Source of the DNA: Butyrivibrio sp.
GTDB taxonomy: Bacteria > Bacillota > Clostridia > Lachnospirales > Lachnospiraceae
DNA: 64,000 nucleotides
Assembly: GCA_017470505.1 (NCBI GenBank)
Contig: JAFUYO010000010.1
Coordinates: forward strand, 17,608-81,607
Reading direction: 5' to 3'
Shown here: positions 1-64,000 of the stretch, piece after piece
Numbering within the stretch: position 1 is the first letter of the stretch
Layout: each line of letters opens with the position of its first letter
Position numbers and translations under genes: made by a program
Notes under the pieces: generated by a model
Database searches by the model: none
What the model was told of the DNA's origin: nothing
Seen by the model: only the letters and a program-made list of their open reading frames with translations

Positions 1-882
1 GCTGATGGGGATGCTGCTGGTAAACTCACCGCCGACGGGAGCTTTTTTCCATATTTCGGGAGCCGCCTTAAGGCCGTCCTCCTCCCCGGTTTCGTTGTAC
101 TCTCCGCCGTTTTCTATCCATCCAAGCCACGTGTGGGTATCCTGCGCATGCCCTGTCATATCATTAAATACACCAAAGCCCTCCGGGAGCTCTGCAAAGG
201 GTCTTCTCATCAGGAGCCTTGCGTTTGGAAAAGCTGTCAGATAGGGCTTTACATACTTCTCCCTGATTTCTTTTTCAGGCATTCTCGGTATCCCTGCGGG
301 GTAATAGGTGTGCCACTCACCCCAGTGCCCGAGACTTCCAAGCTCAACGTATTTCAAAAAATCATCGCCGGAAAAGTGCCTTCCAATCTCGGCGATCACC
401 TTCTCGTGTTCCTGTATGAACACTTCGTTCCCGTAGTCAGGGCCGTATCCCCTTCCGTACTCTATATCGTAGAACTCTCCGTCACCGGTCTTGTCGTAGA
501 GCCAATTCGGGATGTCCATGTGCTCCTCATCGGAGGGAAGGTCGCATACAAAGCGAAGGACGAGGTTTTTTCCCTCGGCCCTCCATCTCTTAAGATCATA
601 GTTTTCTTCAATTTCATCCCATCTGTAGTCCCCCTCATTTGGCTCGAGTTCGCTCCAGAGAAGGTTCATATACACCAGCGTCGCGTTTTCGCAAAGCGAC
701 GTGCTCGTCGATGAAGGTGCATATCCCACATAGGGGTTTAAGAGAAAGCTGTCATCTCTTGCATACTTGTAAGATCTGACAGCAGGTGAAAAGAAATTCA
801 TCTTTATCGCTCCGATTGACAATATTGCCACCACTACTAAAAGAGCAATGGCAACAACTGACCGAATGCCTCTTTTAGCCAT
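1..882 (-). CDS. Glycosidase-like exported protein (DUF4874/DUF4832 type), 3' end outside window
   Basis: The reading frame is open for 294 codons from an ATG at 882 to the window edge, so the C-terminus is missing. The first 25 residues form a signal peptide or anchor (MAKRGIRSVVAIALLVVVAI). The mature part reads like a TIM-barrel glycosidase: LLNPYVGYAP, then MNLLWSELEPNEGDYRWDEI, then YVELGSLGHWGEWHTYYP. That order matches the DUF4874/DUF4832 proteins (NP-x-x-G-Y start, W-x-x-LEP-x-x-G-x-Y, then H/GxWGEW), whose activity is not known to me. Its start overlaps the DUF4956 stop by 8 bp, which places it last among the visible genes of the Pel operon. A role in trimming or binding the polymer is an inference from position only. 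Confidence 0.6.
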   Translation of the reverse strand, partial: MAKRGIRSVVAIALLVVVAILSIGAIKMNFFSPAVRSYKYARDDSFLLNPYVGYAPSSTSTSLCENATLVYMNLLWSELEPNEGDYRWDEIEENYDLKRWRAEGKNLVLRFVCDLPSDEEHMDIPNWLYDKTGDGEFYDIEYGRGYGPDYGNEVFIQEHEKVIAEIGRHFSGDDFLKYVELGSLGHWGEWHTYYPAGIPRMPEKEIREKYVKPYLTAFPNARLLMRRPFAELPEGFGVFNDMTGHAQDTHTWLGWIENGGEYNETGEEDGLKAAPEIWKKAPVGGEFTSSIPIS

Positions 883-1546
883 TATATTCTCCGTTGTACT
901 GAATGAGGGTAATGTCCTTGACCTTGTCGATGCTCCTGATCTTCTCCTCGAAGAGGAAGTTGTCATCCTTGCAGTAAACCTCGACTGCAAGCTCAGTTAT
1001 ATCGCCTCTGAGTGTCCTTGACTTTACAACATGTTTCATCTTGCCGAAGGCTCTGAGGACGTCATCTCCTGCATCTGTCCCCTCGTAGTGGATGACAGCC
1101 ACATAGACCTGCCCCTTTGAAGGCCTTGCGTAAAAACAGGCGAGCATGATGATTATGATGAGCGAAGCCGAGAGCGTCAAGATGTACATTCCCGCTCCCG
1201 CAGTGATGCCACCTGTGATAGCCCAGAACAGGTACAACAGATCAAGCGGATCCTTTATCGCTGTCCTGAACCTGACAATAGACAGGGCGCCGACCATACC
1301 GAGGGAAATCACGATATTGGTGCTGATTGCAAGTGTCACCATGCAGGTCAGAAGGCACATCCCGACAAGTGTCACGGCAAAGCTCTTGGAAAAGATAACT
1401 CCCGCATAGAAATGCCTGTAGACCATGTAGATAAGCAGTCCCAGGACCAGAGCTATCACCATTGAAATGATGATGTTGCCCACATCTGTGGTTGAATATG
1501 CATCTGAATTAAGAATTGAATTTTTGATAAAATCTCTTGCGCTCAT
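875..1546 (-). CDS. DUF4956 family membrane protein
   Basis: This 223-residue protein has a short N-terminal segment, about four hydrophobic helices (residues about 22-150) and a soluble C-terminal domain of about 70 residues. The motif GALSIVRFRTAIKDP in the loop after the third helix is the hallmark of DUF4956 proteins. The C-terminal part (VAVIHYEGTD to DITLIQYNGE) has the alternating pattern of a small ferredoxin-like fold. The family is commonly encoded beside VTC-like and CotH-like genes, as here. Its start overlaps the VTC-like gene by 4 bp. The molecular function is unknown. I infer a membrane partner of the VTC/CotH pair in the Pel operon. Confidence 0.8.
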   Translation of the reverse strand: MSARDFIKNSILNSDAYSTTDVGNIIISMVIALVLGLLIYMVYRHFYAGVIFSKSFAVTLVGMCLLTCMVTLAISTNIVISLGMVGALSIVRFRTAIKDPLDLLYLFWAITGGITAGAGMYILTLSASLIIIIMLACFYARPSKGQVYVAVIHYEGTDAGDDVLRAFGKMKHVVKSRTLRGDITELAVEVYCKDDNFLFEEKIRSIDKVKDITLIQYNGEYNG

Positions 1547-2268
1547 ATAAGGCTCCTCTCATTTACATAATATCCGGGCCCGTGTAAATAGGCCGTCTTG
1601 TCACAACAAATAACATATTTCGATGCCGCCACCATCTCACTTGCATACGGCACAATAAGGTCCTTTACCATCTTTGGCTGGAACTCGGTGTACTTAACCT
1701 CCAGTATCAGCTTGTCGGATGGAAGTGCGGGAAGTGTGGGAAGATCCGGATCAAAAATATCGTATCCTCCTATCGCCGCTCTGACCTTCTTGTCAAAGGT
1801 TATCCTGACCGTTCCCTCATCCATGATAAAGGGCGTCCTGTCATAGTCGACTATAACTCTAGGCCGCAACATGTTGCTGATACATTCTACGTAGAACTCC
1901 TTTAAAAGGTTCTTTTCGCTGTGCAAAAGAAATTCGTAATCGCCATCAAGTATCCTGTAGAACTCATCCCTTGAAAGAGATGCGGATTCCTTGTAGATGT
2001 ACTTGTCGTGTTTGGTCTTCCTCTCAAGCTTTATGGAAGAGTCGGAGTAATTGTATATCCTTATCCGGTATTTTTTGCGGAAATAAATTCCCATCTCCTT
2101 CTCTTCATAAGCGCTCCCGAAATAGTCGTCAAAATACAGGCTCCTTATCAGGTATTCGCCCCCCTCAGCGTGCGGATCAAGCTGAAAATAAGGCTGCATC
2201 TTTCGCCTTAGGGCCTCGTATTCAGGATAGCTTATGAGATACTTCCACTCGTATCTGAATTTTTTCAT
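1543..2268 (-). CDS. VTC-domain protein (polyphosphate polymerase type)
   Basis: At 241 residues this is a stand-alone VTC catalytic-type domain, the fold that in yeast Vtc4 makes polyphosphate from ATP inside a tunnel lined with basic residues. Visible signatures are FRYEWKYLIS at the start, RSLYFDDYFGSAYEEK, the basic strand RKKYRIRIYN, IKLERKTKHDKYIYK, and ILEVKYTEF near the C-terminus. These supply the alternating Arg/Lys and the Glu expected of the tunnel. It lies between the CotH-like and DUF4956 genes and overlaps the latter by 4 bp. Whether the bacterial protein makes polyphosphate or modifies a sugar polymer cannot be told from sequence. Confidence 0.8.
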   Translation of the reverse strand: MKKFRYEWKYLISYPEYEALRRKMQPYFQLDPHAEGGEYLIRSLYFDDYFGSAYEEKEMGIYFRKKYRIRIYNYSDSSIKLERKTKHDKYIYKESASLSRDEFYRILDGDYEFLLHSEKNLLKEFYVECISNMLRPRVIVDYDRTPFIMDEGTVRITFDKKVRAAIGGYDIFDPDLPTLPALPSDKLILEVKYTEFQPKMVKDLIVPYASEMVAASKYVICCDKTAYLHGPGYYVNERSLI

Positions 2269-2275
2269 AGGCTCA

Positions 2276-4105
2276 TTAAAACTCTCCTTCTAACTGTTCA
2301 AGTCTGACTACGCTTCCGTCCTCAAATACATAAAAGCAGACGACGCCGTAGACCTTACTTGAGGTCTCCTCTATTACATAGTAGTCAAATGCCGGAGTTG
2401 TGTGTCCTTCAGAATCGGTAGCCTCAACCTTCAAAAAGTACTGCCCCGGCTCTAAAACTTTTCCCTCATATTTTGCAACCTGACCCTTGTAGCTGTCAAT
2501 TACCTCTGTGAAATTATAATCCCTTGAAACCGAAAAAGTATATGTTATATCGTCCTGCTGGAAGTCAAAGGACTGATCCCAGTAATACATAAACTTCTCT
2601 CTCTCCGGTATAGGTTCCTGGGCGTAAAAAGGCATCGGAAACTGCAGCGTTTCCACATAATTATCATAGTAAAAATCCACAAGGTCGGGAAGTTTCCCTG
2701 CAACAAAGTCGTATTCCTCAGGTGTCAGGGACTCGTTGAAAACATCGGGCTCCCTGAATACATACGGCTCGACAACCTCTCTATACTTTTTAACTTCACT
2801 TAAAAGCCTCTCCTTTGAGAGGTATTCCTTAAGATCAAGAACCGCGCTGTCAAGCTCTTTTCTGAAGTTCTCTGACTTAAGGCACCTCTGGAACAGGACG
2901 TTTCCCCAGTAGTTACTGACTCCTCTCTCCCATCCGCCGTAGTCAACGCGGTCTTCCAGTAAAAGCTCATCGTAGTTAAAGCTCGCGTCATAGTCCCAGG
3001 GAAGGAAGTACCATCTCTCGGAATTTTTGGAGCTGTAGAGGTAACAGTTTCTGTTCTGGGTATCGATGTTTCCGGTCAGAATGTTAAAAGCAAGCCAGTA
3101 AGTAATATTCTCCCTGTCAAAGTACTCATCGATGATCTCGTCTATCGGAGTCGAGTAATCATTTACTTTCTCAATCATCTTCAAAAGCTTTCTGTTGTCC
3201 TCATCTCCCTTTATCTCAAGCACGCTCTCAATGGCTCTCCTGTCAAAAGTCGGATCCGAGGTCAGTTTCAGCTTATCCTCATACCTGTAAAACTCAAACT
3301 CATTAACCTTGTAGAGATGCCCGTACTTGTCCAGTCCGTGGCTCTTAAGGGCAGTTTTGTTGAGCTGCTCAACCTGGGTGTAGAGCCCGTAATCCTCAAA
3401 ACCGCTATCGTCGCCGTCGGTCAGGTCATTTACGTACAGATGAACAAAGTGGGTTCTAAGACTCATCAGCTGATCAATCTCTGACAGAAGTGAAAAACAC
3501 ATCTTGTTCCTGAATCTGAGTCCGTCTGCCATATGCTTGTTGAGCGCTATGGTGGTCTGCCCGTTCCAGGAGCCCATGTCGTCTTTTAGTTCTATCTTGT
3601 AATTCTTCTGAACGTAAGCGCTCGACGTCTGACCTCTTATCTGCACCGTCGCATTCGGTGTAACCCTGCCGTAGCCCAGATTCCCGGGCTTTATTCCGTT
3701 CTCGTCTCCCACCTGCAAAAGACCTTCGACCTTGTATCTGTCTATTCCACGTTCATTGTAGTAGTAGGCCGAGTAGGTGTTTACCTCCTCCCAGGTGTGG
3801 TCCGTTCCGTCGGCGCTGTTCCCTGTCCTGACAGTGAGGTACATTGTCGTCACATCGTTGTTGTCGTCGTATAGAAGTCTCTTATCCCGAAGGTGCCTTA
3901 CAGATGATTTATCATCACCCGAAGTATTTACAGTTTCAGTACTGCCGCTCCCCAAAAGATCGATATTGCCCTGATCGGAATCTTCTTCCCTGGTCAGGCT
4001 GATCCCCATATATTCTTTCAGTATAACCTCATAATTTGCGCCGATCACAATAACTGCGAGGAGCAAAATCGTAATCAGTACGAGCTTTATAGTACCCTTT
4101 TTCAT
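2276..4105 (-). CDS. CotH kinase-family exported protein
   Basis: This 609-residue protein has one N-terminal membrane helix (residues about 6-25, LVLITILLLAVIVIGANYEV) and a large extracellular part. The CotH core is recognisable from VQIRGQTSSAYVQKNYKIEL, then ALNKHMADGLRFRNKMCFSL, RTHFVHLYVND and the acidic metal motif WYFLPWDYDASF. CotH proteins are atypical secreted protein kinases, first known from spore coats. The C-terminal roughly 90 residues look like a beta-sandwich (FSVSRDYNFTEVIDSYKG). It overlaps pelG by 4 bp and sits 7 bp from the VTC-like gene. In this context the substrate could be a surface protein or the polysaccharide itself, which is inference. Confidence 0.8.
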   Translation of the reverse strand: MKKGTIKLVLITILLLAVIVIGANYEVILKEYMGISLTREEDSDQGNIDLLGSGSTETVNTSGDDKSSVRHLRDKRLLYDDNNDVTTMYLTVRTGNSADGTDHTWEEVNTYSAYYYNERGIDRYKVEGLLQVGDENGIKPGNLGYGRVTPNATVQIRGQTSSAYVQKNYKIELKDDMGSWNGQTTIALNKHMADGLRFRNKMCFSLLSEIDQLMSLRTHFVHLYVNDLTDGDDSGFEDYGLYTQVEQLNKTALKSHGLDKYGHLYKVNEFEFYRYEDKLKLTSDPTFDRRAIESVLEIKGDEDNRKLLKMIEKVNDYSTPIDEIIDEYFDRENITYWLAFNILTGNIDTQNRNCYLYSSKNSERWYFLPWDYDASFNYDELLLEDRVDYGGWERGVSNYWGNVLFQRCLKSENFRKELDSAVLDLKEYLSKERLLSEVKKYREVVEPYVFREPDVFNESLTPEEYDFVAGKLPDLVDFYYDNYVETLQFPMPFYAQEPIPEREKFMYYWDQSFDFQQDDITYTFSVSRDYNFTEVIDSYKGQVAKYEGKVLEPGQYFLKVEATDSEGHTTPAFDYYVIEETSSKVYGVVCFYVFEDGSVVRLEQLEGEF

Positions 4106-5577
4106 TGTCTTACCTCTCTGCCGGTCAGGTATTTCTTTTCTTTCTCAAGAATCTTTTCGTAGAGCCTTGTCGCAATGCCGTATTTGGGCTCTGCGAGCAT
4201 AGGCTGGGTGCTGAGTATGTGGTACGGAAGCCTCTTTGTAAAGCTTGCGAGCATCCATATCCCCGCAACCAGATAGATGATAGAGGCAAACGCGAAGGCA
4301 AAGCCGTAAAACCTCATCTCGAACCGGAGCGAGAAAAGGCAGCCTGCTGTTGAGAGAATCGCAAAAATAAGCGTTGCTGTCAGGGTGTCTCTGTAGTCAG
4401 TAAAATACATGAGTATCATGATTATCACATTCCCGACCGCGTAGGCTCCGTACCCCACGCACAGTATCCTGAAGTACCCCTCCATCATCGCATCAAATCC
4501 GAGCGGAAGCCGGCTTAAGACAACCAGTCCCACAGAGAGCATTATAGCTGTCGCATAGAGTTGTCTCCTTGCGGTGTAGATGAGCTCGTGCTCGAGAACG
4601 GTCAGCATCTCGCTCTCCGCCTGTTCAATCTCCACAATGGAGCCCTTCCCGTTAAAGAGATCGTAGTACTTCCTGTACTTCGGGTAGAGATTGACCTCCA
4701 CGGAGACAACGAAGTTGATTGTGGTTATCAGTATCGTCATGAAGGCAAAGAGCGCAGCTATATCATGCTGCGGCGCCGCATAGAACAATCCCTTTATACA
4801 TCTTCCGATGGACGAAAACCACGCTATCACCAGATGTGAAAAGAGTCCCACATTGGTAAAAAAGCTTATTATAACAAGCTCCCTGTACTCGTCGAACCAG
4901 GGCAGAAAATCAAAATGCCTCTGATTGGAGTTTGGAAAAAACCTGTACAAGAGCGCCATATCAACAGCCATCATGACTCCGTATCCCATGACTATTCCAA
5001 ACATCATGACTTCCAATGAGCCGCCGGCAAGATAAGTCCCGATAAAGGCTGTCGCTGTCGATGTCAGGATTGCTGCGACATACGACATTACGATTCCCTT
5101 GTAGTCCTTGATCGCCGAGAGGTAGTTCATCTGTGTCCACACAGTCAGAAGCTCCATAAACAGCACAAAAACGAGAAAACAGAGCCTTACTGAAAGCCCC
5201 GAAAAAAACAGAAATACTACCCACAACACTGCCCCTGTCGGCAATATAAACCATAAGACGCCCTCGAGTGAGGGGAGAATGTCCTCGTCCTTTCCCGCAT
5301 ACAGAAGATCCGCGACAAACCTCGTCATTACCATCGAAAAAATGCTGGTGTGCATCATCGACCCCAGAAGCGAATACGTGATGATGCTGACCATCAGATC
5401 CGTATCTGCTTCAGATACCCCCGCCCATTTTGCAACTGCGCTGATCGTGAGAAGGAACGACACCCCCAAAAGCATCGGGCCTGCAGTAACCATGCCCGTG
5501 TAGCCGTAGGCGCGAAGTCTCGACAAAATGCCGGTCGCACTAAAAAGTTTTTTTAGTTCAAATCCTATTCCTGCCAT
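4102..5577 (-). CDS. pelG: PelG-like polysaccharide transporter (MATE/Wzx type)
   Basis: The protein is 491 residues long with about 12 hydrophobic helices. It opens with MAGIGFELKKLFSATGILSR and RAYGYTGMVTAGPMLLG, the very conserved start of PelG, a polysaccharide-type flippase of the MOP superfamily. In Pseudomonas PelG forms an inner-membrane complex with PelD and PelE. The central cytoplasmic loop (about residues 290-345) and the last 30 residues (KYGIATRLYEKILEKEKKYL) are charged. It overlaps pelF by 13 bp upstream and cotH by 4 bp downstream, consistent with translational coupling. I judge it intact. Confidence 0.88.
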   Translation of the reverse strand: MAGIGFELKKLFSATGILSRLRAYGYTGMVTAGPMLLGVSFLLTISAVAKWAGVSEADTDLMVSIITYSLLGSMMHTSIFSMVMTRFVADLLYAGKDEDILPSLEGVLWFILPTGAVLWVVFLFFSGLSVRLCFLVFVLFMELLTVWTQMNYLSAIKDYKGIVMSYVAAILTSTATAFIGTYLAGGSLEVMMFGIVMGYGVMMAVDMALLYRFFPNSNQRHFDFLPWFDEYRELVIISFFTNVGLFSHLVIAWFSSIGRCIKGLFYAAPQHDIAALFAFMTILITTINFVVSVEVNLYPKYRKYYDLFNGKGSIVEIEQAESEMLTVLEHELIYTARRQLYATAIMLSVGLVVLSRLPLGFDAMMEGYFRILCVGYGAYAVGNVIIMILMYFTDYRDTLTATLIFAILSTAGCLFSLRFEMRFYGFAFAFASIIYLVAGIWMLASFTKRLPYHILSTQPMLAEPKYGIATRLYEKILEKEKKYLTGREVRQ

Positions 5578-6980
5578 TTACTTGCTGCCTCACAGTACAG
5601 ATCGTTGTAGCGCTTCATCATAAACGGATGCTGATAGAAGGTTTTTACCCTCAGCTTTCCTACTTCACCCATCTTTATCCTCTCATCCTTCTCTCTGCAC
5701 ATCTTCTCCATCGCCTTTGCAAGGCCCTCCCTGTGCATAGGAGGAACGCAGTAGCCCGCGATTCCAAAAAGGTCGCCCTCCTCGCCCTCGATCAGCTGCC
5801 TGCAGCATCCGACGTCTGTCGTCACCGCGGGGCGCCCTGCCGCAAAGGACTCGAGGACAGATAGAGGCTGTCCTTCAGATATGCTTGTAAGGACCGTGAA
5901 GTCCAGTTTTTTCATGTATTCAATGACATTTACCTGTCCGACAAATTTAAGGTTCTTCAGCCCGAGCTGGTCTGTGAGCTCGTAACACTCCCTGGCGTAT
6001 TCCTCATCGTCAACTCCACCCATGATGTGGAGTCTTACATTCGGGAATTTGCTTGTAAGCTCGTGGAAGGCGTAGATAAGCGTCTTTACGTCTTTTATCT
6101 GGGCGAGTCTTATGACCGCTCCGATATCGACATAGCCATCGTCCTCCTTTGGCGGTATGTCACAGAATTTCTCATAGTGGATGCCGTTTGGTATGACATG
6201 GCATCTCTCTTTTGCCGCACCCAGGTCCTGCTGGATCTTGCTTGCATTTCCAAAAAGACAGGTGATAAATCTCGACCTCGAATAGGCTGCGTCCGAGAGC
6301 ATATAAAAGAACTTTATCCACTGCCTCTTAAACGCAGGTATGACCCACTGCGCCCTTATGATCTCCTCTTCCCTCTCTCTGGAGTAAATGCCGTGTTCCG
6401 TCAGGATCAAAGGCTTCCCCGTCTTGAAGTGCCCAAGCGCACCCAGAAGACCGCCGTAGCCGGTACAGATGGTGTGGTAAACGTCTGCCTCGGGGACCCT
6501 GCTCCCTATAAGGTGAAGTACAGGCAGCATCATCGACCTCATGGTGTGGAAGGTGTCGGCAAATGCTACATAGGGGTACTTCTCCTTGCAGAGTTCTATC
6601 AGAATGTCGAGGAACTCCTCGCTCATAAGAAAGCTCGCGGGATTGTATCTCTTGTTCTGGTACATGTTAAAGAGCTCGTCCCAGTCCGGTCTCTCACAGT
6701 CGATAAAATCTGTGAGAGCCTCCATCTCATTGTCTGAAAGCGAAAATCTGGCTCCTCTCTTTGCACGTATCTTAAGCGCATCGTCGAGGAACACCTCACG
6801 CACTTCTGTCACGTTTTCCGGAAGCTCGTACTTGAAATTCCCCTTATCGGCAGCCTTTGCTGCGATGACCCACAGCACAAACTCATGCTGCGGACAGGCC
6901 TTTATGAAGTTGTGAGCCCAGGATGAGACGCCGCCGAATGTGTACGGGTAGCTCCCCTCCAGGATCATGCAGATCCTCAT
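5565..6980 (-). CDS. pelF: PelF-like glycosyltransferase, family GT4
   Basis: At 471 residues this matches PelF, the cytosolic UDP-sugar-using GT4 enzyme that polymerises Pel. The N-terminal half contains MILEGSYPYTFGGVSSWAHN, the PelF-specific opening, and ILTEHGIYSREREEEI. The C-terminal Rossmann half has HVIPNGIHYEKF, GAVIRLAQIKDVKTLI and the donor-binding E-x7-E motif SEGQPLSVLESFAAGRPAV. Both glutamates are present, so it should be active. The gene starts 3 bp after the upstream deacetylase gene and overlaps pelG by 13 bp. Confidence 0.92.
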   Translation of the reverse strand: MRICMILEGSYPYTFGGVSSWAHNFIKACPQHEFVLWVIAAKAADKGNFKYELPENVTEVREVFLDDALKIRAKRGARFSLSDNEMEALTDFIDCERPDWDELFNMYQNKRYNPASFLMSEEFLDILIELCKEKYPYVAFADTFHTMRSMMLPVLHLIGSRVPEADVYHTICTGYGGLLGALGHFKTGKPLILTEHGIYSREREEEIIRAQWVIPAFKRQWIKFFYMLSDAAYSRSRFITCLFGNASKIQQDLGAAKERCHVIPNGIHYEKFCDIPPKEDDGYVDIGAVIRLAQIKDVKTLIYAFHELTSKFPNVRLHIMGGVDDEEYARECYELTDQLGLKNLKFVGQVNVIEYMKKLDFTVLTSISEGQPLSVLESFAAGRPAVTTDVGCCRQLIEGEEGDLFGIAGYCVPPMHREGLAKAMEKMCREKDERIKMGEVGKLRVKTFYQHPFMMKRYNDLYCEAASKWQE

Positions 6981-6983
6981 ATT

Positions 6984-8804
6984 TTATCTCCTGACTATTA
7001 CAACCTTGGGCGACTTGACTTTGAGAAGGTAGAGCGTGTCATTTAACTTTGTGAGATCACCGCCGTAGCAGTTGCCCAGAACGCCCTCATTTGCCCTCAC
7101 AAAATAGTAAGCCGTATCAATAAGCCCCTGATTTTCAAGTGTCACGGAATTATAGTCGTATTTAAGTTCAGGTATCAGATTGACATATCTCTGAACTGCG
7201 CCGCCCATGCCGGAACCCGTGAGATTGCGTATCTGGCCCTTGGATGATTCGTCGAGCCAGGTCATGTATTCATCGAGCCTTTTGCTGTACTTCTCCCAGC
7301 CGAGCTCCGCACCTCTGTCCTCATCGAGGAGGTCATCGGGATGCATGAAGTGGCTGCTCACATAGTGGAAATTGAGCTCGGAGAAAGCCGCCAGCGTCAT
7401 ATAGTCGTCTATGATGCCTCCCGATACTATTCTCGGCGTCTCAACTATGCCGTCATCAGCCACGGTAAACTCCTGAAAGTACTCGTCAACTCCGTGAAAA
7501 TAAATACTTGCGATGGCCTTGATGTCACTGCTGCTGCCAAGTATGGCCCTGCCCTCCATCGACAATACATCTGATGGCGGAACATACACCGCAAATTCCT
7601 GATTCGGGAAGATGCTCTTTGAAAATCTCGAAAGCTCCGTAATAGCCTCACTTATCTTCTCATTGCTCTCCCAGGTCTTGTAGCCGAGGTCCTCGTGATA
7701 CATAAAATCCGGGCCGCATAGCGGCTGGTGGTTGTATCCGTGAAAGCCCAGCTCTCCTCCCTTATTCAGCAGCATATTTCCAAAGTAGTAATAATCTGCC
7801 GTGCTGTCATTTGGCGGGAGCTCTCCGTAGGTCTTATCTTCATAGTTTTCGATGATAAGACCCGTGTACCTGATCCCGTGCTTATCACCGAGCTTAAGTA
7901 CGTCAGGCCACCACACCGATGAGTAGAAATCAGCGATTCCCATCCCGTAGTCGCGCATTATGTACTCGCCGTTTCCGCTCGGAACGGGTGACGGAAAGTC
8001 GTCCAGGTAATAGGTCGAGGCATTTATGACGGGGTACGCAAAGATATCGTCAAGAAGCGTATAGCTGCTTGCAAATATCCCACGGTAGGCCTTCTCTGCG
8101 TACCCGAAATTACAGACAACGAATCTCCCTTCCTTGTAGTTTCGCTGCCATATAAGAGGAAGATTTTTTTCGGCTGTGTGGGCAACGACCTTGCACTGAT
8201 CATCGAGTTCAACTACAAGCGATGATTCATACGGGTCAGTTATCACGTAGGCCTGCTGCGCCCCAAGCATAAAGCCGGGGTCCGATACAAATGAGGCAAC
8301 CTCTCCAAAGTCGTACTGCGAGCTTATGATCCCCATCTTGCCCGCGATGTAGTCAAAGTACTCCGACTTATCAGGTGTCATCCCCAGCAGCATTCTGCCG
8401 CCCTCTCCGACCCAGGAGGATATGTCAAAGATCTTTTCTTCGAACACATCATAATTCCCTATCACAAACACGGCGGATTCATATCTGCCGAGCATAATAT
8501 CAAATCCTTTTATACCTTCACTCCCGACATCGTAGGAGTCGAAGGGGACGCGCATATCCTTCAGCACCTGGTCATAGATTTCCATCGCGTGAAAAGAGTT
8601 ATCTTCACCGGAGTCATATACCATGAGGCAGGTTTTTTCCCGCCTGCTCTTTTTGACATTCATCACCTGGTCGGGCGGAAGAAGGCTTACTGTCTCACTT
8701 CTCTTCTCATAGCTTATGCCCATGCTCTCCAGAAAAAGAACCACGAACATTCCGACAAAGCCCAGGACAACCCTGATGAGCGCGGCAAATCTCCTTTTCT
8801 TCAT
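6984..8804 (-). CDS. pelA: PelA-like membrane-anchored polysaccharide deacetylase (DUF2194 type)
   Basis: The protein has 606 residues with one N-terminal membrane helix (about residues 8-27) and an extracellular part. The first 240 residues look like a Rossmann-type (DUF2194-like) module. The rest is a carbohydrate esterase: ASTYYLDDFPSP carries the paired Asp (about residues 268-269), and LGFHGYNHQP carries the two His (about 355 and 359) that would bind metal in a CE4-like site. Gram-positive Pel operons encode a deacetylase-only PelA, lacking the hydrolase domain of the Pseudomonas protein, and this fits. It overlaps pelE by 4 bp. Deacetylation would add positive charge to the GalNAc/GlcNAc polymer. 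Confidence 0.82.
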   Translation of the reverse strand: MKKRRFAALIRVVLGFVGMFVVLFLESMGISYEKRSETVSLLPPDQVMNVKKSRREKTCLMVYDSGEDNSFHAMEIYDQVLKDMRVPFDSYDVGSEGIKGFDIMLGRYESAVFVIGNYDVFEEKIFDISSWVGEGGRMLLGMTPDKSEYFDYIAGKMGIISSQYDFGEVASFVSDPGFMLGAQQAYVITDPYESSLVVELDDQCKVVAHTAEKNLPLIWQRNYKEGRFVVCNFGYAEKAYRGIFASSYTLLDDIFAYPVINASTYYLDDFPSPVPSGNGEYIMRDYGMGIADFYSSVWWPDVLKLGDKHGIRYTGLIIENYEDKTYGELPPNDSTADYYYFGNMLLNKGGELGFHGYNHQPLCGPDFMYHEDLGYKTWESNEKISEAITELSRFSKSIFPNQEFAVYVPPSDVLSMEGRAILGSSSDIKAIASIYFHGVDEYFQEFTVADDGIVETPRIVSGGIIDDYMTLAAFSELNFHYVSSHFMHPDDLLDEDRGAELGWEKYSKRLDEYMTWLDESSKGQIRNLTGSGMGGAVQRYVNLIPELKYDYNSVTLENQGLIDTAYYFVRANEGVLGNCYGGDLTKLNDTLYLLKVKSPKVVIVRR

Positions 8805-9700
8805 GCCGGTGCCTCCCCGCTCTCAGGCTCCCAGAAGTCCATTATCTGCCTCATGCTCCTCGATATGTACTCGCCGCTCCTCTTTTTGCTCCTGATCATC
8901 TCTTTGGCCTTGTCGCCGGCGCCGCTCTCAACATAGTACCTGAATCTGAGGGGCCAGTTTCTCTCATCGTCAGGCCATCTTGCTTCCATTGCAGAAAGAG
9001 CCGCATCTGCCCTTGTCAGCTGCCCCGAGGCAAAAAAGCTCTTTACCAGTCTCTCGTAGTCGTCTATATTGGGATTTTTCGTGACCTTTTCTATCAGCAT
9101 CTGCTCATAGGTACTTCTCTGGATTTCAAGGAGCTGCCCCTGGATCATTCCGCTTGATATGTACTGCTCAAGGAAATCCGTGTATTCATCAAGGAGCCCT
9201 TCCCTACCTGGGTTTTGTGCATATTCCGCGCTGTACTCCTGCAGCTTTAAATCGTACTCCTTGGACAGCTCGACCATAGCCGTTGTCGCATAGTGTACAA
9301 CCTCAACGTCGTCGTTCATCCTTGCCTGGTTTATGACCGGCATGTAACCGTGCGCGTCGCTCATGAGAACGTCCATCATGACAGACCTTCTGACAGACGC
9401 CTCGTTCATGATAAGGGCATCCTCCAAAGGCACGATGTTGTCTGACTCAGCAGCCTGGATCGGAAGCTCCGATGAACCCTGAATATTGCCTTTGAGGCTC
9501 TCAAGGTCCTCATTTTTAACGCCTGTTTTCCCTCTGTTTATCAGGAAAGTAATGAGAAACGCACAGATAACACCCCAGAGGGGAATGAGGCCAACAAGAA
9601 TGAACATCGGCTCATCTATCTTGAGATACCCAAGTCCCGTTAAGACGTACACCAACATCACTATTAAGATATGGAAGATCAAAATAAAAAAATAAATCAT
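8801..9700 (-). CDS. pelE: PelE-like membrane protein with helical repeats
   Basis: At 299 residues this protein has two N-terminal membrane helices (about residues 2-20 and 30-50), then a cytoplasmic, all-helical region to the end. Segments such as YERLVKSFFASGQLTRADAA and RWPDDERNWPLRFRYYVESG look like TPR-type repeats. In Pseudomonas, PelE has the same layout and binds PelD and PelG in the synthase complex. It overlaps pelD by 4 bp and the deacetylase gene by 4 bp. Sequence conservation in this family is low, so the call rests on architecture and position. Confidence 0.8.
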   Translation of the reverse strand: MIYFFILIFHILIVMLVYVLTGLGYLKIDEPMFILVGLIPLWGVICAFLITFLINRGKTGVKNEDLESLKGNIQGSSELPIQAAESDNIVPLEDALIMNEASVRRSVMMDVLMSDAHGYMPVINQARMNDDVEVVHYATTAMVELSKEYDLKLQEYSAEYAQNPGREGLLDEYTDFLEQYISSGMIQGQLLEIQRSTYEQMLIEKVTKNPNIDDYERLVKSFFASGQLTRADAALSAMEARWPDDERNWPLRFRYYVESGAGDKAKEMIRSKKRSGEYISRSMRQIMDFWEPESGEAPA

Positions 9701-11808
9701 GCAACATTCTCCACAATATCGCAGATAAGGCCCATATTCCTGAATCTCCTGAGGACAATGTCCTGGCTCGACTCATCGACCTGGGATGCAAGAAGATAGA
9801 TATTCCCGTCATCACCAAGCCCCAAAATGTCGTTGTTTCTGATCTTGGACTGGAACATTTCGTCGAGCTCTGAAAGGCTCCTGTCCTCGCGCATTATCCT
9901 GAAGAGCCTGTAGCTGGTCAGTTTGTTTGCTGCCATCTCCTTCTGTATCTCAAGCTGCTGCTTGAAGTGATCCCATCTGGTGATTGCTGTTCCCTCTACA
10001 TAGGTCTCCTCGGCCACGGCCTTCTGGTAATCCCAGGCCTTTAGGAGGAAGTTCTCCATGAGACCTGTCAGTATCCTTATCAGGTTCATGTAGTAGGTTC
10101 CCATCTGGTGGTAATTTACGCGGTAAATGAGGATGAGAACCAGGAGTTCTCCCTCTGACCTTATGCCCGACACATAAGTCGGGTGCCCCTCCTTTATATC
10201 CGAATTGAACCAGATGTCCTTCTCTTTTACTATCTCAAGGACCTCCCTGTTATCATCGAGACTGAGGGATTTATTGATCGATTTGCTTATCTGCCCGGAC
10301 GAAACGCTCAGCCTTGCAAAGCGCGCATTTTTGTCATTTATCGTGTAAATAGCGATAGAGTTATTGTCAAGGACATCCTCCATCACAGGGATAGACTCCG
10401 CAAATATCTCCTCCGGCACCGTGGTCGAGAGCTTTTTTACTACATCAAAGATGCGCCCGAAGCCGTCACGGCTCCCGATGAGGTCCTGTTTGTACTGGTT
10501 CTTGTACTCCATCGCCTCCTTGTAGAGCTCGGAGATGAACACATTCTGCGATTTTATTACCTTGTTCTCCTCCCTGACAAAGCCGATGTCCTCAACAGTC
10601 TTCTGTTTTGCGTAGCCGCAGACCGCAGCCGCCACCATCAGGAGGATAAAGGGAATCCAGTTTCCGGGATCATAGAAAAGAAGCTGGGCGTTGGTTCCCT
10701 GCCTGAAATAGGCGTAGTTAAGCGATGCTATCTCGATAAACGCGGTTATAACGCCCACGCTCGTCCCGTAGATCGACGACATGAGGACCACGAACAGTAG
10801 CCTTACATCTATCATCCTGAACTGGACGCTGCCGCCGGAATAACGGTTGTATATTTCAACAAGCAGCGTTCCGAGGACAAGCTCCAAAACCATCATAAAT
10901 CTGCTGTTTAAACGAAGCTTTTGCCTGATCCTCTCGCGAAGGGTCGGCTTTTCACAGAAGCTCTGCCTGTACTCTTCAATGTACTCTCCAAAGTGCTGGC
11001 AGGCATCAACCTTGGCAAACCAGCCGTACTCATTCCTCGCCTTGTCCTCTCCGTAAATCATCCTGCCCTTTATGCCCGACTTGATAAAGCTGATCTTGGC
11101 TCCGGGGTAGTATCTTAGTATCTCCTTGTGGATCTCTCCGTAGGTGGTCCTTGCTCCGCTCCTTAAATAAATCTTGGTAACTCCGTATCCCAGAGAGTTC
11201 TTTTCATCGAGTTCCCAGTTCTCACAGAGCCTCTTTAAAAAGAGCGCAAGGTCAGGGACAGACAGGAAGGAAGCAATCTCTCCCTCTAATGCCTTGACCT
11301 CAACCCTCTCTGACCTGTCCAGTCTTGCAAAGATCTTACTGAAGTAGTCATCTTTGTAAGTCGCGTTTATGAGATGCGGCGTGTATATGACCCTCACATC
11401 GATATTGTAGCTTGATGAGTAGTAATTGCAGAGATTCTCTGCCGAATCAAAGATGATAGACGCACTGTTTGTCGCATCAAGCAGCGCTTCGTCAGATGTA
11501 ACGTAAATAAACTGTCTTATCTGTGACTTCTGAGTCATCGAAAAGACAGTCCTGAGATTTTCTATTTCACCCAGGCCCTTGCTATCCTTGGTGATAAAGT
11601 GTGACATGAAGACAACTCTTTCAAATCCATAGGTCGCAAAGAGCATCCGAAACTCTTCGCTCATGATGGGCTGGTTCACCCATCTGATACTGCCGTCCCT
11701 CTCATTTTCGTGAGATGATCCGCACACAACCACGGTATCACCAGGAAATGCTTCCAATATGGTTTCTTTGGTAAAGTAACCGACATTTCCAACCAGCAAA
11801 ACATCCAT
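9697..11808 (-). CDS. pelD: PelD-like c-di-GMP receptor with an N-terminal SDR-like domain
   Basis: The 703 residues split into an N-terminal SDR/epimerase-like fold (1 to about 280), membrane helices (about 303-400), a GAF domain (about 440-570) and a degenerate GGDEF domain at the end. The c-di-GMP inhibitory-site motif RxxD is present as RNND (about 657-660). The GGDEF signature behind it is replaced by a DDGNI-like stretch, so it should bind but not make c-di-GMP. The SDR part also looks inactive: the usual YxxxK pair reads F120 and E124. PelD from Pseudomonas lacks this extra domain. The gene is second in the operon, 17 bp after the GH3-like gene. Confidence 0.85.
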   Translation of the reverse strand: MDVLLVGNVGYFTKETILEAFPGDTVVVCGSSHENERDGSIRWVNQPIMSEEFRMLFATYGFERVVFMSHFITKDSKGLGEIENLRTVFSMTQKSQIRQFIYVTSDEALLDATNSASIIFDSAENLCNYYSSSYNIDVRVIYTPHLINATYKDDYFSKIFARLDRSERVEVKALEGEIASFLSVPDLALFLKRLCENWELDEKNSLGYGVTKIYLRSGARTTYGEIHKEILRYYPGAKISFIKSGIKGRMIYGEDKARNEYGWFAKVDACQHFGEYIEEYRQSFCEKPTLRERIRQKLRLNSRFMMVLELVLGTLLVEIYNRYSGGSVQFRMIDVRLLFVVLMSSIYGTSVGVITAFIEIASLNYAYFRQGTNAQLLFYDPGNWIPFILLMVAAAVCGYAKQKTVEDIGFVREENKVIKSQNVFISELYKEAMEYKNQYKQDLIGSRDGFGRIFDVVKKLSTTVPEEIFAESIPVMEDVLDNNSIAIYTINDKNARFARLSVSSGQISKSINKSLSLDDNREVLEIVKEKDIWFNSDIKEGHPTYVSGIRSEGELLVLILIYRVNYHQMGTYYMNLIRILTGLMENFLLKAWDYQKAVAEETYVEGTAITRWDHFKQQLEIQKEMAANKLTSYRLFRIMREDRSLSELDEMFQSKIRNNDILGLGDDGNIYLLASQVDESSQDIVLRRFRNMGLICDIVENVA

Positions 11809-11825
11809 TCAAGTACTCCTAAATA

Positions 11826-13118
11826 TCAATTACCCTGAGATATCTGATCGACCTTGTCGGAGTATTTGACCCGAAAGATCCTCTTAAGCGACTCATCTAT
11901 CCTCGCTTCGCTGACTGAACCGCTCTGCACGGCGGCCAACACCCCCTCATAGGCCTCTGAAAAATTCTCGGGGATATAGACCATGTCCGCCCCTGCCTTT
12001 ATCGCTTCCACAGCCGCCTCACCTGATGTGTAATACTCAGTTATAGCGCCATCCGTGAAGGCCGATGTGATTATTATACCATCAAATCCAAGTGTTCCCC
12101 TTAGCTCATCGGTAATTACCTTTTCAGAAACTGAGGATGGTGTGTTGTCACCTGAAAGTGAGGGAACTGATACATTGGATACCATGACAGCCTGCAGATT
12201 TCCGCTGTCGAAAGCAGCCTTAAATGCCTCAAATTCATTTACGACGATGTCATCCCTCTCCTTATCGTTTGTCGCCATGCCTGTGAGTGAATCGCCGTTC
12301 ATCGGAAAGCTGTAAGCACAGGCCAAAACGCCTGATCCCTTTAGTCCCTCTGCAAAAGAGTTCGTGATCTCTTTTACCTTGTCGGGCTCTGTCCCGTAAG
12401 GGCCGCTCTCCGAAAGGTCAACTAAAGGCGCCACAGCAAAGTTAAAGCCGTACTTAAAAAGGGCCGTTCCCTCTGCAGTTCCCGCTTCAAATGCAGATTC
12501 CGCATCGGTTATCTCAGTCTCATCCGTTATCCCTATCACTTCCCTGACCTGGTCTGACTCCATGCTCTGACTTGACATAACTGTAAAGAGCGGGTACTTG
12601 CTCATGGAAACCGTGGTCCCGAGCATCGACGAAATCTGCTCTCCACTCTTGATGTTCTTGGGCGAATAGGTGATGCCGCCGACAGCATAGCTTGTCAGCG
12701 CTTCCTGTGTCCCTGCCCCCGCTTTGACAGCTGTCTCAACTCCTGTCAGCTGCTCGGGAGTGACAATGAAAAGACCTGCAACCTTGTCCTCGACAGACAT
12801 CTCGGAAAGAACTGTACCGACTATCTCATCGAGCATATCCTCCTCGGTGTACTCCTCGACTACGGTCTCCTCCTCAGGGCTCTCTATAACGGCAGCCTCT
12901 TCGGCTTCCTCAGAGATTTCCTCCGAAGCCTGCGCGGCAGCCTTATCGCTCCTGTTCAGGATAACGCCGCTGACCAGATACACCGAAGCCACAGCGATGC
13001 CTGCGATCAGGATCACAAGGACCACCAGCGTTATATAAGCTGCCAGCTCCGCCTTCTTCCTCTTCTGCCTGCGCTCCAATCTCTTCTCATCCAGATCCTG
13101 TTCGTCCAAACGTGCCAT
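11826..13118 (-). CDS. Membrane-anchored GH3-like protein with lost catalytic residues
   Basis: The 430-residue protein has a basic cytoplasmic start, one membrane helix (about 27-50), an acidic linker (65-95) and a domain with the GH3 N-terminal barrel layout (about 100-420). Landmarks are MSVEDKVAGLFIVTPEQL, the barrel end GFDGIIITSAFTDGAI and AIKAGADMVYIPENF. The active site appears lost. The usual nucleophile Asp in the GFDGxxITD motif is Ser (residue 352). The KHFPGHGD loop reads YSFPMNGD (269-276). The DQEGG loop reads SSQSMES. It begins the Pel operon, with 17 bp before pelD. It may be a binding or scaffold protein rather than a hydrolase, which is inference. Confidence 0.75.
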   Translation of the reverse strand: MARLDEQDLDEKRLERRQKRKKAELAAYITLVVLVILIAGIAVASVYLVSGVILNRSDKAAAQASEEISEEAEEAAVIESPEEETVVEEYTEEDMLDEIVGTVLSEMSVEDKVAGLFIVTPEQLTGVETAVKAGAGTQEALTSYAVGGITYSPKNIKSGEQISSMLGTTVSMSKYPLFTVMSSQSMESDQVREVIGITDETEITDAESAFEAGTAEGTALFKYGFNFAVAPLVDLSESGPYGTEPDKVKEITNSFAEGLKGSGVLACAYSFPMNGDSLTGMATNDKERDDIVVNEFEAFKAAFDSGNLQAVMVSNVSVPSLSGDNTPSSVSEKVITDELRGTLGFDGIIITSAFTDGAITEYYTSGEAAVEAIKAGADMVYIPENFSEAYEGVLAAVQSGSVSEARIDESLKRIFRVKYSDKVDQISQGN

Positions 13119-13194
13119 ATATGTAAACCTTTTCCCCGTACAAACTTTTTAGCGCCAAATATTGATATACCTAATAATACCACATATAGTAGTT

Positions 13195-13217
13195 GCAACA
13201 CAATATATTGTGGTTGC
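13195..13217. promoter_or_regulatory. 23-bp near-palindrome upstream of the Pel operon
   Basis: The sequence gcaacacaatatattgtgg plus ttgc is a palindrome with a single mismatched pair, about 77 bp upstream of the GH3-like start codon. On the minus strand a possible promoter follows: TTGTGT inside the palindrome, an 18-bp spacer and TATTAT. A protein bound here would cover the -35. The core resembles an NrdR box but has no partner at 31-32 bp, so another regulator is likely. Confidence 0.45.
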
Positions 13218-13238
13218 TTATTTTTGCGCAAAATATCA

Positions 13239-13274
13239 GGGCAGAAGCTTCATCGATTTAACCTGCTTCTGCCC
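13239..13274. other. Hairpin with 10-bp perfect stem
   Basis: The arms gggcagaagc (13239-13248) and gcttctgccc (13265-13274) are perfectly complementary with a 16-nt loop. The 3' arm touches the stop codon of the decayed gene that follows at higher coordinates. On the minus strand only a weak T-rich tract follows, so it could be that gene's former terminator or a regulatory structure in the leader of the Pel operon. Confidence 0.45.
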
Positions 13275-13640
13275 TCATGCCGAGTACTCATCTAATTCTG
13301 TTGTCGTCTTGTCCAACGGACCTTCCTCCAATTTCCCAGCCTCATCTTTCCATTCACTTTTGCATTCATATGCTGTGGTTGCAAGCTGCTGATATTGTCA
13401 TACCCACCAATCATGTACTTGAAGTGCTGTAATCTTAAATCCCAATCCTTATTCTGATATTATATATATCGTTTTCTTGAAAATCTTCTCTCTAAGATTT
13501 TCTATAGACTACGTTTCCAGATTCTCTTTATACGATTTTATAAGATTATCTCTGGAATGTCTCTTCTGAACCTCTTCCTGAGATCTGTCTCAGGTATTTC
13601 CTGCTAATACATTTTTGAGCAACTGCTCTTCAAAATCACT
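13275..13640 (-). pseudogene. Decayed coding relic, family unknown
   Basis: Reading the minus strand, a protein-like frame ends at the stop at 13275-13277 with YECKSEWKDEAGKLEEGPLD followed by a short tail. Upstream, after an apparent frameshift near 13400, the sequence continues as KDWDLRLQHFKYMIGGYD. Farther up it reads FRSDFEEQLLKNVLAGNT, DRSQEEVQKRHSRDNLIKSY and SIENLREKIFKKTIYIISE, interrupted by several stop codons. This looks like a broken gene rather than random sequence, but AT-rich, purine-rich DNA can mimic such a pattern. I do not recognise the family. Confidence 0.35.
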
Positions 13641-13830
13641 TCTGAAAAGACTTTAAAAAGATTAAACTGCTAAACTTAATTGTATGTTGGACCGTACCAT
13701 CCTTTCCCTGAATATTTTAATTAACTATCCCTTTGGAGTATACCTGCCTTTCTTTCTCCCCGGCTATGTTTGCTCTATTTACCGAGTGGAGAAGTATTTG
13801 TGTATCTTGTATTTCTCTGTTCATGTTTTT

Positions 13831-13859
13831 ATTATATGCATCCGGTTCTGATTTGTCAA
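13831..13859 (-). promoter_or_regulatory. Consensus sigma-A promoter (TTGACA, 17 bp, TATAAT)
   Basis: On the minus strand TTGACA (13854-13859) and TATAAT (13831-13836) are separated by exactly 17 bp, a perfect match to the vegetative consensus. Transcription would start near 13824 and run toward lower coordinates through the decayed gene to the Pel operon, whose first codon is about 700 nt away. No intact gene lies closer. A 35-codon frame starts at 13824 itself but would have no ribosome site. Confidence 0.6.
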
Positions 13860-14080
13860 CACATTTTTTAAAAAACTTTTGATTATTTTGAATACGGTTG
13901 TATTTCGTCACTATATTCTGTTATTAGTGCAAATTGTATATTCATTACATGCAATTCCTATAACTCCGCTCTTCTCCTCCCTCCGCCTCATAAATCCGTA
14001 CTTCCCAGCCAACAAATTCACACACAATTCTCCAAAATCCGTTAATTTGTGTGTCACTTCGTAAATAATTTTCAAGACGA

Positions 14081-14140
14081 AAAAAGAAGCAAATGCCGAT
14101 TGCTCTGAGCAACGTCGAAATGAGGCATTTGCTTCTTTTT
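14081..14140. terminator. Bidirectional-type terminator downstream of glyA
   Basis: Arms of 17 bp (14081-14097 and 14124-14140) are perfect complements, starting with five A and ending with five T, so either strand yields a GC-containing stem with a U tract. It lies about 90 bp after the glyA stop codon. The 26-nt loop contains a smaller hairpin. Confidence 0.8.
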
Positions 14141-14227
14141 GAGTCTATGAAAATCACACCGCAGACGAACTAAGCATTTCAAAGCAGATGCCTTGCACGC
14201 CGTCCTATGGTAAATCTGCGTACCAGA

Positions 14228-15466
14228 TCATGAAAGCGGATACTTGTCGGTGAGGCTCTTTATGATGGCTCTGGCCTCATCGTTCTTCTCGCCCTTGTTC
14301 TTTATGACAATCGAGATTGCCTCCGCAATCCTGTCCATGTCCTCTGTGTTCATTCCCCTTGTGGTTACTGCAGGTGTTCCGAGACGGATTCCGCTCGTCA
14401 CAAAAGGTGACTGTTTCTCGTTTGGAATCGTATTCTTGTTGGCTGTAATGTGCGCATCGTCAAGCCACGCCTCGACCTCCTTTCCTGTGAGGCCAAAGTT
14501 GGTGAGGTCAACGAGCATCAGGTGGTTGTCGGTGCCGCCTGATACGATCTTAATCTCGCGGCTCATAAGACCGTCGCAGAGTGCCTTGGCGTTGTCGATG
14601 ATGTTCTGAGCGTAGGTCTTGAACTCAGGAGAGAGAGCTTCCTTAAAGCAGATTGCCTTTGCTGCTACAACGTGTTCAAGAGGGCCGCCCTGTATTCCGG
14701 GGAATACTGCCTTGTTGAACTTGTACTTATCCTGTGCCTCCTGATTCCAGAGGATGAGTCCGCCTCTTGGTCCGCGGAGAGTCTTGTGCGTAGTTGTTGT
14801 TACGACATCCGCATAAGGGAAGGGACTTGGATGAAGTCCTGCAGCCACAAGTCCCGCAATGTGGGCCATATCGACCATAAGGACTGCTCCGCAGGCATTT
14901 GCTGCCTCCCTGAACTTCTTAAAATCTATTGTCCTGCAGTAAGCTGACGCACCTGCAATGATGAGCTTGGGCTTGTGCTCCACAGCGAGCCTGTACATCT
15001 CATCGTAGTCAAGCACACCGTTGTCATCTACTCCGTAGGGAACAATGTTGTAATATGTTCCTGATATATTGGCCGGGCTTCCGTGTGTTAAGTGTCCGCC
15101 CTGCTCAAGGTTCATTCCCATGATTGTATCGCCGGGCTTGCATATTGCGAACTGCACCGCAAGATTGGCCTGGGCACCTGAATGGGGCTGAACGTTGGCA
15201 TAGTCGCAGTGGAACAGCTCTTTTGCCCTGTCTCTGGCGATATTCTCAACCTTGTCTACAACGTAGCAGCCGCCGTAGTATCTTTTTCCCGGAAGACCCT
15301 CGGCATATTTGTTGGTCAGCGGACTTCCCATGGCCGACATAACAGCCTTGCTGGTCCAGTTTTCTGACGCGATCAGCTCAATGTGATTGTTCTGACGCTC
15401 TACTTCCTCCTCAATGAGCGAAGCAATCTCGGGGTCAACCTTCCTAACTTCTTCCAATGAATACAT
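14228..15466 (-). CDS. glyA: Serine hydroxymethyltransferase
   Basis: The 412-residue protein is full length for GlyA, the cytosolic PLP enzyme that converts serine and tetrahydrofolate to glycine and methylene-tetrahydrofolate. Diagnostic segments are [48 protein letters not shown], the PLP-lysine motif [14 protein letters not shown] and [17 protein letters not shown] strong ribosome site (gaggagg) lies about 10 bp before the ATG. The gene stands alone with its own terminator. No glycine or THF riboswitch could be identified in the 148-bp upstream region. Confidence 0.97.
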
Positions 15467-15576
15467 CTACCCTGTCCTCCTCAAATTTTGCTGTATAATC
15501 CGCACTTCCAATTTAGTGCGTTAAAGCAACATCCTGCTTATAGTAACATACTCTCTGCAAAATTTCCATACTAAAA

Positions 15577-15606
15577 ATGCGCAGGTCCATTTTTCGGATC
15601 TGCGCA
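15577..15606 (-). terminator. Terminator of the PAP2 gene
   Basis: Arms 15577-15588 and 15595-15606 pair over 12 bp with one mismatch around a 6-nt loop. On the minus strand the stem is followed by a short T tract (atttttag). It begins 9 bp after the stop codon of the PAP2-like gene. Confidence 0.75.
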
Positions 15607-15614
15607 TCTGTCTT

Positions 15615-16325
15615 TTATTCATATCTCAGAGAGAGCTTCGCAACCTGCCTCGAGCAGAAATTCTCAAGAAGAGATGTGTGGTAAAACAAAAGGTAACAAA
15701 TGATTGCCATTATAAACGCTGTTATCACATCGTATACCGAGTGCTGCTTTATAAACATGGTCGAGAGTATGATCGACAATCCGATGAAATCACTAATCAG
15801 CTTGCCGACACGGTTAAATCTCCTGCTGTGGTGAACCGCAATCATGGTCCCGATTGAGTTGTAAACATGTATGCTGGGCCACAGATTAGCCGCAGTGTCG
15901 TGGTTGTATATAACCTGCACAAGTGCAGTAAATACATTGTCCCTTGGCATAACATCCGGTCTCAAATAATGGCAGTTGGGGAACAGCGTCGATATCACAA
16001 GGAACACCGTCATCCCCGTTGCCAGGAATATAAAGTTCTTGTAGTAGTCCTCAAGGTCAAACGAGAACAAAAAGAACAGAAGTATCACAGAGACATACAA
16101 AAACCACATGTAATACGGCAGCACAAAGATCTCTTTGAACGGTATCATGTCGTCGATTGCCGTGTGTATGACTGAGTAATGTGAAAAGGTATGCTTTTCG
16201 ATGCACACAAACCATATCAGGTAAAACGGCGCATATAACAGAACCGGCAATGCAAGATGAAAGAGATCTCTTACAAGGCTCTTGTCCACAGTCCTTCCTA
16301 TCCAGTTTTCATATTTCTTTTTCAT
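15615..16325 (-). CDS. PAP2-superfamily membrane phosphatase
   Basis: I place the start at the ATG at 16325 (MKKKYENWIG), which has a gaggg ribosome site. An in-frame GTG five codons upstream is less likely. The 236 residues form about six membrane helices. The PAP2 motifs are present in divergent form: LRPDVMPRDN, LWPSIHVYNSIG (the PSxH core) and FIKQHSVYDV (H-x3-D). The layout is closest to the inositol-phosphorylceramide-synthase/AUR1-like branch, which acts on lipid head groups. The gene is monocistronic. Substrate unknown. Confidence 0.78.
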   Translation of the reverse strand: MKKKYENWIGRTVDKSLVRDLFHLALPVLLYAPFYLIWFVCIEKHTFSHYSVIHTAIDDMIPFKEIFVLPYYMWFLYVSVILLFFLFSFDLEDYYKNFIFLATGMTVFLVISTLFPNCHYLRPDVMPRDNVFTALVQVIYNHDTAANLWPSIHVYNSIGTMIAVHHSRRFNRVGKLISDFIGLSIILSTMFIKQHSVYDVITAFIMAIICYLLFYHTSLLENFCSRQVAKLSLRYE

Positions 16326-16488
16326 AAAATAATCCCTCACTGGAACCTATTCTAACACCAAAAAAATAGAAGTAAAGTAACATAATCACCATAAAATTTA
16401 CGTTTTAGCGCAAATTATTGACAATTTGTAACTATTAAGCAAAGGCTGCCTTTCGCCGACACGGTACATTATGCACGAATCATCGTTG

Positions 16489-17514
16489 CTAGTTAAAATG
16501 GAAAATCTTCTGCAGTAGCTTATAGCCAGCAAGCGTTATCTTCCTTCCGCCCTTGCCGGGAAGATAGATATAGGTTCCCTCTATGCTGTATCTGATCTTG
16601 ATGTACAGAAGGAAGTTCTTTTCCTTGATATACTCAAGAAGCGCTTTTCTCTTGGCGAGGTTCTCCTCGGTATCATCCGTTATCAAAAGAACCGATGAAA
16701 TCGCGGTGATTATCTCGAGGTAGTTGAACATGTACTTGTGGCGCTCCTTCTGGGAGCGGATCATACCGTAGTTCTCAACGTAGTAGTCCACCATCAGCTT
16801 GTTGACCTTGATCTGCTGGTCTATCCTGGAGAGCATGATCTGCTGGTTGACGGACTGGTCCTGCCTTCCAATGTAGTAGTAATAGAAATTCACGTCAAGA
16901 TAGTACATGTACTTGACGAAGGGAAGCGGATTGAACACGTAAATATTGTCCACATAGAAGGTGTGTTCAGGGAGCCGCAGTCCGCACTGGCGCAGGAGCT
17001 TGGTCCGGTAGATCGCCGAGTGCATGAGGATATAGTGTCCCTTGGGAATCCTCTTCACATCCTTCCAGGTAAAGAGCTCCTCAATGGGGAACATGCTGTT
17101 GTAGCGCATTACCTTGTGACGCTTCTCCCCCACCTTGTTGTAAACAAAGTTGCTGATGAGAAGATCGAGCTGCTTCTCGCCTCCTGCAAGATCCTGAAGT
17201 GTCGAAAGTATCTTCCTGTAGGCGATTTCCTTTACCCAGTCATCAGAGTCGACAACCTTGAAATAAAGGCCCGTTGCGTTCTCAATTCCTGTGTTCACCG
17301 CAGAACCGTGACCACCGTTCTCCTTGTGGATTGCTCTGCAGATCGTCGGGTACTTCGCCTCGTAGGCATCTGCGATCTCGGCCGTCCTGTCCTTGGAGCC
17401 GTCGTCAACGATGAGGATTTCAACCTCTTCTCCGCCCACGAGCAGGGAATCAATGCACTTCTCCATGTAGTCCTGGGAATTGTAACAGGGTACTGCTATC
17501 GATAATAGTTTCAT
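16489..17514 (-). CDS. GT2-family glycosyltransferase
   Basis: The 341-residue protein starts with LSIAVPCYNSQDYMEKCIDS, the GT-A fold opening, followed by ILIVDDGSKDRTAEIADAY and the nucleotide/metal motif FKVVDSDDWV. HKENGGHGSAVNTGIENATG is also typical of the family. No membrane helix is visible, so it is probably a soluble or peripheral enzyme using an NDP-sugar. It starts 5 bp after the DUF1653 gene and both probably share a transcript. The acceptor cannot be predicted. Confidence 0.88.
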   Translation of the reverse strand: MKLLSIAVPCYNSQDYMEKCIDSLLVGGEEVEILIVDDGSKDRTAEIADAYEAKYPTICRAIHKENGGHGSAVNTGIENATGLYFKVVDSDDWVKEIAYRKILSTLQDLAGGEKQLDLLISNFVYNKVGEKRHKVMRYNSMFPIEELFTWKDVKRIPKGHYILMHSAIYRTKLLRQCGLRLPEHTFYVDNIYVFNPLPFVKYMYYLDVNFYYYYIGRQDQSVNQQIMLSRIDQQIKVNKLMVDYYVENYGMIRSQKERHKYMFNYLEIITAISSVLLITDDTEENLAKRKALLEYIKEKNFLLYIKIRYSIEGTYIYLPGKGGRKITLAGYKLLQKIFHFN

Positions 17515-17519
17515 CAGTT

Positions 17520-18197
17520 TTAGCTCCTTAATCTGGTACTCTCAAATTTTTCTATTGCATTCAGGCAGTTCCTTAAGTCGTTATACCTGTCGTACACATC
17601 GCCCTCGCCTACGACAACACCCAGGGACATTGCCATGATGTCGATCATATCATTTGTTATCGTGGGGCGCAGTCTTGAGAGGATCGCATTCTTTTCAGAG
17701 GCGAGGTCCGCATCCATGAATTTAATAACAAGCGGATCCATTCCAAGCTCCTCAGCTTCCTCATCTACCGTCTTACTCATATACGAGGACTTCTTTGGCT
17801 GCACCGGCTCAGGCCTCTTGTATCCGGACTTCTCATCCACTACAGGTTTCGTAATTTCACTCTGAGGTCTTATGATATTCAGATTCAGCCCTGAATCCGA
17901 CCGCTTTTCTTTTATATCGACATCTCTGTGAGCATCCGGAGTTTTCTTATCTTCCGGAAGGCTCTCCGGCAAAACCCTCTCAAATCTCATATTCTGCGCA
18001 GCATCCGGGTACTTTCTTCTGTCGACCTCCGACATGAACATATCAAGAGGCCTTACATATACCCGATAGTCCCCGTAGAGCGCCTGGTAGACGACCAGGT
18101 CCTGTCTCGTCTCAGAATCTGTGGCCAGAGTAACTATCTGGTAGAGATTTCCCTTAAAATGTCTGTAAAGTTCCTGTGGTCTCGGATTATCTCTCAT
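17520..18197 (-). CDS. DUF1653 domain protein with long C-terminal extension
   Basis: The first 60 residues match DUF1653: ELYRHFKGNLYQIVTLATDS, QDLVVYQALYGDYRVYVRPL and MFMSEVDR. Most DUF1653 proteins end soon after. This one has 225 residues, with a charged, probably disordered middle (about 75-140) and a helical C-terminal segment (DPLVIKFMDADLASEKNAIL to the end). The function of the family is not established. It precedes the GT2 gene by 5 bp. Confidence 0.75.
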   Translation of the reverse strand: MRDNPRPQELYRHFKGNLYQIVTLATDSETRQDLVVYQALYGDYRVYVRPLDMFMSEVDRRKYPDAAQNMRFERVLPESLPEDKKTPDAHRDVDIKEKRSDSGLNLNIIRPQSEITKPVVDEKSGYKRPEPVQPKKSSYMSKTVDEEAEELGMDPLVIKFMDADLASEKNAILSRLRPTITNDMIDIMAMSLGVVVGEGDVYDRYNDLRNCLNAIEKFESTRLRS

Positions 18198-18275
18198 AAA
18201 TACCTCTTTCGTTTCAAATGTATCTGCATAGTATATAACATCGCCCCGAATATTACAATTCAGTACCCGGTGTGG

Positions 18276-19298
18276 TCAACTGTATTGTAACGAAGTACAT
18301 CCTATTATTACAGTCTCAACACTGATGTACTGATCAAGTTTTCCCTTCTTGACGGCGTCATCACTGTCTATGCACAGCGTCAGTGCGCTCTTTAGCTGCT
18401 CGAAGGAAAAGCGCCTTGCCCAGTTCTGGTACTTGGTAACAAAATACGGGTTTATCCCGACAGCTGATGCGATTTCCTGCCTCGAGCGGTTGTTTTTAGT
18501 CATCTCTTCAACCTGCAGCATAATATTGAACTGCCTCGTTATGAGGGATAGTATCTTCTGTGCAGGCTCCTTGAGCGATAAGAGGTCATAATAAAGGTCC
18601 ATCGCCCTCTTACGGTTCTGCTCGGAGATAGCATCTGTCATCGCAAATATCCTGCTGACAAGGTACCCTGCGCAGACCGCCTCGATATCAGCCTCTGTTA
18701 TCTCCTCCCTGTCAAGGCAGTAGCAGATGAGCTTCTCGATCTCGTTTGAGATATTGGACATGTCAGTCCCTACACGGTCGATGAAAAAAACTGCAGCCTT
18801 CTGGGTAATCCTCTTACCCTCAGCGCCAAACTTCCCCGCAATCCACTTAAGAAGCGTCTGCTCATCCTGGGGAGTACACTCCATCTCAAATCCCGCCTTT
18901 GAAGCGGCCTTGTAGAGGTCCTTCCTCTTGTCCACTTCCTTCTCGACAAAGATAAGAACGCAGCTCTCAGAAGGACTTTTGAGATATGCTGAAAGCTCCG
19001 GACACCCCTCCTTGAAAAGCCCCGTATCCTGCATGAGGATAACTCTTCTTTCTGCAAGAAACGGCATGGTCTCTGCCATATCGATGACTTCACCGGGGGA
19101 TACGTTTGCGCCCTCATACCTGTTAAAGTTCATTGATGATGAGTCACAATTAAGGGCCTTTAAGAGCTTGTCCCTGTTCTGGAGCCGCAGGTACGCCTCC
19201 TCGCCATATAGCAGATAGCTCCTCTGAAAGCTGCCGTGTTTTATATCCTCGTTAAGTTGTCTCTGTTTTGCGGAAAAATCGCTTGCCTTCTGTGCCAT
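18276..19298 (-). CDS. holA: DNA polymerase III subunit delta
   Basis: HolA loads the sliding clamp as part of the clamp-loader complex. The 340-residue form starting at MAQKASDFSA is chosen because a gaggtg ribosome site lies just upstream. A start ten codons earlier would have no such site. Recognisable parts are RSYLLYGEEAYLRLQNRDKL (P-loop-like fold without Walker function), FLAERRVILMQDTGLFK and the C-terminal helical collar LITRQFNIMLQVEEMTKN. It is divergent from nrdG, with a 96-bp shared promoter region. Confidence 0.92.
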   Translation of the reverse strand: MAQKASDFSAKQRQLNEDIKHGSFQRSYLLYGEEAYLRLQNRDKLLKALNCDSSSMNFNRYEGANVSPGEVIDMAETMPFLAERRVILMQDTGLFKEGCPELSAYLKSPSESCVLIFVEKEVDKRKDLYKAASKAGFEMECTPQDEQTLLKWIAGKFGAEGKRITQKAAVFFIDRVGTDMSNISNEIEKLICYCLDREEITEADIEAVCAGYLVSRIFAMTDAISEQNRKRAMDLYYDLLSLKEPAQKILSLITRQFNIMLQVEEMTKNNRSRQEIASAVGINPYFVTKYQNWARRFSFEQLKSALTLCIDSDDAVKKGKLDQYISVETVIIGCTSLQYS

Positions 19299-19394
19299 AA
19301 CTTCGCACCTCGCTATATATGTTAACATTAAATAGCTTTTTTTGATATACTATATAGGCGAATATTTTAAAAAAATCCCAATTGGAGACACAAA

Positions 19395-20084
19395 ATGTTG
19401 ATTAATGGCCTTCAGAAAATGACCCTGCTGGATTTCCCGGGGAAGGTAGCCTGCACCGTGTTCTTAGCCGGGTGTGATTTTCGCTGCCCATACTGCCACA
19501 ACTATGAGCTTGTCACGGGAAATGAACAGGTATACATGACAGATGATGAGTTTTTTTCATTTCTAAGAGGGAGGGTTCATCTCCTCGACGGCGTTGCGAT
19601 AACAGGGGGCGAGCCGCTGATGCGAAAATACCTCCCTGGCTTTATCGCAAAGATCCGTGACCTTGGCTTTTTGGTAAAGCTCGACACCAACGGCTATCAC
19701 CCTGACAGGTTAAAAGAACTCTTAGATGAGAGGCTCATTGACTATATCGCAATGGACATAAAGAACTCACCTGAGAAGTACCAGCTTACAGCAGGAATAA
19801 AGGATCCTGATCTTTCTTTAATTAAAAAAAGCATATCCCTCATAATGGAGAGCGGAGTCGACTATGAGTTTCGGACTACCGTTGTAAAGGAGTTTCACTC
19901 TCCATCCGACTTCGAAGCCATCGGACAACTAATTGTTGGGGCAAAAAGATACTACCTACAACAATTTGTGGATAGGGACACGGTCCCGGACAGGCACCTG
20001 ACCTCTCCAAGTACCGATGAAATGAGCAATTACCTTGGCACCGTTCAAAAATATGTAGCAAATGCCGAGCTCAGAGGCGTTTAA
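19395..20084 (+). CDS. nrdG: Anaerobic ribonucleotide reductase activating protein (radical SAM)
   Basis: The enzyme uses S-adenosylmethionine and a 4Fe-4S cluster to create the glycyl radical in NrdD. The cluster motif is CDFRCPYC (Cys27, Cys31, Cys34) near the N-terminus. GVAITGGEPLM follows, the SAM-binding GGE motif. At 229 residues it is the longer NrdG type. A ggaga ribosome site precedes the ATG. nrdD follows after 173 bp containing NrdR-box-like sites, so the two genes may be transcribed separately. Confidence 0.93.
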   Translation: MLINGLQKMTLLDFPGKVACTVFLAGCDFRCPYCHNYELVTGNEQVYMTDDEFFSFLRGRVHLLDGVAITGGEPLMRKYLPGFIAKIRDLGFLVKLDTNGYHPDRLKELLDERLIDYIAMDIKNSPEKYQLTAGIKDPDLSLIKKSISLIMESGVDYEFRTTVVKEFHSPSDFEAIGQLIVGAKRYYLQQFVDRDTVPDRHLTSPSTDEMSNYLGTVQKYVANAELRGV

Positions 20085-20141
20085 GGGTCGTTTAACCCAC
20101 TCCCCGCACGGTTTGTCTGAGTTTTGTCAAAAAATCATTCA

Positions 20142-20157
20142 CCACAATATCTTGTGC
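20142..20157. promoter_or_regulatory. NrdR box 1
   Basis: The 16-mer ccacaatatcttgtgc fits the NrdR consensus (roughly acaCwATATnTwGtgt). It lies 100 bp upstream of nrdD and pairs with a second copy exactly 32 bp away, the three-turn spacing usual for NrdR. Confidence 0.7.
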
Positions 20158-20173
20158 CTTGTAATTAAACAAC

Positions 20174-20189
20174 TAACTATATCTTGACT
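20174..20189. promoter_or_regulatory. NrdR box 2
   Basis: The 16-mer taactatatcttgact is a weaker match to the NrdR consensus. Its start is 32 bp from that of box 1. Together they suggest ATP/dATP-responsive repression of nrdD. Confidence 0.62.
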
Positions 20190-20257
20190 TTGATCCCCCC
20201 TTATGTTAAAGTGTAATTTATCGAAAAAGCCGCAAAACGGCACAAGGGGGATTATTT

Positions 20258-22663
20258 ATGTACCAGGTAGTAAAGAGGGACGGCGCGGTTGCAGACTTTA
20301 ACATTTCCAAGATCTCATCCGCAATAACAAAGGCATTTGTAGCACTTGAGAAGGATTATCACTCAAGTGTTATTGATCTTATTTCTCTCAGGGTAGCATC
20401 TGATTTTGAAACCAAGATTCACGACGGCAAGGTCACAGTCGAAGAGATTCAGGACAGTGTTGAGAAGGTATTGTCCGAGTCCGGATACTCCGATGTTGCC
20501 AAGGCTTATATTCTCTACCGCAAACAGCGTGAAAAGGTCAGGAATGTCAACTCTGCCCTTCTTAATTATAAGGATATTGTCGACGACTATCTCAAGATAA
20601 ACGACTGGCGCGTCAAAGAAAATTCAACTGTTACTTATTCTGTAGGCGGACTTATCCTCTCCAACTCCGGGGCAATAACAGCCAATTACTGGCTCTCCGA
20701 GGTCTATGACGAAGAAGTTGCCCAGGCGCACAGAAGTGCCGCCATACATATCCACGACCTGGCCATGCTCACAGGCTACTGCGCAGGCTGGAGTCTCAAG
20801 CAGCTGATTCAGGAGGGTCTCGGCGGAGTTCCGGGCAAGATCACATCTTCGCCCGCATGCCACCTCTCCACCCTCTGTAATCAGATGGTCAACTTCCTGG
20901 GTATCATGCAGAACGAGTGGGCAGGCGCACAGGCATTCTCTTCCTTTGATACCTATCTCGCTCCTTTTGTCAAGGTAGATAATCTCTCACAGGATGAGGT
21001 CAAGCAGTGCATACAGTCCTTTGTCTACGGTGTGAATACTCCTTCGCGCTGGGGGACACAGGCTCCTTTTTCCAACATAACACTTGATTGGACCGTTCCC
21101 GCCGACCTTAAGAATTTAAACTGCATTGTCGGCGGCAAAGAGCTCGACTTCACCTACGGCGACTGCCAGAAGGAAATGGATATGGTGAACAAGGCCTTCA
21201 TCGAGATCATGATCGAGGGCGATGCAAACGGACGCGGATTCCAGTATCCCATCCCCACATATTCCATAACACGCGATTTCGACTGGAGCGAAACAGAGAA
21301 CAACAAGCTCCTTTTTGAGATGACTGCCAAGTACGGCACACCTTATTTTTCCAATTACATAAACTCCGATATGGAACCCAGCGATGTGCGCTCAATGTGC
21401 TGCAGGCTTCGCCTGGATCTTCGTGAACTCCGTAAGAAATCAGGCGGTTTCTTTGGCTCGGGTGAGTCGACAGGATCTATCGGCGTTGTCACTATCAATA
21501 TGCCAAGGATTGCATACCTCTCCAAAGATGAGAAGGACTTCTACTCAAAACTTGACCACCTCATGGACGTAGCTGCAAGAAGCCTTAACACCAAGAGACA
21601 GGTCATCACCAAGCTTTTGGATCAGGGTCTCTACCCTTACACCAGGAGGTACCTCGGAACCTTTGCAAACCACTTCTCCACCATCGGCCTCATCGGCATG
21701 AACGAGGTTGGGCTGAACGCAAAGTGGCTTGGGAAGGATATGACCAATCCCGAGACCGTAGAGTTCTCGAAAGCGGTTCTGAACCACATGAGGGAGCGCC
21801 TCTCCGACTATCAGGAGAAGTACGGCGATCTCTACAACCTCGAGGCTACACCTGCAGAGTCCACAACCTACCGCTTTGCCAAACATGACAAGGAACTCTA
21901 TCCCGACATCATCACAGCAAACATGAACGGAACTCCTTATTACACCAACTCATCCCATCTTCCTGTAGGATACACTGAGGACATTTTCTCAGCGCTTGAC
22001 ATCCAGGATGAGCTTCAGACGCTTTACACCTCCGGAACCGTATTCCACGCGTTCCTCGGCGAGAAGCTCCCCGACTGGAAGGCTGCCGCAACACTTGTCC
22101 GCAAGATTGCAGAGAACTACAAGCTTCCCTACTACACCATGTCTCCTACTTACTCGGTATGCAAGGAGCACGGATACCTCACAGGTGAGCAGACTCTTTG
22201 TCCTCACTGCGGTCAGAAAACCGAGGTGTACAGCCGTATAACCGGCTACTACCGCCCTGTTGCCAACTGGAACGACGGTAAGGCCCAGGAGTACAGGGAC
22301 AGACTTGTATACGACATCGGCCACTCACGCCTCACCCACGAAGGTCCGAAAAAAGTCAGCTTCGTAGAGGCAGCTGTCAAAAAGGCAAACAGAGAGTCAG
22401 GCGATGGCACGGTATATGTAGATGACGGGACAATTATGCTGTTCAAGACAACCACCTGCCCCAACTGCAAGATTGCAGGATCACTTCTCGACAAGGCAGG
22501 AGTTCAGTACAAGCTGATGGACGCCAACGAAAATCCCGACCTCGTGGAGAGATTCGGTATCATGCAGGCTCCTACCCTTGTAATATCCTCCGGCAACTCC
22601 TTTGAGAAGTTCGGTGGAGTATCAGACATCAAGAGCTGGATACAGAGTTCCCAGGTCTCATAA
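20258..22663 (+). CDS. nrdD: Anaerobic ribonucleoside-triphosphate reductase with fused redoxin domain
   Basis: This class III reductase makes deoxynucleotides in the cytosol using a glycyl radical. Residues 1 to about 90 are an ATP-cone (VVKRDGAVADFNISKISSAI). The catalytic barrel follows (SVGGLILSNSG, SSPACHLSTLCNQMVNF). A zinc site (CKEHGYL then CPHCGQK) precedes the radical loop SRITGYYRP, with the radical Gly at about 663. The last 75 residues add a glutaredoxin-like domain: FKTTTCPNCK (Cys734 and Cys737) and MQAPTLVI. A built-in dithiol suggests redoxin rather than formate as reductant. An aaggggg ribosome site precedes the ATG. Confidence 0.95.
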   Translation: MYQVVKRDGAVADFNISKISSAITKAFVALEKDYHSSVIDLISLRVASDFETKIHDGKVTVEEIQDSVEKVLSESGYSDVAKAYILYRKQREKVRNVNSALLNYKDIVDDYLKINDWRVKENSTVTYSVGGLILSNSGAITANYWLSEVYDEEVAQAHRSAAIHIHDLAMLTGYCAGWSLKQLIQEGLGGVPGKITSSPACHLSTLCNQMVNFLGIMQNEWAGAQAFSSFDTYLAPFVKVDNLSQDEVKQCIQSFVYGVNTPSRWGTQAPFSNITLDWTVPADLKNLNCIVGGKELDFTYGDCQKEMDMVNKAFIEIMIEGDANGRGFQYPIPTYSITRDFDWSETENNKLLFEMTAKYGTPYFSNYINSDMEPSDVRSMCCRLRLDLRELRKKSGGFFGSGESTGSIGVVTINMPRIAYLSKDEKDFYSKLDHLMDVAARSLNTKRQVITKLLDQGLYPYTRRYLGTFANHFSTIGLIGMNEVGLNAKWLGKDMTNPETVEFSKAVLNHMRERLSDYQEKYGDLYNLEATPAESTTYRFAKHDKELYPDIITANMNGTPYYTNSSHLPVGYTEDIFSALDIQDELQTLYTSGTVFHAFLGEKLPDWKAAATLVRKIAENYKLPYYTMSPTYSVCKEHGYLTGEQTLCPHCGQKTEVYSRITGYYRPVANWNDGKAQEYRDRLVYDIGHSRLTHEGPKKVSFVEAAVKKANRESGDGTVYVDDGTIMLFKTTTCPNCKIAGSLLDKAGVQYKLMDANENPDLVERFGIMQAPTLVISSGNSFEKFGGVSDIKSWIQSSQVS

Positions 22664-22724
22664 AGAAACATTCTCAAATATCGTAGGAACAATCATTTTT
22701 CCGGTCAGGTGGTGCAATAGACAT

Positions 22725-24383
22725 ATGATAAAAGAATATACTTTTGAAAATGACAGAACAAAGATTCCACAGGTTCTCGATTTCATAAAAAACACCCTGT
22801 ACGAAAAAAAGATGACAAGGAAGAACTCTGTTGCCCCGCTCCTTACCGCAGAGGAAATCCTTGAAAACATATGCAAGGCTGCCGACAAAAACTCCCTCAT
22901 CCGCGTGAGCGTGGTTGGGCGCCTTAGCAATGTCACGATCAAATATAGCGCTGTCGGCGGCGAGTTCACACTCGAAGACGTCCAGCAGGTACTTCTTTTC
23001 GACAAAACGTCCTCTCTTGATTCTGATAAAAAAGATGCGATGAACACCCTCATGGAGAAGCTGTTCGGATCGAATCTCAGCATCAAGTGCGACCACGGAA
23101 AGATCCATGTACGGCAGGATGTAAGAAAATCAGCCTACTCAGGACTTATCGCAACACTTGCATCCCTCATCCTCGGCATCATAACAGGGCTCATCCTTCA
23201 GAATATGGTCTCTTTTGAAGCCGCCTCATTTATCAGCGAAAATATCTTCTCACCCATCTACTCAGTTCTCATGAATGCGCTGAAGATGATCGTGGCTCCG
23301 CTGGTATTCTTCTCAATCGCGAGCAGCATTGCTGAGTTTTCTGACATAAGGGCTCTTGGAAGAATTGCTGGCAAGGTTGTCACCATGTATATAATCACTT
23401 CCATTCTTGCGATTGGAGTAGGTCTTTTGACCTATCAGATTTTTCCCATAGGCAATCCCGCTCTTGCAGAGGCTGTGGACGCCAATGCTGCGGCAGCTAC
23501 CATTGCAAAAGGTGAATCAGCTGCCATATCCATAATTGATACACTTGTAGAGATAGTACCGACAGATATCGTTACGCCTTTTCAGAAATCGGATATGCTG
23601 CAGATCATATTTATGGCAGTATGCCTTGGACTTGCTGCTGCCTCATTATCAAAGACAGCTCCTGTTGTAAAAGACCTTGCCGGCGGGCTGAACAAAGCTT
23701 TTTCCAAGATAACCGGAGTGATTGTATCGTTTATGCCTTTAATGGTCTTCTGCTCAATGGCAAAAATGATGCTCAATATGAACCTGACATCATTCATGGA
23801 TGTGATAACATGGCTGCCGGTTGTGTACATTGGCGACGTGTTCATGATCATCGTTTATATGATCCTGCTCCTTGTATTTGCGCAGCTAAACCCAATCAAA
23901 TTCCTTGGCAAGTACTACCCCGCCATGATCTCTGCATTTATCCTGTCATCGAGTAACGCTTCTCTTCCGACTTCTATAAAGCAGTGTAAAAAGCTTGGCA
24001 TTTCAGAGAAAATCTACTCCTTCTCACTGCCACTTGGAGCGGCCATCAACATGGACGGAAACTGTATTACACTTATAATTTCAGCTCTGTTCTTTGCTAA
24101 AATCTACCAGCTTCCAATGACAGGCGCTATGCTGCTGCAGCTCTTTATCGCGATCATAGTCCTCTCCGTCGGAGCACCCGGCGTTCCCAGCGGAAACCTC
24201 GTGTGCCTGACTCTCCTTATACCCCAGATCGGAGTTCCGGCTGAGGCAATAAGCCTTCTCATCGGTCTCTACCCGATAATCTCGATGATGCAGACCTTGA
24301 CAAACGTGACAGGAGACGCCGTGGTGACGTGTATTGCCGCAAAGAGTGAAAAAATGCTTGATAAGGCCGAATTCAACAAATAA
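22725..24383 (+). CDS. Dicarboxylate/amino acid:cation symporter with extra N-terminal domain
   Basis: I place the start at MIKEYTFEND, which has an aggtgg ribosome site. This gives 552 residues. Residues about 145-545 are a DAACS (GltP-type) transporter: LMNALKMIVAPLVFFSIASS, the re-entrant loop motif SSSNASLPTSIKQC, LPLGAAINMDGNCI and APGVPSGNLVC. The first about 130 residues are cytosolic and resemble an ATP-binding anti-sigma/RsbW-like fold (LLTAEEILENICKAADKNSL), an assignment I hold weakly. Ordinary family members are about 400-430 residues. A hairpin terminator follows immediately. Confidence 0.85.
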   Translation: MIKEYTFENDRTKIPQVLDFIKNTLYEKKMTRKNSVAPLLTAEEILENICKAADKNSLIRVSVVGRLSNVTIKYSAVGGEFTLEDVQQVLLFDKTSSLDSDKKDAMNTLMEKLFGSNLSIKCDHGKIHVRQDVRKSAYSGLIATLASLILGIITGLILQNMVSFEAASFISENIFSPIYSVLMNALKMIVAPLVFFSIASSIAEFSDIRALGRIAGKVVTMYIITSILAIGVGLLTYQIFPIGNPALAEAVDANAAAATIAKGESAAISIIDTLVEIVPTDIVTPFQKSDMLQIIFMAVCLGLAAASLSKTAPVVKDLAGGLNKAFSKITGVIVSFMPLMVFCSMAKMMLNMNLTSFMDVITWLPVVYIGDVFMIIVYMILLLVFAQLNPIKFLGKYYPAMISAFILSSSNASLPTSIKQCKKLGISEKIYSFSLPLGAAINMDGNCITLIISALFFAKIYQLPMTGAMLLQLFIAIIVLSVGAPGVPSGNLVCLTLLIPQIGVPAEAISLLIGLYPIISMMQTLTNVTGDAVVTCIAAKSEKMLDKAEFNK

Positions 24384-24385
24384 AA

Positions 24386-24449
24386 AAGACAGGAGGACGG
24401 TTCTTTTGACTGATTTAAAAAACAGTCAAAAGAACCGCCCCCTGTCTTT
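24386..24449. terminator. Long inverted repeat, convergent terminator / REP-like element
   Basis: The arms (24386-24410 and 24424-24449) pair over about 24 bp with a bulge, around an A-rich loop. It separates the symporter gene from the convergent small gene and can end transcription both ways. The core gacggttcttttgac resembles a repeated element I recall as common between genes of clostridia, so it may be a mobile REP-like hairpin. Confidence 0.7.
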
Positions 24450-24458
24450 CCGGCCTGC

Positions 24459-24854
24459 TTATCTCATCATAGCCTTGATGGGATTTATTGCTGATGCAAT
24501 CTTTTTGAGCATATCGAGATTCTGCTTCATGTAGAACTCAAGGCCTGCAACTTCTTTCTCGGAAAAGCCCTCGCTTTTGTTTATCCTGCAGGTTGGGATC
24601 TCGCCTTCCGCAACTCTCTTTCCTTCGGAAAAAGTGACATAGGCAACCTTCCGTCCACCCTTTTTACAGACTCCGGAGACCTGCATACGAAGCTCTGCTG
24701 ACGCATCGGCACTATCACCATTGTCTGAATGCTCACTCCCGGAATTCTTTCCCTGTTTATCAAGGCTGCCCTGGCTGCCGGTACTGGCATCGCCGCTTAG
24801 TGTGGATTTCCCGTCATCAGTTCTTTTGCCAAAAATAATATCAAAATTCTGCAT
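24459..24854 (-). CDS. Small protein of unknown function
   Basis: I place the start at MQNFDIIFGKR (131 residues). It has an aggtag ribosome site and follows the rubredoxin stop codon, whereas a start 16 codons earlier would overlap rubredoxin. Residues about 15-60 are Ser/Asp/Gly-rich and likely disordered. The C-terminal half is ordered: VAYVTFSEGKRVAEGEIPTC and FSEKEVAGLEFYMKQNLDML. No membrane segment or known motif is visible. It probably shares a transcript with rubredoxin. Confidence 0.6.
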   Translation of the reverse strand: MQNFDIIFGKRTDDGKSTLSGDASTGSQGSLDKQGKNSGSEHSDNGDSADASAELRMQVSGVCKKGGRKVAYVTFSEGKRVAEGEIPTCRINKSEGFSEKEVAGLEFYMKQNLDMLKKIASAINPIKAMMR

Positions 24855-24870
24855 CACTCTGCTACCTGAT

Positions 24871-25029
24871 TTACTCCTGAGCTGTGAAGTCTTCCTTGCC
24901 AACGCTGCAAAGAGGACACTTGAAATCCTCGGGGAGCTCCTCCCACCTGGTGCCTGCCTCTATCCCGTTATCGGGATCGCCTGCTGCTTCGTCATAGACA
25001 TAGCCACATACATTACATACATACTTCAT
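24871..25029 (-). CDS. Rubredoxin
   Basis: The start at MKYVCNVCGY is set by an aaggagg site 7 bp upstream and gives the standard 52 residues. The Fe(SCys)4 site is formed by CNVCG and CPLC. GYVYDEAAGDPDNGIEAGT and WEELPEDFKCPLC are typical. It is a small cytosolic electron carrier, often serving oxygen- or peroxide-reducing enzymes in anaerobes. Confidence 0.97.
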   Translation of the reverse strand: MKYVCNVCGYVYDEAAGDPDNGIEAGTRWEELPEDFKCPLCSVGKEDFTAQE

Positions 25030-25141
25030 AAGATCTGCCTCCTTTATTATTGGGTACGCCCGCAAAACCATTTGCCTACGGGCTTCACATATCTCAATTA
25101 TGAGGCATAGCCGCCCTTAACACCAGTAAAAATAATATAAA

Positions 25142-26065
25142 TTACATTTTCGTGTTCTCAGGCTTTTTCCCAATACGCTCATAGAGCGGAAATGCCATTG
25201 GATATACCCCCGTCACAAGGAACATGGTTATTGCATACCTCCCAGTCCTTACAAGAAGCGCCAAGAAGTTTGCACCTGCGAGAAAATCCCTGTCAAAAGG
25301 AAGCTTTAACAGCTCATTCACTGCAAGATATATAATGAAAGCACCCGCTACACGCAAAAACATTGCAGGTACACTCCGCGTTTCCTGATAATTTACATAT
25401 TTTCGCTCAAAATATATTGCCGCTATTACACCCGTAAGACAACCAACCGCAGTAAAAAAATCACTAGTACGCACATAGAAAAGCCCCGGAACGGCGGACA
25501 CAATAAGGATTGCATGGTATTGCCACTCCTTCTGAACATACTTATCAAGCAGAGCAAATATGCCGATAACCACAAATCCAAGTATCCATCCGACCAGCAC
25601 ATCCGTCGGATAGTGCATTCCGGCCACTACTCTTGAAACGCCTACCAATACGGTCAGTATTGCAGCAAGCACAAAGAGCCATTTCTTTTTGGCCTCATTT
25701 GCCAGCACAAAGTAAAGCGCCGGGATTGACGCACTGTGCATACTTGGAAAAGAATAGCCCTGGGCAACCACACCTTTTTCAGCAGCATCTTTTCCGGCAA
25801 GTGTCAGCGCCTCCACTCTGTCGGGATAATCCATATAGGGTCTTGGCCTTAGCACTACCGCTTTGATCATCGGCAGCCACATATTCACGCAGACAGTAAC
25901 CAGTGCCAGCTTCTGTCCCGTCTCCTTTTTCCAGCAGAACATCACAATCAGCACCACCATCATCAGCCCTGATTCCGCTCCCAGAAAAGCCAGCAATTTC
26001 ACAATGCTGCCCAGACTGCTGAAATTTGCCTGAAGCCATTCGATCAAACTAACTTCCCATTCCAT
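25142..26065 (-). CDS. PAP2-family membrane phosphatase
   Basis: The 307-residue protein has about seven membrane helices and all three PAP2 motifs: KAVVLRPRP, GYSFPSMHSA and SRVVAGMHYPTDV. It is an acid-phosphatase-type enzyme acting on lipid phosphates at the outer membrane face. Undecaprenyl pyrophosphate or a phosphatidate is a likely substrate but cannot be resolved. An agaggtgg-type ribosome site is present upstream. Upstream lies the 53-bp repeat island. Confidence 0.88.
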   Translation of the reverse strand: MEWEVSLIEWLQANFSSLGSIVKLLAFLGAESGLMMVVLIVMFCWKKETGQKLALVTVCVNMWLPMIKAVVLRPRPYMDYPDRVEALTLAGKDAAEKGVVAQGYSFPSMHSASIPALYFVLANEAKKKWLFVLAAILTVLVGVSRVVAGMHYPTDVLVGWILGFVVIGIFALLDKYVQKEWQYHAILIVSAVPGLFYVRTSDFFTAVGCLTGVIAAIYFERKYVNYQETRSVPAMFLRVAGAFIIYLAVNELLKLPFDRDFLAGANFLALLVRTGRYAITMFLVTGVYPMAFPLYERIGKKPENTKM

Positions 26066-26161
26066 AGTAGTTCCACCTCTCTTTCTCTCATGATTAATTG
26101 TTCCTTACTCTTGCTATTTGATCTTTTGCACGTTTAAGCAGTAATGATACAACAGCTCGAT

Positions 26162-26359
26162 TTACTGTTGAAATATGTATTTCTCTCTTTTCAACAGTAA
26201 TTCTGCAGTGCTACTTACTGTTGAAATATGCATTTCTCACTTTTCAACAGTAATTCCACACAGCTACGTACTGTTGAAATATGTATTTGTCACTTTTCAA
26301 CAGTAATTCCACACAGCTACGTACTGTTAGAATATGCATTTCTCACTTTTCAACAGTAA
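26162..26359. repeat. Left palindromic repeat array, 4 units, 53-bp period
   Basis: Units begin at 26162, 26215, 26268 and 26321, so the period is exactly 53 bp. Each is a hairpin of 39 nt, with arms close to ttactgttgaaa and tttcaacagtaa around a loop such as tatgtatttctcac. A 14-bp spacer (ttccacacagctac in two of three) follows. A degenerate fifth copy may precede at about 26105. The same arms and period recur at 27616-28200, on the other side of the single gene between them. Confidence 0.9.
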
Positions 26360-26725
26360 ACAATTGCATGCATATCTGACACATGCTAATGCCTTAGCAA
26401 TAACTATCATACTACCTACCAGACAACTCACTCAACAACTATAATGTAGGCCTTATCAGAAACTGCTTTGTTGCTGTCCGATTCCAGACCAGTAACATGC
26501 AATTTGGGCATCATAATCGCATCGAGGTGGCCCAAATTGCATACTGAATCATTTTCTTACTCAGCCAGCAGCGTAGTGCCGGCTGCTGACTGATTAGTAA
26601 TGCTGTTTTCAACATTAAAGAAATGTATCAGCCCCAAAGATATCTGAATATTTCGAATATTCATAACAATCTAATTATTCTATATAGTTCGAACAATCTG
26701 AACATAAACCACAAAACTACGCTTG
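26360..26725. other. Gene-free segment with three hairpins
   Basis: Between the left array and the nuclease-like gene there are three separate inverted repeats. One is a perfect 13-bp stem (26497-26509 with 26530-26542, 20-nt loop). One is an 11-12 bp stem with one mismatch (26562-26572 with 26582-26592, 9-nt loop). One is a perfect 8-bp stem (26645-26652 with 26656-26663, 3-nt loop). None is followed by a T tract on the minus strand, so they are not classical terminators. I see no ORF here. Confidence 0.7.
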
Positions 26726-27529
26726 TTATAATAAGTACTCCCTGATATACTGTTCTGCCACCGACGTATTCAGTGCGTAAGAAGACGATTCATACGTAAC
26801 AATAAGACGCCGCCCGGGAATGATGTTATTTTTGATGTATTGATCAATCTTTCTTATTGCTTTTTCCACATACTCAGGGTCTCCCATTCTTCCGTCATGC
26901 TCCCAATATATTTCTTCATATGTCTTTTTACTCAAAAATGTGAAGTCCGGATAAACAATACCATATCCCTTAAGGTGCAACGGGCACTCGTACTTATATT
27001 CAATTCCGTAATCATAAAACATATCTGCCAGAATCTTTTCAGATTTAGATCTTACACGCTCTCCCTTCTTGGTGTAAATCTCAACTTGTCCTTCTTTAAA
27101 TTCTTTACCATTATAAGGAGTTGCTTTCCACAGGGCTAGCCTTTGCTCCCAGGTCTCTTCTACAGGGTTAACAAGTCCCCTTCTTATCTGATGAAGTCCT
27201 AAATATATCTCTTCGATCTCGTCATCCTCATATTCTTTGATCAGCCTATCGAATTGCCCGCACCTTTTGTCTACAATCTTTTTAACTTTTTGATCATAGT
27301 TTTTTTGAGCCAATTGCCTGACCATTGGAAGGTCATCTTTCCTGATATATCTAAGCTTACCACCGGATTTATCGCTATTTTCAACACAACGAACATACTG
27401 AACTTTGTTATTAGACGTAGTAATCCTGAGTGTTCCCTGCGGAACATCTGTGAGCCGCTCATCAACAATTGTTTTAATTCTCTTTAATCTTTTCTCTTCT
27501 TCGAGTAGTAGTCCTTTTAATCCATACAT
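26726..27529 (-). CDS. PD-(D/E)XK-like nuclease-fold protein between two repeat arrays
   Basis: The 267-residue protein has a charged, helical N-terminal half (residues 1-115) and a C-terminal domain that looks like a restriction-endonuclease fold. Visible elements are RVRSKSEKILADMFYDYG (Glu164), IVYPDFTFLS (Asp195) and EIYWEHDGR (Glu210, then His211 in place of the usual Lys position). I recall similar YWEH-type C-termini in uncharacterised clostridial proteins. Base composition is lower in GC than the flanking genes. A ggagg site lies 13 bp before the ATG. The right array begins 87 bp upstream and the left array ends 366 bp downstream, so the gene and repeats may form one unit. Catalysis is not proven. 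Confidence 0.7.
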   Translation of the reverse strand: MYGLKGLLLEEEKRLKRIKTIVDERLTDVPQGTLRITTSNNKVQYVRCVENSDKSGGKLRYIRKDDLPMVRQLAQKNYDQKVKKIVDKRCGQFDRLIKEYEDDEIEEIYLGLHQIRRGLVNPVEETWEQRLALWKATPYNGKEFKEGQVEIYTKKGERVRSKSEKILADMFYDYGIEYKYECPLHLKGYGIVYPDFTFLSKKTYEEIYWEHDGRMGDPEYVEKAIRKIDQYIKNNIIPGRRLIVTYESSSYALNTSVAEQYIREYLL

Positions 27530-27615
27530 AGTGTTTTTCTATCCTCCTCTATAAACGCATATTTTTTCCTGTTTATATCTGACCATACAGATGAGAATCT
27601 ATATGGCTAACTTTT

Positions 27616-28200
27616 TTACTGTTTCAATCTTAATTTCTACTATCTTAATTTCTACTATTTTCAACAGTAACGCTATCAAAGAGCGTACTGTTAAATTCTA
27701 CATATTTACAATTCCAACAGTAACGCCTACCTGAGACTTACTGTTGAAATCAATGAATTCTCAATTTCAACAGTAACGCCACCTTGAGACTTACTTCTGG
27801 ATTCTGATAATTCCAATTTTCAACAGTAGCAACACCCTGAGACTTACTGTTAAAATCTACGAATTCTCAATTTCAACAGTAGCGCCACCTTGAGACTTAC
27901 TGTTGGATTCTGCAAATTCCAAATTCCAACAGTAGCGACCCCCTGGGACTTACTGTTGATATTTACGAATCCTCAATTTCAACAGTAACACTACCACGAA
28001 TCTTACTGTTGGATTCTAATAATTCCAAATTCCAACAGTAGCGACCCCCTGGGACTTACTGTTGATATTTACGAATCCTCAATTCCAACAGTAACACCAC
28101 CACGAATCTTACTGTTGAAATCTACGAATTCTCTATTTCACCAGTAACACCATCACGAATCTTTCTGTTGAAATCCACGAATTCTCAATTCCAACAGTAA
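27616..28200. repeat. Right palindromic repeat array, 11 units, 53-bp period
   Basis: Units start at 27616, 27685 and then every 53 bp at 27738, 27791, 27844, 27897, 27950, 28003, 28056, 28109 and 28162. The first unit is 69 bp long because a 16-bp piece is duplicated. Each unit is a 39-nt hairpin (13-nt arms, 13-nt loop, often with gaattc in the loop) followed by a 14-bp spacer. Two variants, with arms starting ttactgttgaaat or ttactgttggatt, partly alternate. The array fills the space between the nuclease-like gene and the comEC stop codon. Confidence 0.93.
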
Positions 28201-28237
28201 CCTCGTCTCGAACATTGGCGCTGCTGCCTGTTATGTC

Positions 28238-31186
28238 CTACTTATCATCGAGATACTCCTCCACTTTTAGCGTATCGCCGCCATCTAGGACCTCCACTGT
28301 AATTGCTCCGCCCAAATCCGTGCGGTACACTCTTGCTCCGACGCTCTCAAGGCGCTCTAATACTTCCTCGTGGGGATGGCCGTAGGTATTGTTTCGTCCG
28401 CAGGAAACAAGAGCCACCCTGGGAGTTATCATCGCAAGAAACTCTTCGTCCGTCGTGTAGCGGGAGCCGTGATGCGCGACCTTGAGAAGCGAGAGATTTC
28501 CATATACATCAGGGTTTGCAGCGATTATATCCCGGATGTCCTCCTGCCCTTCTCCTTCCACATCCCCTGTGAAAAGAGCCGTGAACCTTCCGTACTTCAT
28601 AAACAAAACGGTGGAATACTCATTTGCACCATCTGTCTTCATGTTCAGCACAGGATTGAGGCAGGTAAATTCGGCCTTTCCAACATTAAACCTCTCCCCT
28701 CTATTGATGTAGGATATCGGAATTCCAAGGTCATTAGCTCTACCAGCAAGCTTTTGGTAGTTGTTTCCTCTGCTCGATGCGTCAACCTCAGGAAGTATCA
28801 GCTCGTCAACCCATATTCCGCCCTTCTCCATGTCATCGAGCACGTCCATAATTCCGCTTAAGTGGTCCTCATCCTCATGCGTCAGAATAATTGCTCTCAG
28901 TCTCCCAATCCCCTTATACTTTAAAAAAGGGATTATCTGGTACCTGCCAACATTCTTCTTACTCGTGCTGCCTCCGTCGATCATGATATTGCTTCTGCCG
29001 CTCGATATCACAATTCCGTCACCCTGGCCCACATCTATCATGTTGATCTCCATCTGCGGCTTTATGTGAAACGTAAGAATAAATACAGCTACGAGCAGTA
29101 TCACTATCCGCAACAAGCGGAAATCTCTTCTTCCTCCGTAAAATACGGCACTAACCGGCATCTCATTTACTGAGTTAAAATAAGCAGGCTCTGTCCTGCC
29201 GTCCGAAGCAATCTCACTTCCTCTCTTGACATCAAGACATCCAATATCTTTGGCCTCAGGATGTTTGGAGCCTTCACTTCTCTGACTATCAGCCTCTTCA
29301 TCTCTGTTTCCAGAGCCAACCGAGAATAAGACAAATGCTCCCATAAGCATCAGATACGCAAGGACCTGCCATTTCTCAGAATGCCCCAGGAACCATGTCA
29401 TATTGCGTGTAATTAATGCAGATGAGCATAGAGCCCTGTAAAGCCACAATATGAGATGCACAGGAAGACCGAGAAGATGGATAGCTTCTTCCGCCGCCAT
29501 CCCTCTCTCGCTCAAAGCACTGCCAACCTGTATAGCAGAGGTACCAAATGAAGCTGCTGATGCTTTGCCCAAAACTCCTCTATCCTGAAGCAACAGCGAT
29601 GAAGTCGCTATTGCTGTAGCAGATGAAGGAAATATTCCTCCCCCCGCCACTGCAGATATAACACTTCCTGCGACCATGGTCCCGATCCCTGCGATCATCA
29701 GAATCCCCATAAGTGGTATCACCACCAGATTTAAGAAGATGGAATGTACGGGGTATGTGTAGTAATAAAGACTGTAGACAGGAAGCGTCGAAAGGGCTAT
29801 GCCAGCGCCTGAGGTTAGCCCCGACAGCAGCGCTCCGATAATCTTCTGTAGCATCGTTGTCTTATCGTCAACGAACCTCATCCTGAACGGATCATCTGCT
29901 GCAGCTTCTGATGGCGGGATAAGTCCGCGGTCTGCCAGAAACCTTTCAAGCCCGGTGATATGAAGGTGCGGCGCGATAACCGACGCCCCGATCACAGCCC
30001 CAAAGGAGAACAGGAACCCGCTGTTATAAAGGTACAGCGGCTGATCCAGCAAAAGAAGCATCTCCGAAAAAGCCAGCGCCGAAAGAAGGTCGTAGGTCCT
30101 CCCAAATAGGGGCGCCATAATCCTTAGGACAAACATGCAGATTGCCCTGAAAGAGGACGAGCTCATTCCGCACATAACTCCGTAGGAGTACATGAAAAGA
30201 ACGGATATCAAAACAGGCACAGATCTGTATATTAATGCCATTAGTATCTTCTTTGATCCCTGTTCCTGCTTCTTTCTGTATCTTCCTTTCCCCGCAGCAG
30301 CTGTTTCCAATTTACCACTCCTCAATCTGATCCGTGAAATAAAGTCTGCTGCCCTGTCCATAAGCCTTCGTAAAAGCTCATATATCCCCATACCTATGAT
30401 AGATATGTGAAGCCCCGAGACCGCCAGTATATGCATTATTCCCCCGGCCATGTACAGGTCCCTGGTCTCTGCGTCCATGAAGGCTTTGTCACCGAGGAGC
30501 ATCGCCTTCATGACGCCGGAATCGTCCTCATTAAGGACAACGTCCAAAGCTCCTTCCAAAAACAGTCTGAGCCTGAAAAGGCTCTCTTTATAGGGGCTCT
30601 TGCTTCCGCCCCTTTTTGTGATGTTGCAATCACTCAACCTGTATGAAATTTTTAATGTCTGATAATAAAGACGACTGTCAAACTCCCCGGGATTTGTCGG
30701 AGACAAAAAATTCCTGACCCTGCCGTGTATTTCCACATATTCGCCGGTTGACGGAAGGCCAACTGAGGATGACGCTGTGCTGCGATATCCCATTACAGGA
30801 AAGTCGGCTGCAGATGACGCTGTGCTGCGGTATCCCATTGCAGGAAAGTCCGCTGCGGATGATGCTGTGCTGCGATATCCAGTTACAGAAATAGCTGCAA
30901 CCGATGGCGCTATGCTGCTCTCTCCCACATCATCATCCTGCTCCTTAATATAGCACTGCACCATCTCCGAATCCGCTTTTGCATCTGTCGGCGCAATGTA
31001 GATAACTGGCACAAAGCCTCCATCATAGCTCTTTTTGAATTCTTTGTCCTCTACCGTTCCTACGATGGTAACCTCTTCACCGTCGGAATACTCATATAAA
31101 CTACTATCCAGGGGATTATTTATTTCAAGAAACACAAAGACAGCCGCCGTCAAAAGAATTGCCAAAAGGCATAACGGCCTCTTCAT
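28238..31186 (-). CDS. comEC: ComEC/Rec2 DNA-uptake channel protein
   Basis: ComEC carries single-stranded DNA across the membrane in competent cells. The 982 residues include a signal-like start, an OB-fold region (EEVTIVGTVEDKEF to YVEIHGRVRNF), the competence membrane domain (LLGDKAFMDAETRDLYMAGG, HILAVSGLHISIIG) and a C-terminal metallo-beta-lactamase-like domain (INMIDVGQGDGIVIS, LTHEDEDHLSG). The zinc-site motif is THEDEDH rather than HxHxDH, as is common in ComEC. It is longer than the usual about 750-800 residues because of a repeated insert in the OB-fold and a long linker (about 640-700) after the membrane part. It is last in the comEA operon. Confidence 0.93.
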   Translation of the reverse strand: MKRPLCLLAILLTAAVFVFLEINNPLDSSLYEYSDGEEVTIVGTVEDKEFKKSYDGGFVPVIYIAPTDAKADSEMVQCYIKEQDDDVGESSIAPSVAAISVTGYRSTASSAADFPAMGYRSTASSAADFPVMGYRSTASSSVGLPSTGEYVEIHGRVRNFLSPTNPGEFDSRLYYQTLKISYRLSDCNITKRGGSKSPYKESLFRLRLFLEGALDVVLNEDDSGVMKAMLLGDKAFMDAETRDLYMAGGIMHILAVSGLHISIIGMGIYELLRRLMDRAADFISRIRLRSGKLETAAAGKGRYRKKQEQGSKKILMALIYRSVPVLISVLFMYSYGVMCGMSSSSFRAICMFVLRIMAPLFGRTYDLLSALAFSEMLLLLDQPLYLYNSGFLFSFGAVIGASVIAPHLHITGLERFLADRGLIPPSEAAADDPFRMRFVDDKTTMLQKIIGALLSGLTSGAGIALSTLPVYSLYYYTYPVHSIFLNLVVIPLMGILMIAGIGTMVAGSVISAVAGGGIFPSSATAIATSSLLLQDRGVLGKASAASFGTSAIQVGSALSERGMAAEEAIHLLGLPVHLILWLYRALCSSALITRNMTWFLGHSEKWQVLAYLMLMGAFVLFSVGSGNRDEEADSQRSEGSKHPEAKDIGCLDVKRGSEIASDGRTEPAYFNSVNEMPVSAVFYGGRRDFRLLRIVILLVAVFILTFHIKPQMEINMIDVGQGDGIVISSGRSNIMIDGGSTSKKNVGRYQIIPFLKYKGIGRLRAIILTHEDEDHLSGIMDVLDDMEKGGIWVDELILPEVDASSRGNNYQKLAGRANDLGIPISYINRGERFNVGKAEFTCLNPVLNMKTDGANEYSTVLFMKYGRFTALFTGDVEGEGQEDIRDIIAANPDVYGNLSLLKVAHHGSRYTTDEEFLAMITPRVALVSCGRNNTYGHPHEEVLERLESVGARVYRTDLGGAITVEVLDGGDTLKVEEYLDDK
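30765..30899. repeat. Three tandem 45-bp repeats inside comEC
   Basis: Imperfect 45-bp units start at 30765, 30810 and 30855. They encode three copies of a 15-residue unit close to GYRSTASSAADFPAM within the N-terminal OB-fold region of ComEC. The repeats keep the reading frame. The insert is Ser/Ala-rich and probably a flexible loop. Confidence 0.85.
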
Positions 31187-31265
31187 AGAAAACTCCCAAT
31201 CCGTGACTGATCAGAGCCGCGCAAATGCAAAAGCTGCAAATGCAGGGCTACTCTGAATCGTCACC

Positions 31266-32204
31266 TTATTCAATAATATCCAGATTCCTCTCGTAGGGAG
31301 AGGTTATTGTTGTATCCATAAATGAAAAACCTGATTCGCCGTTCACCGAAAATGCAACCTTGTTGATATCAGGAAGCTCAGCGACGGTATTTACCAGGGA
31401 ATATATCGCCACATCAGCAGTGACGCTGTAGGGGTCGCTCTGGAAAGCCGGATCAAGGTCAAGGTAGCAGACTCCGTCCCTGACGTTTACCGAATTGATC
31501 TTGATATCCTTCGATACCGTGGGAAAACAGATGTCTGTGTTCGGTCCGCTTATGACCTGTTCTATCGCAAGCCTCTCCATCGAGATATTGCTGTTGTAGA
31601 CAACAGAGCGGTAAACCGGCACCAGCTTGTCTCCTGCCTCGTTGGCAAAATAGAGCTTCAGCTCAACCTTCTCATAGGTATTTATCTCATTTCCCACATT
31701 GAAAATGAAGGTGTCCGCAGACATATTGCCGATGACATGCCCGTAGTGGTCAGTGAGGGGCTGCCCCTCCACCTGAAAGCTGACATAGTCAATGAAATCC
31801 AGCTGTGTAAAAGTCCTGACAACCGCAGCCCTGTCCAGAATCTCAATGGTTCCCTGTATCTGTGAATAGGAGCTGTCGAAGTTGAAGGTCAGTACCTTGT
31901 CGCTGAGAAAATAATCCAGCAGGTTGACCTCTCCCGTGAGCGGCGCCTCGTACTGACGTCTTTCAGGCATGGTGCCCAGCTGCTCAAGGAGCTCAGGTAT
32001 CACCGCGTCAGGGTCATCTTTTTGGGCCCTGATCTCGTAGTCCACCGCCATGATACCGGTCTCTGAGTTGTTGACATAGTATATCTTAAAAGAGCCCGTC
32101 CCGGCCCCCGGCTTTCTCTCGCACCCTGAGAGATATATGAGCATCACAGCCGCTATGAGAAAAAATAATAATCTTTTTTTAAAAATCTGATTTACTCGCT
32201 TCAT
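31266..32204 (-). CDS. GerMN-domain lipoprotein
   Basis: I choose the ATG at MKRVNQIFKK over a TTG six codons upstream. The signal peptide ends in a lipobox (LIYLSGC), so the 312-residue precursor is membrane-anchored outside. Two GerMN domains follow. The first is about residues 40-160 (FKIYYVNNSETGIM, PLTGEVNLLDYFLSDKVLTF). The second is about 185-310 (VELKLYFANEAGDKLVPVYR, ISMERLAIEQVISGPN). Such proteins act at the cell surface, often next to WalRK-type regulators, as here. The start overlaps no gene but lies 14 bp inside from the kinase stop region, suggesting co-transcription. Confidence 0.82.
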   Translation of the reverse strand: MKRVNQIFKKRLLFFLIAAVMLIYLSGCERKPGAGTGSFKIYYVNNSETGIMAVDYEIRAQKDDPDAVIPELLEQLGTMPERRQYEAPLTGEVNLLDYFLSDKVLTFNFDSSYSQIQGTIEILDRAAVVRTFTQLDFIDYVSFQVEGQPLTDHYGHVIGNMSADTFIFNVGNEINTYEKVELKLYFANEAGDKLVPVYRSVVYNSNISMERLAIEQVISGPNTDICFPTVSKDIKINSVNVRDGVCYLDLDPAFQSDPYSVTADVAIYSLVNTVAELPDINKVAFSVNGESGFSFMDTTITSPYERNLDIIE

Positions 32205-32218
32205 ATCATGTCCACATA

Positions 32219-33727
32219 TCAATTTCCCTTTATCGCCGCGCTCGTCGCTATGAGCGGTATCTTAACGGTAAAGGTTGTGCCCTCATCCACCTTGCTCTCA
32301 ACATCGATTGAACCCCTGTGCATCAGCACAGCGCTCCTGACAATAGCAAGGCCCAGGCCTGTCCCGCCGATCTCTCTGGATCTGGATTTGTCGACCCTGT
32401 AGAACCTCTCGTAGATGTGATCCAGCGACTCCTCTGGAATACCAAACCCCGAATCCATGACTTTCACATAAAAATACTGGTGATCCGCATCGAGCTCAAC
32501 TCTGACCCAGCCCTCTTCCTTGTTGTACTTGATGGCATTCTCCACGAGGTTCATGATGACAAGAGATATCTTGACCTCGTCGATCTCCGCAGTGATAGCT
32601 CTTTTGCTCTCAAGTGTCAGCTCAATATTGTGTTTCCTCGCAATTGGCCTCATGCGCTTTAGGACGATCTCGGTCATGTTCACAACATCAACAGATGTGA
32701 TGTTAAGGCCAGATGCTTTTTTATCCATCTTGACGAGTGATAACAGGTCGTTGATGATCTTGTCCTCCCTGTCGATCTCTTCACCAATATCCGTCATGAA
32801 ATCCCTGTAGACTTCATTCGGCACTTCCTCCATGGCAAGGAGCGAGTCAGCCAGAACCTTCATCGAGGTTATCGGCGTCTTGAGCTCATGTGAGACATTT
32901 GAGACAAACTCCTGTCTCGAGTCATCCAAAACCTTCATCCTTCTAAGGAGCGCGTTGAAGGCATTTATGATCTGCTCCGTCTCAAGGTAGTTGGGGCCAA
33001 CAATCGGCTCATCGGTGTAGCCTGCCTTAACGTCGTTTATTGCAGTCGTGATGCGGTCGAACGGTTTAAGAAGTGTAAATGCTACCAGTGCGGCAAATAT
33101 CAGGATAAAAATAATGATGATAGCCTCAAGCGTCTGGGCGCGGCGGCTCAGGATTTCAAGCGTCGTGGCTATCGTATCGGTTGAGACAGACGTAAGCAGC
33201 ACTCCTCTCACCACTTCGCCGCTCCTGCCAGATACCGAAACATCCTCCTCCTCGATAACTTCACTCTCGATGATGGGTGTCACGATCTCGATGTATCCGT
33301 TGGCAGAGTCGTACTTGGATACCGTTCCTTTTGAACCCGTCTTCAAGCAGTTCACCACCTCCTCGGAGATGATGGTTTTTCCCTGGCTGATGTTGTAGGT
33401 GTCCTTCACAACCTTAAGATCGTCGTTGATAACGATAACGCGGCCGTCATAGAGATTGGCCAGCATATCGAGCTCAGCGTTTATCACTTCCGATGAGGTG
33501 TCCAGAAGATAGTTTGATACGATGAGGTGATTGGCAAGAATGCGCAGCTGTGTCTGCACCTCAGTTGACCTTACATTGATCGCACGGTCCTCATAGCTCT
33601 CCAGAATCAGGGCATGCATGCCCAGACAGGATATGAGTCCTGTCAGAAAGACGATCACAAAGAACCTTGCTTTTAGACTTTTAAAGATATTCTTTATGTT
33701 AAAAAATCTGTTAATATCCATAATCAT
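32219..33727 (-). CDS. Membrane sensor histidine kinase
   Basis: The start used here (MIMDINRFF) overlaps the response-regulator stop as ATGA. Another ATG lies two codons later. Order: membrane helix (FFVIVFLTGLISCLGMHALI), extracytoplasmic sensor of about 140 residues, second helix (AIIIIFILIFAALVAFTLL), HAMP, dimerisation domain with the phospho-His (FVSNVSHELKTPITSMKVLA) and an ATPase domain with N box (NLVENAIKYN), G1 (DSGFGIPEE) and G2 (GTGLGLAIV). It resembles WalK/PhoR types but lacks an obvious PAS domain. The signal is unknown. Confidence 0.93.
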   Translation of the reverse strand: MIMDINRFFNIKNIFKSLKARFFVIVFLTGLISCLGMHALILESYEDRAINVRSTEVQTQLRILANHLIVSNYLLDTSSEVINAELDMLANLYDGRVIVINDDLKVVKDTYNISQGKTIISEEVVNCLKTGSKGTVSKYDSANGYIEIVTPIIESEVIEEEDVSVSGRSGEVVRGVLLTSVSTDTIATTLEILSRRAQTLEAIIIIFILIFAALVAFTLLKPFDRITTAINDVKAGYTDEPIVGPNYLETEQIINAFNALLRRMKVLDDSRQEFVSNVSHELKTPITSMKVLADSLLAMEEVPNEVYRDFMTDIGEEIDREDKIINDLLSLVKMDKKASGLNITSVDVVNMTEIVLKRMRPIARKHNIELTLESKRAITAEIDEVKISLVIMNLVENAIKYNKEEGWVRVELDADHQYFYVKVMDSGFGIPEESLDHIYERFYRVDKSRSREIGGTGLGLAIVRSAVLMHRGSIDVESKVDEGTTFTVKIPLIATSAAIKGN

Positions 33728-34404
33728 GCCTGAAAGTAATAGCCGGCGCCCCACTTGGTCCTGACGTACCTGGGCTCAGAGGGATTTACTTCGAGCTTCT
33801 CACGAAGTCTTCTGATATGAACATCAACAGTCCTCTCATCTCCGGGATAGTCTCTTCCCCAGATGGTCTCGAGAAGCTCTTCTCTTGAATAGGTCTTCCC
33901 GGGTGTGGATGCAAGGAGCTCCAAAAGCTCGTACTCTCTGCTTGTAACGTTGATCTCCCTGTCCTTGACGAACACTCTCCTGTATTCCTCGTTGAGCTTG
34001 AGATCGCCGAAGGTCATGACCTTCATGGTCTCGGGAGTCCTGCCGGTTCTCCTGATGATGGCTTTTATCCTGGCCTTGACCTCCAGAATATTGAAGGGCT
34101 TGGTGATGTAGTCGTCAGCGCCGTAGTCGAGTCCTAGGATCTTGTCCATGTCGTCGCCCTTGGCCGTCAGCATGATGATCGGGACATTGGAAAATTCCCT
34201 GATCTGCTGGCACACCTCAAACCCCGTGAGCCCCGGAAGCATGACATCCAAAAGAATGATGTCATAATCCGCAGCCCTTGCCATTTCAAGCGCTTCCTGA
34301 CCGTCATAGGCGCAGTCCACAACAATGTCGTCCTGCTCGAGACTGAACTTTATTCCCTTTACGATTGCCTTCTCATCATCAACTACAAGTGCCTTCTTGC
34401 TCAT
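33724..34404 (-). CDS. OmpR-family response regulator
   Basis: The 226-residue protein has a receiver domain (VVDDEKAIVKGIKFSLEQ, phospho-Asp in DIILLDVMLPG, signalling Thr in IIMLTAKG, Lys in ITKPFN) and a winged-helix domain (NVTSREYELLELLASTPG, ERTVDVHIRRLREKLE, RTKWGAGYYF). It pairs with the downstream kinase (4-bp ATGA overlap). The sequence is close to the WalR/PhoP group. It lies 16 bp after comEA, so cell-envelope signalling and competence genes appear to share a transcript. Confidence 0.95.
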   Translation of the reverse strand: MSKKALVVDDEKAIVKGIKFSLEQDDIVVDCAYDGQEALEMARAADYDIILLDVMLPGLTGFEVCQQIREFSNVPIIMLTAKGDDMDKILGLDYGADDYITKPFNILEVKARIKAIIRRTGRTPETMKVMTFGDLKLNEEYRRVFVKDREINVTSREYELLELLASTPGKTYSREELLETIWGRDYPGDERTVDVHIRRLREKLEVNPSEPRYVRTKWGAGYYFQA

Positions 34405-34420
34405 TATCTCACCGTTCCTG

Positions 34421-35242
34421 CTAAACTGTTATGTAATCCCTGATCTTGGAAAAGAGCTTGTCCTTGATCCCGGAAACCTTCTTTATATCTTCAATACTTG
34501 CAAAATTGCCGTTCTCCTCGCGGTACCTGATTATCTTGTCCGCCGTCACATCTCCTATACCCGGAACCTTTGTAAGCTCCTGTTTAGATGCCCTGTTTAT
34601 GTTTACAAGACCGCTTCCGGATGATAAACCTGCTCCGCCCGATGAAGCCGCATCCCCTGCATCTGCGCTTTCTGATGCATCATAGGAATCATATGTTTCA
34701 AGCTGTGCCTGCGCCCCTGCCTTGTCGATTCCCGTCTCCTCGGTTGTCGGAATATAGAGCTTCATCCCGTCGCTGACCTTAGCCGCAAGATTAACATAGG
34801 CTTCATCTGCATCCGCAGAAAAACCTCCCGCCGCATCAACTGCGTTATCGATTCTGCTGCCCTCACTGAGCTCGTACACGCCGGGGCTGACCACCGCACC
34901 GCAGACATACACATAGCATGTTGCCTCAAAAGCGGCGCCCACAGCGCTGCCATCGATATCTGCTCCGCCGCTCTGCCCTGAAGACATTTCATCTGGCGCA
35001 GCCAAAGCCACAGCAGTATTTCCTGAGCCTTCAGAATACATGTCCTGCGATGCACCGCTGCTACTTCCATGAGCTGCATTTTCTCCTGCCCCGGTAGCTG
35101 TTTTTTTATCAGAGAGTTCTGTCGGCTCTCCTGTTCCCGCTTCTGTAGCTCCATCCGAGAGTTCTATTATTTCTCCCGTCCTGCTGCACCCTGAAAGCAC
35201 AAGTGCCGCCATAATCATTACTAAAAAAAATGTTCTTCGCAT
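34421..35242 (-). CDS. comEA: ComEA-type DNA-binding competence protein with lipobox
   Basis: The start at MRRTFFLVMI is fixed by an aaaggagg site 5 bp upstream and gives 273 residues. The signal peptide ends in LVLSGC, a lipobox. A Ser/Gly/Ala-rich linker follows, then an SLBB domain (CYVYVCGAVVSPGVYELSEG) and the helix-hairpin-helix pair (VNINRASKQELTKVPGIGDV, IKKVSGIKDKLFSKIRDYI) that binds double-stranded DNA. ComEA is normally held by a membrane helix, so a lipoprotein form is notable. It opens the comEA-to-comEC gene set and has a hairpin upstream. Confidence 0.9.
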   Translation of the reverse strand: MRRTFFLVMIMAALVLSGCSRTGEIIELSDGATEAGTGEPTELSDKKTATGAGENAAHGSSSGASQDMYSEGSGNTAVALAAPDEMSSGQSGGADIDGSAVGAAFEATCYVYVCGAVVSPGVYELSEGSRIDNAVDAAGGFSADADEAYVNLAAKVSDGMKLYIPTTEETGIDKAGAQAQLETYDSYDASESADAGDAASSGGAGLSSGSGLVNINRASKQELTKVPGIGDVTADKIIRYREENGNFASIEDIKKVSGIKDKLFSKIRDYITV

Positions 35243-35292
35243 GTTCCTCCTTTTCAAGAGGACCCCACCATGCATATATAAAGGTCTGGCAT

Positions 35293-35316
35293 GAGCAAAA
35301 ATTGTGCATTTTGCTC
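35293..35316 (-). terminator. Hairpin between the arg operon and comEA
   Basis: Arms gagcaaaa (35293-35300) and ttttgctc (35309-35316) pair perfectly over 8 bp around an 8-nt loop. It lies about 70 bp after the solute-binding protein stop and 50 bp before comEA, so it probably ends the arginine operon transcript. The T tract sits within the stem, so the strength is moderate. Confidence 0.5.
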
Positions 35317-35384
35317 CCGCTGTCCACCGAGTCGGACTTTTGACTTTTGACTCTTACCTATTGTATGTGAAACTCCGGTTTATT

Positions 35385-36902
35385 TCAATCATCACCTTCT
35401 GTCAGTCCCGCTGTTATATCGTCGTCATTCGGGTCAGGCAGAATATCCTCGGTGTAGGGCGAGCCTGTCACCTGGGTCATGATGTTCTCTGAAACCTGCC
35501 TCAGAGTCGAGTTACAGTCGCTTCCGTTCCAGATGTTGGTGAATGCTATCTCCAGCTCCATCCAGAGGTTGCTGGTCTCTATCGTCTTGGGCATCGGAAC
35601 CGAATCCGCGTAGACCGAGACGAAGGTATCGATGTTCTTGTTGTTGTAATTGACGCCTGCCCTCGACGATATCTTCTGGCTCATCCTGTAGATATCACCC
35701 GAGCTGTCGCTGCACAGAAACCTCGCTACCGCATTGGCTTCTTTTGCGTGCTCTGAGTAGCCGTTAACGACAAGGCACTCTGTGACCGACATCGTCCTTG
35801 AGCCAAATTCGCTCGTGAGCCCGGGCATGTCAGCGACTTCAAACTCAAAGTCGCACTCGCCGCTGTCCCTGGCCTCCTGTATCTTGGCGATTATATCTGT
35901 TGTTGCGATCGTAAATACCACCTTGCCGTCTATGAAATCCTGCACCGTCCTGTCGTAGTCGATCTGCGATGCATCGATGGCAAAAAACTGGTTGAGCCTC
36001 TGGTAGATTTTCATGCAGCTGATGGTATCAGGGTTGTAGATGTCAATCCGGCTGACATCATCTCCCGCATCACCGCCCACGTTCATATAGTTTCCTACAA
36101 AGAAATAGTTGTAGAAGATATCAGTCACATCCCACTCAAAGACGGACTCAACCTGATCGGGGGCGTTGTAATTGTCAGCAAAGCTCAGGATATCGGAGAT
36201 AGTCAGGGGAAGCGTATCTGCCACGACCTCGTCGATCATGCCCTGGGTGATTTTCTCTCCCTCATCCTCATCTTCACTCTCATCATCCGATGAGCCTTCC
36301 TCCGACTCATTTTCATCAGGAGGCCCCTGCTCATCTATTTCTGTCTGTGCTGCCTGACCCTCAGCCTCATCAATCTCTGACTGCAGATTCTCAGTCGCCA
36401 TGTTCTCGAGATAGGTCTTGTTGTAGATGAGGGAACTCGTCTCAAAATAAAAGGGATAGGCGATCTGCTTTCCACGGTAGGTCACGGAATTGATCGCAGC
36501 GGTCGGAAATCTGCTCTCTGAAAGATAAGAATCGCCTGCGTCAATCTGGCTCGCAAGCCCGGCTAGATAAGCCTTTTCAAGCGAATCATTGGTTATTATA
36601 TAGATATCGGGATAGGCGTCCTCCTCAACGGAGGCCTTGTTCACAGCCTCGAGGTACTCAAGCCCCGATACCAGGACAGGCTCCACGCGGACCGCGTTGT
36701 TGGTTTCCGTGTACGCCACCGCCCTCATCTGAAGATAGGGCGTCAGCGCATCATCGGTGTACCAGAGCCTTACAGTTGTTCTGTTCCTGGAAAAAATGGA
36801 ATACTCCTCAAAGATGTTCCTGTCTGAGCGGGCATAGACAAAAGTGCCCGCCAGCACACAGGCCAAAAGTATTATAGAAAAAATCCTGGTTCTTAACTTC
36901 AT
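35385..36902 (-). CDS. Extracellular solute-binding protein (family 1-like) with acidic insert
   Basis: The start at MKLRTRIFSI overlaps the argD stop as ATGA, giving 505 residues. A signal peptide (IILLACVLAGTFVYA) is followed by a periplasmic-binding-type fold: VRLWYTDDALTPYLQMRAVA, PDIYIITNDSLEKAYLAGLA, KQIAYPFYFETSSLIYNKTY and GKVVFTIATTDIIAKI. No convincing lipobox is seen. An insert of about 40 residues near 195-235 is almost all Glu, Asp, Ser and Gly. No permease genes are adjacent. Coupling to argD hints at an amino-acid-related role, but the ligand is unknown. Confidence 0.75.
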   Translation of the reverse strand: MKLRTRIFSIILLACVLAGTFVYARSDRNIFEEYSIFSRNRTTVRLWYTDDALTPYLQMRAVAYTETNNAVRVEPVLVSGLEYLEAVNKASVEEDAYPDIYIITNDSLEKAYLAGLASQIDAGDSYLSESRFPTAAINSVTYRGKQIAYPFYFETSSLIYNKTYLENMATENLQSEIDEAEGQAAQTEIDEQGPPDENESEEGSSDDESEDEDEGEKITQGMIDEVVADTLPLTISDILSFADNYNAPDQVESVFEWDVTDIFYNYFFVGNYMNVGGDAGDDVSRIDIYNPDTISCMKIYQRLNQFFAIDASQIDYDRTVQDFIDGKVVFTIATTDIIAKIQEARDSGECDFEFEVADMPGLTSEFGSRTMSVTECLVVNGYSEHAKEANAVARFLCSDSSGDIYRMSQKISSRAGVNYNNKNIDTFVSVYADSVPMPKTIETSNLWMELEIAFTNIWNGSDCNSTLRQVSENIMTQVTGSPYTEDILPDPNDDDITAGLTEGDD

Positions 36903-38098
36903 ACAGACTCCAGACATGAATCCAGTATGGAAATCATGTCATCAACATTATCCTTATTGATCACAAGCGGCGGAACAAATCTTATGATATTCGCACCTGC
37001 ATTTATCAGAATGAGGCCCTTTGAAAGCGCCATATTTATAACATCACCCACCGGGCGGTTCAGCACAAGTCCCTGCATGAGCCCCATTCCGCGCCTGTCA
37101 GTGATGAAATCATATTTCTCTTTAAGCTTATCAAGCTGCTCCTCAAGATATGGTGCCACCTGATTCACATTTTCTATTATATTGTCCTCTTTGAATAAAT
37201 CAAGGACTTTGTTGATAGCCGCGCAGGCAAAAGGATTGCCGCCGTAGGTTGTCCCGTGGTCTCCTGCGACAAGGGAATGTGCGCCCACCTTCTCATTTAA
37301 AAGAAATGCTCCGACCGGAACTCCGCATCCAAGTGCCTTGGCAGTCGTCAGGATATCGGGCTTTATGCCGTACTTCTGGAAGGCGTACATGTAGCCTGTC
37401 CGCCCCATACCGCACTGTATCTCATCAAGTATGAGAAGAATATCCCTCTCATCGCAGAGTTGTCTCACCTTCCCAAGGAACTCCTCAGTTGCAGGGAAGA
37501 TACCGCCCTCTCCCTGTACTGTCTCCATGATTATTGCGCATGTCCTGTCAGTGACACAGTCAAGAACCGACTCAAAGTCATTTAAATCCGCAAACTTTAT
37601 ATTCCCTATCATTGGCTCAAAGGCCTCACGGTAGTGCGGATTTCCTGTGACAGACAGCGCGCCGAACGTCCTTCCGTGGAAGGAGTGGTTCATGGCAATT
37701 ATCTCATGGTCTGTTCTGCCGTCCTTAAGATAGGCGTATTTCCTGGCCGCCTTCAGTGCCCCCTCAACAGCCTCAGCTCCGCTGTTTGTAAAGAACACGC
37801 GGTCCATTCCTGACACTTCTTTTATCTTGCGCGCAGCGTCTATAGCAGGCACGTTGTAATAGTAGTTTGAGGTGTGCAGGAGCTTGTCAATCTGCGCCTT
37901 CAGGGCATCATTGTACTTCTTGTTGTTATACCCAAGGGCAAATACCGCAATTCCAGACACGAAGTCGAGATATTTTTTTCCGTCAAGGTCATACAGATAC
38001 ACCCCGTCGCCCTTATCCAGCACTATCTGGTACCTGTTGTAGGTGTGCAAAAGATCTTTTTCCGCTTCTTCTATATATTTCTTCATCAAATCGCTCAT
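36899..38098 (-). CDS. argD: Acetylornithine aminotransferase
   Basis: The PLP enzyme makes N-acetylornithine from N-acetylglutamate semialdehyde in arginine synthesis. The 399 residues are full length. Motifs are FVSGIAVFALGYNN, FFTNSGAEAVEGALKAARKY, NHSFHGRTFGALSVTG, LILDEIQCGMGRTGYMYAF and the PLP-lysine segment ILTTAKALGCGVPVGAF. It follows argB by 55 bp and overlaps the solute-binding protein gene by 4 bp. Confidence 0.96.
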   Translation of the reverse strand: MSDLMKKYIEEAEKDLLHTYNRYQIVLDKGDGVYLYDLDGKKYLDFVSGIAVFALGYNNKKYNDALKAQIDKLLHTSNYYYNVPAIDAARKIKEVSGMDRVFFTNSGAEAVEGALKAARKYAYLKDGRTDHEIIAMNHSFHGRTFGALSVTGNPHYREAFEPMIGNIKFADLNDFESVLDCVTDRTCAIIMETVQGEGGIFPATEEFLGKVRQLCDERDILLILDEIQCGMGRTGYMYAFQKYGIKPDILTTAKALGCGVPVGAFLLNEKVGAHSLVAGDHGTTYGGNPFACAAINKVLDLFKEDNIIENVNQVAPYLEEQLDKLKEKYDFITDRRGMGLMQGLVLNRPVGDVINMALSKGLILINAGANIIRFVPPLVINKDNVDDMISILDSCLESV

Positions 38099-38153
38099 CT
38101 TAAGTCTCCTGATAAGTTTTTATTAATATTGCTGCAAAAGGCGCGACAAAATA

Positions 38154-39059
38154 TCAACCGTTACCCGTACTTCCTGCAAGGTCATCGTTGTCAGCCATGA
38201 ACATCGTCCCGATACCTTTGTTGGTAAAGATCTCCAGAAGCAGGCAGTGGGGAATCCTTCCATCGAGTATATGAACCCTGTTTACGCCCTCTCTTATGGC
38301 ATCCGTGCAGTTGCCGAGTTTGGGAAGCATTCCGCCTCCGATGTTGCCGCTTGCGATCAGTTCATCCGCCTCAGAGCAGGTAAGTCTTGATATAAATGTC
38401 GAGGGGTCGTGTATATCCCTGTAGACACCCTCTATGTCAGTCAGGAACGCGAGCTTGTCCGCTCCGACAGCCTTGGCTATTGCGCAGGCCGCATCGTCTG
38501 CGTTTATATTGTAGGTGTCAAAGTTGTCATCTAACCCGATAGGCGCTACTATCGGCAGATAGTCGTTGTCGAGAAGATCGTAGAGAACCTTTGGCTCAAC
38601 CTTGTCGACCTGCCCCACATACCCTATGTCCTTGCCGTCTGAGTACTTCTTGGTCACATGCAGAAGCCCCGAGTCCTTGCCGCTTATACCAATGGCCTTT
38701 ACGCCCAGCTCCTGTACCATTGTGACGAGCTGCTTGTTAACTCTTCCAAGGACCATCTCAGCTATCTCCATGGTCTCCGCGTCGGTGACCCTGAGGCCGT
38801 TTACAAACTCAGCCTCCTTGCCAACCTTGGTGACCCATGAGCTTATTGCCTTTCCTCCGCCGTGGACGATGATCGGCTTAAAGCCTACGAGCTTTAAAAG
38901 AGTGACATCCGTTATGACGTTCTTTTGGAGCTCTGCGTTACTCATGGCAGATCCGCCGTACTTCACAACGATTATCTTCCTGTTAAACTTCTGTATATAC
39001 GGGAGAGCCTCTACGAGAACCTCCGCTTTTTTGAGTACTTCCTGCATGTCCTTATCCAT
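38154..39059 (-). CDS. argB: Acetylglutamate kinase
   Basis: ArgB phosphorylates N-acetylglutamate, the second step of arginine synthesis. The 301-residue protein has the amino-acid-kinase landmarks [70 protein letters not shown] and [10 protein letters not shown]. The length and the N-terminal helix (about residues 1-20) are typical of arginine-inhibited hexameric ArgB. It starts 3 bp after argJ. Confidence 0.97.
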
Positions 39060-39062
39060 TTT

Positions 39063-40298
39063 TCAGCTCCTGTAATCTGCATTTATTTTCACGTAGTCAT
39101 AAGTGAGGTCACACCCCCAGGCGGTTGCGCTCTCTTTCCCCTCATTCATGTTGACGAAAACCGTAACCGCGTCGGCCTTCATGATATCAAGCGCCTTATC
39201 CTCATCGAAATCAAGCGGCACTCCCCTGTCAAAGACCTTGAGTTTTCCTTTTTCGCTCTCAAAGTAGAGCTCGACATCCCTCTCGTCAAATTCCGAGCCG
39301 GAGTATCCCATCGCGCACAGGAACCTGCCAAAATTGGCGTCGCACCCGAAAATAGCTGCCTTTGAGAGGTTAGAGCCAACGATTGCCCTTGAGAGGGTCC
39401 TTGCATCGTCTTTGGTCTTTGCGTTTATAACTTTCGCTTCAAACAGCTTTGTTGCGCCCTCCCCGTCTGATGCCATCCTCTTTGCAAGGAAGGTGCAGAC
39501 ATACAAAAGAGCCTCTTTAAATGTGTCAAAGTCCTTTCCCTCTGAGTCTATAAGTTCGTTCCCCGCCTCTGCGTTTGACAGGCACAGGAGCGTGTCGTTT
39601 GTAGAGGTATCTCCGTCAACCGTTATCATGTTGAAGGTATCCCTGACCACCTCTGATACCGCCTTCTGCAAAAGATCCTTGGATATGGCGACGTCCGTAG
39701 TAAGGAATGCGAGCATCGTGCACATATTGGGATGTATCATCCCGGAGCCCTTGCTCATTCCGCCGAGAGTAACTTTCCTGCCGCCACAGGTAAAGGTAAC
39801 CGCGATCTCCTTGTTGACAGTATCTGTCGTCATGATGGCCTTCGACGCTGCGGTCCCTGCTTCTGTCGTATCCGACAGGCTCCCCGCCATCATCTTAACG
39901 CCTCCTGTAAGCTTATCCACGGGAAGCTGCATTCCGATAACTCCTGTCGAAGCTACTAATGCTGATGACTTCGGAACACCCAGCGCTTCTTCCACGGCCG
40001 CTGCGGTCTTATCGCACGCTACAAAGCCCTCTTCTCCCGTGCAGGCGTTGGCTATTCCTGAATTGATGACAACCGCGTGCACAGGATCATTTGAATAAAC
40101 TATTTTCTGGTCCCACTTTACACAGGCTGCCTTGACCACGTTGGAAGTGAAGGTCCCTGCGCTGACACACGGGCTTTTCGAAAAAACCATAGCCATGTCA
40201 GTCCTTCCCTGATACTTGATGCCGGCCGCGCAGCTTGCCGCCTTAAATCCACCGGCAGCTGTGACGCCGCCCTCTGTCTCTTTTATCAGACTCTCCAT
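39063..40298 (-). CDS. argJ: Bifunctional glutamate N-acetyltransferase / amino-acid acetyltransferase
   Basis: ArgJ transfers the acetyl group from acetylornithine to glutamate and, in the bifunctional form, also uses acetyl-CoA. The start MESLIKETEG has a ggagg site 6 bp upstream and gives 411 residues. The self-cleavage/nucleophile region TVDGDTSTNDTLLC is intact, as are GVTAAGGFKAASCAAGIK and SKGSGMIHPNMCTMLAF. It lies between a GNAT gene and argB in the arginine operon. Confidence 0.96.
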   Translation of the reverse strand: MESLIKETEGGVTAAGGFKAASCAAGIKYQGRTDMAMVFSKSPCVSAGTFTSNVVKAACVKWDQKIVYSNDPVHAVVINSGIANACTGEEGFVACDKTAAAVEEALGVPKSSALVASTGVIGMQLPVDKLTGGVKMMAGSLSDTTEAGTAASKAIMTTDTVNKEIAVTFTCGGRKVTLGGMSKGSGMIHPNMCTMLAFLTTDVAISKDLLQKAVSEVVRDTFNMITVDGDTSTNDTLLCLSNAEAGNELIDSEGKDFDTFKEALLYVCTFLAKRMASDGEGATKLFEAKVINAKTKDDARTLSRAIVGSNLSKAAIFGCDANFGRFLCAMGYSGSEFDERDVELYFESEKGKLKVFDRGVPLDFDEDKALDIMKADAVTVFVNMNEGKESATAWGCDLTYDYVKINADYRS

Positions 40299-40339
40299 AT
40301 AAACCTCCATGCAATTTCTGCGGATTGTTCCGTGCTCCG

Positions 40340-40783
40340 TCACTTGTTGAAAATCGTCAGATTCTCAGGATTAAGCGTAAAATCGTAATAGTTCATGTCG
40401 TCTCTAAGTGTCCAGCCCATCTTCTGCCAGAAGCGGTTTCCCACTGTGTTGGTGACAAAGGCATTCAGGCACACCTTGTTTATCTGCTCTTTTTGTAGCT
40501 GCTCGCAGCAGAACTCAACCATCCTGCCGCCAATTCCCTGTTTGCGATACTCCTCGCTCACGCACACGTGGTACAGACAGGCCCTTCTTCCGTCGTGTCC
40601 GCACAGTATTGCGCCGACGATCTTTCCGTCCTTTTCATATACCGCGCTGGTTTCGGGGTTCCTGTCAAGGAACCTCTCAATCCCCTCCCTCGAGTCGTCT
40701 AAAGACCTTATTCCAAAGCCGTGTATCGACATCCACAAATCGTGTACAGCGTCGTAATCATCAATTGTCATTGCACGAACCAT
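40340..40783 (-). CDS. GNAT-family N-acetyltransferase in the arginine operon
   Basis: The start at MVRAMTIDDYDAVHDLW has an agagg site and yields 147 residues. The acetyl-CoA-binding motif is EEYRKQGIGGRMVEFCCEQL. The C-terminal ALNAFVTNTVGN-like strand reads CLNAFVTNTVGNRFWQKMGW. It lies between argC and argJ with short gaps (34 and 41 bp). It could be an ArgA-type N-acetylglutamate synthase that primes the cycle. A generic amino-acid or protein acetyltransferase is equally possible from sequence. Confidence 0.82.
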   Translation of the reverse strand: MVRAMTIDDYDAVHDLWMSIHGFGIRSLDDSREGIERFLDRNPETSAVYEKDGKIVGAILCGHDGRRACLYHVCVSEEYRKQGIGGRMVEFCCEQLQKEQINKVCLNAFVTNTVGNRFWQKMGWTLRDDMNYYDFTLNPENLTIFNK

Positions 40784-40817
40784 AATAAACCTCTGAAATA
40801 AATCGTTTTCTATCAAC

Positions 40818-41870
40818 TTACGGGAAAAGAGGTACTATCTCAAGTCCCATGCTCTCATCAAGGCCGAACATGATGTTCATGTTCTGGACAGCCTGACCTG
40901 CAGCGCCCTTGACAAGGTTGTCGATTGCGCCCATCATGATGACTCTCCCTGTCCTCTCATCGATCTTAAAGCCTATGTCCACATAGTTTGAGCCCTCAAC
41001 CCATCTGGTCTCGGGATATACATTGTCATCAAGAAGCCTTATGAACTTCTCTCCACCATAGTACTTCTCGTAAGCCTTCCTTATATCAGATGCATCCGCA
41101 AGATGCCCGTCCTTCTTAACAAGGCTCGCGTACTCGGTTGCAAGGATTCCTCTGTTCATCGGAACGAGGTGAGGCGTAAAGTTTATCACCATTTCCTTTC
41201 CTGCGGCGTATGAGAGCTGCTCCTCGATCTCGGGCGTGTGGCGGTGGTTTGCCACGCCGTAGGGCTTTGCTGACTCATTTACTTCGCAGTAGAGGTTTGC
41301 AACCTTGGCTCCTCTCCCCGCTCCGGATACGCCTGAGAGCGCATCTACAATGAGAGTGTCCGGATCGATCAGTCCCTCTTTTATAAGAGGATATGCGGTA
41401 AGAATCGAGCAGGTCGTGTAGCACCCCGGATTGGCTACGAGCCTTGCGCTCTTCACCTTGTCCCTGTTTATCTCGCAGAGCCCGTAGACAGCTTCTTTAA
41501 TATACTCAGGAGCCTTGTGCTCTATCTTGTACCACTTCTCATAGACTGACACGTCCTTTAATCTGAAGTCAGCAGAGAGATCGATTATCTTCACCCTGCT
41601 CAGAATGTCCTCATTTACAAGTGATGCGCATAGCCCCTGGGGAGTCGCCGTGAATATTACATCGGCCTGTCTTGACAGCTCATCCATGTTGTCATCAAGA
41701 CACTTTGCATCAATCAGTTTAAAAAGATTTCCATATTGAGAAGCAAATCTGTCGTCAATATAGCTTCTTGATCCGTACCACACAACCTCAGCCTCAGGGT
41801 GCGAGTACAAAAGCCTTGCTATCTCAGCTCCCGCATAGCCGGTCGCTCCAATTATTCCAACTTTAATCAT
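40818..41870 (-). CDS. argC: N-acetyl-gamma-glutamyl-phosphate reductase
   Basis: The 350-residue NADPH enzyme catalyses the third step of arginine synthesis. It has the Rossmann start VGIIGATGYAGAEIARLL, the catalytic Cys in VANPGCYTTC, DALSGVSGAGRGAKVANLYC and NFTPHLVPMNRGILATEYAS. It is the first gene of the argC-GNAT-argJ-argB-argD set. It is transcribed away from argG, with ARG-box-like operators in the 252 bp between. Confidence 0.97.
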   Translation of the reverse strand: MIKVGIIGATGYAGAEIARLLYSHPEAEVVWYGSRSYIDDRFASQYGNLFKLIDAKCLDDNMDELSRQADVIFTATPQGLCASLVNEDILSRVKIIDLSADFRLKDVSVYEKWYKIEHKAPEYIKEAVYGLCEINRDKVKSARLVANPGCYTTCSILTAYPLIKEGLIDPDTLIVDALSGVSGAGRGAKVANLYCEVNESAKPYGVANHRHTPEIEEQLSYAAGKEMVINFTPHLVPMNRGILATEYASLVKKDGHLADASDIRKAYEKYYGGEKFIRLLDDNVYPETRWVEGSNYVDIGFKIDERTGRVIMMGAIDNLVKGAAGQAVQNMNIMFGLDESMGLEIVPLFP

Positions 41871-41949
41871 TTTTCAGCCTTTCTTTGGGCCTTAAAGGAC
41901 CCTGAATAGTTAACAGTATAAGACCAACGAATGAATAATGCAAGCATAA

Positions 41950-41967
41950 TATAAATATTTATGCATA
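41950..41967 (-). promoter_or_regulatory. ARG box 1 (ArgR/AhrC operator)
   Basis: Read on the minus strand, TATGCATAAATATTTATA matches 17 of 18 positions of the ARG-box consensus TNTGNATWWWWATNCANA. It lies 80 bp upstream of argC. Confidence 0.65.
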
Positions 41968-41979
41968 AAATACCTTAAA

Positions 41980-41997
41980 TTTAAATATTTATGCATT
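41980..41997 (-). promoter_or_regulatory. ARG box 2 (ArgR/AhrC operator)
   Basis: AATGCATAAATATTTAAA on the minus strand matches 16 of 18 consensus positions and starts exactly 30 bp from box 1. A third, imperfect ttatgcat half-site lies at about 42011-42018. The placement suits joint repression of argC and argG by arginine. Confidence 0.6.
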
Positions 41998-42122
41998 AGC
42001 CACTTGCAATTTATGCATTTTTGGTTTATATTATCTCTCAGGGCGCACTCATGTAAAAGCGCGCCAGGTAAAGTATATCATAAAAAGCAAATATATTATA
42101 AAGAAAGAATGAGGATCATAAC

Positions 42123-43346
42123 ATGGCAAAAGAAAAAGTAATTCTTGCATATTCCGGCGGACTTGATACAACTGCTATCATCCCGTGGCTCAAGGAGAAC
42201 TTCGACTACGAAGTAATCTGTGTCTGCATCGACTGTGGACAGGAAGAGGAACTGGACGGACTTAACGAGAGAGCCATCAGCTGCGGAGCCAGCAAGCTCT
42301 ACATCCTCGATGTTGTCGACGAGTTCTGCGATGAATATGTTGTTCCCTGCGTAATGGCACACGCTGTGTATGAGAACAAGTATCTTCTGGGAACCTCTAT
42401 GGCACGTCCTCTCATCGCCAAGAAGCTCGTTGAGATTGCGAGGAAGGAAGGCGCCGTAGCGATCTGCCACGGAGCTACAGGAAAGGGCAACGACCAGATC
42501 AGGTTTGAGCTCGGCATCAAGGCTCTCGCTCCCGACATCAGGATCATCGCCGCATGGAGAAATGACAAGTGGACACTCGACTCCCGCGAATCTGAGATCG
42601 AGTACTGCAAGCAGCACGGCATCAATCTTCCCTTCTCTGCAGATTCCAGCTACAGCCGTGACCGCAACCTCTGGCACATCTCCCACGAGGGACTTGAGCT
42701 CGAGGACCCTTCACTTGAGCCCAACTACAAGCACCTTCTGGTACTCGGAAAGACACCCGAGGATGCTCCCGATGAACCCACAACTGTCACAATGACGTTC
42801 GAAGGCGGAATCCCCAAGTCAGTAAACGGCAAAGAGATGAAGGTCTCAGACATCATACGCACCCTCAACAAGCTCGGCGGTGAAAACGGCATCGGAATCG
42901 TCGATATCGTCGAGAACCGCGTTGTAGGCATGAAATCCAGAGGCGTGTATGAGACACCCGGAGGAACTATCCTCTACGAGGCTCATCAGCAGCTCGAGGA
43001 GTTGATTTTGGACCGCGATACCTATACAATGAAGAAGGATATGGGCAACAAGTTTGCCGATCTAGTATATGAAGGGAAATGGTTCACTCCTCTTCGCGAG
43101 GCCGAGCAGGCATTTATCGAATCAACCCAGAAATACGTCACCGGTGAAGTTACCATGAAGCTCTACAAGGGCAACATCATCAAGGCAGGCACCAAGTCTC
43201 CTTACTCTCTCTACAACGAGAGCATTGCTTCCTTCAAGACCGGAGATCTCTACGACCACCACGACGCAGAAGGGTTCATCAATCTCTTTGGCCTCTCATC
43301 CAAGGTTCGCGCCTTAAAGATGCAGGAAGTTGAAAATAATAAGTAA
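42123..43346 (+). CDS. argG: Argininosuccinate synthase
   Basis: ArgG condenses citrulline and aspartate with ATP. The 407 residues are full length. Signatures are the P-loop-like [55 protein letters not shown] and [19 protein letters not shown] gagg ribosome site precedes the ATG. It is divergent from argC. No argH is in the window, so the last step is encoded elsewhere. Confidence 0.97.
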
Positions 43347-43349
43347 AGA

Positions 43350-43643
43350 ATGCAGTCCGCTTTTTTCATAGTGATATATTTTGTTGCAATTAATATTCTG
43401 GGGTTTGCCTTAATGGGAAGCGATAAACGGAGGGCCATGCGAAGGGCCTTCCGTATTCCTGAGGCAACCCTTTTTGCTGTCTCGATAATAGGCGGCAGTA
43501 TCGGCACGACCCTTGGGATGTTCGTATTCAGACACAAGACCAAACACTGGTACTTCAGGTTTGGACTTCCTCTCATTCTAATACTGCAGATACTGCTGCT
43601 CTTTTTCTTTAAGCTTGGTCCCTTTGAGTTCAGTTTCATGTAA
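43350..43643 (+). CDS. DUF1294 small membrane protein
   Basis: The 97-residue protein has three hydrophobic helices. The segment between the first two, LMGSDKRRAMRRAFRIPEAT, and GGSIGTTLGMFVFRHKTKHWYF are the conserved DUF1294 parts. No function is established for the family. It starts 3 bp after the argG stop, so it is likely co-transcribed. Confidence 0.85.
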   Translation: MQSAFFIVIYFVAINILGFALMGSDKRRAMRRAFRIPEATLFAVSIIGGSIGTTLGMFVFRHKTKHWYFRFGLPLILILQILLLFFFKLGPFEFSFM

Positions 43644-43658
43644 AAAAAGGAGAAATCT

Positions 43659-44393
43659 ATGCACCTGGCAGTTTGTGACGACAATATAGCCGACAGAAAA
43701 CAGACCGAAAGACTTCTTGGAAGGCAGTCGGACAGATTATTCAAGGAGTGCGGTGAGAGGCTCTACATCGACTCTTACGGAAACGTCGAGGCCTTTATGC
43801 AAAAGCCCCAGATGTATCACGGCCTTTTCATCGACATGGTAAACGGGGAGTATAACGGATTTGATGTCCTTAAAATGCTGCTATACGCCAACATCACAAG
43901 GCCCATCATCATGTGCTCCTCTTCAATCGACTACAGGTCACTTGCCGAAAAAGAAAACATAACTGCGGATAATATCATTTACATAGATAAGCCCATAAAG
44001 GTAGCCGAGCTCACAGATGTGATAGACAGACTAAAAGCCCTCTGCGGAAAAGAGGAGCCTACTTTGGAACTTCGCGACCAGAATGAGACCATCTACGCAA
44101 AGGGCGATGATATAATTTACGCCAGATCCGCCCGCTCTTCCGAGGTCGAGATCTTTTTGACCGGCGCCCGAAAGGTTGTTGTCATTGACGATATTGTGAA
44201 CTTCTTTGGCCAGTGCAATGCCTTCCCACAGATCACTCCTGTCAACGACAACTGTATAATCAACGTCAATCACATTGACAGGACATCATTTATGAAGGTG
44301 ATAATGGACGACGGCACGCCTGTTCGTGTGGGCTTTTCTTACAGGCACCACATCGAAAACACCCTGAAGAAGCTCAAGGAGCTGGCTACATAA
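43659..44393 (+). CDS. LytTR-type response regulator
   Basis: The 244-residue protein has a receiver domain (HLAVCDDNIADRKQTERLLG, likely phospho-Asp in GLFIDMVNGEYNG, Lys in YIDKPIKVAEL) and a C-terminal LytTR DNA-binding domain (DIIYARSARSSEVEIFLTGA, NCIINVNHIDRTSF). An aaggag ribosome site precedes the ATG. No sensor kinase gene is adjacent. It converges on the LacI-type gene with an 8-bp overlap of 3' ends. Confidence 0.88.
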   Translation: MHLAVCDDNIADRKQTERLLGRQSDRLFKECGERLYIDSYGNVEAFMQKPQMYHGLFIDMVNGEYNGFDVLKMLLYANITRPIIMCSSSIDYRSLAEKENITADNIIYIDKPIKVAELTDVIDRLKALCGKEEPTLELRDQNETIYAKGDDIIYARSARSSEVEIFLTGARKVVVIDDIVNFFGQCNAFPQITPVNDNCIINVNHIDRTSFMKVIMDDGTPVRVGFSYRHHIENTLKKLKELAT

Positions 44394-45408
44394 TATTCCT
44401 AACTGTCTCGCCTTCTATAAGGTTTCCGGCGAGTGTCATAACTCCGTGGTGATACCGCTCCCTCCCTATCTTGCGTATGAGGTTTTCAACTGCGCTGCGC
44501 CCCAGCTCATAGCTGTCAACGGCGTAGGTCGTGACCTTTTTATCGGAAATATCCGATCGGCTGCAGTTGCCGTATCCGACTACCGAAACATCATCAGGAA
44601 CGCTGTAACCGCTCTCAGAGAGTTTTTTGATGAGCATACCTGCAGCTATGTCGCTTGAGCAGATAAATGCAGTCGGCATCTCCTCAGGAAGATTAAAAAA
44701 CTTATCAGGATCCGGCACGTTTATGTCGGGATCCCTGTCATCGATCACCCAGTCCTGCCTGAAATCAATATTGTTTAAAAGAAGTGCCTTCCTGTATCCG
44801 AAGTACCTGTCGGTTATGGAGTCTGTCGCAAGGACCGTTCCGACAAAACCGATCCTGCTGTGGCCTTTTCCGATCAGATATTCTGTCATAAGGCATGCAC
44901 CGCTATAGCTGTCGCAGGTAACTGCATCCTCACTTATATAGTGGTCATAAAAATCAAGATAGATCACCGGGATCGATGACGATGCGCGGATGTTTTCAAG
45001 GTACTTCCCCGGCAGGCGCCCCAGGATAAGGGCGCCATCCACCTTGTTGTCGGATATTATCCTCGGCAGCGTAAGTCTCTTAATGCTGTCACCTGATATG
45101 ACCTCAAGCATGGTGAAGCTCCCCTTCTCCATCGCAAGCTGGGATATCTGCTGGTGAAGCCTGTTGTAATATGCGTCGTACTCACCCATGTACGCCTCAG
45201 AAATAATAACTCCTATAGTGTAGCTCTTGCCCATGTTCTCGAGTTTCCTGGAGACGGATGGAATGTATCCCATCTCATTGGCGAGGGCGTGGATCTTCTT
45301 CCTGACCTCCTCGCTCATACCCTTCTGTCCGGATAAGGCTTTGGACACCGTAACTGTACTAACCCCCAGCTTTTCCGCAATATCCTTAAGTCTCACACTT
45401 TTAGCCAT
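44386..45408 (-). CDS. LacI-family transcriptional regulator
   Basis: The start at MAKSVRLKDI is supported by a ttggag site and gives 340 residues. The helix-turn-helix is RLKDIAEKLGVSTVTVSKAL and the hinge helix follows. The periplasmic-binding-like domain (YTIGVIISEAYMGEYDAYYN to the C-terminus) would bind a sugar. Its last domain part contains FICSSDIAAGMLIKKLSESG and SVVGYGNCS, typical of the family. No sugar operon is adjacent, so its targets are probably elsewhere. Confidence 0.92.
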   Translation of the reverse strand: MAKSVRLKDIAEKLGVSTVTVSKALSGQKGMSEEVRKKIHALANEMGYIPSVSRKLENMGKSYTIGVIISEAYMGEYDAYYNRLHQQISQLAMEKGSFTMLEVISGDSIKRLTLPRIISDNKVDGALILGRLPGKYLENIRASSSIPVIYLDFYDHYISEDAVTCDSYSGACLMTEYLIGKGHSRIGFVGTVLATDSITDRYFGYRKALLLNNIDFRQDWVIDDRDPDINVPDPDKFFNLPEEMPTAFICSSDIAAGMLIKKLSESGYSVPDDVSVVGYGNCSRSDISDKKVTTYAVDSYELGRSAVENLIRKIGRERYHHGVMTLAGNLIEGETVRNIM

Positions 45409-45557
45409 TGCAATCTCCAATCAATGTATTAATATTATATATGCTGATTTAATGCTATTTTTGCTCACAGAGCCATGCATAATTATAAATCCATATTAGC
45501 ACATACTAAATTAAACTTCATCAACTATTTTTTATTATTTTTGTGGGAGAACAGAAA

Positions 45558-46058
45558 ATGATCGCAATCAAGATAACCGGTCAGAAAAGCTTTATGGCAA
45601 AGCTCTTGACCACCGACTGCTTCGACCTTTTCGAGCTGGAAGAAGCTGACATAGAAACCTTCAACACCTTTAAGATCGACGGCCGGATCAACAAAGATTT
45701 TTATAAAAATGCAGGCACTGACCAGGCAGAAATCCCAAAAGGCCTGTTCAGCTCCTGGTCAAAGATCCGTCCTATCTGTTTTGATTTGATAAAAGGAAAG
45801 CAGACTCCTCTTTCTTTTAAGTTTATATTAAGGCCGAATGATGAGCTAAAGAAAAAGATTTTTGGAGACTTAAATCTACCGCTCTCCCCCGATCAGTTCT
45901 TTCCCTGCATCAACATAAGATTTGCACAGGGAGAAGTTGTCATAATAACAGGCATGTCCACAAGTGTCTTCACTCTTGACAAAGACACAGAAAAAGCCTG
46001 GGACAGCTTCATCCCGGGCTTTTTGGAATCAAAAGACATAAATGCGCAGATCACATGA
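45558..46058 (+). CDS. DUF5721 family protein
   Basis: I place the start at MIAIKITGQKSFMAKLLTTD, with gggag upstream, giving 166 residues. The opening and FNTFKIDGRINKDFY match what I recall as DUF5721, a Lachnospiraceae-centred family. No membrane segment is seen. IRPICFDLIKGKQTPLSFKF and FAQGEVVIITGMSTSVFTLD are also conserved-looking. Function unknown. It stands alone, convergent with the HPt gene. Confidence 0.75.
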   Translation: MIAIKITGQKSFMAKLLTTDCFDLFELEEADIETFNTFKIDGRINKDFYKNAGTDQAEIPKGLFSSWSKIRPICFDLIKGKQTPLSFKFILRPNDELKKKIFGDLNLPLSPDQFFPCINIRFAQGEVVIITGMSTSVFTLDKDTEKAWDSFIPGFLESKDINAQIT

Positions 46059-46063
46059 TCAAA

Positions 46064-46423
46064 TCAGGTCTTGTACTTGTTGAGAATTATAATGAGCTGG
46101 TCATATTTGGGCTTGATCTGGTCGTACTTCTCCTTGTAGCCTTCCATAGAACCTGCGCGGAGGATCTCCGTGAGCTCACATACAGGAGTAAGGAACCCCT
46201 TAAGTCCAAGGTTCGCTCCTACACCCTTGAGAGTGTGGACAGCCTTAAAAGCCTCGGAGACGTTGCCCTCAGCAAGATAAGCCGTCAGATCGTTCATACT
46301 CTGATCGTTCAGGAACTTGAACATAAACCTGGCGATCAGATCCTCGTTCCCCATGAACCTGTCAAGAATTTCGTCCCAGTCTACACCCCATTCTATTAAT
46401 TCAGCCTTAAATCCCGCGTCCAT
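46064..46423 (-). CDS. HPt domain phosphotransfer protein
   Basis: The 119-residue protein is a single histidine-phosphotransfer domain. The phospho-His lies in AFKAVHTLKGVGANLGLKGF. The preceding helix ends DQSMNDLTAYLAEGNV. Such stand-alone HPt proteins relay phosphate between hybrid kinases and response regulators. No partner gene is adjacent. Confidence 0.88.
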   Translation of the reverse strand: MDAGFKAELIEWGVDWDEILDRFMGNEDLIARFMFKFLNDQSMNDLTAYLAEGNVSEAFKAVHTLKGVGANLGLKGFLTPVCELTEILRAGSMEGYKEKYDQIKPKYDQLIIILNKYKT

Positions 46424-46515
46424 AAGCCTCCATGCAATCCACTATCGAAATATCGATTAGTCCTTATAAGTAAAATTGTACATCATTTAAAAAACCTCAG
46501 CAACCTTAAAATTAT

Positions 46516-47586
46516 TTATTCTCCGGATGCAATAAGTTTCTCCGCCTGGTCAGCAGCAATGAGCGCATCGATTATCTCATCTATGTCGCCGTCCATTATC
46601 TGGTCTATCTTGTAGAGGGTAAGTCCGATGCGGTGGTCCGTAACTCTCCCCTGATGGAAGTTGTAGGTCCTGATCTTCTCCGAGCGGTCCCCGCTCCCGA
46701 CCTGACCGCGGCGAAGGTCAGCCTCCTCGCTGTGCTGCCTTGCCACCTCCATCTCGTAGAGCTTGGCGCGAAGGACCTTTAACGCCTTGGCCTTGTTCTG
46801 CTGCTGGCTCTTCTCATCCTGACAGGATATGACAATTCCTGTCGGAATATGTGTGAGACGCACAGCCGAGTCTGTCGTGTTGACGCACTGTCCGCCGTTT
46901 CCCGAAGCCCTGAACACGTCAAATTTGCAGTCGTTCATATCTATCTCAACTTCCACGTCCTCGACCTCCGGCATTATTGCCACCGTGATGGCTGAGGTGT
47001 GTATGCGGCCTCCCGCCTCCGTCTTGGGTATCCTCTGAACCCTGTGAACTCCGCTCTCGAACTTAAGCCTTGAGTAGGCGCCGTTTCCCTTTATCATGAA
47101 GCTGACAGCCTTGATGCCGCCGATGCCGATATCCTCAAGTGACATCGTCTCCACCTTCCAGTTCTGTCTCTCGGCGTACCTGGTGTAGACGCGGTACATA
47201 TCAGATGCAAAAAGCGCCGCCTCATCTCCTCCGACGCCTGCCCTGATCTCCACGATGACGTTCTTTTCATCGTTGGGATCCTTGGGAAGAAGCAGTATCT
47301 TGAGCTCGTTTTCAAGCTCCGGAACCCTCTCCTTGGCGGATGAGAGCTCATCCCTGAGCATTTCCTTCATCTCCGGGTCTGACTCATTATCGAGCATGGA
47401 GAGCGACTCATCTATAGTCTGTCTGCACTTTTTAAGCTCGCTGTAACAGCCAACAAGCGGCTCCAAGCTCTTCTGCTCCTTCATAAGAGACGTAAAGCGC
47501 GCCTGGTCGGAAACTACAGCCGGATCCCCCAGCATCATGGTTATATCTTCATATCTTCTGAGTATATCTTCCAGCTTATCAAACAT
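46516..47586 (-). CDS. prfA: Peptide chain release factor 1
   Basis: RF1 ends translation at UAA and UAG. The 356 residues are full length. The catalytic GGQ lies in [20 protein letters not shown]. Domain 3 has [20 protein letters not shown], and the C-terminus [20 protein letters not shown] is typical. It follows prmC, whose enzyme methylates the GGQ glutamine, by 25 bp. Confidence 0.97.
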
Positions 47587-47611
47587 AAAATAACCTCTTA
47601 AAAAACTAATA

Positions 47612-48457
47612 TCAATAATAGCAGGCTTTCACAACTCTGGTGTTGCCCGAGAAGTCCTTAACGACCTCAATCTCGTGGTAGCACCCCTCTCTCTGTAAAA
47701 TATCCGTGACCGCATCCGCCTGATCGTAGCCAATCTCCAGAAATAAGTATCCGCTCGAAAAAAGAAACTCCCCTGCTCTTTCTGCAATCCTCCTGTAGAA
47801 CAAAAGGCCGTCCTCATCGCCGTCGAGCGCAATACGCGGCTCGTAGTCCTTAACTTCGCTCTCGAGGCTCTCTATGACACTTCTTGCAATGTACGGCGGG
47901 TTTGATACTATTATATCCGCCCTGCCGCATGAATTATCCGGGAAAAGATCCGTCCTTATAAATTCACATCTGTCAGACAGCCCCAGCTCTTTGGCATTCT
48001 CGCGTGCTATCTCGAGAGCCTTATCCGATATATCCGTACACACAGCGACTGTTTCATTGGTGTAATTCAAAATACTAAGAGCGATGCAGCCGCTCCCGGT
48101 ACACAGGTCAAGTATCCTGAAGCCGTCCTCGCAGTAGCGGAGCGCCTCCTCAACGAGAAACTCACTGTCCTGCTCTGGTATTAAGACATCCCTGTTTACT
48201 TTGAACTCAAGTCCCATGAACTCCCAAAAGCCGAGGATATAAGCGAGCGGCTCGCGGTTTTTCCTGCGAAGGAGCATCTCTTTAAAGCTCTCTTCTTCAT
48301 CCTCTGTAAGCTCCCTCTCAGGATGGACGAAAAGCGCACTGTGGTCGGTTTTGCAGACATATTCTAAAAGGAGCCGGGCATCAAGCCCCGCTTCTTTTAC
48401 TCCTGCGCTAATCAGTATTTCTTTTGCCTCGTTGTAACTATCCAGATAATTCATCAC
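47612..48457 (-). CDS. prmC: Release factor glutamine methyltransferase
   Basis: PrmC uses S-adenosylmethionine to methylate the GGQ glutamine of release factors. The 281-residue protein has an N-terminal helical domain, then [19 protein letters not shown] (SAM loop) and the catalytic motif [13 protein letters not shown]. It overlaps the DUF1385 gene by 4 bp and precedes prfA, a conserved clostridial order. Confidence 0.95.
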
Positions 48458-49458
48458 TTCAAAATCTTATCAGTCGTATCGTCAGCATCTTCCATCCAGC
48501 TCTCATCGATATCGTAGCCGAAGGAGTCCTTCAAAAACTGCTTCCAGTCAAATACGGACTCGACGCTCTTTATCGCAACCTCGATCATATCGTCGTCAGG
48601 CTCCTTTGTTGTCAGCTTCTGAAGCCAGAGCCCCGGCGCTGAAATAAGCCTTATCAGGAAGAAGTCGGTCTTTCCCGCAAGTCTTATGATCTCATAGGAT
48701 ATCCCGGAGATCACGGGTATCAGCAGTATCCTTATGACAACTCTCCAGATATGTGAGTCAACTCTGATAAAGAAAAACAGCACAATACTGATGAGCATGA
48801 CAAAGAGGATAAAGCTGCTGCCGCATCTTTTGTGAAGTCTTGAGCTTCTTCTCACATTGCCTACCGTAAGAGGGCGGCCTCTCTCGATACAGTTGATGCA
48901 CTTGTGCTCAGCACCGTGATACATAAAGAGCCTCTTTATGTCCCTTATCCGCGATATCAGAAGGATATAGAGAATAAATATCAGTATCCTGATAACGCCC
49001 TCGATAATGGCTATCAGGGACTCATTCCTGGCGTATCTTGAGATTATCTCAGACAATACGTACGGAAGCACCATGAAGAGGACCAGCGCCATGGCAAATG
49101 ATATCAGCATTGTTATGATCATGAGGAAGGTGTCCTCGTGACCGCTCGATACCTTGTCGATTTCCTCATCGAGTTTAGTCGGTTTCTCGTCCGTCTCCTC
49201 GTAAAAAGATGATGAGTAGTTAAGCGACTTCATCCCCAGTACCAGGGAGTCCAAAAAAACAAAGACTCCTCTTATAAACGGAATGGATAGAAACCTCGTT
49301 CCGTACCCCACTCCGTGATATTCATCTATCTCAACGGCAATCTCGCCGTCAGGCTTCCTCACAGAGACCGCTACCATGTCCCTGTTCTTCATCATAACGC
49401 CCTCGAGGACCGCCTGCCCGCCTATGCCTGAATAATGATTTATCTTGCGTCTTTTCAT
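48454..49458 (-). CDS. DUF1385 membrane protein
   Basis: At 334 residues it has the conserved start YSGIGGQAVLEGVMMKNRD, three to four central membrane helices (about 110-150, 155-180 and 220-260) and MYHGAEHKCINCIERGRPLT. These are the features of DUF1385, a family almost always next to rpmE, prmC and prfA in clostridia. No function is established. A role near the membrane in translation or envelope biology is only guessed from location. Confidence 0.9.
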   Translation of the reverse strand: MKRRKINHYSGIGGQAVLEGVMMKNRDMVAVSVRKPDGEIAVEIDEYHGVGYGTRFLSIPFIRGVFVFLDSLVLGMKSLNYSSSFYEETDEKPTKLDEEIDKVSSGHEDTFLMIITMLISFAMALVLFMVLPYVLSEIISRYARNESLIAIIEGVIRILIFILYILLISRIRDIKRLFMYHGAEHKCINCIERGRPLTVGNVRRSSRLHKRCGSSFILFVMLISIVLFFFIRVDSHIWRVVIRILLIPVISGISYEIIRLAGKTDFFLIRLISAPGLWLQKLTTKEPDDDMIEVAIKSVESVFDWKQFLKDSFGYDIDESWMEDADDTTDKILK

Positions 49459-49523
49459 CTTATTTTTACCAATTGGATAAAGAAAAAGGTCGAGGCGAAT
49501 GCCTCAACCTCTGTGCGCGACTA

Positions 49524-49730
49524 TTACTTGCTCTGGATGCCGTACTTCTTGTTGAACTTATCAATACGTCCACGAGCCGCTGCTGCCTTCTGTGTTCCTG
49601 TGTAGAACGGATGGCACTTGGAGCAGATTTCTACGTGAATCTCGCTCTTGGTTGAACCAACTGTAAATGTGTTACCGCAGTTGCAGGTAACTGTTGCCTG
49701 ATGGAATTCGGGCTGTACGTCCTGTCTCAT
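49524..49730 (-). CDS. rpmE: 50S ribosomal protein L31 (zinc type)
   Basis: The 68-residue protein is the C+ form of L31 with zinc ligands in TCNCGNTF and [18 protein letters not shown] is a typical end. It begins the rpmE-DUF1385-prmC-prfA set. Confidence 0.95.
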
Positions 49731-49759
49731 TTTATCACCTCACTATATCTAAATATACT

Positions 49760-49861
49760 ATCTGTTTCCGACAGATACACATCAGTGCCTAGGCACCTGA
49801 CGCTGTGATCACTCACAAACTATTATCTCTACTGTCATCACAACAGCTATATCACTATAGC
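49760..49861. promoter_or_regulatory. Cluster of short palindromes upstream of rpmE
   Basis: Three short inverted repeats lie between sigH and rpmE: a 5-bp stem at 49760-49776, a perfect 12-bp palindrome gtgcctaggcac at 49785-49796 and a 6-bp stem at 49846-49861. They may form part of an rpmE leader or the sigH terminator. L31 leader regulation is known in Firmicutes, but I cannot match this to a defined motif. Confidence 0.4.
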
Positions 49862-49873
49862 ACAATAATCTCA

Positions 49874-50494
49874 TCAAGGCAAGTATTTTTTTAATTTGTT
49901 CCTGACCCTCTGCATGGCATTATCAGTGGATTTTTCATCCCTTCCAAGGACCGCTGATATTTTCTTTACACTCATGCCCGTGACATACAGATCAAGCACC
50001 TGTCTCTCAAGGTCGCTTAAATCCCTCTCAATGTTCTCCTCGAGGTCCTTGAGGTTCTCCTTGTCTATCACATACTGCTCAGGGATAAGCTTGGAATCAG
50101 TCTCAAGTATCTCTATGGGCGATGGGATCTCCTCCTGTGAAGAGCCCTCCCTCGTTGCATAGATTGATATGTAGCTGTTTAAGGGCGCGTGCTTTTTCCG
50201 CGAAAGAGACTTAATTGCGGAATACATCTGCCTCGATATACACAGATCTGCGAAGGTGGAAAAGCTGGCATCTCTCCCGGAGTCGTAGTCCCTCACCGCC
50301 TTAAAGAGACCTATCATGCCCTCCTGTATGAGGTCGTCCCTGTCTGCGCCCAGGATAAACATGGAAGAAGCCTTTTTGCGGACCAGATCCTTGTACTTGT
50401 TCATTATGTAGTCGACGATGTCGTTCTCACCGCCGTCATGTATCATGACTATCAGCTGTTCATCATCTATATCGCTGTAGGATGAGCTGTTCAT
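49874..50494 (-). CDS. sigH: RNA polymerase sigma factor SigH-like
   Basis: The 206-residue sigma-70-family protein has region 2 (KYKDLVRKKASSMFILGADR, DDLIQEGMIGLFKAVRDYDS, FSTFADLCISRQMYSAIKSL) and region 4 (LSDLERQVLDLYVTGMSVKK, EKSTDNAMQRVRNKLKKYL). Position after rlmB, mrnC and cysS matches the B. subtilis sigH neighbourhood. In that species SigH directs early sporulation and competence genes. Whether it does here is inference. It overlaps rlmB by 4 bp. Confidence 0.92.
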   Translation of the reverse strand: MNSSSYSDIDDEQLIVMIHDGGENDIVDYIMNKYKDLVRKKASSMFILGADRDDLIQEGMIGLFKAVRDYDSGRDASFSTFADLCISRQMYSAIKSLSRKKHAPLNSYISIYATREGSSQEEIPSPIEILETDSKLIPEQYVIDKENLKDLEENIERDLSDLERQVLDLYVTGMSVKKISAVLGRDEKSTDNAMQRVRNKLKKYLP

Positions 50495-51252
50495 TTCATT
50501 CCCCTCTGCCTGACGATCTCAAAGGCTAGAACTCCCGTCGCAACCGACGCATTTAAAGAGTCGATATCTCCCTTCATCGGAATCGAAGCCACCATATCGC
50601 AGTTTTCTTTTACGAGTCTTGATACTCCCTTCCCTTCATTGCCTATGACAAGGCCAATTGAGCCCGTAAGGTTTAAGTCATACATTCTCGTTCCGCCCAT
50701 ATCGGCGCAGACAAACCACATTCCCCTGTCCTTTAGCTGACTTATAGTTGCAGCTATATTGGTCACCTTAACAACAGGCGTGTAGTTGAGAGCCCCTGCG
50801 GATGCCTTTGCGACGGTCGCGGTAAGGCCGACTGCCCTGTTCCTGGGGATGATAACGCCGTGAGCTCCTGCGAGGTTCGCTGTCCTTATGATAGCTCCCA
50901 GGTTGTGCGGATCCTCGATGTTGTCAAGGATTATGACAAAGGGGTCCTCCTCCCTTAGCTCCGCCAGGGAAAAGATATCCTCCATATCGGAGTACCTGTA
51001 GGCAGCGGCAATTGCTATGACGCCCTGGTGCTTGCCCGTCTCCGACATCTGATCGAGCCTGTCCCTCTTTACAAACTTTATTAGGCACCCCTGCTTTTTG
51101 GCTTCGCGCCTTATCGTGGATATGGGTCCGTCCTGACAGCCGTCAAGGATATAGATCTTGTCGATGGTCTTGCCTGAGCGGAAGGCCTCTATGACGGCGT
51201 TCCTTCCCTCTATTCTCTCTTCGTTTACTGATACTTTCTCTTTATCGTCCAT
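50491..51252 (-). CDS. rlmB: 23S rRNA (guanosine-2'-O-)-methyltransferase RlmB
   Basis: This SPOUT (TrmH/SpoU-type) enzyme methylates G2251 of 23S rRNA. The 253 residues include an N-terminal substrate-binding domain (RIEGRNAVIEAFRSGKTIDK) and the knotted catalytic domain (ILDNIEDPHNLGAIIRTANL, VIIPRNRAVGLTATVAKAS, LVIGNEGKGVSRLV, IPMKGDIDSLNASVATGVLA). It sits 3 bp after mrnC. Confidence 0.95.
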   Translation of the reverse strand: MDDKEKVSVNEERIEGRNAVIEAFRSGKTIDKIYILDGCQDGPISTIRREAKKQGCLIKFVKRDRLDQMSETGKHQGVIAIAAAYRYSDMEDIFSLAELREEDPFVIILDNIEDPHNLGAIIRTANLAGAHGVIIPRNRAVGLTATVAKASAGALNYTPVVKVTNIAATISQLKDRGMWFVCADMGGTRMYDLNLTGSIGLVIGNEGKGVSRLVKENCDMVASIPMKGDIDSLNASVATGVLAFEIVRQRGMK

Positions 51253-51255
51253 CCG

Positions 51256-51690
51256 TTAAACCTCTGCACCGGACTTTTCAAGTCCCGCCTTTATTATCTC
51301 CACTGCCCTGTCGAGGTCGCCCTTTAAATACAGATACCCGACCAGGGCCTCAAGCCCCGTAGCCTTTAAATAGTCCACGGTCGAGGCGTTTTTGGCCTTT
51401 GTGTAGGGCTTGGAGTTGCGCCCCCGCCTGTATATGTCCTTCTCCTCATCGGAGAGAATATCCATACAAGCGTCTATAGAAAGAGCCTGCGCCGGCGCCT
51501 TAACAATAGCACTTGTTCTCTTATGAAGGTTATTTACAGCCGTGTTTCCCCTGTTTACGATAACCGACCTGACGATGAGGTCATACACTGCATCTCCGAT
51601 ATACGCAAGCGTAAGCGGGGAATAGGTCCTGATATCCCCCGCCGTTATCCCGAATCTGTCATTGATAAAACCGTTTAAATCAGCTGCCAT
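51256..51690 (-). CDS. mrnC: Mini-ribonuclease III
   Basis: Mini-III is an RNase III catalytic domain without a dsRNA-binding domain. It matures 23S rRNA. The 144-residue length is right, and the signature SPLTLAYIGDAVYDLIVRS carries the acidic active-site Asp. LEALVGYLYLKGDLDRAVEI supplies the second acidic site. It overlaps the cysS 3' end by 16 bp. Confidence 0.94.
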   Translation of the reverse strand: MAADLNGFINDRFGITAGDIRTYSPLTLAYIGDAVYDLIVRSVIVNRGNTAVNNLHKRTSAIVKAPAQALSIDACMDILSDEEKDIYRRGRNSKPYTKAKNASTVDYLKATGLEALVGYLYLKGDLDRAVEIIKAGLEKSGAEV

Positions 51691-53102
51691 TTAACTCCCT
51701 CTCGGGTATCCTTGATCTCAACTCCCCTTGAAAGGAGGTCATTTCTTATTTCGTCTGCAGTTGCAAAGTCTTTGGCCTTTTTGGCCTCTGCCCTCTTCCC
51801 TATCTGCTCGTTTATGTATTTAAGAAGCTCGGGATCTATGTCAGATGCGCCCTCCTTGAGGCTCTTTGCATGCCCCAGAAGGTCAAGGGAGAGAACCTTA
51901 TCAAAGCTCTCAATAATAGCCAGCTTCGTCGCATCATTTGTATCTGCCTTCAGAGCGTCATACAAAACCGTTATTGCCATGGAGGTATTGAGGTCTCCCG
52001 AGAGCGCTTCCCTGAACCTGGCTTCATAGTCCTTTTTGACCGAATCATCTACGGCTCCGTCTTCACCAAGCTCTGATATCCTCTTTATGAGCTTACCAAA
52101 GGTAGCTGCCGCATTGTCAAGAACCTCAAACGAGAACTCGAGGGGCTTTCTGTAATGCGACTGTATGCAGAAAAATCTGTAGACAAGAGGGTCGTACCCC
52201 TTTTCCTTTAGAACTGAGACAGTCAGGACTGCACCCTTTGACTTACTCATCTTGCCTGCCCTGTCGTTTAAATGGTTGGAGTGGAACCAGTAGCCGCACC
52301 ATCTGTGGCCCAAAAAGCTCTCCGACTGCGCGATCTCATTGGTGTGGTGAGGGAACATGTTGTCAACTCCGCCGCAGTGGATGTCCATCTGCTTACCGAG
52401 ATGCTTCATCGCTATGCAGGAGCACTCAATGTGCCATCCGGGGTATCCAACTCCCCACGGGCTGTCCCATTTAAGCGCCTGGTCCTCAAACTTGGACTTG
52501 GTAAACCACAGTACAAAATCCGTCTTGTTCTTCTTGTTGACATCCTCCTCTACATCGTCTCTTACGCCGACTTCGAGCTGCTCTTTTTCTATTGCTGATG
52601 AAAAGACATAATAGTCATCAAGTTTGCTGGTGTCAAAGTAGATGTTCCCGCCTGCCTGATAGGCGTATCCCTTATCGAGAAGAACCTCGATCATATTTAT
52701 AAATTCAGGTATGCAGGCAGTTGCAGGTTCAATAACATCAGGCATTTTATTGCCAACCGCGCAAAAATCATTAAAGAAAGCATCCGTGTAGAACTTTGCA
52801 ATCTCCATGACCGACTTGTGCTCTCTCTTTGCGCCTGCAAGCATCTTGTCCTCACCTGTGTCAGCGTCGGATGAAAGGTGGCCGACGTCAGTGATATTCA
52901 TAACGCGCTTAACATCATACCCGGCGTACATAAGCGCCTTTACCAGAACATCCTGCATTATGTAAGTCCTGATGTTTCCTATATGAGCGTAGTGATAGAC
53001 GGTAGGTCCGCAGGTGTACATCGAAACCTTCCCCGGAATACGCGGAACAAACTCATCCACACTCCTTGTAAGTGAATTATAAAAACTGAAACTCTCTGCC
53101 AT
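51675..53102 (-). CDS. cysS: Cysteinyl-tRNA synthetase
   Basis: The start at MAESFSFYNS is chosen for its ggaggagg ribosome site and gives 475 residues. The class I motifs are present: TCGPTVYHYAHIGN (HIGH-like) and DRAGKMSKSKGA (KMSKS). WHIECSCIAM, MDIHCGGVDNMFPHHTNEI and the zinc-binding Cys in YTCGPTVY are typical. It lies between ispF and mrnC. The leader contains a strong stem-loop but no recognisable T-box. Confidence 0.97.
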   Translation of the reverse strand: MAESFSFYNSLTRSVDEFVPRIPGKVSMYTCGPTVYHYAHIGNIRTYIMQDVLVKALMYAGYDVKRVMNITDVGHLSSDADTGEDKMLAGAKREHKSVMEIAKFYTDAFFNDFCAVGNKMPDVIEPATACIPEFINMIEVLLDKGYAYQAGGNIYFDTSKLDDYYVFSSAIEKEQLEVGVRDDVEEDVNKKNKTDFVLWFTKSKFEDQALKWDSPWGVGYPGWHIECSCIAMKHLGKQMDIHCGGVDNMFPHHTNEIAQSESFLGHRWCGYWFHSNHLNDRAGKMSKSKGAVLTVSVLKEKGYDPLVYRFFCIQSHYRKPLEFSFEVLDNAAATFGKLIKRISELGEDGAVDDSVKKDYEARFREALSGDLNTSMAITVLYDALKADTNDATKLAIIESFDKVLSLDLLGHAKSLKEGASDIDPELLKYINEQIGKRAEAKKAKDFATADEIRNDLLSRGVEIKDTREGVKWQLI

Positions 53103-53156
53103 TTTTCTCCTCCTCCATAAACACATGTTTATATCTGACTATGCCCGGTCGGACGC

Positions 53157-53197
53157 GGGGTCCGTAACCGCCTGCACAACAGGCGCTAATGGTCCCC
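53157..53197 (-). promoter_or_regulatory. Structured stem-loop between ispF and cysS
   Basis: A 7-bp stem with one mismatch (53157-53163 with 53191-53197), a symmetric 5 x 5 internal loop and a perfect 6-bp stem (53069-type cgcctg at 53169-53174 with caggcg at 53180-53185) close a 5-nt loop. No T tract follows, so it is not a terminator. It could set translation or processing of the cysS message. The T-box consensus is absent. Confidence 0.5.
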
Positions 53198-53220
53198 GGC
53201 TCCTTGGATCACCGCGACCT

Positions 53221-53772
53221 TCACATCTGATTTCTGCTGCAACCGCCGCACCCGGGACAACCCCCGGCGTCCTGACTGTAGACAGTGTTATAGGCATCCA
53301 TGGGACTTGTCAAAAGACATATCGCCTGTGATGAAATTCCCTCGCCGTTTCCTGTAAATCCAAGTCCCTCCTCGGTCGTCGCCTTTACGCTGACCTGAGA
53401 GATGTCAAGACCCAGAGCCTTCGCAATATTGCCCCTCATCTCGTCGATATACGGTCTCATCTTCGGGGCCTGTGCGATGATCGTCGCATCTATGTTTTCT
53501 ATTATATAGCGCTCGTTTTCTATTATCTCCCCGACCTTTCCAAGGAGCATAAGGGAATCCGCTCCCTTGTACTCAGGGTCCGAGTCCGGAAAGTGCTTCC
53601 CGATATCTCCGAGTGCCGCTGCTCCCAGGAGCGCATCCATTATGGCATGCAAAAGAACATCCGCATCCGAGTGTCCAAGAAGCCCCTTCTCATAAGGTAT
53701 GTTCACGCCGCCTATTATGAGGTCCCTGCCCTCTGTGAGCCTGTGAACATCATATCCCATTCCAACACGCAT
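53221..53772 (-). CDS. ispF: 2-C-methyl-D-erythritol 2,4-cyclodiphosphate synthase with Cys-rich tail
   Basis: IspF forms the cyclodiphosphate of the MEP isoprenoid pathway. The start [10 protein letters not shown] has a ggagg site and gives 183 residues. Metal and substrate motifs are [50 protein letters not shown] and [20 protein letters not shown]. The usual protein ends near SQAICLL. Here about 29 residues follow, including GGCPGCGGC, a possible metal-binding tail. Confidence 0.93.
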
Positions 53773-53795
53773 TTTTCTTCTCCTCCATAAACTCA

Positions 53796-54098
53796 CTACA
53801 AAAACAGCTCCACCACGAAGGCTGTGAGGCAGGAAAGACCTGCGACAGTCAAAAGACTTCTGTTATTAAATGCAAGTATAAGCGCGACCGCAAAGCCTGC
53901 TATCGATGAATAAAGATGGTCTGTTGCCCCGAGTATCGAAGGAAACGTCATTGCTGACAGCGTCGCATATGGCACATAATAGAGAAAAGACTTCACAAAC
54001 TCTGACTTTATCTCTCTTCTGATAAGTGTCAGCGGAAGCGCTCTTATCAGGTAGGTGACGACTGCCATCAGAATGATGTAGAGATAGACTCTGCTCAT
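53796..54098 (-). CDS. azlD: AzlD-type branched-chain amino acid export subunit
   Basis: The 100-residue protein has about three to four membrane helices and the AzlD start [20 protein letters not shown] followed by [19 protein letters not shown]. It works with AzlC to export branched-chain amino acids or analogues. It overlaps azlC by 4 bp. Confidence 0.9.
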
Positions 54099-54856
54099 GC
54101 ACTCTCACCTCCCGCAATGTTATCCTCTTCAGTATTCCTTTTTGGAGATATCACAGCTGCCGCGGCAGCAACGCACACGGTAACTATAATGATGCGAAAT
54201 CCCGCCGAGATCCTCTCAGACAGAAACGGCACATATGCAAAAACAGTGGACAGAGCCATTGCCGATATGACAACCACCATGACCGCCCTGCTCTTTCTGG
54301 TGTCAGGTATTATTATAGCTATAAACATACCATAAATGGCAAGCCCCAGACAACTTATAAGTCTCTGCGGCATTATCTGCCCGGAAAAAGCCCCCAGAGA
54401 AGTCCCCAGGACCCATCCAAAAACAGATGTTACGATGAGGCCATAGGAGTATGCGGGATAGAGCTTTCCTTTTTTGAGAACGCTCAGCCCGAAAATTTCA
54501 TCTGTTACTCCATAGGATATACCCATTCTGTGGAGCGTGCTCACTTGTGGGTCGAGCTTTTGCGAAAGAGCCGCGCTCATCAGCATATACCTCAGATTGA
54601 TGATGAGCTGAAGAATTGCCAGTTCAACAAAACTCCCGTTCCTTGCAATAATCTCAAGCGCCGAGAACTGTCCGGCACTCGTCACATTAAGAAGAGATGT
54701 CATCGCAGCCTGGAAGGTCGTCATTCCAATCTTTGACGCCTCGATCCCGAATGCAAAAGAGACTGCAATATATCCAAGGCAAATCGGGATCGCATCCCTG
54801 CACCCCTCCTTGAAATCCTCAAAACTCCCAATTTTCATACTATCTACCTTTTTCAT
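54095..54856 (-). CDS. azlC: AzlC-type branched-chain amino acid export protein
   Basis: The 253-residue membrane protein has the family motifs FKEGCRDAIPICLGYIAVSF, FAFGIEASKIGM, FQAAMTSLLNVTSAGQFSAL and LQLIINLRYMLMSAALSQKL. About seven helices are visible. With AzlD it forms a two-part exporter. It begins the azlC-azlD-ispF-cysS set. Confidence 0.92.
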   Translation of the reverse strand: MKKVDSMKIGSFEDFKEGCRDAIPICLGYIAVSFAFGIEASKIGMTTFQAAMTSLLNVTSAGQFSALEIIARNGSFVELAILQLIINLRYMLMSAALSQKLDPQVSTLHRMGISYGVTDEIFGLSVLKKGKLYPAYSYGLIVTSVFGWVLGTSLGAFSGQIMPQRLISCLGLAIYGMFIAIIIPDTRKSRAVMVVVISAMALSTVFAYVPFLSERISAGFRIIIVTVCVAAAAAVISPKRNTEEDNIAGGESA

Positions 54857-54918
54857 ATATGATCATAGTGCAAAATGATACCTGCGCCTTGTTACGCGCC
54901 CGGCACCGGTATCAGATA

Positions 54919-56115
54919 TTACTGCCCTGTTTTTACCCGGATTTTTTCAATCACATCCGCTATGTTTACAGAGGGGAGACTGCCTTGTATCATATTCGGT
55001 TTTCCGCCTCCCCTTGCAGAATACTCATCCGAGAGTATTTGCTGGATGTTCCCTGCATCCCTGTTATCCCCTCCGGAAACTACCATGTATCTGTATCCCT
55101 TGTCATCGCTCCCTGAGAATACCCCGCAGTACCCGCCGTGTTTTTCAGAAAGCTTATTTACAATGCTCTTCATGATATTTCCGTCAAGTCCGTCCTCTTT
55201 TACAAGGAATACATCACTTAAGGTCTCATCTATATTTTCAAGCTCATAGTCTATGAGCTCCCTCCGGAGGGATGACAAATCGCCCCTAAGCGCAGCATTT
55301 TCGCCTATCAGTCTCTTTACCGACTCATAAATCTTATCCTGCCCTGTTGTCAGAAGCCCAATAAGGTTGCTAATTAGCTTCTGCTGAGAGTCAAGGTATT
55401 CAAGGGCCCTCTTTCCGCAGAGGATGCTGACTCTTACGCCTCCCTTGTTGGACGAAGTCTTAATGACCTTGAGAAGACCAATCTCGCCACTTCTTCTGAC
55501 GTGCGGAGCACAGCAGGCGCACACATCGTACCCCTCTATGGTGACAATCCTGATATCACCCGAGAGCTCTTTTTTGCTCCTGTAATCCATGTTTGCAAGC
55601 TCTTCATCCGATGGAAACCAGCACCTTACAGGGACATTCTCCCAGATGGCCCTGTTGACTATCAGCTCTATTTCTTTTATCTCACTTTCAGAAATCGGTC
55701 CCGAATAGTCCATGGTGACCTCGCTGTCACTTAGGTGAAATCCGACATTTTCATATCCAAGGCGCGACCTGACAATTCCCGAAAAGATATGCTCGCCTGT
55801 GTGCTGCTGCATATTTGAGAATCTGTGCTCAAAGTCTATCTCACCGTGCACAGTCTCTCCCGGTGTAAGTGCGCCGTCTGTCCTGTGAGTTATGATCCCG
55901 TCCTGTATGGATGTGTGGAGCACCCTGACCTTACTCTTGTCCCTGCGCTCAATGATCCCTGTGTCGCTGCTCTGCCCTCCCTGCTCAGGGAAAAAGGCTG
56001 TTCTTTCCAGGACGACATAAAATGAGCCATCCCCTCCCTCTTCGCAGGAGATGACCTCAGAATCAAAACAGGACATATACTGATCTTCATAATAAAGCTC
56101 TCTCGTCTTAACCAT
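54919..56115 (-). CDS. AlaX-type alanyl-tRNA editing protein with DHHA1 domain
   Basis: The 398-residue protein is the long type of free-standing editing protein that removes wrongly attached serine or glycine from alanine tRNA. The N-terminal barrel has RTAFFPEQGGQSSDTG. The zinc site is formed by MQQHTGEHIFSG and YDVCACCAPHVRRSG. A coiled-coil (about 255-300) and a C-terminal DHHA1 domain (YCGVFSGSDDKGYRYMVVSG, SARGGGKPNMIQGS) follow. It is monocistronic. Confidence 0.92.
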   Translation of the reverse strand: MVKTRELYYEDQYMSCFDSEVISCEEGGDGSFYVVLERTAFFPEQGGQSSDTGIIERRDKSKVRVLHTSIQDGIITHRTDGALTPGETVHGEIDFEHRFSNMQQHTGEHIFSGIVRSRLGYENVGFHLSDSEVTMDYSGPISESEIKEIELIVNRAIWENVPVRCWFPSDEELANMDYRSKKELSGDIRIVTIEGYDVCACCAPHVRRSGEIGLLKVIKTSSNKGGVRVSILCGKRALEYLDSQQKLISNLIGLLTTGQDKIYESVKRLIGENAALRGDLSSLRRELIDYELENIDETLSDVFLVKEDGLDGNIMKSIVNKLSEKHGGYCGVFSGSDDKGYRYMVVSGGDNRDAGNIQQILSDEYSARGGGKPNMIQGSLPSVNIADVIEKIRVKTGQ

Positions 56116-56160
56116 AGTAGAGATTATACCTCATAAATTAATGAAAAAAAAGAGACTGCA

Positions 56161-56679
56161 TTAAGCAGTCTCAAGTGGTAACTGTGACAATTCATCAAGA
56201 ACCCTTCTCTTGATCTCGTCCTTCTCGGATTTTAATGAAAAAGCGAGCTCAGTGTAGAGAAGCTTCTCGGCAATATTGAGGTACTTCTCGCTCATTGAAG
56301 CGAATTTCTTGCCCTCAGACTCCCTCACTGCCTTTATCTTGTGGAGTGACTTAACAAGGCTCATCATCTCATCTGCGATGTTGCGCTTAATAATATCCTT
56401 GATCTCCGGTTCAGCCTTCTTGCCGTCGGGAAGATGAAGTTCAGGAGAAACCTCAATATCCTCAATAAGCTCCTCGGCATCCTCAGCACTTAAGTAATCG
56501 CGCACCTTGTCTTCTGCGCCCTCAACAGGCACATAGAGAACACTTCCTGCATCTACCGCTGAGACCATCTGATAATACTCTTTCTCTTTTCCACGCTCAA
56601 GAAATGACGGAACAAGGACATCCTCAATCCTGCATAAGCCGTGGCTGCCGTAAATTACGCATTCTCCGATATTTAACAT
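56161..56679 (-). CDS. CarD-family transcriptional regulator
   Basis: The 172-residue protein has the CarD/TRCF RNA-polymerase-interaction domain at residues 1-60 (MLNIGECVIYGSHGLCRIED, YYQMVSAVDAGSVLYVPVEG) and a helical C-terminal domain (MMSLVKSLHKIKAVRESEGK, KYLNIAEKLLYTELAFSL). CarD proteins bind the polymerase beta subunit and tune rRNA and housekeeping promoters. A cre-like palindrome lies 38 bp upstream. A gaggac-type ribosome site precedes the ATG. Confidence 0.9.
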   Translation of the reverse strand: MLNIGECVIYGSHGLCRIEDVLVPSFLERGKEKEYYQMVSAVDAGSVLYVPVEGAEDKVRDYLSAEDAEELIEDIEVSPELHLPDGKKAEPEIKDIIKRNIADEMMSLVKSLHKIKAVRESEGKKFASMSEKYLNIAEKLLYTELAFSLKSEKDEIKRRVLDELSQLPLETA

Positions 56680-56716
56680 AAGTCCTCCTTTATAATCTGT
56701 AAAACAATACCTTCAA

Positions 56717-56734
56717 GCTGAAAGCGCTTTCAGC
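56717..56734. promoter_or_regulatory. Perfect 18-bp palindrome, cre-like (CcpA/LacI-type operator)
   Basis: The sequence gctgaaagcgctttcagc is a perfect palindrome. Its core tgaaagcgctttca agrees with the catabolite-responsive-element consensus TGWNANCGNTNWCA. It is centred about 46 bp upstream of the carD start codon, a position suited to repression. Confidence 0.72.
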
Positions 56735-56789
56735 AAAACCAATTATAGCACAATATTACATTTTCTGTAATAATTGATTTTATAAAATT

Positions 56790-57398
56790 TTAATATCTTT
56801 GCGCTAGCCATTCATCACTCGATAATGAAGTCACATGTTCCCGGACACTTATGCCAAGCTGGAGGATTTTCCTGCTCTCATTGGTGTGATGGTAGGTGAA
56901 TCCGCACTTTTCCATAACTCTTTTGGACCTGTCATTTCCCTCAAAATAGGCGCAGTATATCCTGTTAATAGAAAGAGCTGAAAAGGCATATCTGCAGATC
57001 TCCATCGCAGCTTCAGAGGCAATCCCCTGCCCCCAGAAGGGATATGCAACCCAGTAGCCAAGTTCGGCTTCGCCCTCCTTTAAGGGTCTGTCGCTGCTTC
57101 CATCCAGAGTCAGAGAGATACTGCCGACAGGCTCGCTCGCAGCATCCGTAAGATTTTTACCAGCCGAAGGCAAAAATCCGCGCCGGCTTATAGCGTCAAC
57201 CGGCGCCTTGAGACAGATGGCATAGCTCTCCCTTTTTGAAAATACAGTCCTTATGATCGCACGCGAGTAGTTCTCATCCCTGTGGGGAAGCCATCCGGCA
57301 GGCGGCCCCACCCTCTCATCCCGGGCATATTTAAAGAGGCTGGAAGCATCTTCGTCCCTCCAGCCCCTTAAAATCAGTCTGTCAGATTCAAGGACCAT
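56790..57398 (-). CDS. GNAT acetyltransferase, RimJ/RimL type
   Basis: The 202-residue protein starts MVLESDRLILRGWRDEDASS, the common opening of the RimJ-like branch. The acetyl-CoA site is AYPFWGQGIASEAAMEICRY and the end contains RSKRVMEKCGFTYHHTNE. An insert of about 25 residues near 75-100 is unusual. It starts 2 bp after the upstream small gene. The substrate may be a protein N-terminus or a small amine. Confidence 0.88.
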   Translation of the reverse strand: MVLESDRLILRGWRDEDASSLFKYARDERVGPPAGWLPHRDENYSRAIIRTVFSKRESYAICLKAPVDAISRRGFLPSAGKNLTDAASEPVGSISLTLDGSSDRPLKEGEAELGYWVAYPFWGQGIASEAAMEICRYAFSALSINRIYCAYFEGNDRSKRVMEKCGFTYHHTNESRKILQLGISVREHVTSLSSDEWLAQRY

Positions 57399-57400
57399 TT

Positions 57401-57844
57401 TTACCCCTTAAGACTTATATATTTGACTCCGGTCTTGTTCACAAACTGGTCAAGAGATTTCTTAAAGAGGACCTTGTACGCTTCCTCCTTGTGCATGGCG
57501 TCATGATTAAGGTAAAAAATAACCTGCCCGCTCTTGATGTCCCACTCTATGTCGTGCCTTGGATCGAGAGCGTCTATATCCTTGAAGGAAAGGCCGTATT
57601 TTTCCCTGCAGAACTGATCTCTGTTATCGAGGTCCATCGAGAGCTCTATTATCTGCCCCTTGAATTTTATCATCGCATCCAGCTGCTCTAACATGATCTG
57701 CTGTACAATATTAAAAGAATTGATCTCATATCCCACCAGCCTCATATCGGAAATGATCCTGTCAAAATCCGCATAGGTCCGGGCAAAAGGATCGACCTTC
57801 TTGTCAGTGTAGCAAAATACTGCCTCATAAAGAGATTCGTTCAT
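57401..57844 (-). CDS. Conserved small protein, function unknown
   Basis: The 147-residue protein has no membrane segment. It begins MNESLYEAVFCYTDKKVDPF and includes FARTYADFDRIISDMRLVGY, GLSFKDIDALDPRHDIEWDI and GQVIFYLNHDAMHKEEAYKV. I recall related clostridial proteins (possibly DUF6145) but cannot confirm the family. A ggagaa ribosome site is present. It is followed after 2 bp by the GNAT gene, so the two are probably expressed together. Confidence 0.65.
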   Translation of the reverse strand: MNESLYEAVFCYTDKKVDPFARTYADFDRIISDMRLVGYEINSFNIVQQIMLEQLDAMIKFKGQIIELSMDLDNRDQFCREKYGLSFKDIDALDPRHDIEWDIKSGQVIFYLNHDAMHKEEAYKVLFKKSLDQFVNKTGVKYISLKG

Positions 57845-57941
57845 TTATAATTCTCCTTTCCGGTACTTATCCGGGAAATAAAATCCCTATAAGTATTCTA
57901 CACCATTTTTGGTGCCTGCGGAAAATATATTGTTTCAATTA

Positions 57942-60401
57942 TTACATTTCCTTAGCTCTGACAAGGGCTACATAGAAGCTTGTAATAGGAAGAAAGCTCT
58001 GGGCGAAGTTCTTGGGGGCTCCGCTTCCTGAAATGACTGTATCCTCAACAATTCTCTTTCCGCCGATTGACAAAGAAGAGCCTGCCACCGCCCTCTTAAA
58101 GGTCTTTTTACCGTATTCAAGGTACTTTTTGTTCCCGGTAAGCTCATAACCGATAGCCATCGACTCGAGGAGCAGCGTATTTGTGCCGTTCCTGTTAAGA
58201 GACGGAAGCTCCTTGTAGACGAAAAGGTGCTGCGGCGTCATGAAGTTCTCGGTAAGGTCATCTATTGCGTCCAGCATCAGCTTTTTCAGCTCATCTGAGG
58301 GAAATACCCTGTAATAGCGCATAAGGGAGCCGACAGCGACAGAAATCATAAAGCCGACTCTGATCGTGGTGTTGTCAGTGTACGGTGCAAGCCAGTTGCC
58401 GTACCTGTCATTCCAGAGCCCAAACTGCGAGACTATCCACTCGCATCTCTTAAGCCACTTGTCATCGTGCGTCTCAATGTAAAGAGCTGTCAATGTCCTC
58501 AGAGCCCACCCGGTCTCCCTTGCGCTCGCCTCACCCGGGACCTGGTACATCGGAGTCTCCAAAAGGCGCAACACATTCTCTCCGATGCCGATCGCCGTGT
58601 TGTAGGCTCTTTCATCAGCCGTGAAATGGTACATGTCCAGAAGTCCCTCAACCCACTCGTGGCTGCAGACCATCTCTCCCCTGCATCCGTCACCGTCTTC
58701 GGAGCCTCCGGTGTGGCGCCTCGTGTGTTCCCACTGCCCGCCGATCCTGAGAGGATCATCGCTGTAGTGGCACACGTCGACATCCATCCAGTGAGAAGCC
58801 GCTGTATTTGCATAGTCCAGAAAGCGCCTTACGCCGCTCCTTGCATACATCATGTACATGGCGTGGGGAAAATCGTACTCGTTGTTGGTCCAGACGAGAT
58901 TTCCGCCGCCGCGTCCCTGGGCCGTGTATCCGGGATCCGGTCCGTCTCCGAAATTCAGCATACCATAACACCTGGCATGGCCGTCAGCCTTCTCAATGAG
59001 TGCTATCTCCACATCATCGTTCTGCTCGTCCATAGGCAGGAACACATCAGGCATAACACCCGCTTTGGCAAATTCCATAGGATCGATATACGGTTTATCG
59101 GGCATCTGATAGATAAGGCTCCTGTTGTCAAGCTCATATATCGGTTCATCAGATCTGTGGAAGTGAAGCAGGAACCTCTGTTCCCTCGCCATTCCCGACG
59201 TAAACACAACGCTCTGCGCCTTTGTTTTTTCTGCATTTATGCTCTGATCCGGCAAAAGATATATGACAAGCCCGTCTTTGTCGCTCCTTACTGCCTTGGG
59301 GAAATTCTGGAACGCCTGAAAAACAGTCGCACATACACCGGTTCCCTCTCTGTGGTCAGATAAATCTGCAAAAAAAGTCCCGTAGAGGACCTCCGCAAAG
59401 TGCTCGTTTGCCTCCTTTTCAAGCATTTCAGCTATTATTGTATTCTCTACTCTATCGCCAACCTGGCTTATCTTAAACTCAGTCTTGTAGTTTGATCTTC
59501 CAACAATGCTGCGGACGCTGTCTTTACGAGCGTCTGAGTCTATCTCGGGTAGATTCCTGATGCCGGTGGTCGTTATGATGTCTCCGCTCTTATCCGTCCC
59601 CTTTGTGTCGCCGCAGCCGGTCGAGTCTATTGCTGCAGCCTTGTAAATCGGGCTGTCAAAAGACAGATCTGAGTCCTCTTCAGTCTTGATGGCAAATATA
59701 ATATCATCCGGTCTGATATCTCCCTTTGTGCAGTTTATAAACCTGAATCCCACATCGATCCAGGGCTTTCCCGCAGTGACAGACAGTCTTATCTCGAACT
59801 TCAGTCCCTCTCCGGAAAGACTGCTTTTCTCCTGCAAGAAGCGGCCGCATCCTTCAATAACACTCAGTATGTCTCCCTTTTTGACCACCTTCCAGGAATC
59901 GAAAACGCTTGTCAGCCTCTCACCTTCAAGTGTCACGAAGGGGCCAACAAATCTCTCCTTTGAAAAGCTGTGACCCGCATATTCAAACTCATCAAAGATA
60001 CTGTCTGAGTTTTCCTTAAGTGTAAACTTCAGGATACCGTTTTCGGCGCTGACACTTCCTGTATCCTCTATTACGGACACGCTCTCAAAGAGCCCTGAAG
60101 TATCAGAACTGTCTGCGCTCTGAATAAGGCCGTAGTTGTCAGCTCCCTGATATGTCAGCTCAAGCTCTTTTGCCATATTGCCAGGAAGGTCCGCAAGGAA
60201 ATGAACGAACGCATATCTGACAGAGCCATCCTCCCAGGTCCCTGTAACCTCACTCTGAACGGGAAGCGCCCTCTTACCATCGAGTACAGACACCGTCCCA
60301 ATTTTATCTGCGCTCAGCGCGCCCTTTTTAAACGGAATACAGATTCCGCAGAGCTCCTTTTTTCTGTCGTCCTTGTACAGTTTGTCAAAATGTATCTTCA
60401 T
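57942..60401 (-). CDS. PcRGLX/YetA-like protein (possible polysaccharide lyase)
   Basis: The start at MKIHFDKLYK gives 819 residues. The N-terminal domain reads CGICIPFKKGALSADKIGTV and TWEDGSVRYAFVHFLADLPG, the RIFT-barrel opening of PcRGLX/YetA-like proteins. A central beta domain and a C-terminal (alpha/alpha)6-type barrel follow (GCRGEMVCSHEWVEGLLDMY, SARETGWALRTLTALYIETH, RYGNWLAPYTDNTTIRVGFM). PcRGLX is an exo-rhamnogalacturonan lyase, so pectin breakdown is plausible. No signal peptide is visible, so it would act on imported fragments inside the cell. It lies downstream of a GH13 gene. Confidence 0.68.
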   Translation of the reverse strand: MKIHFDKLYKDDRKKELCGICIPFKKGALSADKIGTVSVLDGKRALPVQSEVTGTWEDGSVRYAFVHFLADLPGNMAKELELTYQGADNYGLIQSADSSDTSGLFESVSVIEDTGSVSAENGILKFTLKENSDSIFDEFEYAGHSFSKERFVGPFVTLEGERLTSVFDSWKVVKKGDILSVIEGCGRFLQEKSSLSGEGLKFEIRLSVTAGKPWIDVGFRFINCTKGDIRPDDIIFAIKTEEDSDLSFDSPIYKAAAIDSTGCGDTKGTDKSGDIITTTGIRNLPEIDSDARKDSVRSIVGRSNYKTEFKISQVGDRVENTIIAEMLEKEANEHFAEVLYGTFFADLSDHREGTGVCATVFQAFQNFPKAVRSDKDGLVIYLLPDQSINAEKTKAQSVVFTSGMAREQRFLLHFHRSDEPIYELDNRSLIYQMPDKPYIDPMEFAKAGVMPDVFLPMDEQNDDVEIALIEKADGHARCYGMLNFGDGPDPGYTAQGRGGGNLVWTNNEYDFPHAMYMMYARSGVRRFLDYANTAASHWMDVDVCHYSDDPLRIGGQWEHTRRHTGGSEDGDGCRGEMVCSHEWVEGLLDMYHFTADERAYNTAIGIGENVLRLLETPMYQVPGEASARETGWALRTLTALYIETHDDKWLKRCEWIVSQFGLWNDRYGNWLAPYTDNTTIRVGFMISVAVGSLMRYYRVFPSDELKKLMLDAIDDLTENFMTPQHLFVYKELPSLNRNGTNTLLLESMAIGYELTGNKKYLEYGKKTFKRAVAGSSLSIGGKRIVEDTVISGSGAPKNFAQSFLPITSFYVALVRAKEM

Positions 60402-60517
60402 CCCGTGCGCCTCCATAACTGCAAAATTGTCACTTATAGATATTGTAATACGTACAGCCGGAATAAAAACATCGAAAATTGTGATGTTTACAGACAGAAT
60501 ACTTATCTCTTGCCCTG

Positions 60518-61822
60518 TCAGATCTGCAGAAGGTATGAGGTATAGCCCGGAACCTCCAGTCCTCCTCCGAAGTCGACTTCCTTACCTGTTATGAGGTCTG
60601 TAGCCCTGCCTGCCCTCGCGTCAAAGTGGCAGCGGTACGGTGCCTCATCGGCGTTTATCACAACCAAAACCCTGTCGCCGTCGGTCTCCCTCTCGAAGAT
60701 GCACTGGCGATTAGTAAGTAGAAGCGACTTAAAGGCGCCGTAGTTAAGGGCCTTTGACCCCTTCTGCCCCTTGCAGAGGGCCGCTATGTGATCTGTCAGT
60801 TCGTTCCACTGCGGCTTTTCAAAGCAGGGGCGAAGTGCCGGATCTCCCTGGGATTTATCTGCCTTCTCTCCCCACTCACTTCCGTAGTATATTGTGGGGA
60901 TACCGGGCATTCCAAACATCATGGTGTAGATGAGCTTCAGGTGCTCAGGATTTGAGAGGATGCTCGCGATCCTCGTCACATCGTGGTTGTCAACAAAGGA
61001 TAACAGGTGCTTTCCCTTGTACAGCGTCCAGTTCTCGGGTCCGAACTGCCTCATCAGAGAGTGAACGATCTCGAACAGGTTCATGCTGTTGAGCGCTGAG
61101 AACATTCCCTTGTAACACTCGTAGTTGGTCGCGCTGTGGCAGAGGTCGTCGCCCATGATACGGTTGTAGTCTCCGCCTATCATCTCACCCATCAGGAAGA
61201 ACTCGTCCTTCCACCCTGCCGACTCGCGGCGAAGGCGCCTTATGAAGTCAGGGTCTACGCAGTAGGCTACATCGAGCCTTAGTCCGTCAATTCCAAACTC
61301 GTCAATCCAGAACTTGACGCTCTCCATCAGATAGTCTGAAACCCGGGGATTCTTAAGATTGAACTTCACCAGGTCATAGTTGCCTTCCCAGCCCTCGTAC
61401 CAGAGCCCGTCATTGTAATTCGAATTGCCGTCAAAGCTTATATTGAACCAGTCCTTGTATGGGGAATCCCATCTCTTTTCCAAAACGTCCTTAAATCCAA
61501 AAAAGCCCCTTCCTGCGTGGTTGAACACTCCGTCAAGGACCACCTTTATCCCCTCCTTGTGGAGCGCATCACAAACCTTCTTGAAATCGTCGTTCGTTCC
61601 AAGGCGCACGTCAATCTTCCTGTAGTCCCTTGCGTTGTATCCGTGGGTATCCGACTCAAACACAGGGTTAAAGAGTATCGCTCCCACTCCCAGCTTTTTG
61701 AAGTGCGGTATCCAGTCGATGACCTTTAGTATCCTGTGCTCAAGCTGTCCGTCATTCTCATAGGGAGCTCCGCAGAACCCCAGTGTATAGATCTGATAAA
61801 AAGATGTTTCATATGCCCACAT
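60518..61822 (-). CDS. GH13 alpha-amylase-family enzyme, cytoplasmic
   Basis: The 434-residue protein has the full GH13 barrel: GAILFNPVFESDTHGYNARD, VVLDGVFNHAGRGFF, the nucleophile Asp184 in DGLRLDVAYCVD, the acid/base Glu213 in FLMGEMIGGD and Asp281 in LLSFVDNHDVTR. A short C-terminal beta domain ends the protein. The lack of a signal peptide points to breakdown of maltodextrins or similar oligosaccharides inside the cell (neopullulanase/maltogenic type). The PcRGLX-like gene follows after 116 bp. Confidence 0.92.
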   Translation of the reverse strand: MWAYETSFYQIYTLGFCGAPYENDGQLEHRILKVIDWIPHFKKLGVGAILFNPVFESDTHGYNARDYRKIDVRLGTNDDFKKVCDALHKEGIKVVLDGVFNHAGRGFFGFKDVLEKRWDSPYKDWFNISFDGNSNYNDGLWYEGWEGNYDLVKFNLKNPRVSDYLMESVKFWIDEFGIDGLRLDVAYCVDPDFIRRLRRESAGWKDEFFLMGEMIGGDYNRIMGDDLCHSATNYECYKGMFSALNSMNLFEIVHSLMRQFGPENWTLYKGKHLLSFVDNHDVTRIASILSNPEHLKLIYTMMFGMPGIPTIYYGSEWGEKADKSQGDPALRPCFEKPQWNELTDHIAALCKGQKGSKALNYGAFKSLLLTNRQCIFERETDGDRVLVVINADEAPYRCHFDARAGRATDLITGKEVDFGGGLEVPGYTSYLLQI

Positions 61823-61863
61823 GTTATGTGTCCTCCTGTCTGCGCGACGTTTAGCCGCAGTAT

Positions 61864-62208
61864 AGTTCTATTTTAAATTGTTCCGCCCCGGTTCTTCAAG
61901 ATACTGAATTACATTTTTATAGTCAATTCCATCAACTGTTGTATGGGTCATATGCAAGAGGTGAACAGACTCCGGACTCAGATATTGACATTGCAGTGCT
62001 CTTAAGAAAAGACAACTCAGAAGAAATGCATGACAAAATGGTGAATGTGGTAGTGGATTATGAGCTCGACCTGGGTAAAACACTATCAATACCTATTGAG
62101 TTCGAGCACTATAACGAGTGGAAGGATACTCTCCCATTTTACAGGAATGTGGAAAAAGAAGGTATTATATTATGGACGAACACAAGCGTGACCGAAATGA
62201 AAACATAA
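61864..62208 (+). pseudogene. Truncated MNT-type nucleotidyltransferase (TA antitoxin-like)
   Basis: The recognisable part runs from LLYGSYARGEQTPDSDIDIA to the stop and includes the GSxARGxxxxDSDID catalytic motif, followed by GKTLSIPIEFEHYNEWKD. The normal roughly 25 N-terminal residues ahead of LFGSYARG are replaced by unrelated sequence and no ATG is in frame, only a TTG at 61939. A second frame starting at 62172 (MDEHKRDRNEN) could be the stub of a HEPN partner, cut off soon after. I read this as the remains of an MNT/HEPN toxin-antitoxin pair. Confidence 0.6.
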
Positions 62209-62423
62209 GCTCCTCCTCTCTTGCTGTTATTCTCTGCCGCCGGATAGCTTTCAATTACTTCCCTCGGCACTATTGGCTCATCAAGCTCCCATTCCGTCCC
62301 CACAAGCTGGACATCCATGCCGAGGATAAATTGGTAAATCTGTGTCCCGACCGCAAAGAACAGGAAGGCGGCTATAAGACTCCCCATTACAAGGGCGATG
62401 CCTTTTAGGATTTTCTTGAACAT
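62139..62423 (-). CDS. Small membrane protein, possibly truncated
   Basis: The 94-residue frame starts MFKKILKGIALVMGSLIAAF, with one membrane helix, and ends in a region that overlaps the 3' end of the nucleotidyltransferase relic on the other strand by 70 bp. The last 25 residues (AYVFISVTLVFVHNIIPSF) may be read-through into foreign sequence after a deletion. An aagg ribosome site is present. No family recognised. Confidence 0.4.
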   Translation of the reverse strand: MFKKILKGIALVMGSLIAAFLFFAVGTQIYQFILGMDVQLVGTEWELDEPIVPREVIESYPAAENNSKRGGAYVFISVTLVFVHNIIPSFSTFL

Positions 62424-62526
62424 CTTGTTATCCCTTCATCACTCAACTGCCCCCTCATCTTACCACACCAGTGCGACGAAATCAGTATAAGGTTTTTGTC
62501 TCCCACATGTTCCTTAGCAAGAGAAA

Positions 62527-62796
62527 TCACTCTGGCTTCTTCAGCCCATGTTCCTGCGTGTACTTCTCCACGACCTCCTTAGCACTCTTTTCAATGGCAT
62601 CCACCATATAGGCGTTGAAGCGAAGCGAGAACAGTTCCTCCTCGGATACGTCCAGCAGTTTCCCTGCCTCAGCTTCCGATATCTTAAGCTTCTCCATCAG
62701 CAGCTTAATATGCTCGTAGAGCTGTTTTTGAAGTTCTATCGCTGTTATATTATCCGCTTCCTCGCGGGTGATCATGTCTTTATTCTCTGTTTCCAT
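62527..62796 (-). CDS. Small soluble protein, function unknown
   Basis: The 89-residue protein is acidic and helical: EEADNITAIELQKQLYEHIK and MEKLKISEAEAGKLLDVSEE. The second segment has the rhythm of a short helix-turn-helix (SEAEAGKLLDVSEEELFSLR), as in small antitoxin-like regulators, but the match is weak. A ggagg site precedes the ATG. The sequence upstream carries a similar C-terminal fragment, so local duplication is possible. Confidence 0.55.
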   Translation of the reverse strand: METENKDMITREEADNITAIELQKQLYEHIKLLMEKLKISEAEAGKLLDVSEEELFSLRFNAYMVDAIEKSAKEVVEKYTQEHGLKKPE

Positions 62797-62806
62797 TTCT
62801 TCCTCC

Positions 62807-62890
62807 CTACTTCGACTCTTCGTGGGTGATCATATCGTCCATCTTATCCTCTTCCGCAGCACTTCTTAAGCGAATGCCTCCATCATGTGA
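62807..62890 (-). pseudogene. C-terminal fragment of a lost small gene
   Basis: Just upstream of the previous gene the minus strand reads RLRSAAEEDKMDDMITHEES followed by Lys and a stop. KMDDMITHEES resembles KDMITREEA at the start of the next protein, suggesting duplication or rearrangement. No start codon or full gene is seen in the 220 bp above it. Confidence 0.35.
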
Positions 62891-63029
62891 TATTCATTGA
62901 TTTCGAATGGTGTTAGTATGAAAATGGGTCGGTGATTATTCGGAACACCCATTCATCAATAGCCGAAACTGAGAAAAATCGTGATAACGACCCTTTTTAC
63001 GACTAACACTACTGGAAGTTGTCGATATC

Positions 63030-63836
63030 TTAGAGTTCCTGTAATTGCTTAATCTTTTTCGGCCTGAGCAGGAACAGGGATATGGCTGATATGAGACATA
63101 AAGTAAAAAGCATCTGCAAAGGTCCATATTTGCTCGCTGTCGCTGATGAGGCAGAAGCTATTGCCTGTCCTGCATTGCCTCCGCTTAATCTGCCTGTCGC
63201 AATGAAAGTAAAGGTGTCATCGATTGCGTGCAGGAGTACGACAATCCACAAATTCCTGCCGGTTCTGAAATAGATAGTGGCAAACAAAATCCCAAAGCAA
63301 AATGTATAAAAGACCTGCAAGGCGGCTGCACTCAGGCTGACTTCCGGCCTCAGAGCGTTGACAAAATGCATGGCGCCAAAGCAGAACGCACCACATATCA
63401 CGCCCAGAAATACATGCAGGGTGCTGTCCTCCCCAAAAATACGATGAAAAGCATTCTGGATAAGGCCACGGAAAAGAGATTCTTCACAGAATCCAATCAG
63501 GAACATTTGCGCAAGGAATAACAGGAGTTCAAAGCCTGTGACGGAAATATTCGGTATCATATCGGAAGCCTGAAGCACATTTATAAAAATCACAAACAGC
63601 AGGGGCAATACGGCTGGCCATCCGACTTTCAGCTTGCGTAAATCCGAACGGTAAATCCAAGTCTTTTTCAGCACCAGAACGCACGAAAAAACCATAATCG
63701 CAAATATTGCCTGCCGCAGGAAATCCGCCAGAAAACCATTGGCCATCGAATTAAAAAGGGGAGAACACAACTTGTAAACTCCGGTTGAAACAAGTGCTGC
63801 CGCTAATGATAATGCCAAATCCTTATACTTTCTCAT
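63030..63836 (-). CDS. CPBP-family intramembrane metalloprotease
   Basis: The start at MRKYKDLALS gives 268 residues with about eight membrane helices. The Abi/CPBP motifs are complete: GFCEESLFRGLIQ (EExxxR), GAFCFGAMHFVN (FxxxH) and VLLHAIDDTF (HxxxD). Family members act as CAAX-type or bacteriocin-immunity proteases. The C-terminus ends in a basic tail (RPKKIKQLQEL). It lies in the eroded accessory tail of the window, with no clear partner. Confidence 0.88.
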   Translation of the reverse strand: MRKYKDLALSLAAALVSTGVYKLCSPLFNSMANGFLADFLRQAIFAIMVFSCVLVLKKTWIYRSDLRKLKVGWPAVLPLLFVIFINVLQASDMIPNISVTGFELLLFLAQMFLIGFCEESLFRGLIQNAFHRIFGEDSTLHVFLGVICGAFCFGAMHFVNALRPEVSLSAAALQVFYTFCFGILFATIYFRTGRNLWIVVLLHAIDDTFTFIATGRLSGGNAGQAIASASSATASKYGPLQMLFTLCLISAISLFLLRPKKIKQLQEL

Positions 63837-63875
63837 AAACATATCCTTTCTGCATAGTATACAAATGCCGATTTA

Positions 63876-64000
63876 TCAATCTCTTGAAATAAACTTCTTC
63901 CACCGTCTAAGCACATCCTTCAGCGGCTCATCGAGATAGGCATCCTCGAATTCTGTACAGAGGTTTATATTCTTCTCAAAAAATCGCGCGTCTTCAAGCG
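63876..64000 (-). CDS. C-terminus of an unidentified protein, 5' part outside window
   Basis: An open minus-strand frame enters from the window edge and ends at a stop at 63876-63878. It gives about 40 residues, including LEDARFFEKNINLCTEFEDA and PLKDVLRRWKKFISRD. No family can be assigned from this part. The stop is 40 bp before the CPBP start, so the two may be co-transcribed. Confidence 0.5.
   Translation of the reverse strand, partial: LEDARFFEKNINLCTEFEDAYLDEPLKDVLRRWKKFISRD

Follow-up and report, generated by a model that had tools for sequence, protein, structure and literature searches.

A nuclease-like protein family of Lachnospiraceae and its helically phased palindromic arrays

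The window, a stretch of 64,000 nucleotides of a Butyrivibrio genome analyzed here, carries a gene for a 267-residue nuclease-like protein and an array of palindromic repeats upstream of it. Comparison of related loci revealed a strong linkage between the repeat and the gene family. The palindrome word differs between loci and tracks the relatedness of the proteins, array periods are a whole number of helical turns, further arrays with a genome's own word are found in trans, and units are gained or lost between relatives. The explanation that we favor, and consider rather probable, is a PD-(D/E)XK-type protein with cognate double-stranded tandem sites which would be REPtron-like in its action. 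That protein and sites form a cognate pair is highly probable; that nuclease activity spreads and maintains the arrays has about an even chance. This protein-DNA partnership of bacteria from gut and rumen is real, widespread and apparently undescribed; from it we infer a molecular action that comprises binding, cutting and mobilization of the arrays by the protein.

Results

The array in the window had been predicted as eleven 53-bp units, and a half-site scan indeed detected the motif TACTGTTGRAAW 11 times in forward and 11 times in reverse orientation at 27617..28199, 5' of the gene, with ten units in strict register. The reverse half-sites are located at 27662 + n × 53 up to 28192 (n = 11) and the forward half-sites in register at 27686 + n × 53 up to 28163 (n = 10). 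The eleventh forward half-site at 27617 has one mismatch and is out of register; between it and its partner, within the first unit, a 15-bp stretch is duplicated in tandem (27627..27658). The motif was derived from 121 half-sites of the window genome, which alternate in orientation with start-to-start steps mostly of 29 and 24 bp. Tandem Repeats Finder (TRF), proposed as a check in the original prediction, recovered the period of 53 bp (27686-28201, 9.8 copies, 74% matches). The fit improved with a doubled period of 106 bp (83%). Thus, neighboring units alternate. The measured layout of the unit is an arm of 12 bp, 13 bp, an arm of 12 bp and 16 bp, which corresponds to the predicted 39-nt hairpin plus 14-bp spacer.

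As described originally, this array occupies the gap between the 267-aa gene (26726..27529, minus strand) and comEC (28238..31186, minus strand; NCBIfam ComEC_Rec2), which lies upstream of the cassette. The 5' part of comEC itself contains 45-bp tandem repeats (2.7 copies, 30763-30927) which encode a repeated peptide. The prediction found the array but missed the genomic copies elsewhere and a second array at about 26163..26358, on the other side of the gene (3'), with four units of the same 53-bp unit (TRF 3.7 copies). Whole units are repeated including their spacers, with 74% matches in the upstream array of the window and 90% in the second. The claimed conservation of the spacers stands inside one array but hardly from array to array. 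Two strong inverted repeats of a sequence different from that of the array (26498-26539 and 26560-26592) separate the stop codon of the gene from the second array.

The protein encoded by the window gene gave no Pfam match below E 0.25, nothing in NCBIfam up to E 10 and no convincing PDB relative in a sequence search. In an alignment of 77 relatives, no Pfam family among the weak matches listed reached more than 4 members. The C-terminal ~115 residues match PDC-S68, a PADLOC candidate (E 2.1e-24), and give a weak match to a PD-(D/E)XK model; this nuclease-like domain comprises residues 151-264 (26738..27079, minus strand). PDC-S68 was matched by 77/77 relatives and the HEAT_CxxC_PDDEXK model by 34/77. 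The residues R160, S161, K162, E164, D195, F196, E210, H211 and G213 are invariant in 161/161 relatives. They include the conserved acidic catalytic-type residues of the PD-(D/E)XK superfamily (E164, D195, E210), and the position of the usual lysine reads WEHxG in the alignment, judged by eye. The best reading of these features is that the protein is probably of the PD-(D/E)XK type.

In order to investigate the linkage of gene and array, loci were selected by protein match and never by repeats. A profile of the inverted-repeat word score was calculated for 79 loci, obtained from the best 80 of 115 relatives and read in the direction of the gene. The average was 3.80 in the first 500 bp upstream, a bin present in 70/79 loci; the 22 remaining bins that hold more than one locus gave averages of 1.17-1.59. 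The TRF survey took in divergent relatives as well (about 35% identity) and comprised 169 loci, some of them reached twice, of which 7 with less than 300 bp upstream were set aside. In the remaining 162 loci an array ended within 500 bp upstream in 102 cases and started within 500 bp downstream in 12. The array end is separated from the start codon by a median of 107 bp. The outer flanks contained 38 arrays per 863.6 kb and the upstream stretches total 79.7 kb, which corresponds to an upstream array density ~29-fold above the outer flanks. When the TRF and word tests were combined for 154 loci, both were positive in 53, TRF only in 44, the word only in 15 and neither in 42. These 42 loci without array or word upstream count against our preferred explanation.

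Arms of at least 7 bp were found in 48/98 arrays compared to 5.1 in shuffles. The consensus of 31/98 TRF arrays contained no exact inverted repeat of at least 6 bp; long arrays are among these (L095 with 8.7 copies, L127 with 10.9), and of nine inspected by us one showed an imperfect palindrome of 10 bp. These arrays, too, speak against the preferred explanation. The upstream arrays of L095, L113, L127 and L154 keep the 53/54-bp period with a consensus that lacks a palindrome, so that spacing seems to be more constant there than the inverted repeat. Unit identity reaches up to 98% in arrays of relatives, for example in L095 (TRF). At one locus of genome G258 (L153) long same-word arrays flank the gene on both sides, with more than 20 units in total.

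The spacing was analyzed for 98 distinct upstream periods, obtained after removal of 4 arrays with identical upstream sequence. They cluster at 52-55, 61-64, 70-75 and 94-95 bp, and downstream arrays include periods of 85 and 86 bp. For the 35 periods above 55 bp the Rayleigh length was 0.72 at 10-11 bp, a value reached in 0/3000 uniform draws. In a set of 98 periods from 97 distinct-protein loci and the window, with 104 and 108 bp counted as doubles, 93% lay within 1.6 bp of n × 10.55 bp (uniform expectation 30%); the value of 10.55 was chosen near the helical repeat, and free fits gave 10.35-10.85. Among the periods which are not of five turns, 31/36 were likewise at most 1.6 bp away from whole turns. 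On the protein tree the turn class switches 13 times. Consequently, the spacing is not one inherited length, although the correction of these tests for kinship is incomplete. Two loci which both adjoin guaA (L179 and L182) have identical arms and the same 23-bp loop, and their spacers of 38 and 27 bp are one turn apart.

A strong word was present upstream in 69/155 loci, with 52 distinct words, and in 6/156 cases in a downstream control at the same cut-off. The best six-letter word was common to 10/10 protein pairs above 85% identity, to 11/23 pairs at 70-85%, 21/145 at 60-70%, 10/277 at 50-60%, 2/418 at 40-50% and 14/1473 below 40%. For pairs at 58-86% identity, word sharing was predicted by the similarity of residues 21-70 with an AUC of 0.91, compared to 0.36 for residues 201-260 (10/1796 permutations as extreme). 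A less strict cut-off for the word gave 0.79 and 0.43, respectively (13/1996 permutations). After removal of the CTGTTG group, in which case 8/87 pairs share a word, AUCs of 0.70 (21-70), 0.73 (81-140) and 0.60 (201-260) were obtained. As the N-terminal signal is weak when the CTGTTG loci are left out, we take residues 21-70 (27320..27469, minus strand), where local similarity tracks word sharing, as a pointer to a candidate DNA-reading part at residues ~20-70.

The strict palindrome pattern was found at 39 places in the window genome and at 0 in the read-backwards control. These places form the two window clusters, four other arrays (contigs C25, C28, C38 and C39) and single units on C10 and C47; the six sites away from the window are orphans on contigs without a relative of the protein. 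Units on C10, C25 and C38 (reversed) resemble the 26163 array by eye through the loop as well, which points to copying. From the hits listed for other Butyrivibrio genomes, 20 orphan sites with the words CTGTTG or CTGCCTATA were picked by hand, leaving out hits at the gene and those looking like chance. They comprise 18 arrays and 2 single units, and a gene relative was found beside 0 of the 20 within ~3 kb on each side (less at contig ends).

Three genera other than Butyrivibrio were represented by G298, G375 and G258. The cis word of G298 occurred at 12 places in its own genome and at 0 in 7 other genomes, that of G375 at 17 places and at 1 in 6 others, and that of G258 at 34 places and at 0 in 6 others; the read-backwards control of the G375 word gave 1 hit each in G375 and G278. 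Nine orphan sites were fetched from the three genomes, and the gene was present in 0/9 stretches. Orphans and cis arrays agree in their repeat step, which is 62 bp in G375 and does not deviate from 53 bp by more than 1 bp in G258 and G298. All three G375 sites are cut by a contig end; those on C73 and C128 probably represent opposite ends of a single array that has been split. In each of the three genomes the loops vary from array to array, whereas arms and period recur. Thus, the arrays share arms and period and not the whole unit. Most orphan sites (21/26) are located outside any ORF of at least 90 aa. Two genomes, G034 and G050 (L254, L257, L258), carry CTGTTG arrays with no close CTGTTG-type gene found in assemblies that are 85-86% complete, which may reflect gene loss or assembly gaps. 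Six others (G007, G009, G016, G026, G052, G066) contain 1-2 CTGCCTATA units with no visible partner gene, and in G026 no relative of the protein was found at all. Words lacking a visible partner gene count against the preferred explanation.

Relatives of the protein were detected in 69/79 Butyrivibrio genomes, with up to nine per genome, and in 98/299 genomes sampled across Lachnospiraceae with nearly one genus each. Among 398 genomes of the phylum (E 1e-20) full-length relatives were confined to Lachnospiraceae; two genomes of other families matched the C-terminal part alone, inside long frames. A gene borne by phages or plasmids was considered and rejected, as one IMG/VR scan gave no relative in viral contigs and a plasmid search gave no full-length relative. 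Three plasmid records matched the C-terminal part only (two annotated as AAA family ATPase, one as RecD-like helicase).

In the window genome, relatives are encoded on contigs C17, C16, C6 and C36. The C16 paralogue (L052, 325 aa) has two different upstream arrays with another word, one of 42-bp and one of 64-bp period (7936-8058 and 8585-8841); for the C6 paralogue (L148) no array was found. The C36 match (L306, 23582-23842 of that contig in the window genome, G000) is a short C-terminal piece in a 96-aa frame, perhaps a remnant.

The nearest upstream ORF was analyzed for 143 loci and was rlmD/rumA in 16, rpsI in 16 and guaA in 9; further upstream ORFs were rho (4), comEC (4), lysS (4) and tuf (3), with 86 clusters in all. 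One representative for each of these seven labels was checked by NCBIfam. Downstream ORFs (n = 165) fell into 129 clusters, the largest of 4. The addresses were mapped on a FastTree phylogeny of 161 distinct proteins with many weak branches; identical proteins were excluded, as were frames that contain stops or fall outside the range of 200-350 aa. The labelled rows required 10 address changes (minimum possible 6). All rows required 43 changes compared to a shuffled mean of 54.1, and 0/200 shuffles were as low. Tested singly, rumA, comEC, guaA and rho were clustered on the tree (0, 2, 6 and 15 of 500 shuffles as low, respectively), rpsI was less clustered (61/500), and lysS and tuf were not. 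We read this as addresses mostly inherited at the ends of housekeeping genes, together with a fast turnover of the word.

Array length was compared between close relatives. The cis arrays of L090 and L091 (97.7% identity over 959 bp) differ by exactly 108 bp, which corresponds to 2 units; this exact two-unit difference is consistent with the recent amplification that had been proposed for the window array. L109 reads N in the array region, which precludes a comparison of unit number with L096. For the single unit on C10 no empty site was obtained, as synteny was not kept in the 15 relatives examined. The array on C11 of G067 and ~620 bp of adjacent DNA are missing in G052, where a different sequence of ~500 bp takes their place; since the flank is missing and replaced, loss and gain of this array look alike. 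Thus, neither of these two comparisons gave a clean empty site, which also weighs against the preferred explanation.

Discussion

The system that we propose would consist of two parts: a PD-(D/E)XK-type protein encoded on the chromosome, and the site recognized by this protein, repeated in tandem arrays. A unit would be a pair of inverted half-sites, here of ~12 bp, and as units are whole helical turns apart all of them would face the same side of the double helix. The gene has one array immediately on its 5' side, and others that share word and period with it are dispersed, mostly through intergenic DNA. The half-sites would be recognized by protein dimers, possibly through residues ~20-70, and the dimers would line up along the array, where the conserved catalytic domain would nick or cut. 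Repair of the break could expand or contract the array and now and then seed a copy elsewhere. By such turnover and seeding, protein and sites would change their word together. The system would work like a REPtron, but with an unrelated enzyme and with phased sites in double-stranded DNA.

Among the roles originally suggested for the window array, that of a protein-binding array or a target of the adjacent protein gains from the linkage, the tracking of word and protein, the helical spacing and the trans word. It had also been argued that a unit scattered over the genome with no link to the gene would point to an ordinary intergenic repeat. The scatter was indeed observed, but not the absence of a link; as the link to the gene family is strong, an ordinary intergenic repeat does not follow. 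A more far-reaching version has somewhat less than an even chance: Lachnospiraceae might contain a second, HUH-independent class of repeat nuclease, in which a PD-(D/E)XK enzyme both writes and maintains phased palindromic tracts chromosome-wide. The protein would then set word and helical spacing in trans, and protein and sites would change their word together while the housekeeping address of the gene stays constant.

Since the cis array lies mainly 5' of the gene and ends close to its start codon, an autoregulatory operator would suit the position too. By binding the upstream array the protein would regulate its own expression, the scattered arrays would be operators or decoys spread by ordinary recombination, and the nuclease domain would act elsewhere. 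Whole-turn spacing would likewise suit cooperative binding. Nevertheless, we consider this reading unlikely. Promoter-like pairs between array and gene showed no clear excess over shuffled sequence (27/73 vs 24.5 with at most 3 mismatches, 6 vs 3.8 with at most 2, 2 vs 0.2 with at most 1), and no promoter was found between array and gene in the window. Moreover, arrays of up to 15 copies and the many gene-less arrays exceed the needs of an operator.

A further explanation is a nuclease restrained by its own sites, with the arrays as a DNA sponge for an enzyme that is harmful or defensive when free. The invariant catalytic-type residues and the match of the C-terminal domain to a PADLOC defence candidate speak for it. 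However, that PADLOC entry is itself a candidate, and a gene with largely inherited addresses, with no relative in the IMG/VR scan and none of full length in plasmids, is unlike the usual defence genes. We regard the sponge as quite improbable.

Far less credible still is an array transcribed as a multi-hairpin RNA, as had been suggested, or as a guide RNA used by the nuclease. The palindromic units adjoin a nuclease-like gene and in most loci would be transcribed from upstream in its direction. However, the two arm positions that vary, 8 and 11, showed no covariation: at position 8 (49 units) agreement was 0.51 compared to 0.45 in shuffles (p 0.23), and at position 11 it was below the shuffled value (0.29 vs 0.52). 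Loop position 14 alone, one of 16 positions tested, showed agreement above shuffled (p 0.001). The window gave 0 Rfam matches, and the arrays that lack a 6-bp palindrome also argue against hairpins. Missing arm covariation and whole-turn spacing favor double-stranded DNA sites, and the RNA reading was rejected. Finally, a partition, nucleoid or replication site bound by a protein whose nuclease activity is lost or incidental would explain phased protein-site arrays at several places per chromosome, but is likewise very improbable given the invariant catalytic-type residues, the different words of close species and paralogues, and the finding of no segregation gene beside the gene.

The preferred reading, a nuclease-like protein with cognate phased sites, would have several consequences. 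A Pfam-less family with dozens of cognate words offers protein/site pairs for learning DNA recognition, and it may exemplify in nature how a binding protein and its numerous sites evolve rapidly together. Bacterial genomes would possibly gain interspersed repeats by a new route. Whole-turn quantization of the repeat length in natural arrays is unusual in itself. Searches of open-access journal articles gave no description of this pairing of protein and array.

Several known systems share single features with the one described here. Phased protein-binding repeats are known from iteron, centromere and multi-operator arrays; here, in contrast, the partner is nuclease-like, the arrays are found chromosome-wide and the word turns over between species. 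PDC-S68 shares the C-terminal nuclease-like domain, but models ~1,200 aa, and the match to the 267-aa protein covers the C-terminal ~115 residues; the N-terminal half of the protein has no counterpart there. Palindromic repeats at regular spacing next to a nuclease-like gene recall CRISPR, where unique spacers separate near-identical repeats. The original prediction set the array apart from CRISPR; here, spacers repeat within an array as well, the arms are short inverted half-sites at helical-turn spacing, and the word is shared by arrays elsewhere. With whole units repeated, spacers included, a CRISPR-like reading was rejected. An NCBIfam scan of two neighbors of the window gene gave comEC and an ORF with no match.

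The closest known kind, by analogy, is the REPtron, that is REP/BIME palindromes with TnpA-REP/RAYT. As described in the literature (PMC8266576, PMC8049555, PMC3686654, PMC3733652), a REPtron is a TnpA-REP gene with cognate REPs, inverted tandem units that are mostly intergenic. Its gene is vertically inherited and adjoins cognate repeats, copies of which are found elsewhere, and the repeat class follows the protein (same sources). The likeness to the arrays studied here therefore extends to the gene beside cognate repeats which also occur elsewhere in the genome, to the inverted, mostly intergenic tandem units and to a repeat class that follows the protein.

The REPtron enzyme, however, is of the HUH/Y1 type and the one here PD-(D/E)XK-like. 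The window protein gave no match to Y1_Tnp, which was also absent among the 25 listed of 41 weak Pfam families for 77 members. Similarly, 0 Y1_Tnp proteins were found in G036, G046, G050 and the window genome (84% complete), all four of which carry arrays; consequently, RAYT/IS200 was rejected as the mobilizer in the window genome. Y1 proteins are present in 60/79 Butyrivibrio genomes, and their involvement is possible in those. A conserved GTAG lies beside the palindrome in REPtrons, whereas positions -8 to -1 of the 121 half-sites of the window genome carry 0.09-0.75 bits and no GTAG. The arrays here are in addition helically phased, with long units, tens instead of hundreds of copies and several paralogues of the protein per genome. 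With neither an HUH enzyme nor GTAG, the system is not a member of the REPtrons. Its enzyme, its proposed recognition of phased double-stranded sites and its protein family all lie outside that kind, and our best reading is that it would nevertheless work like a REPtron.
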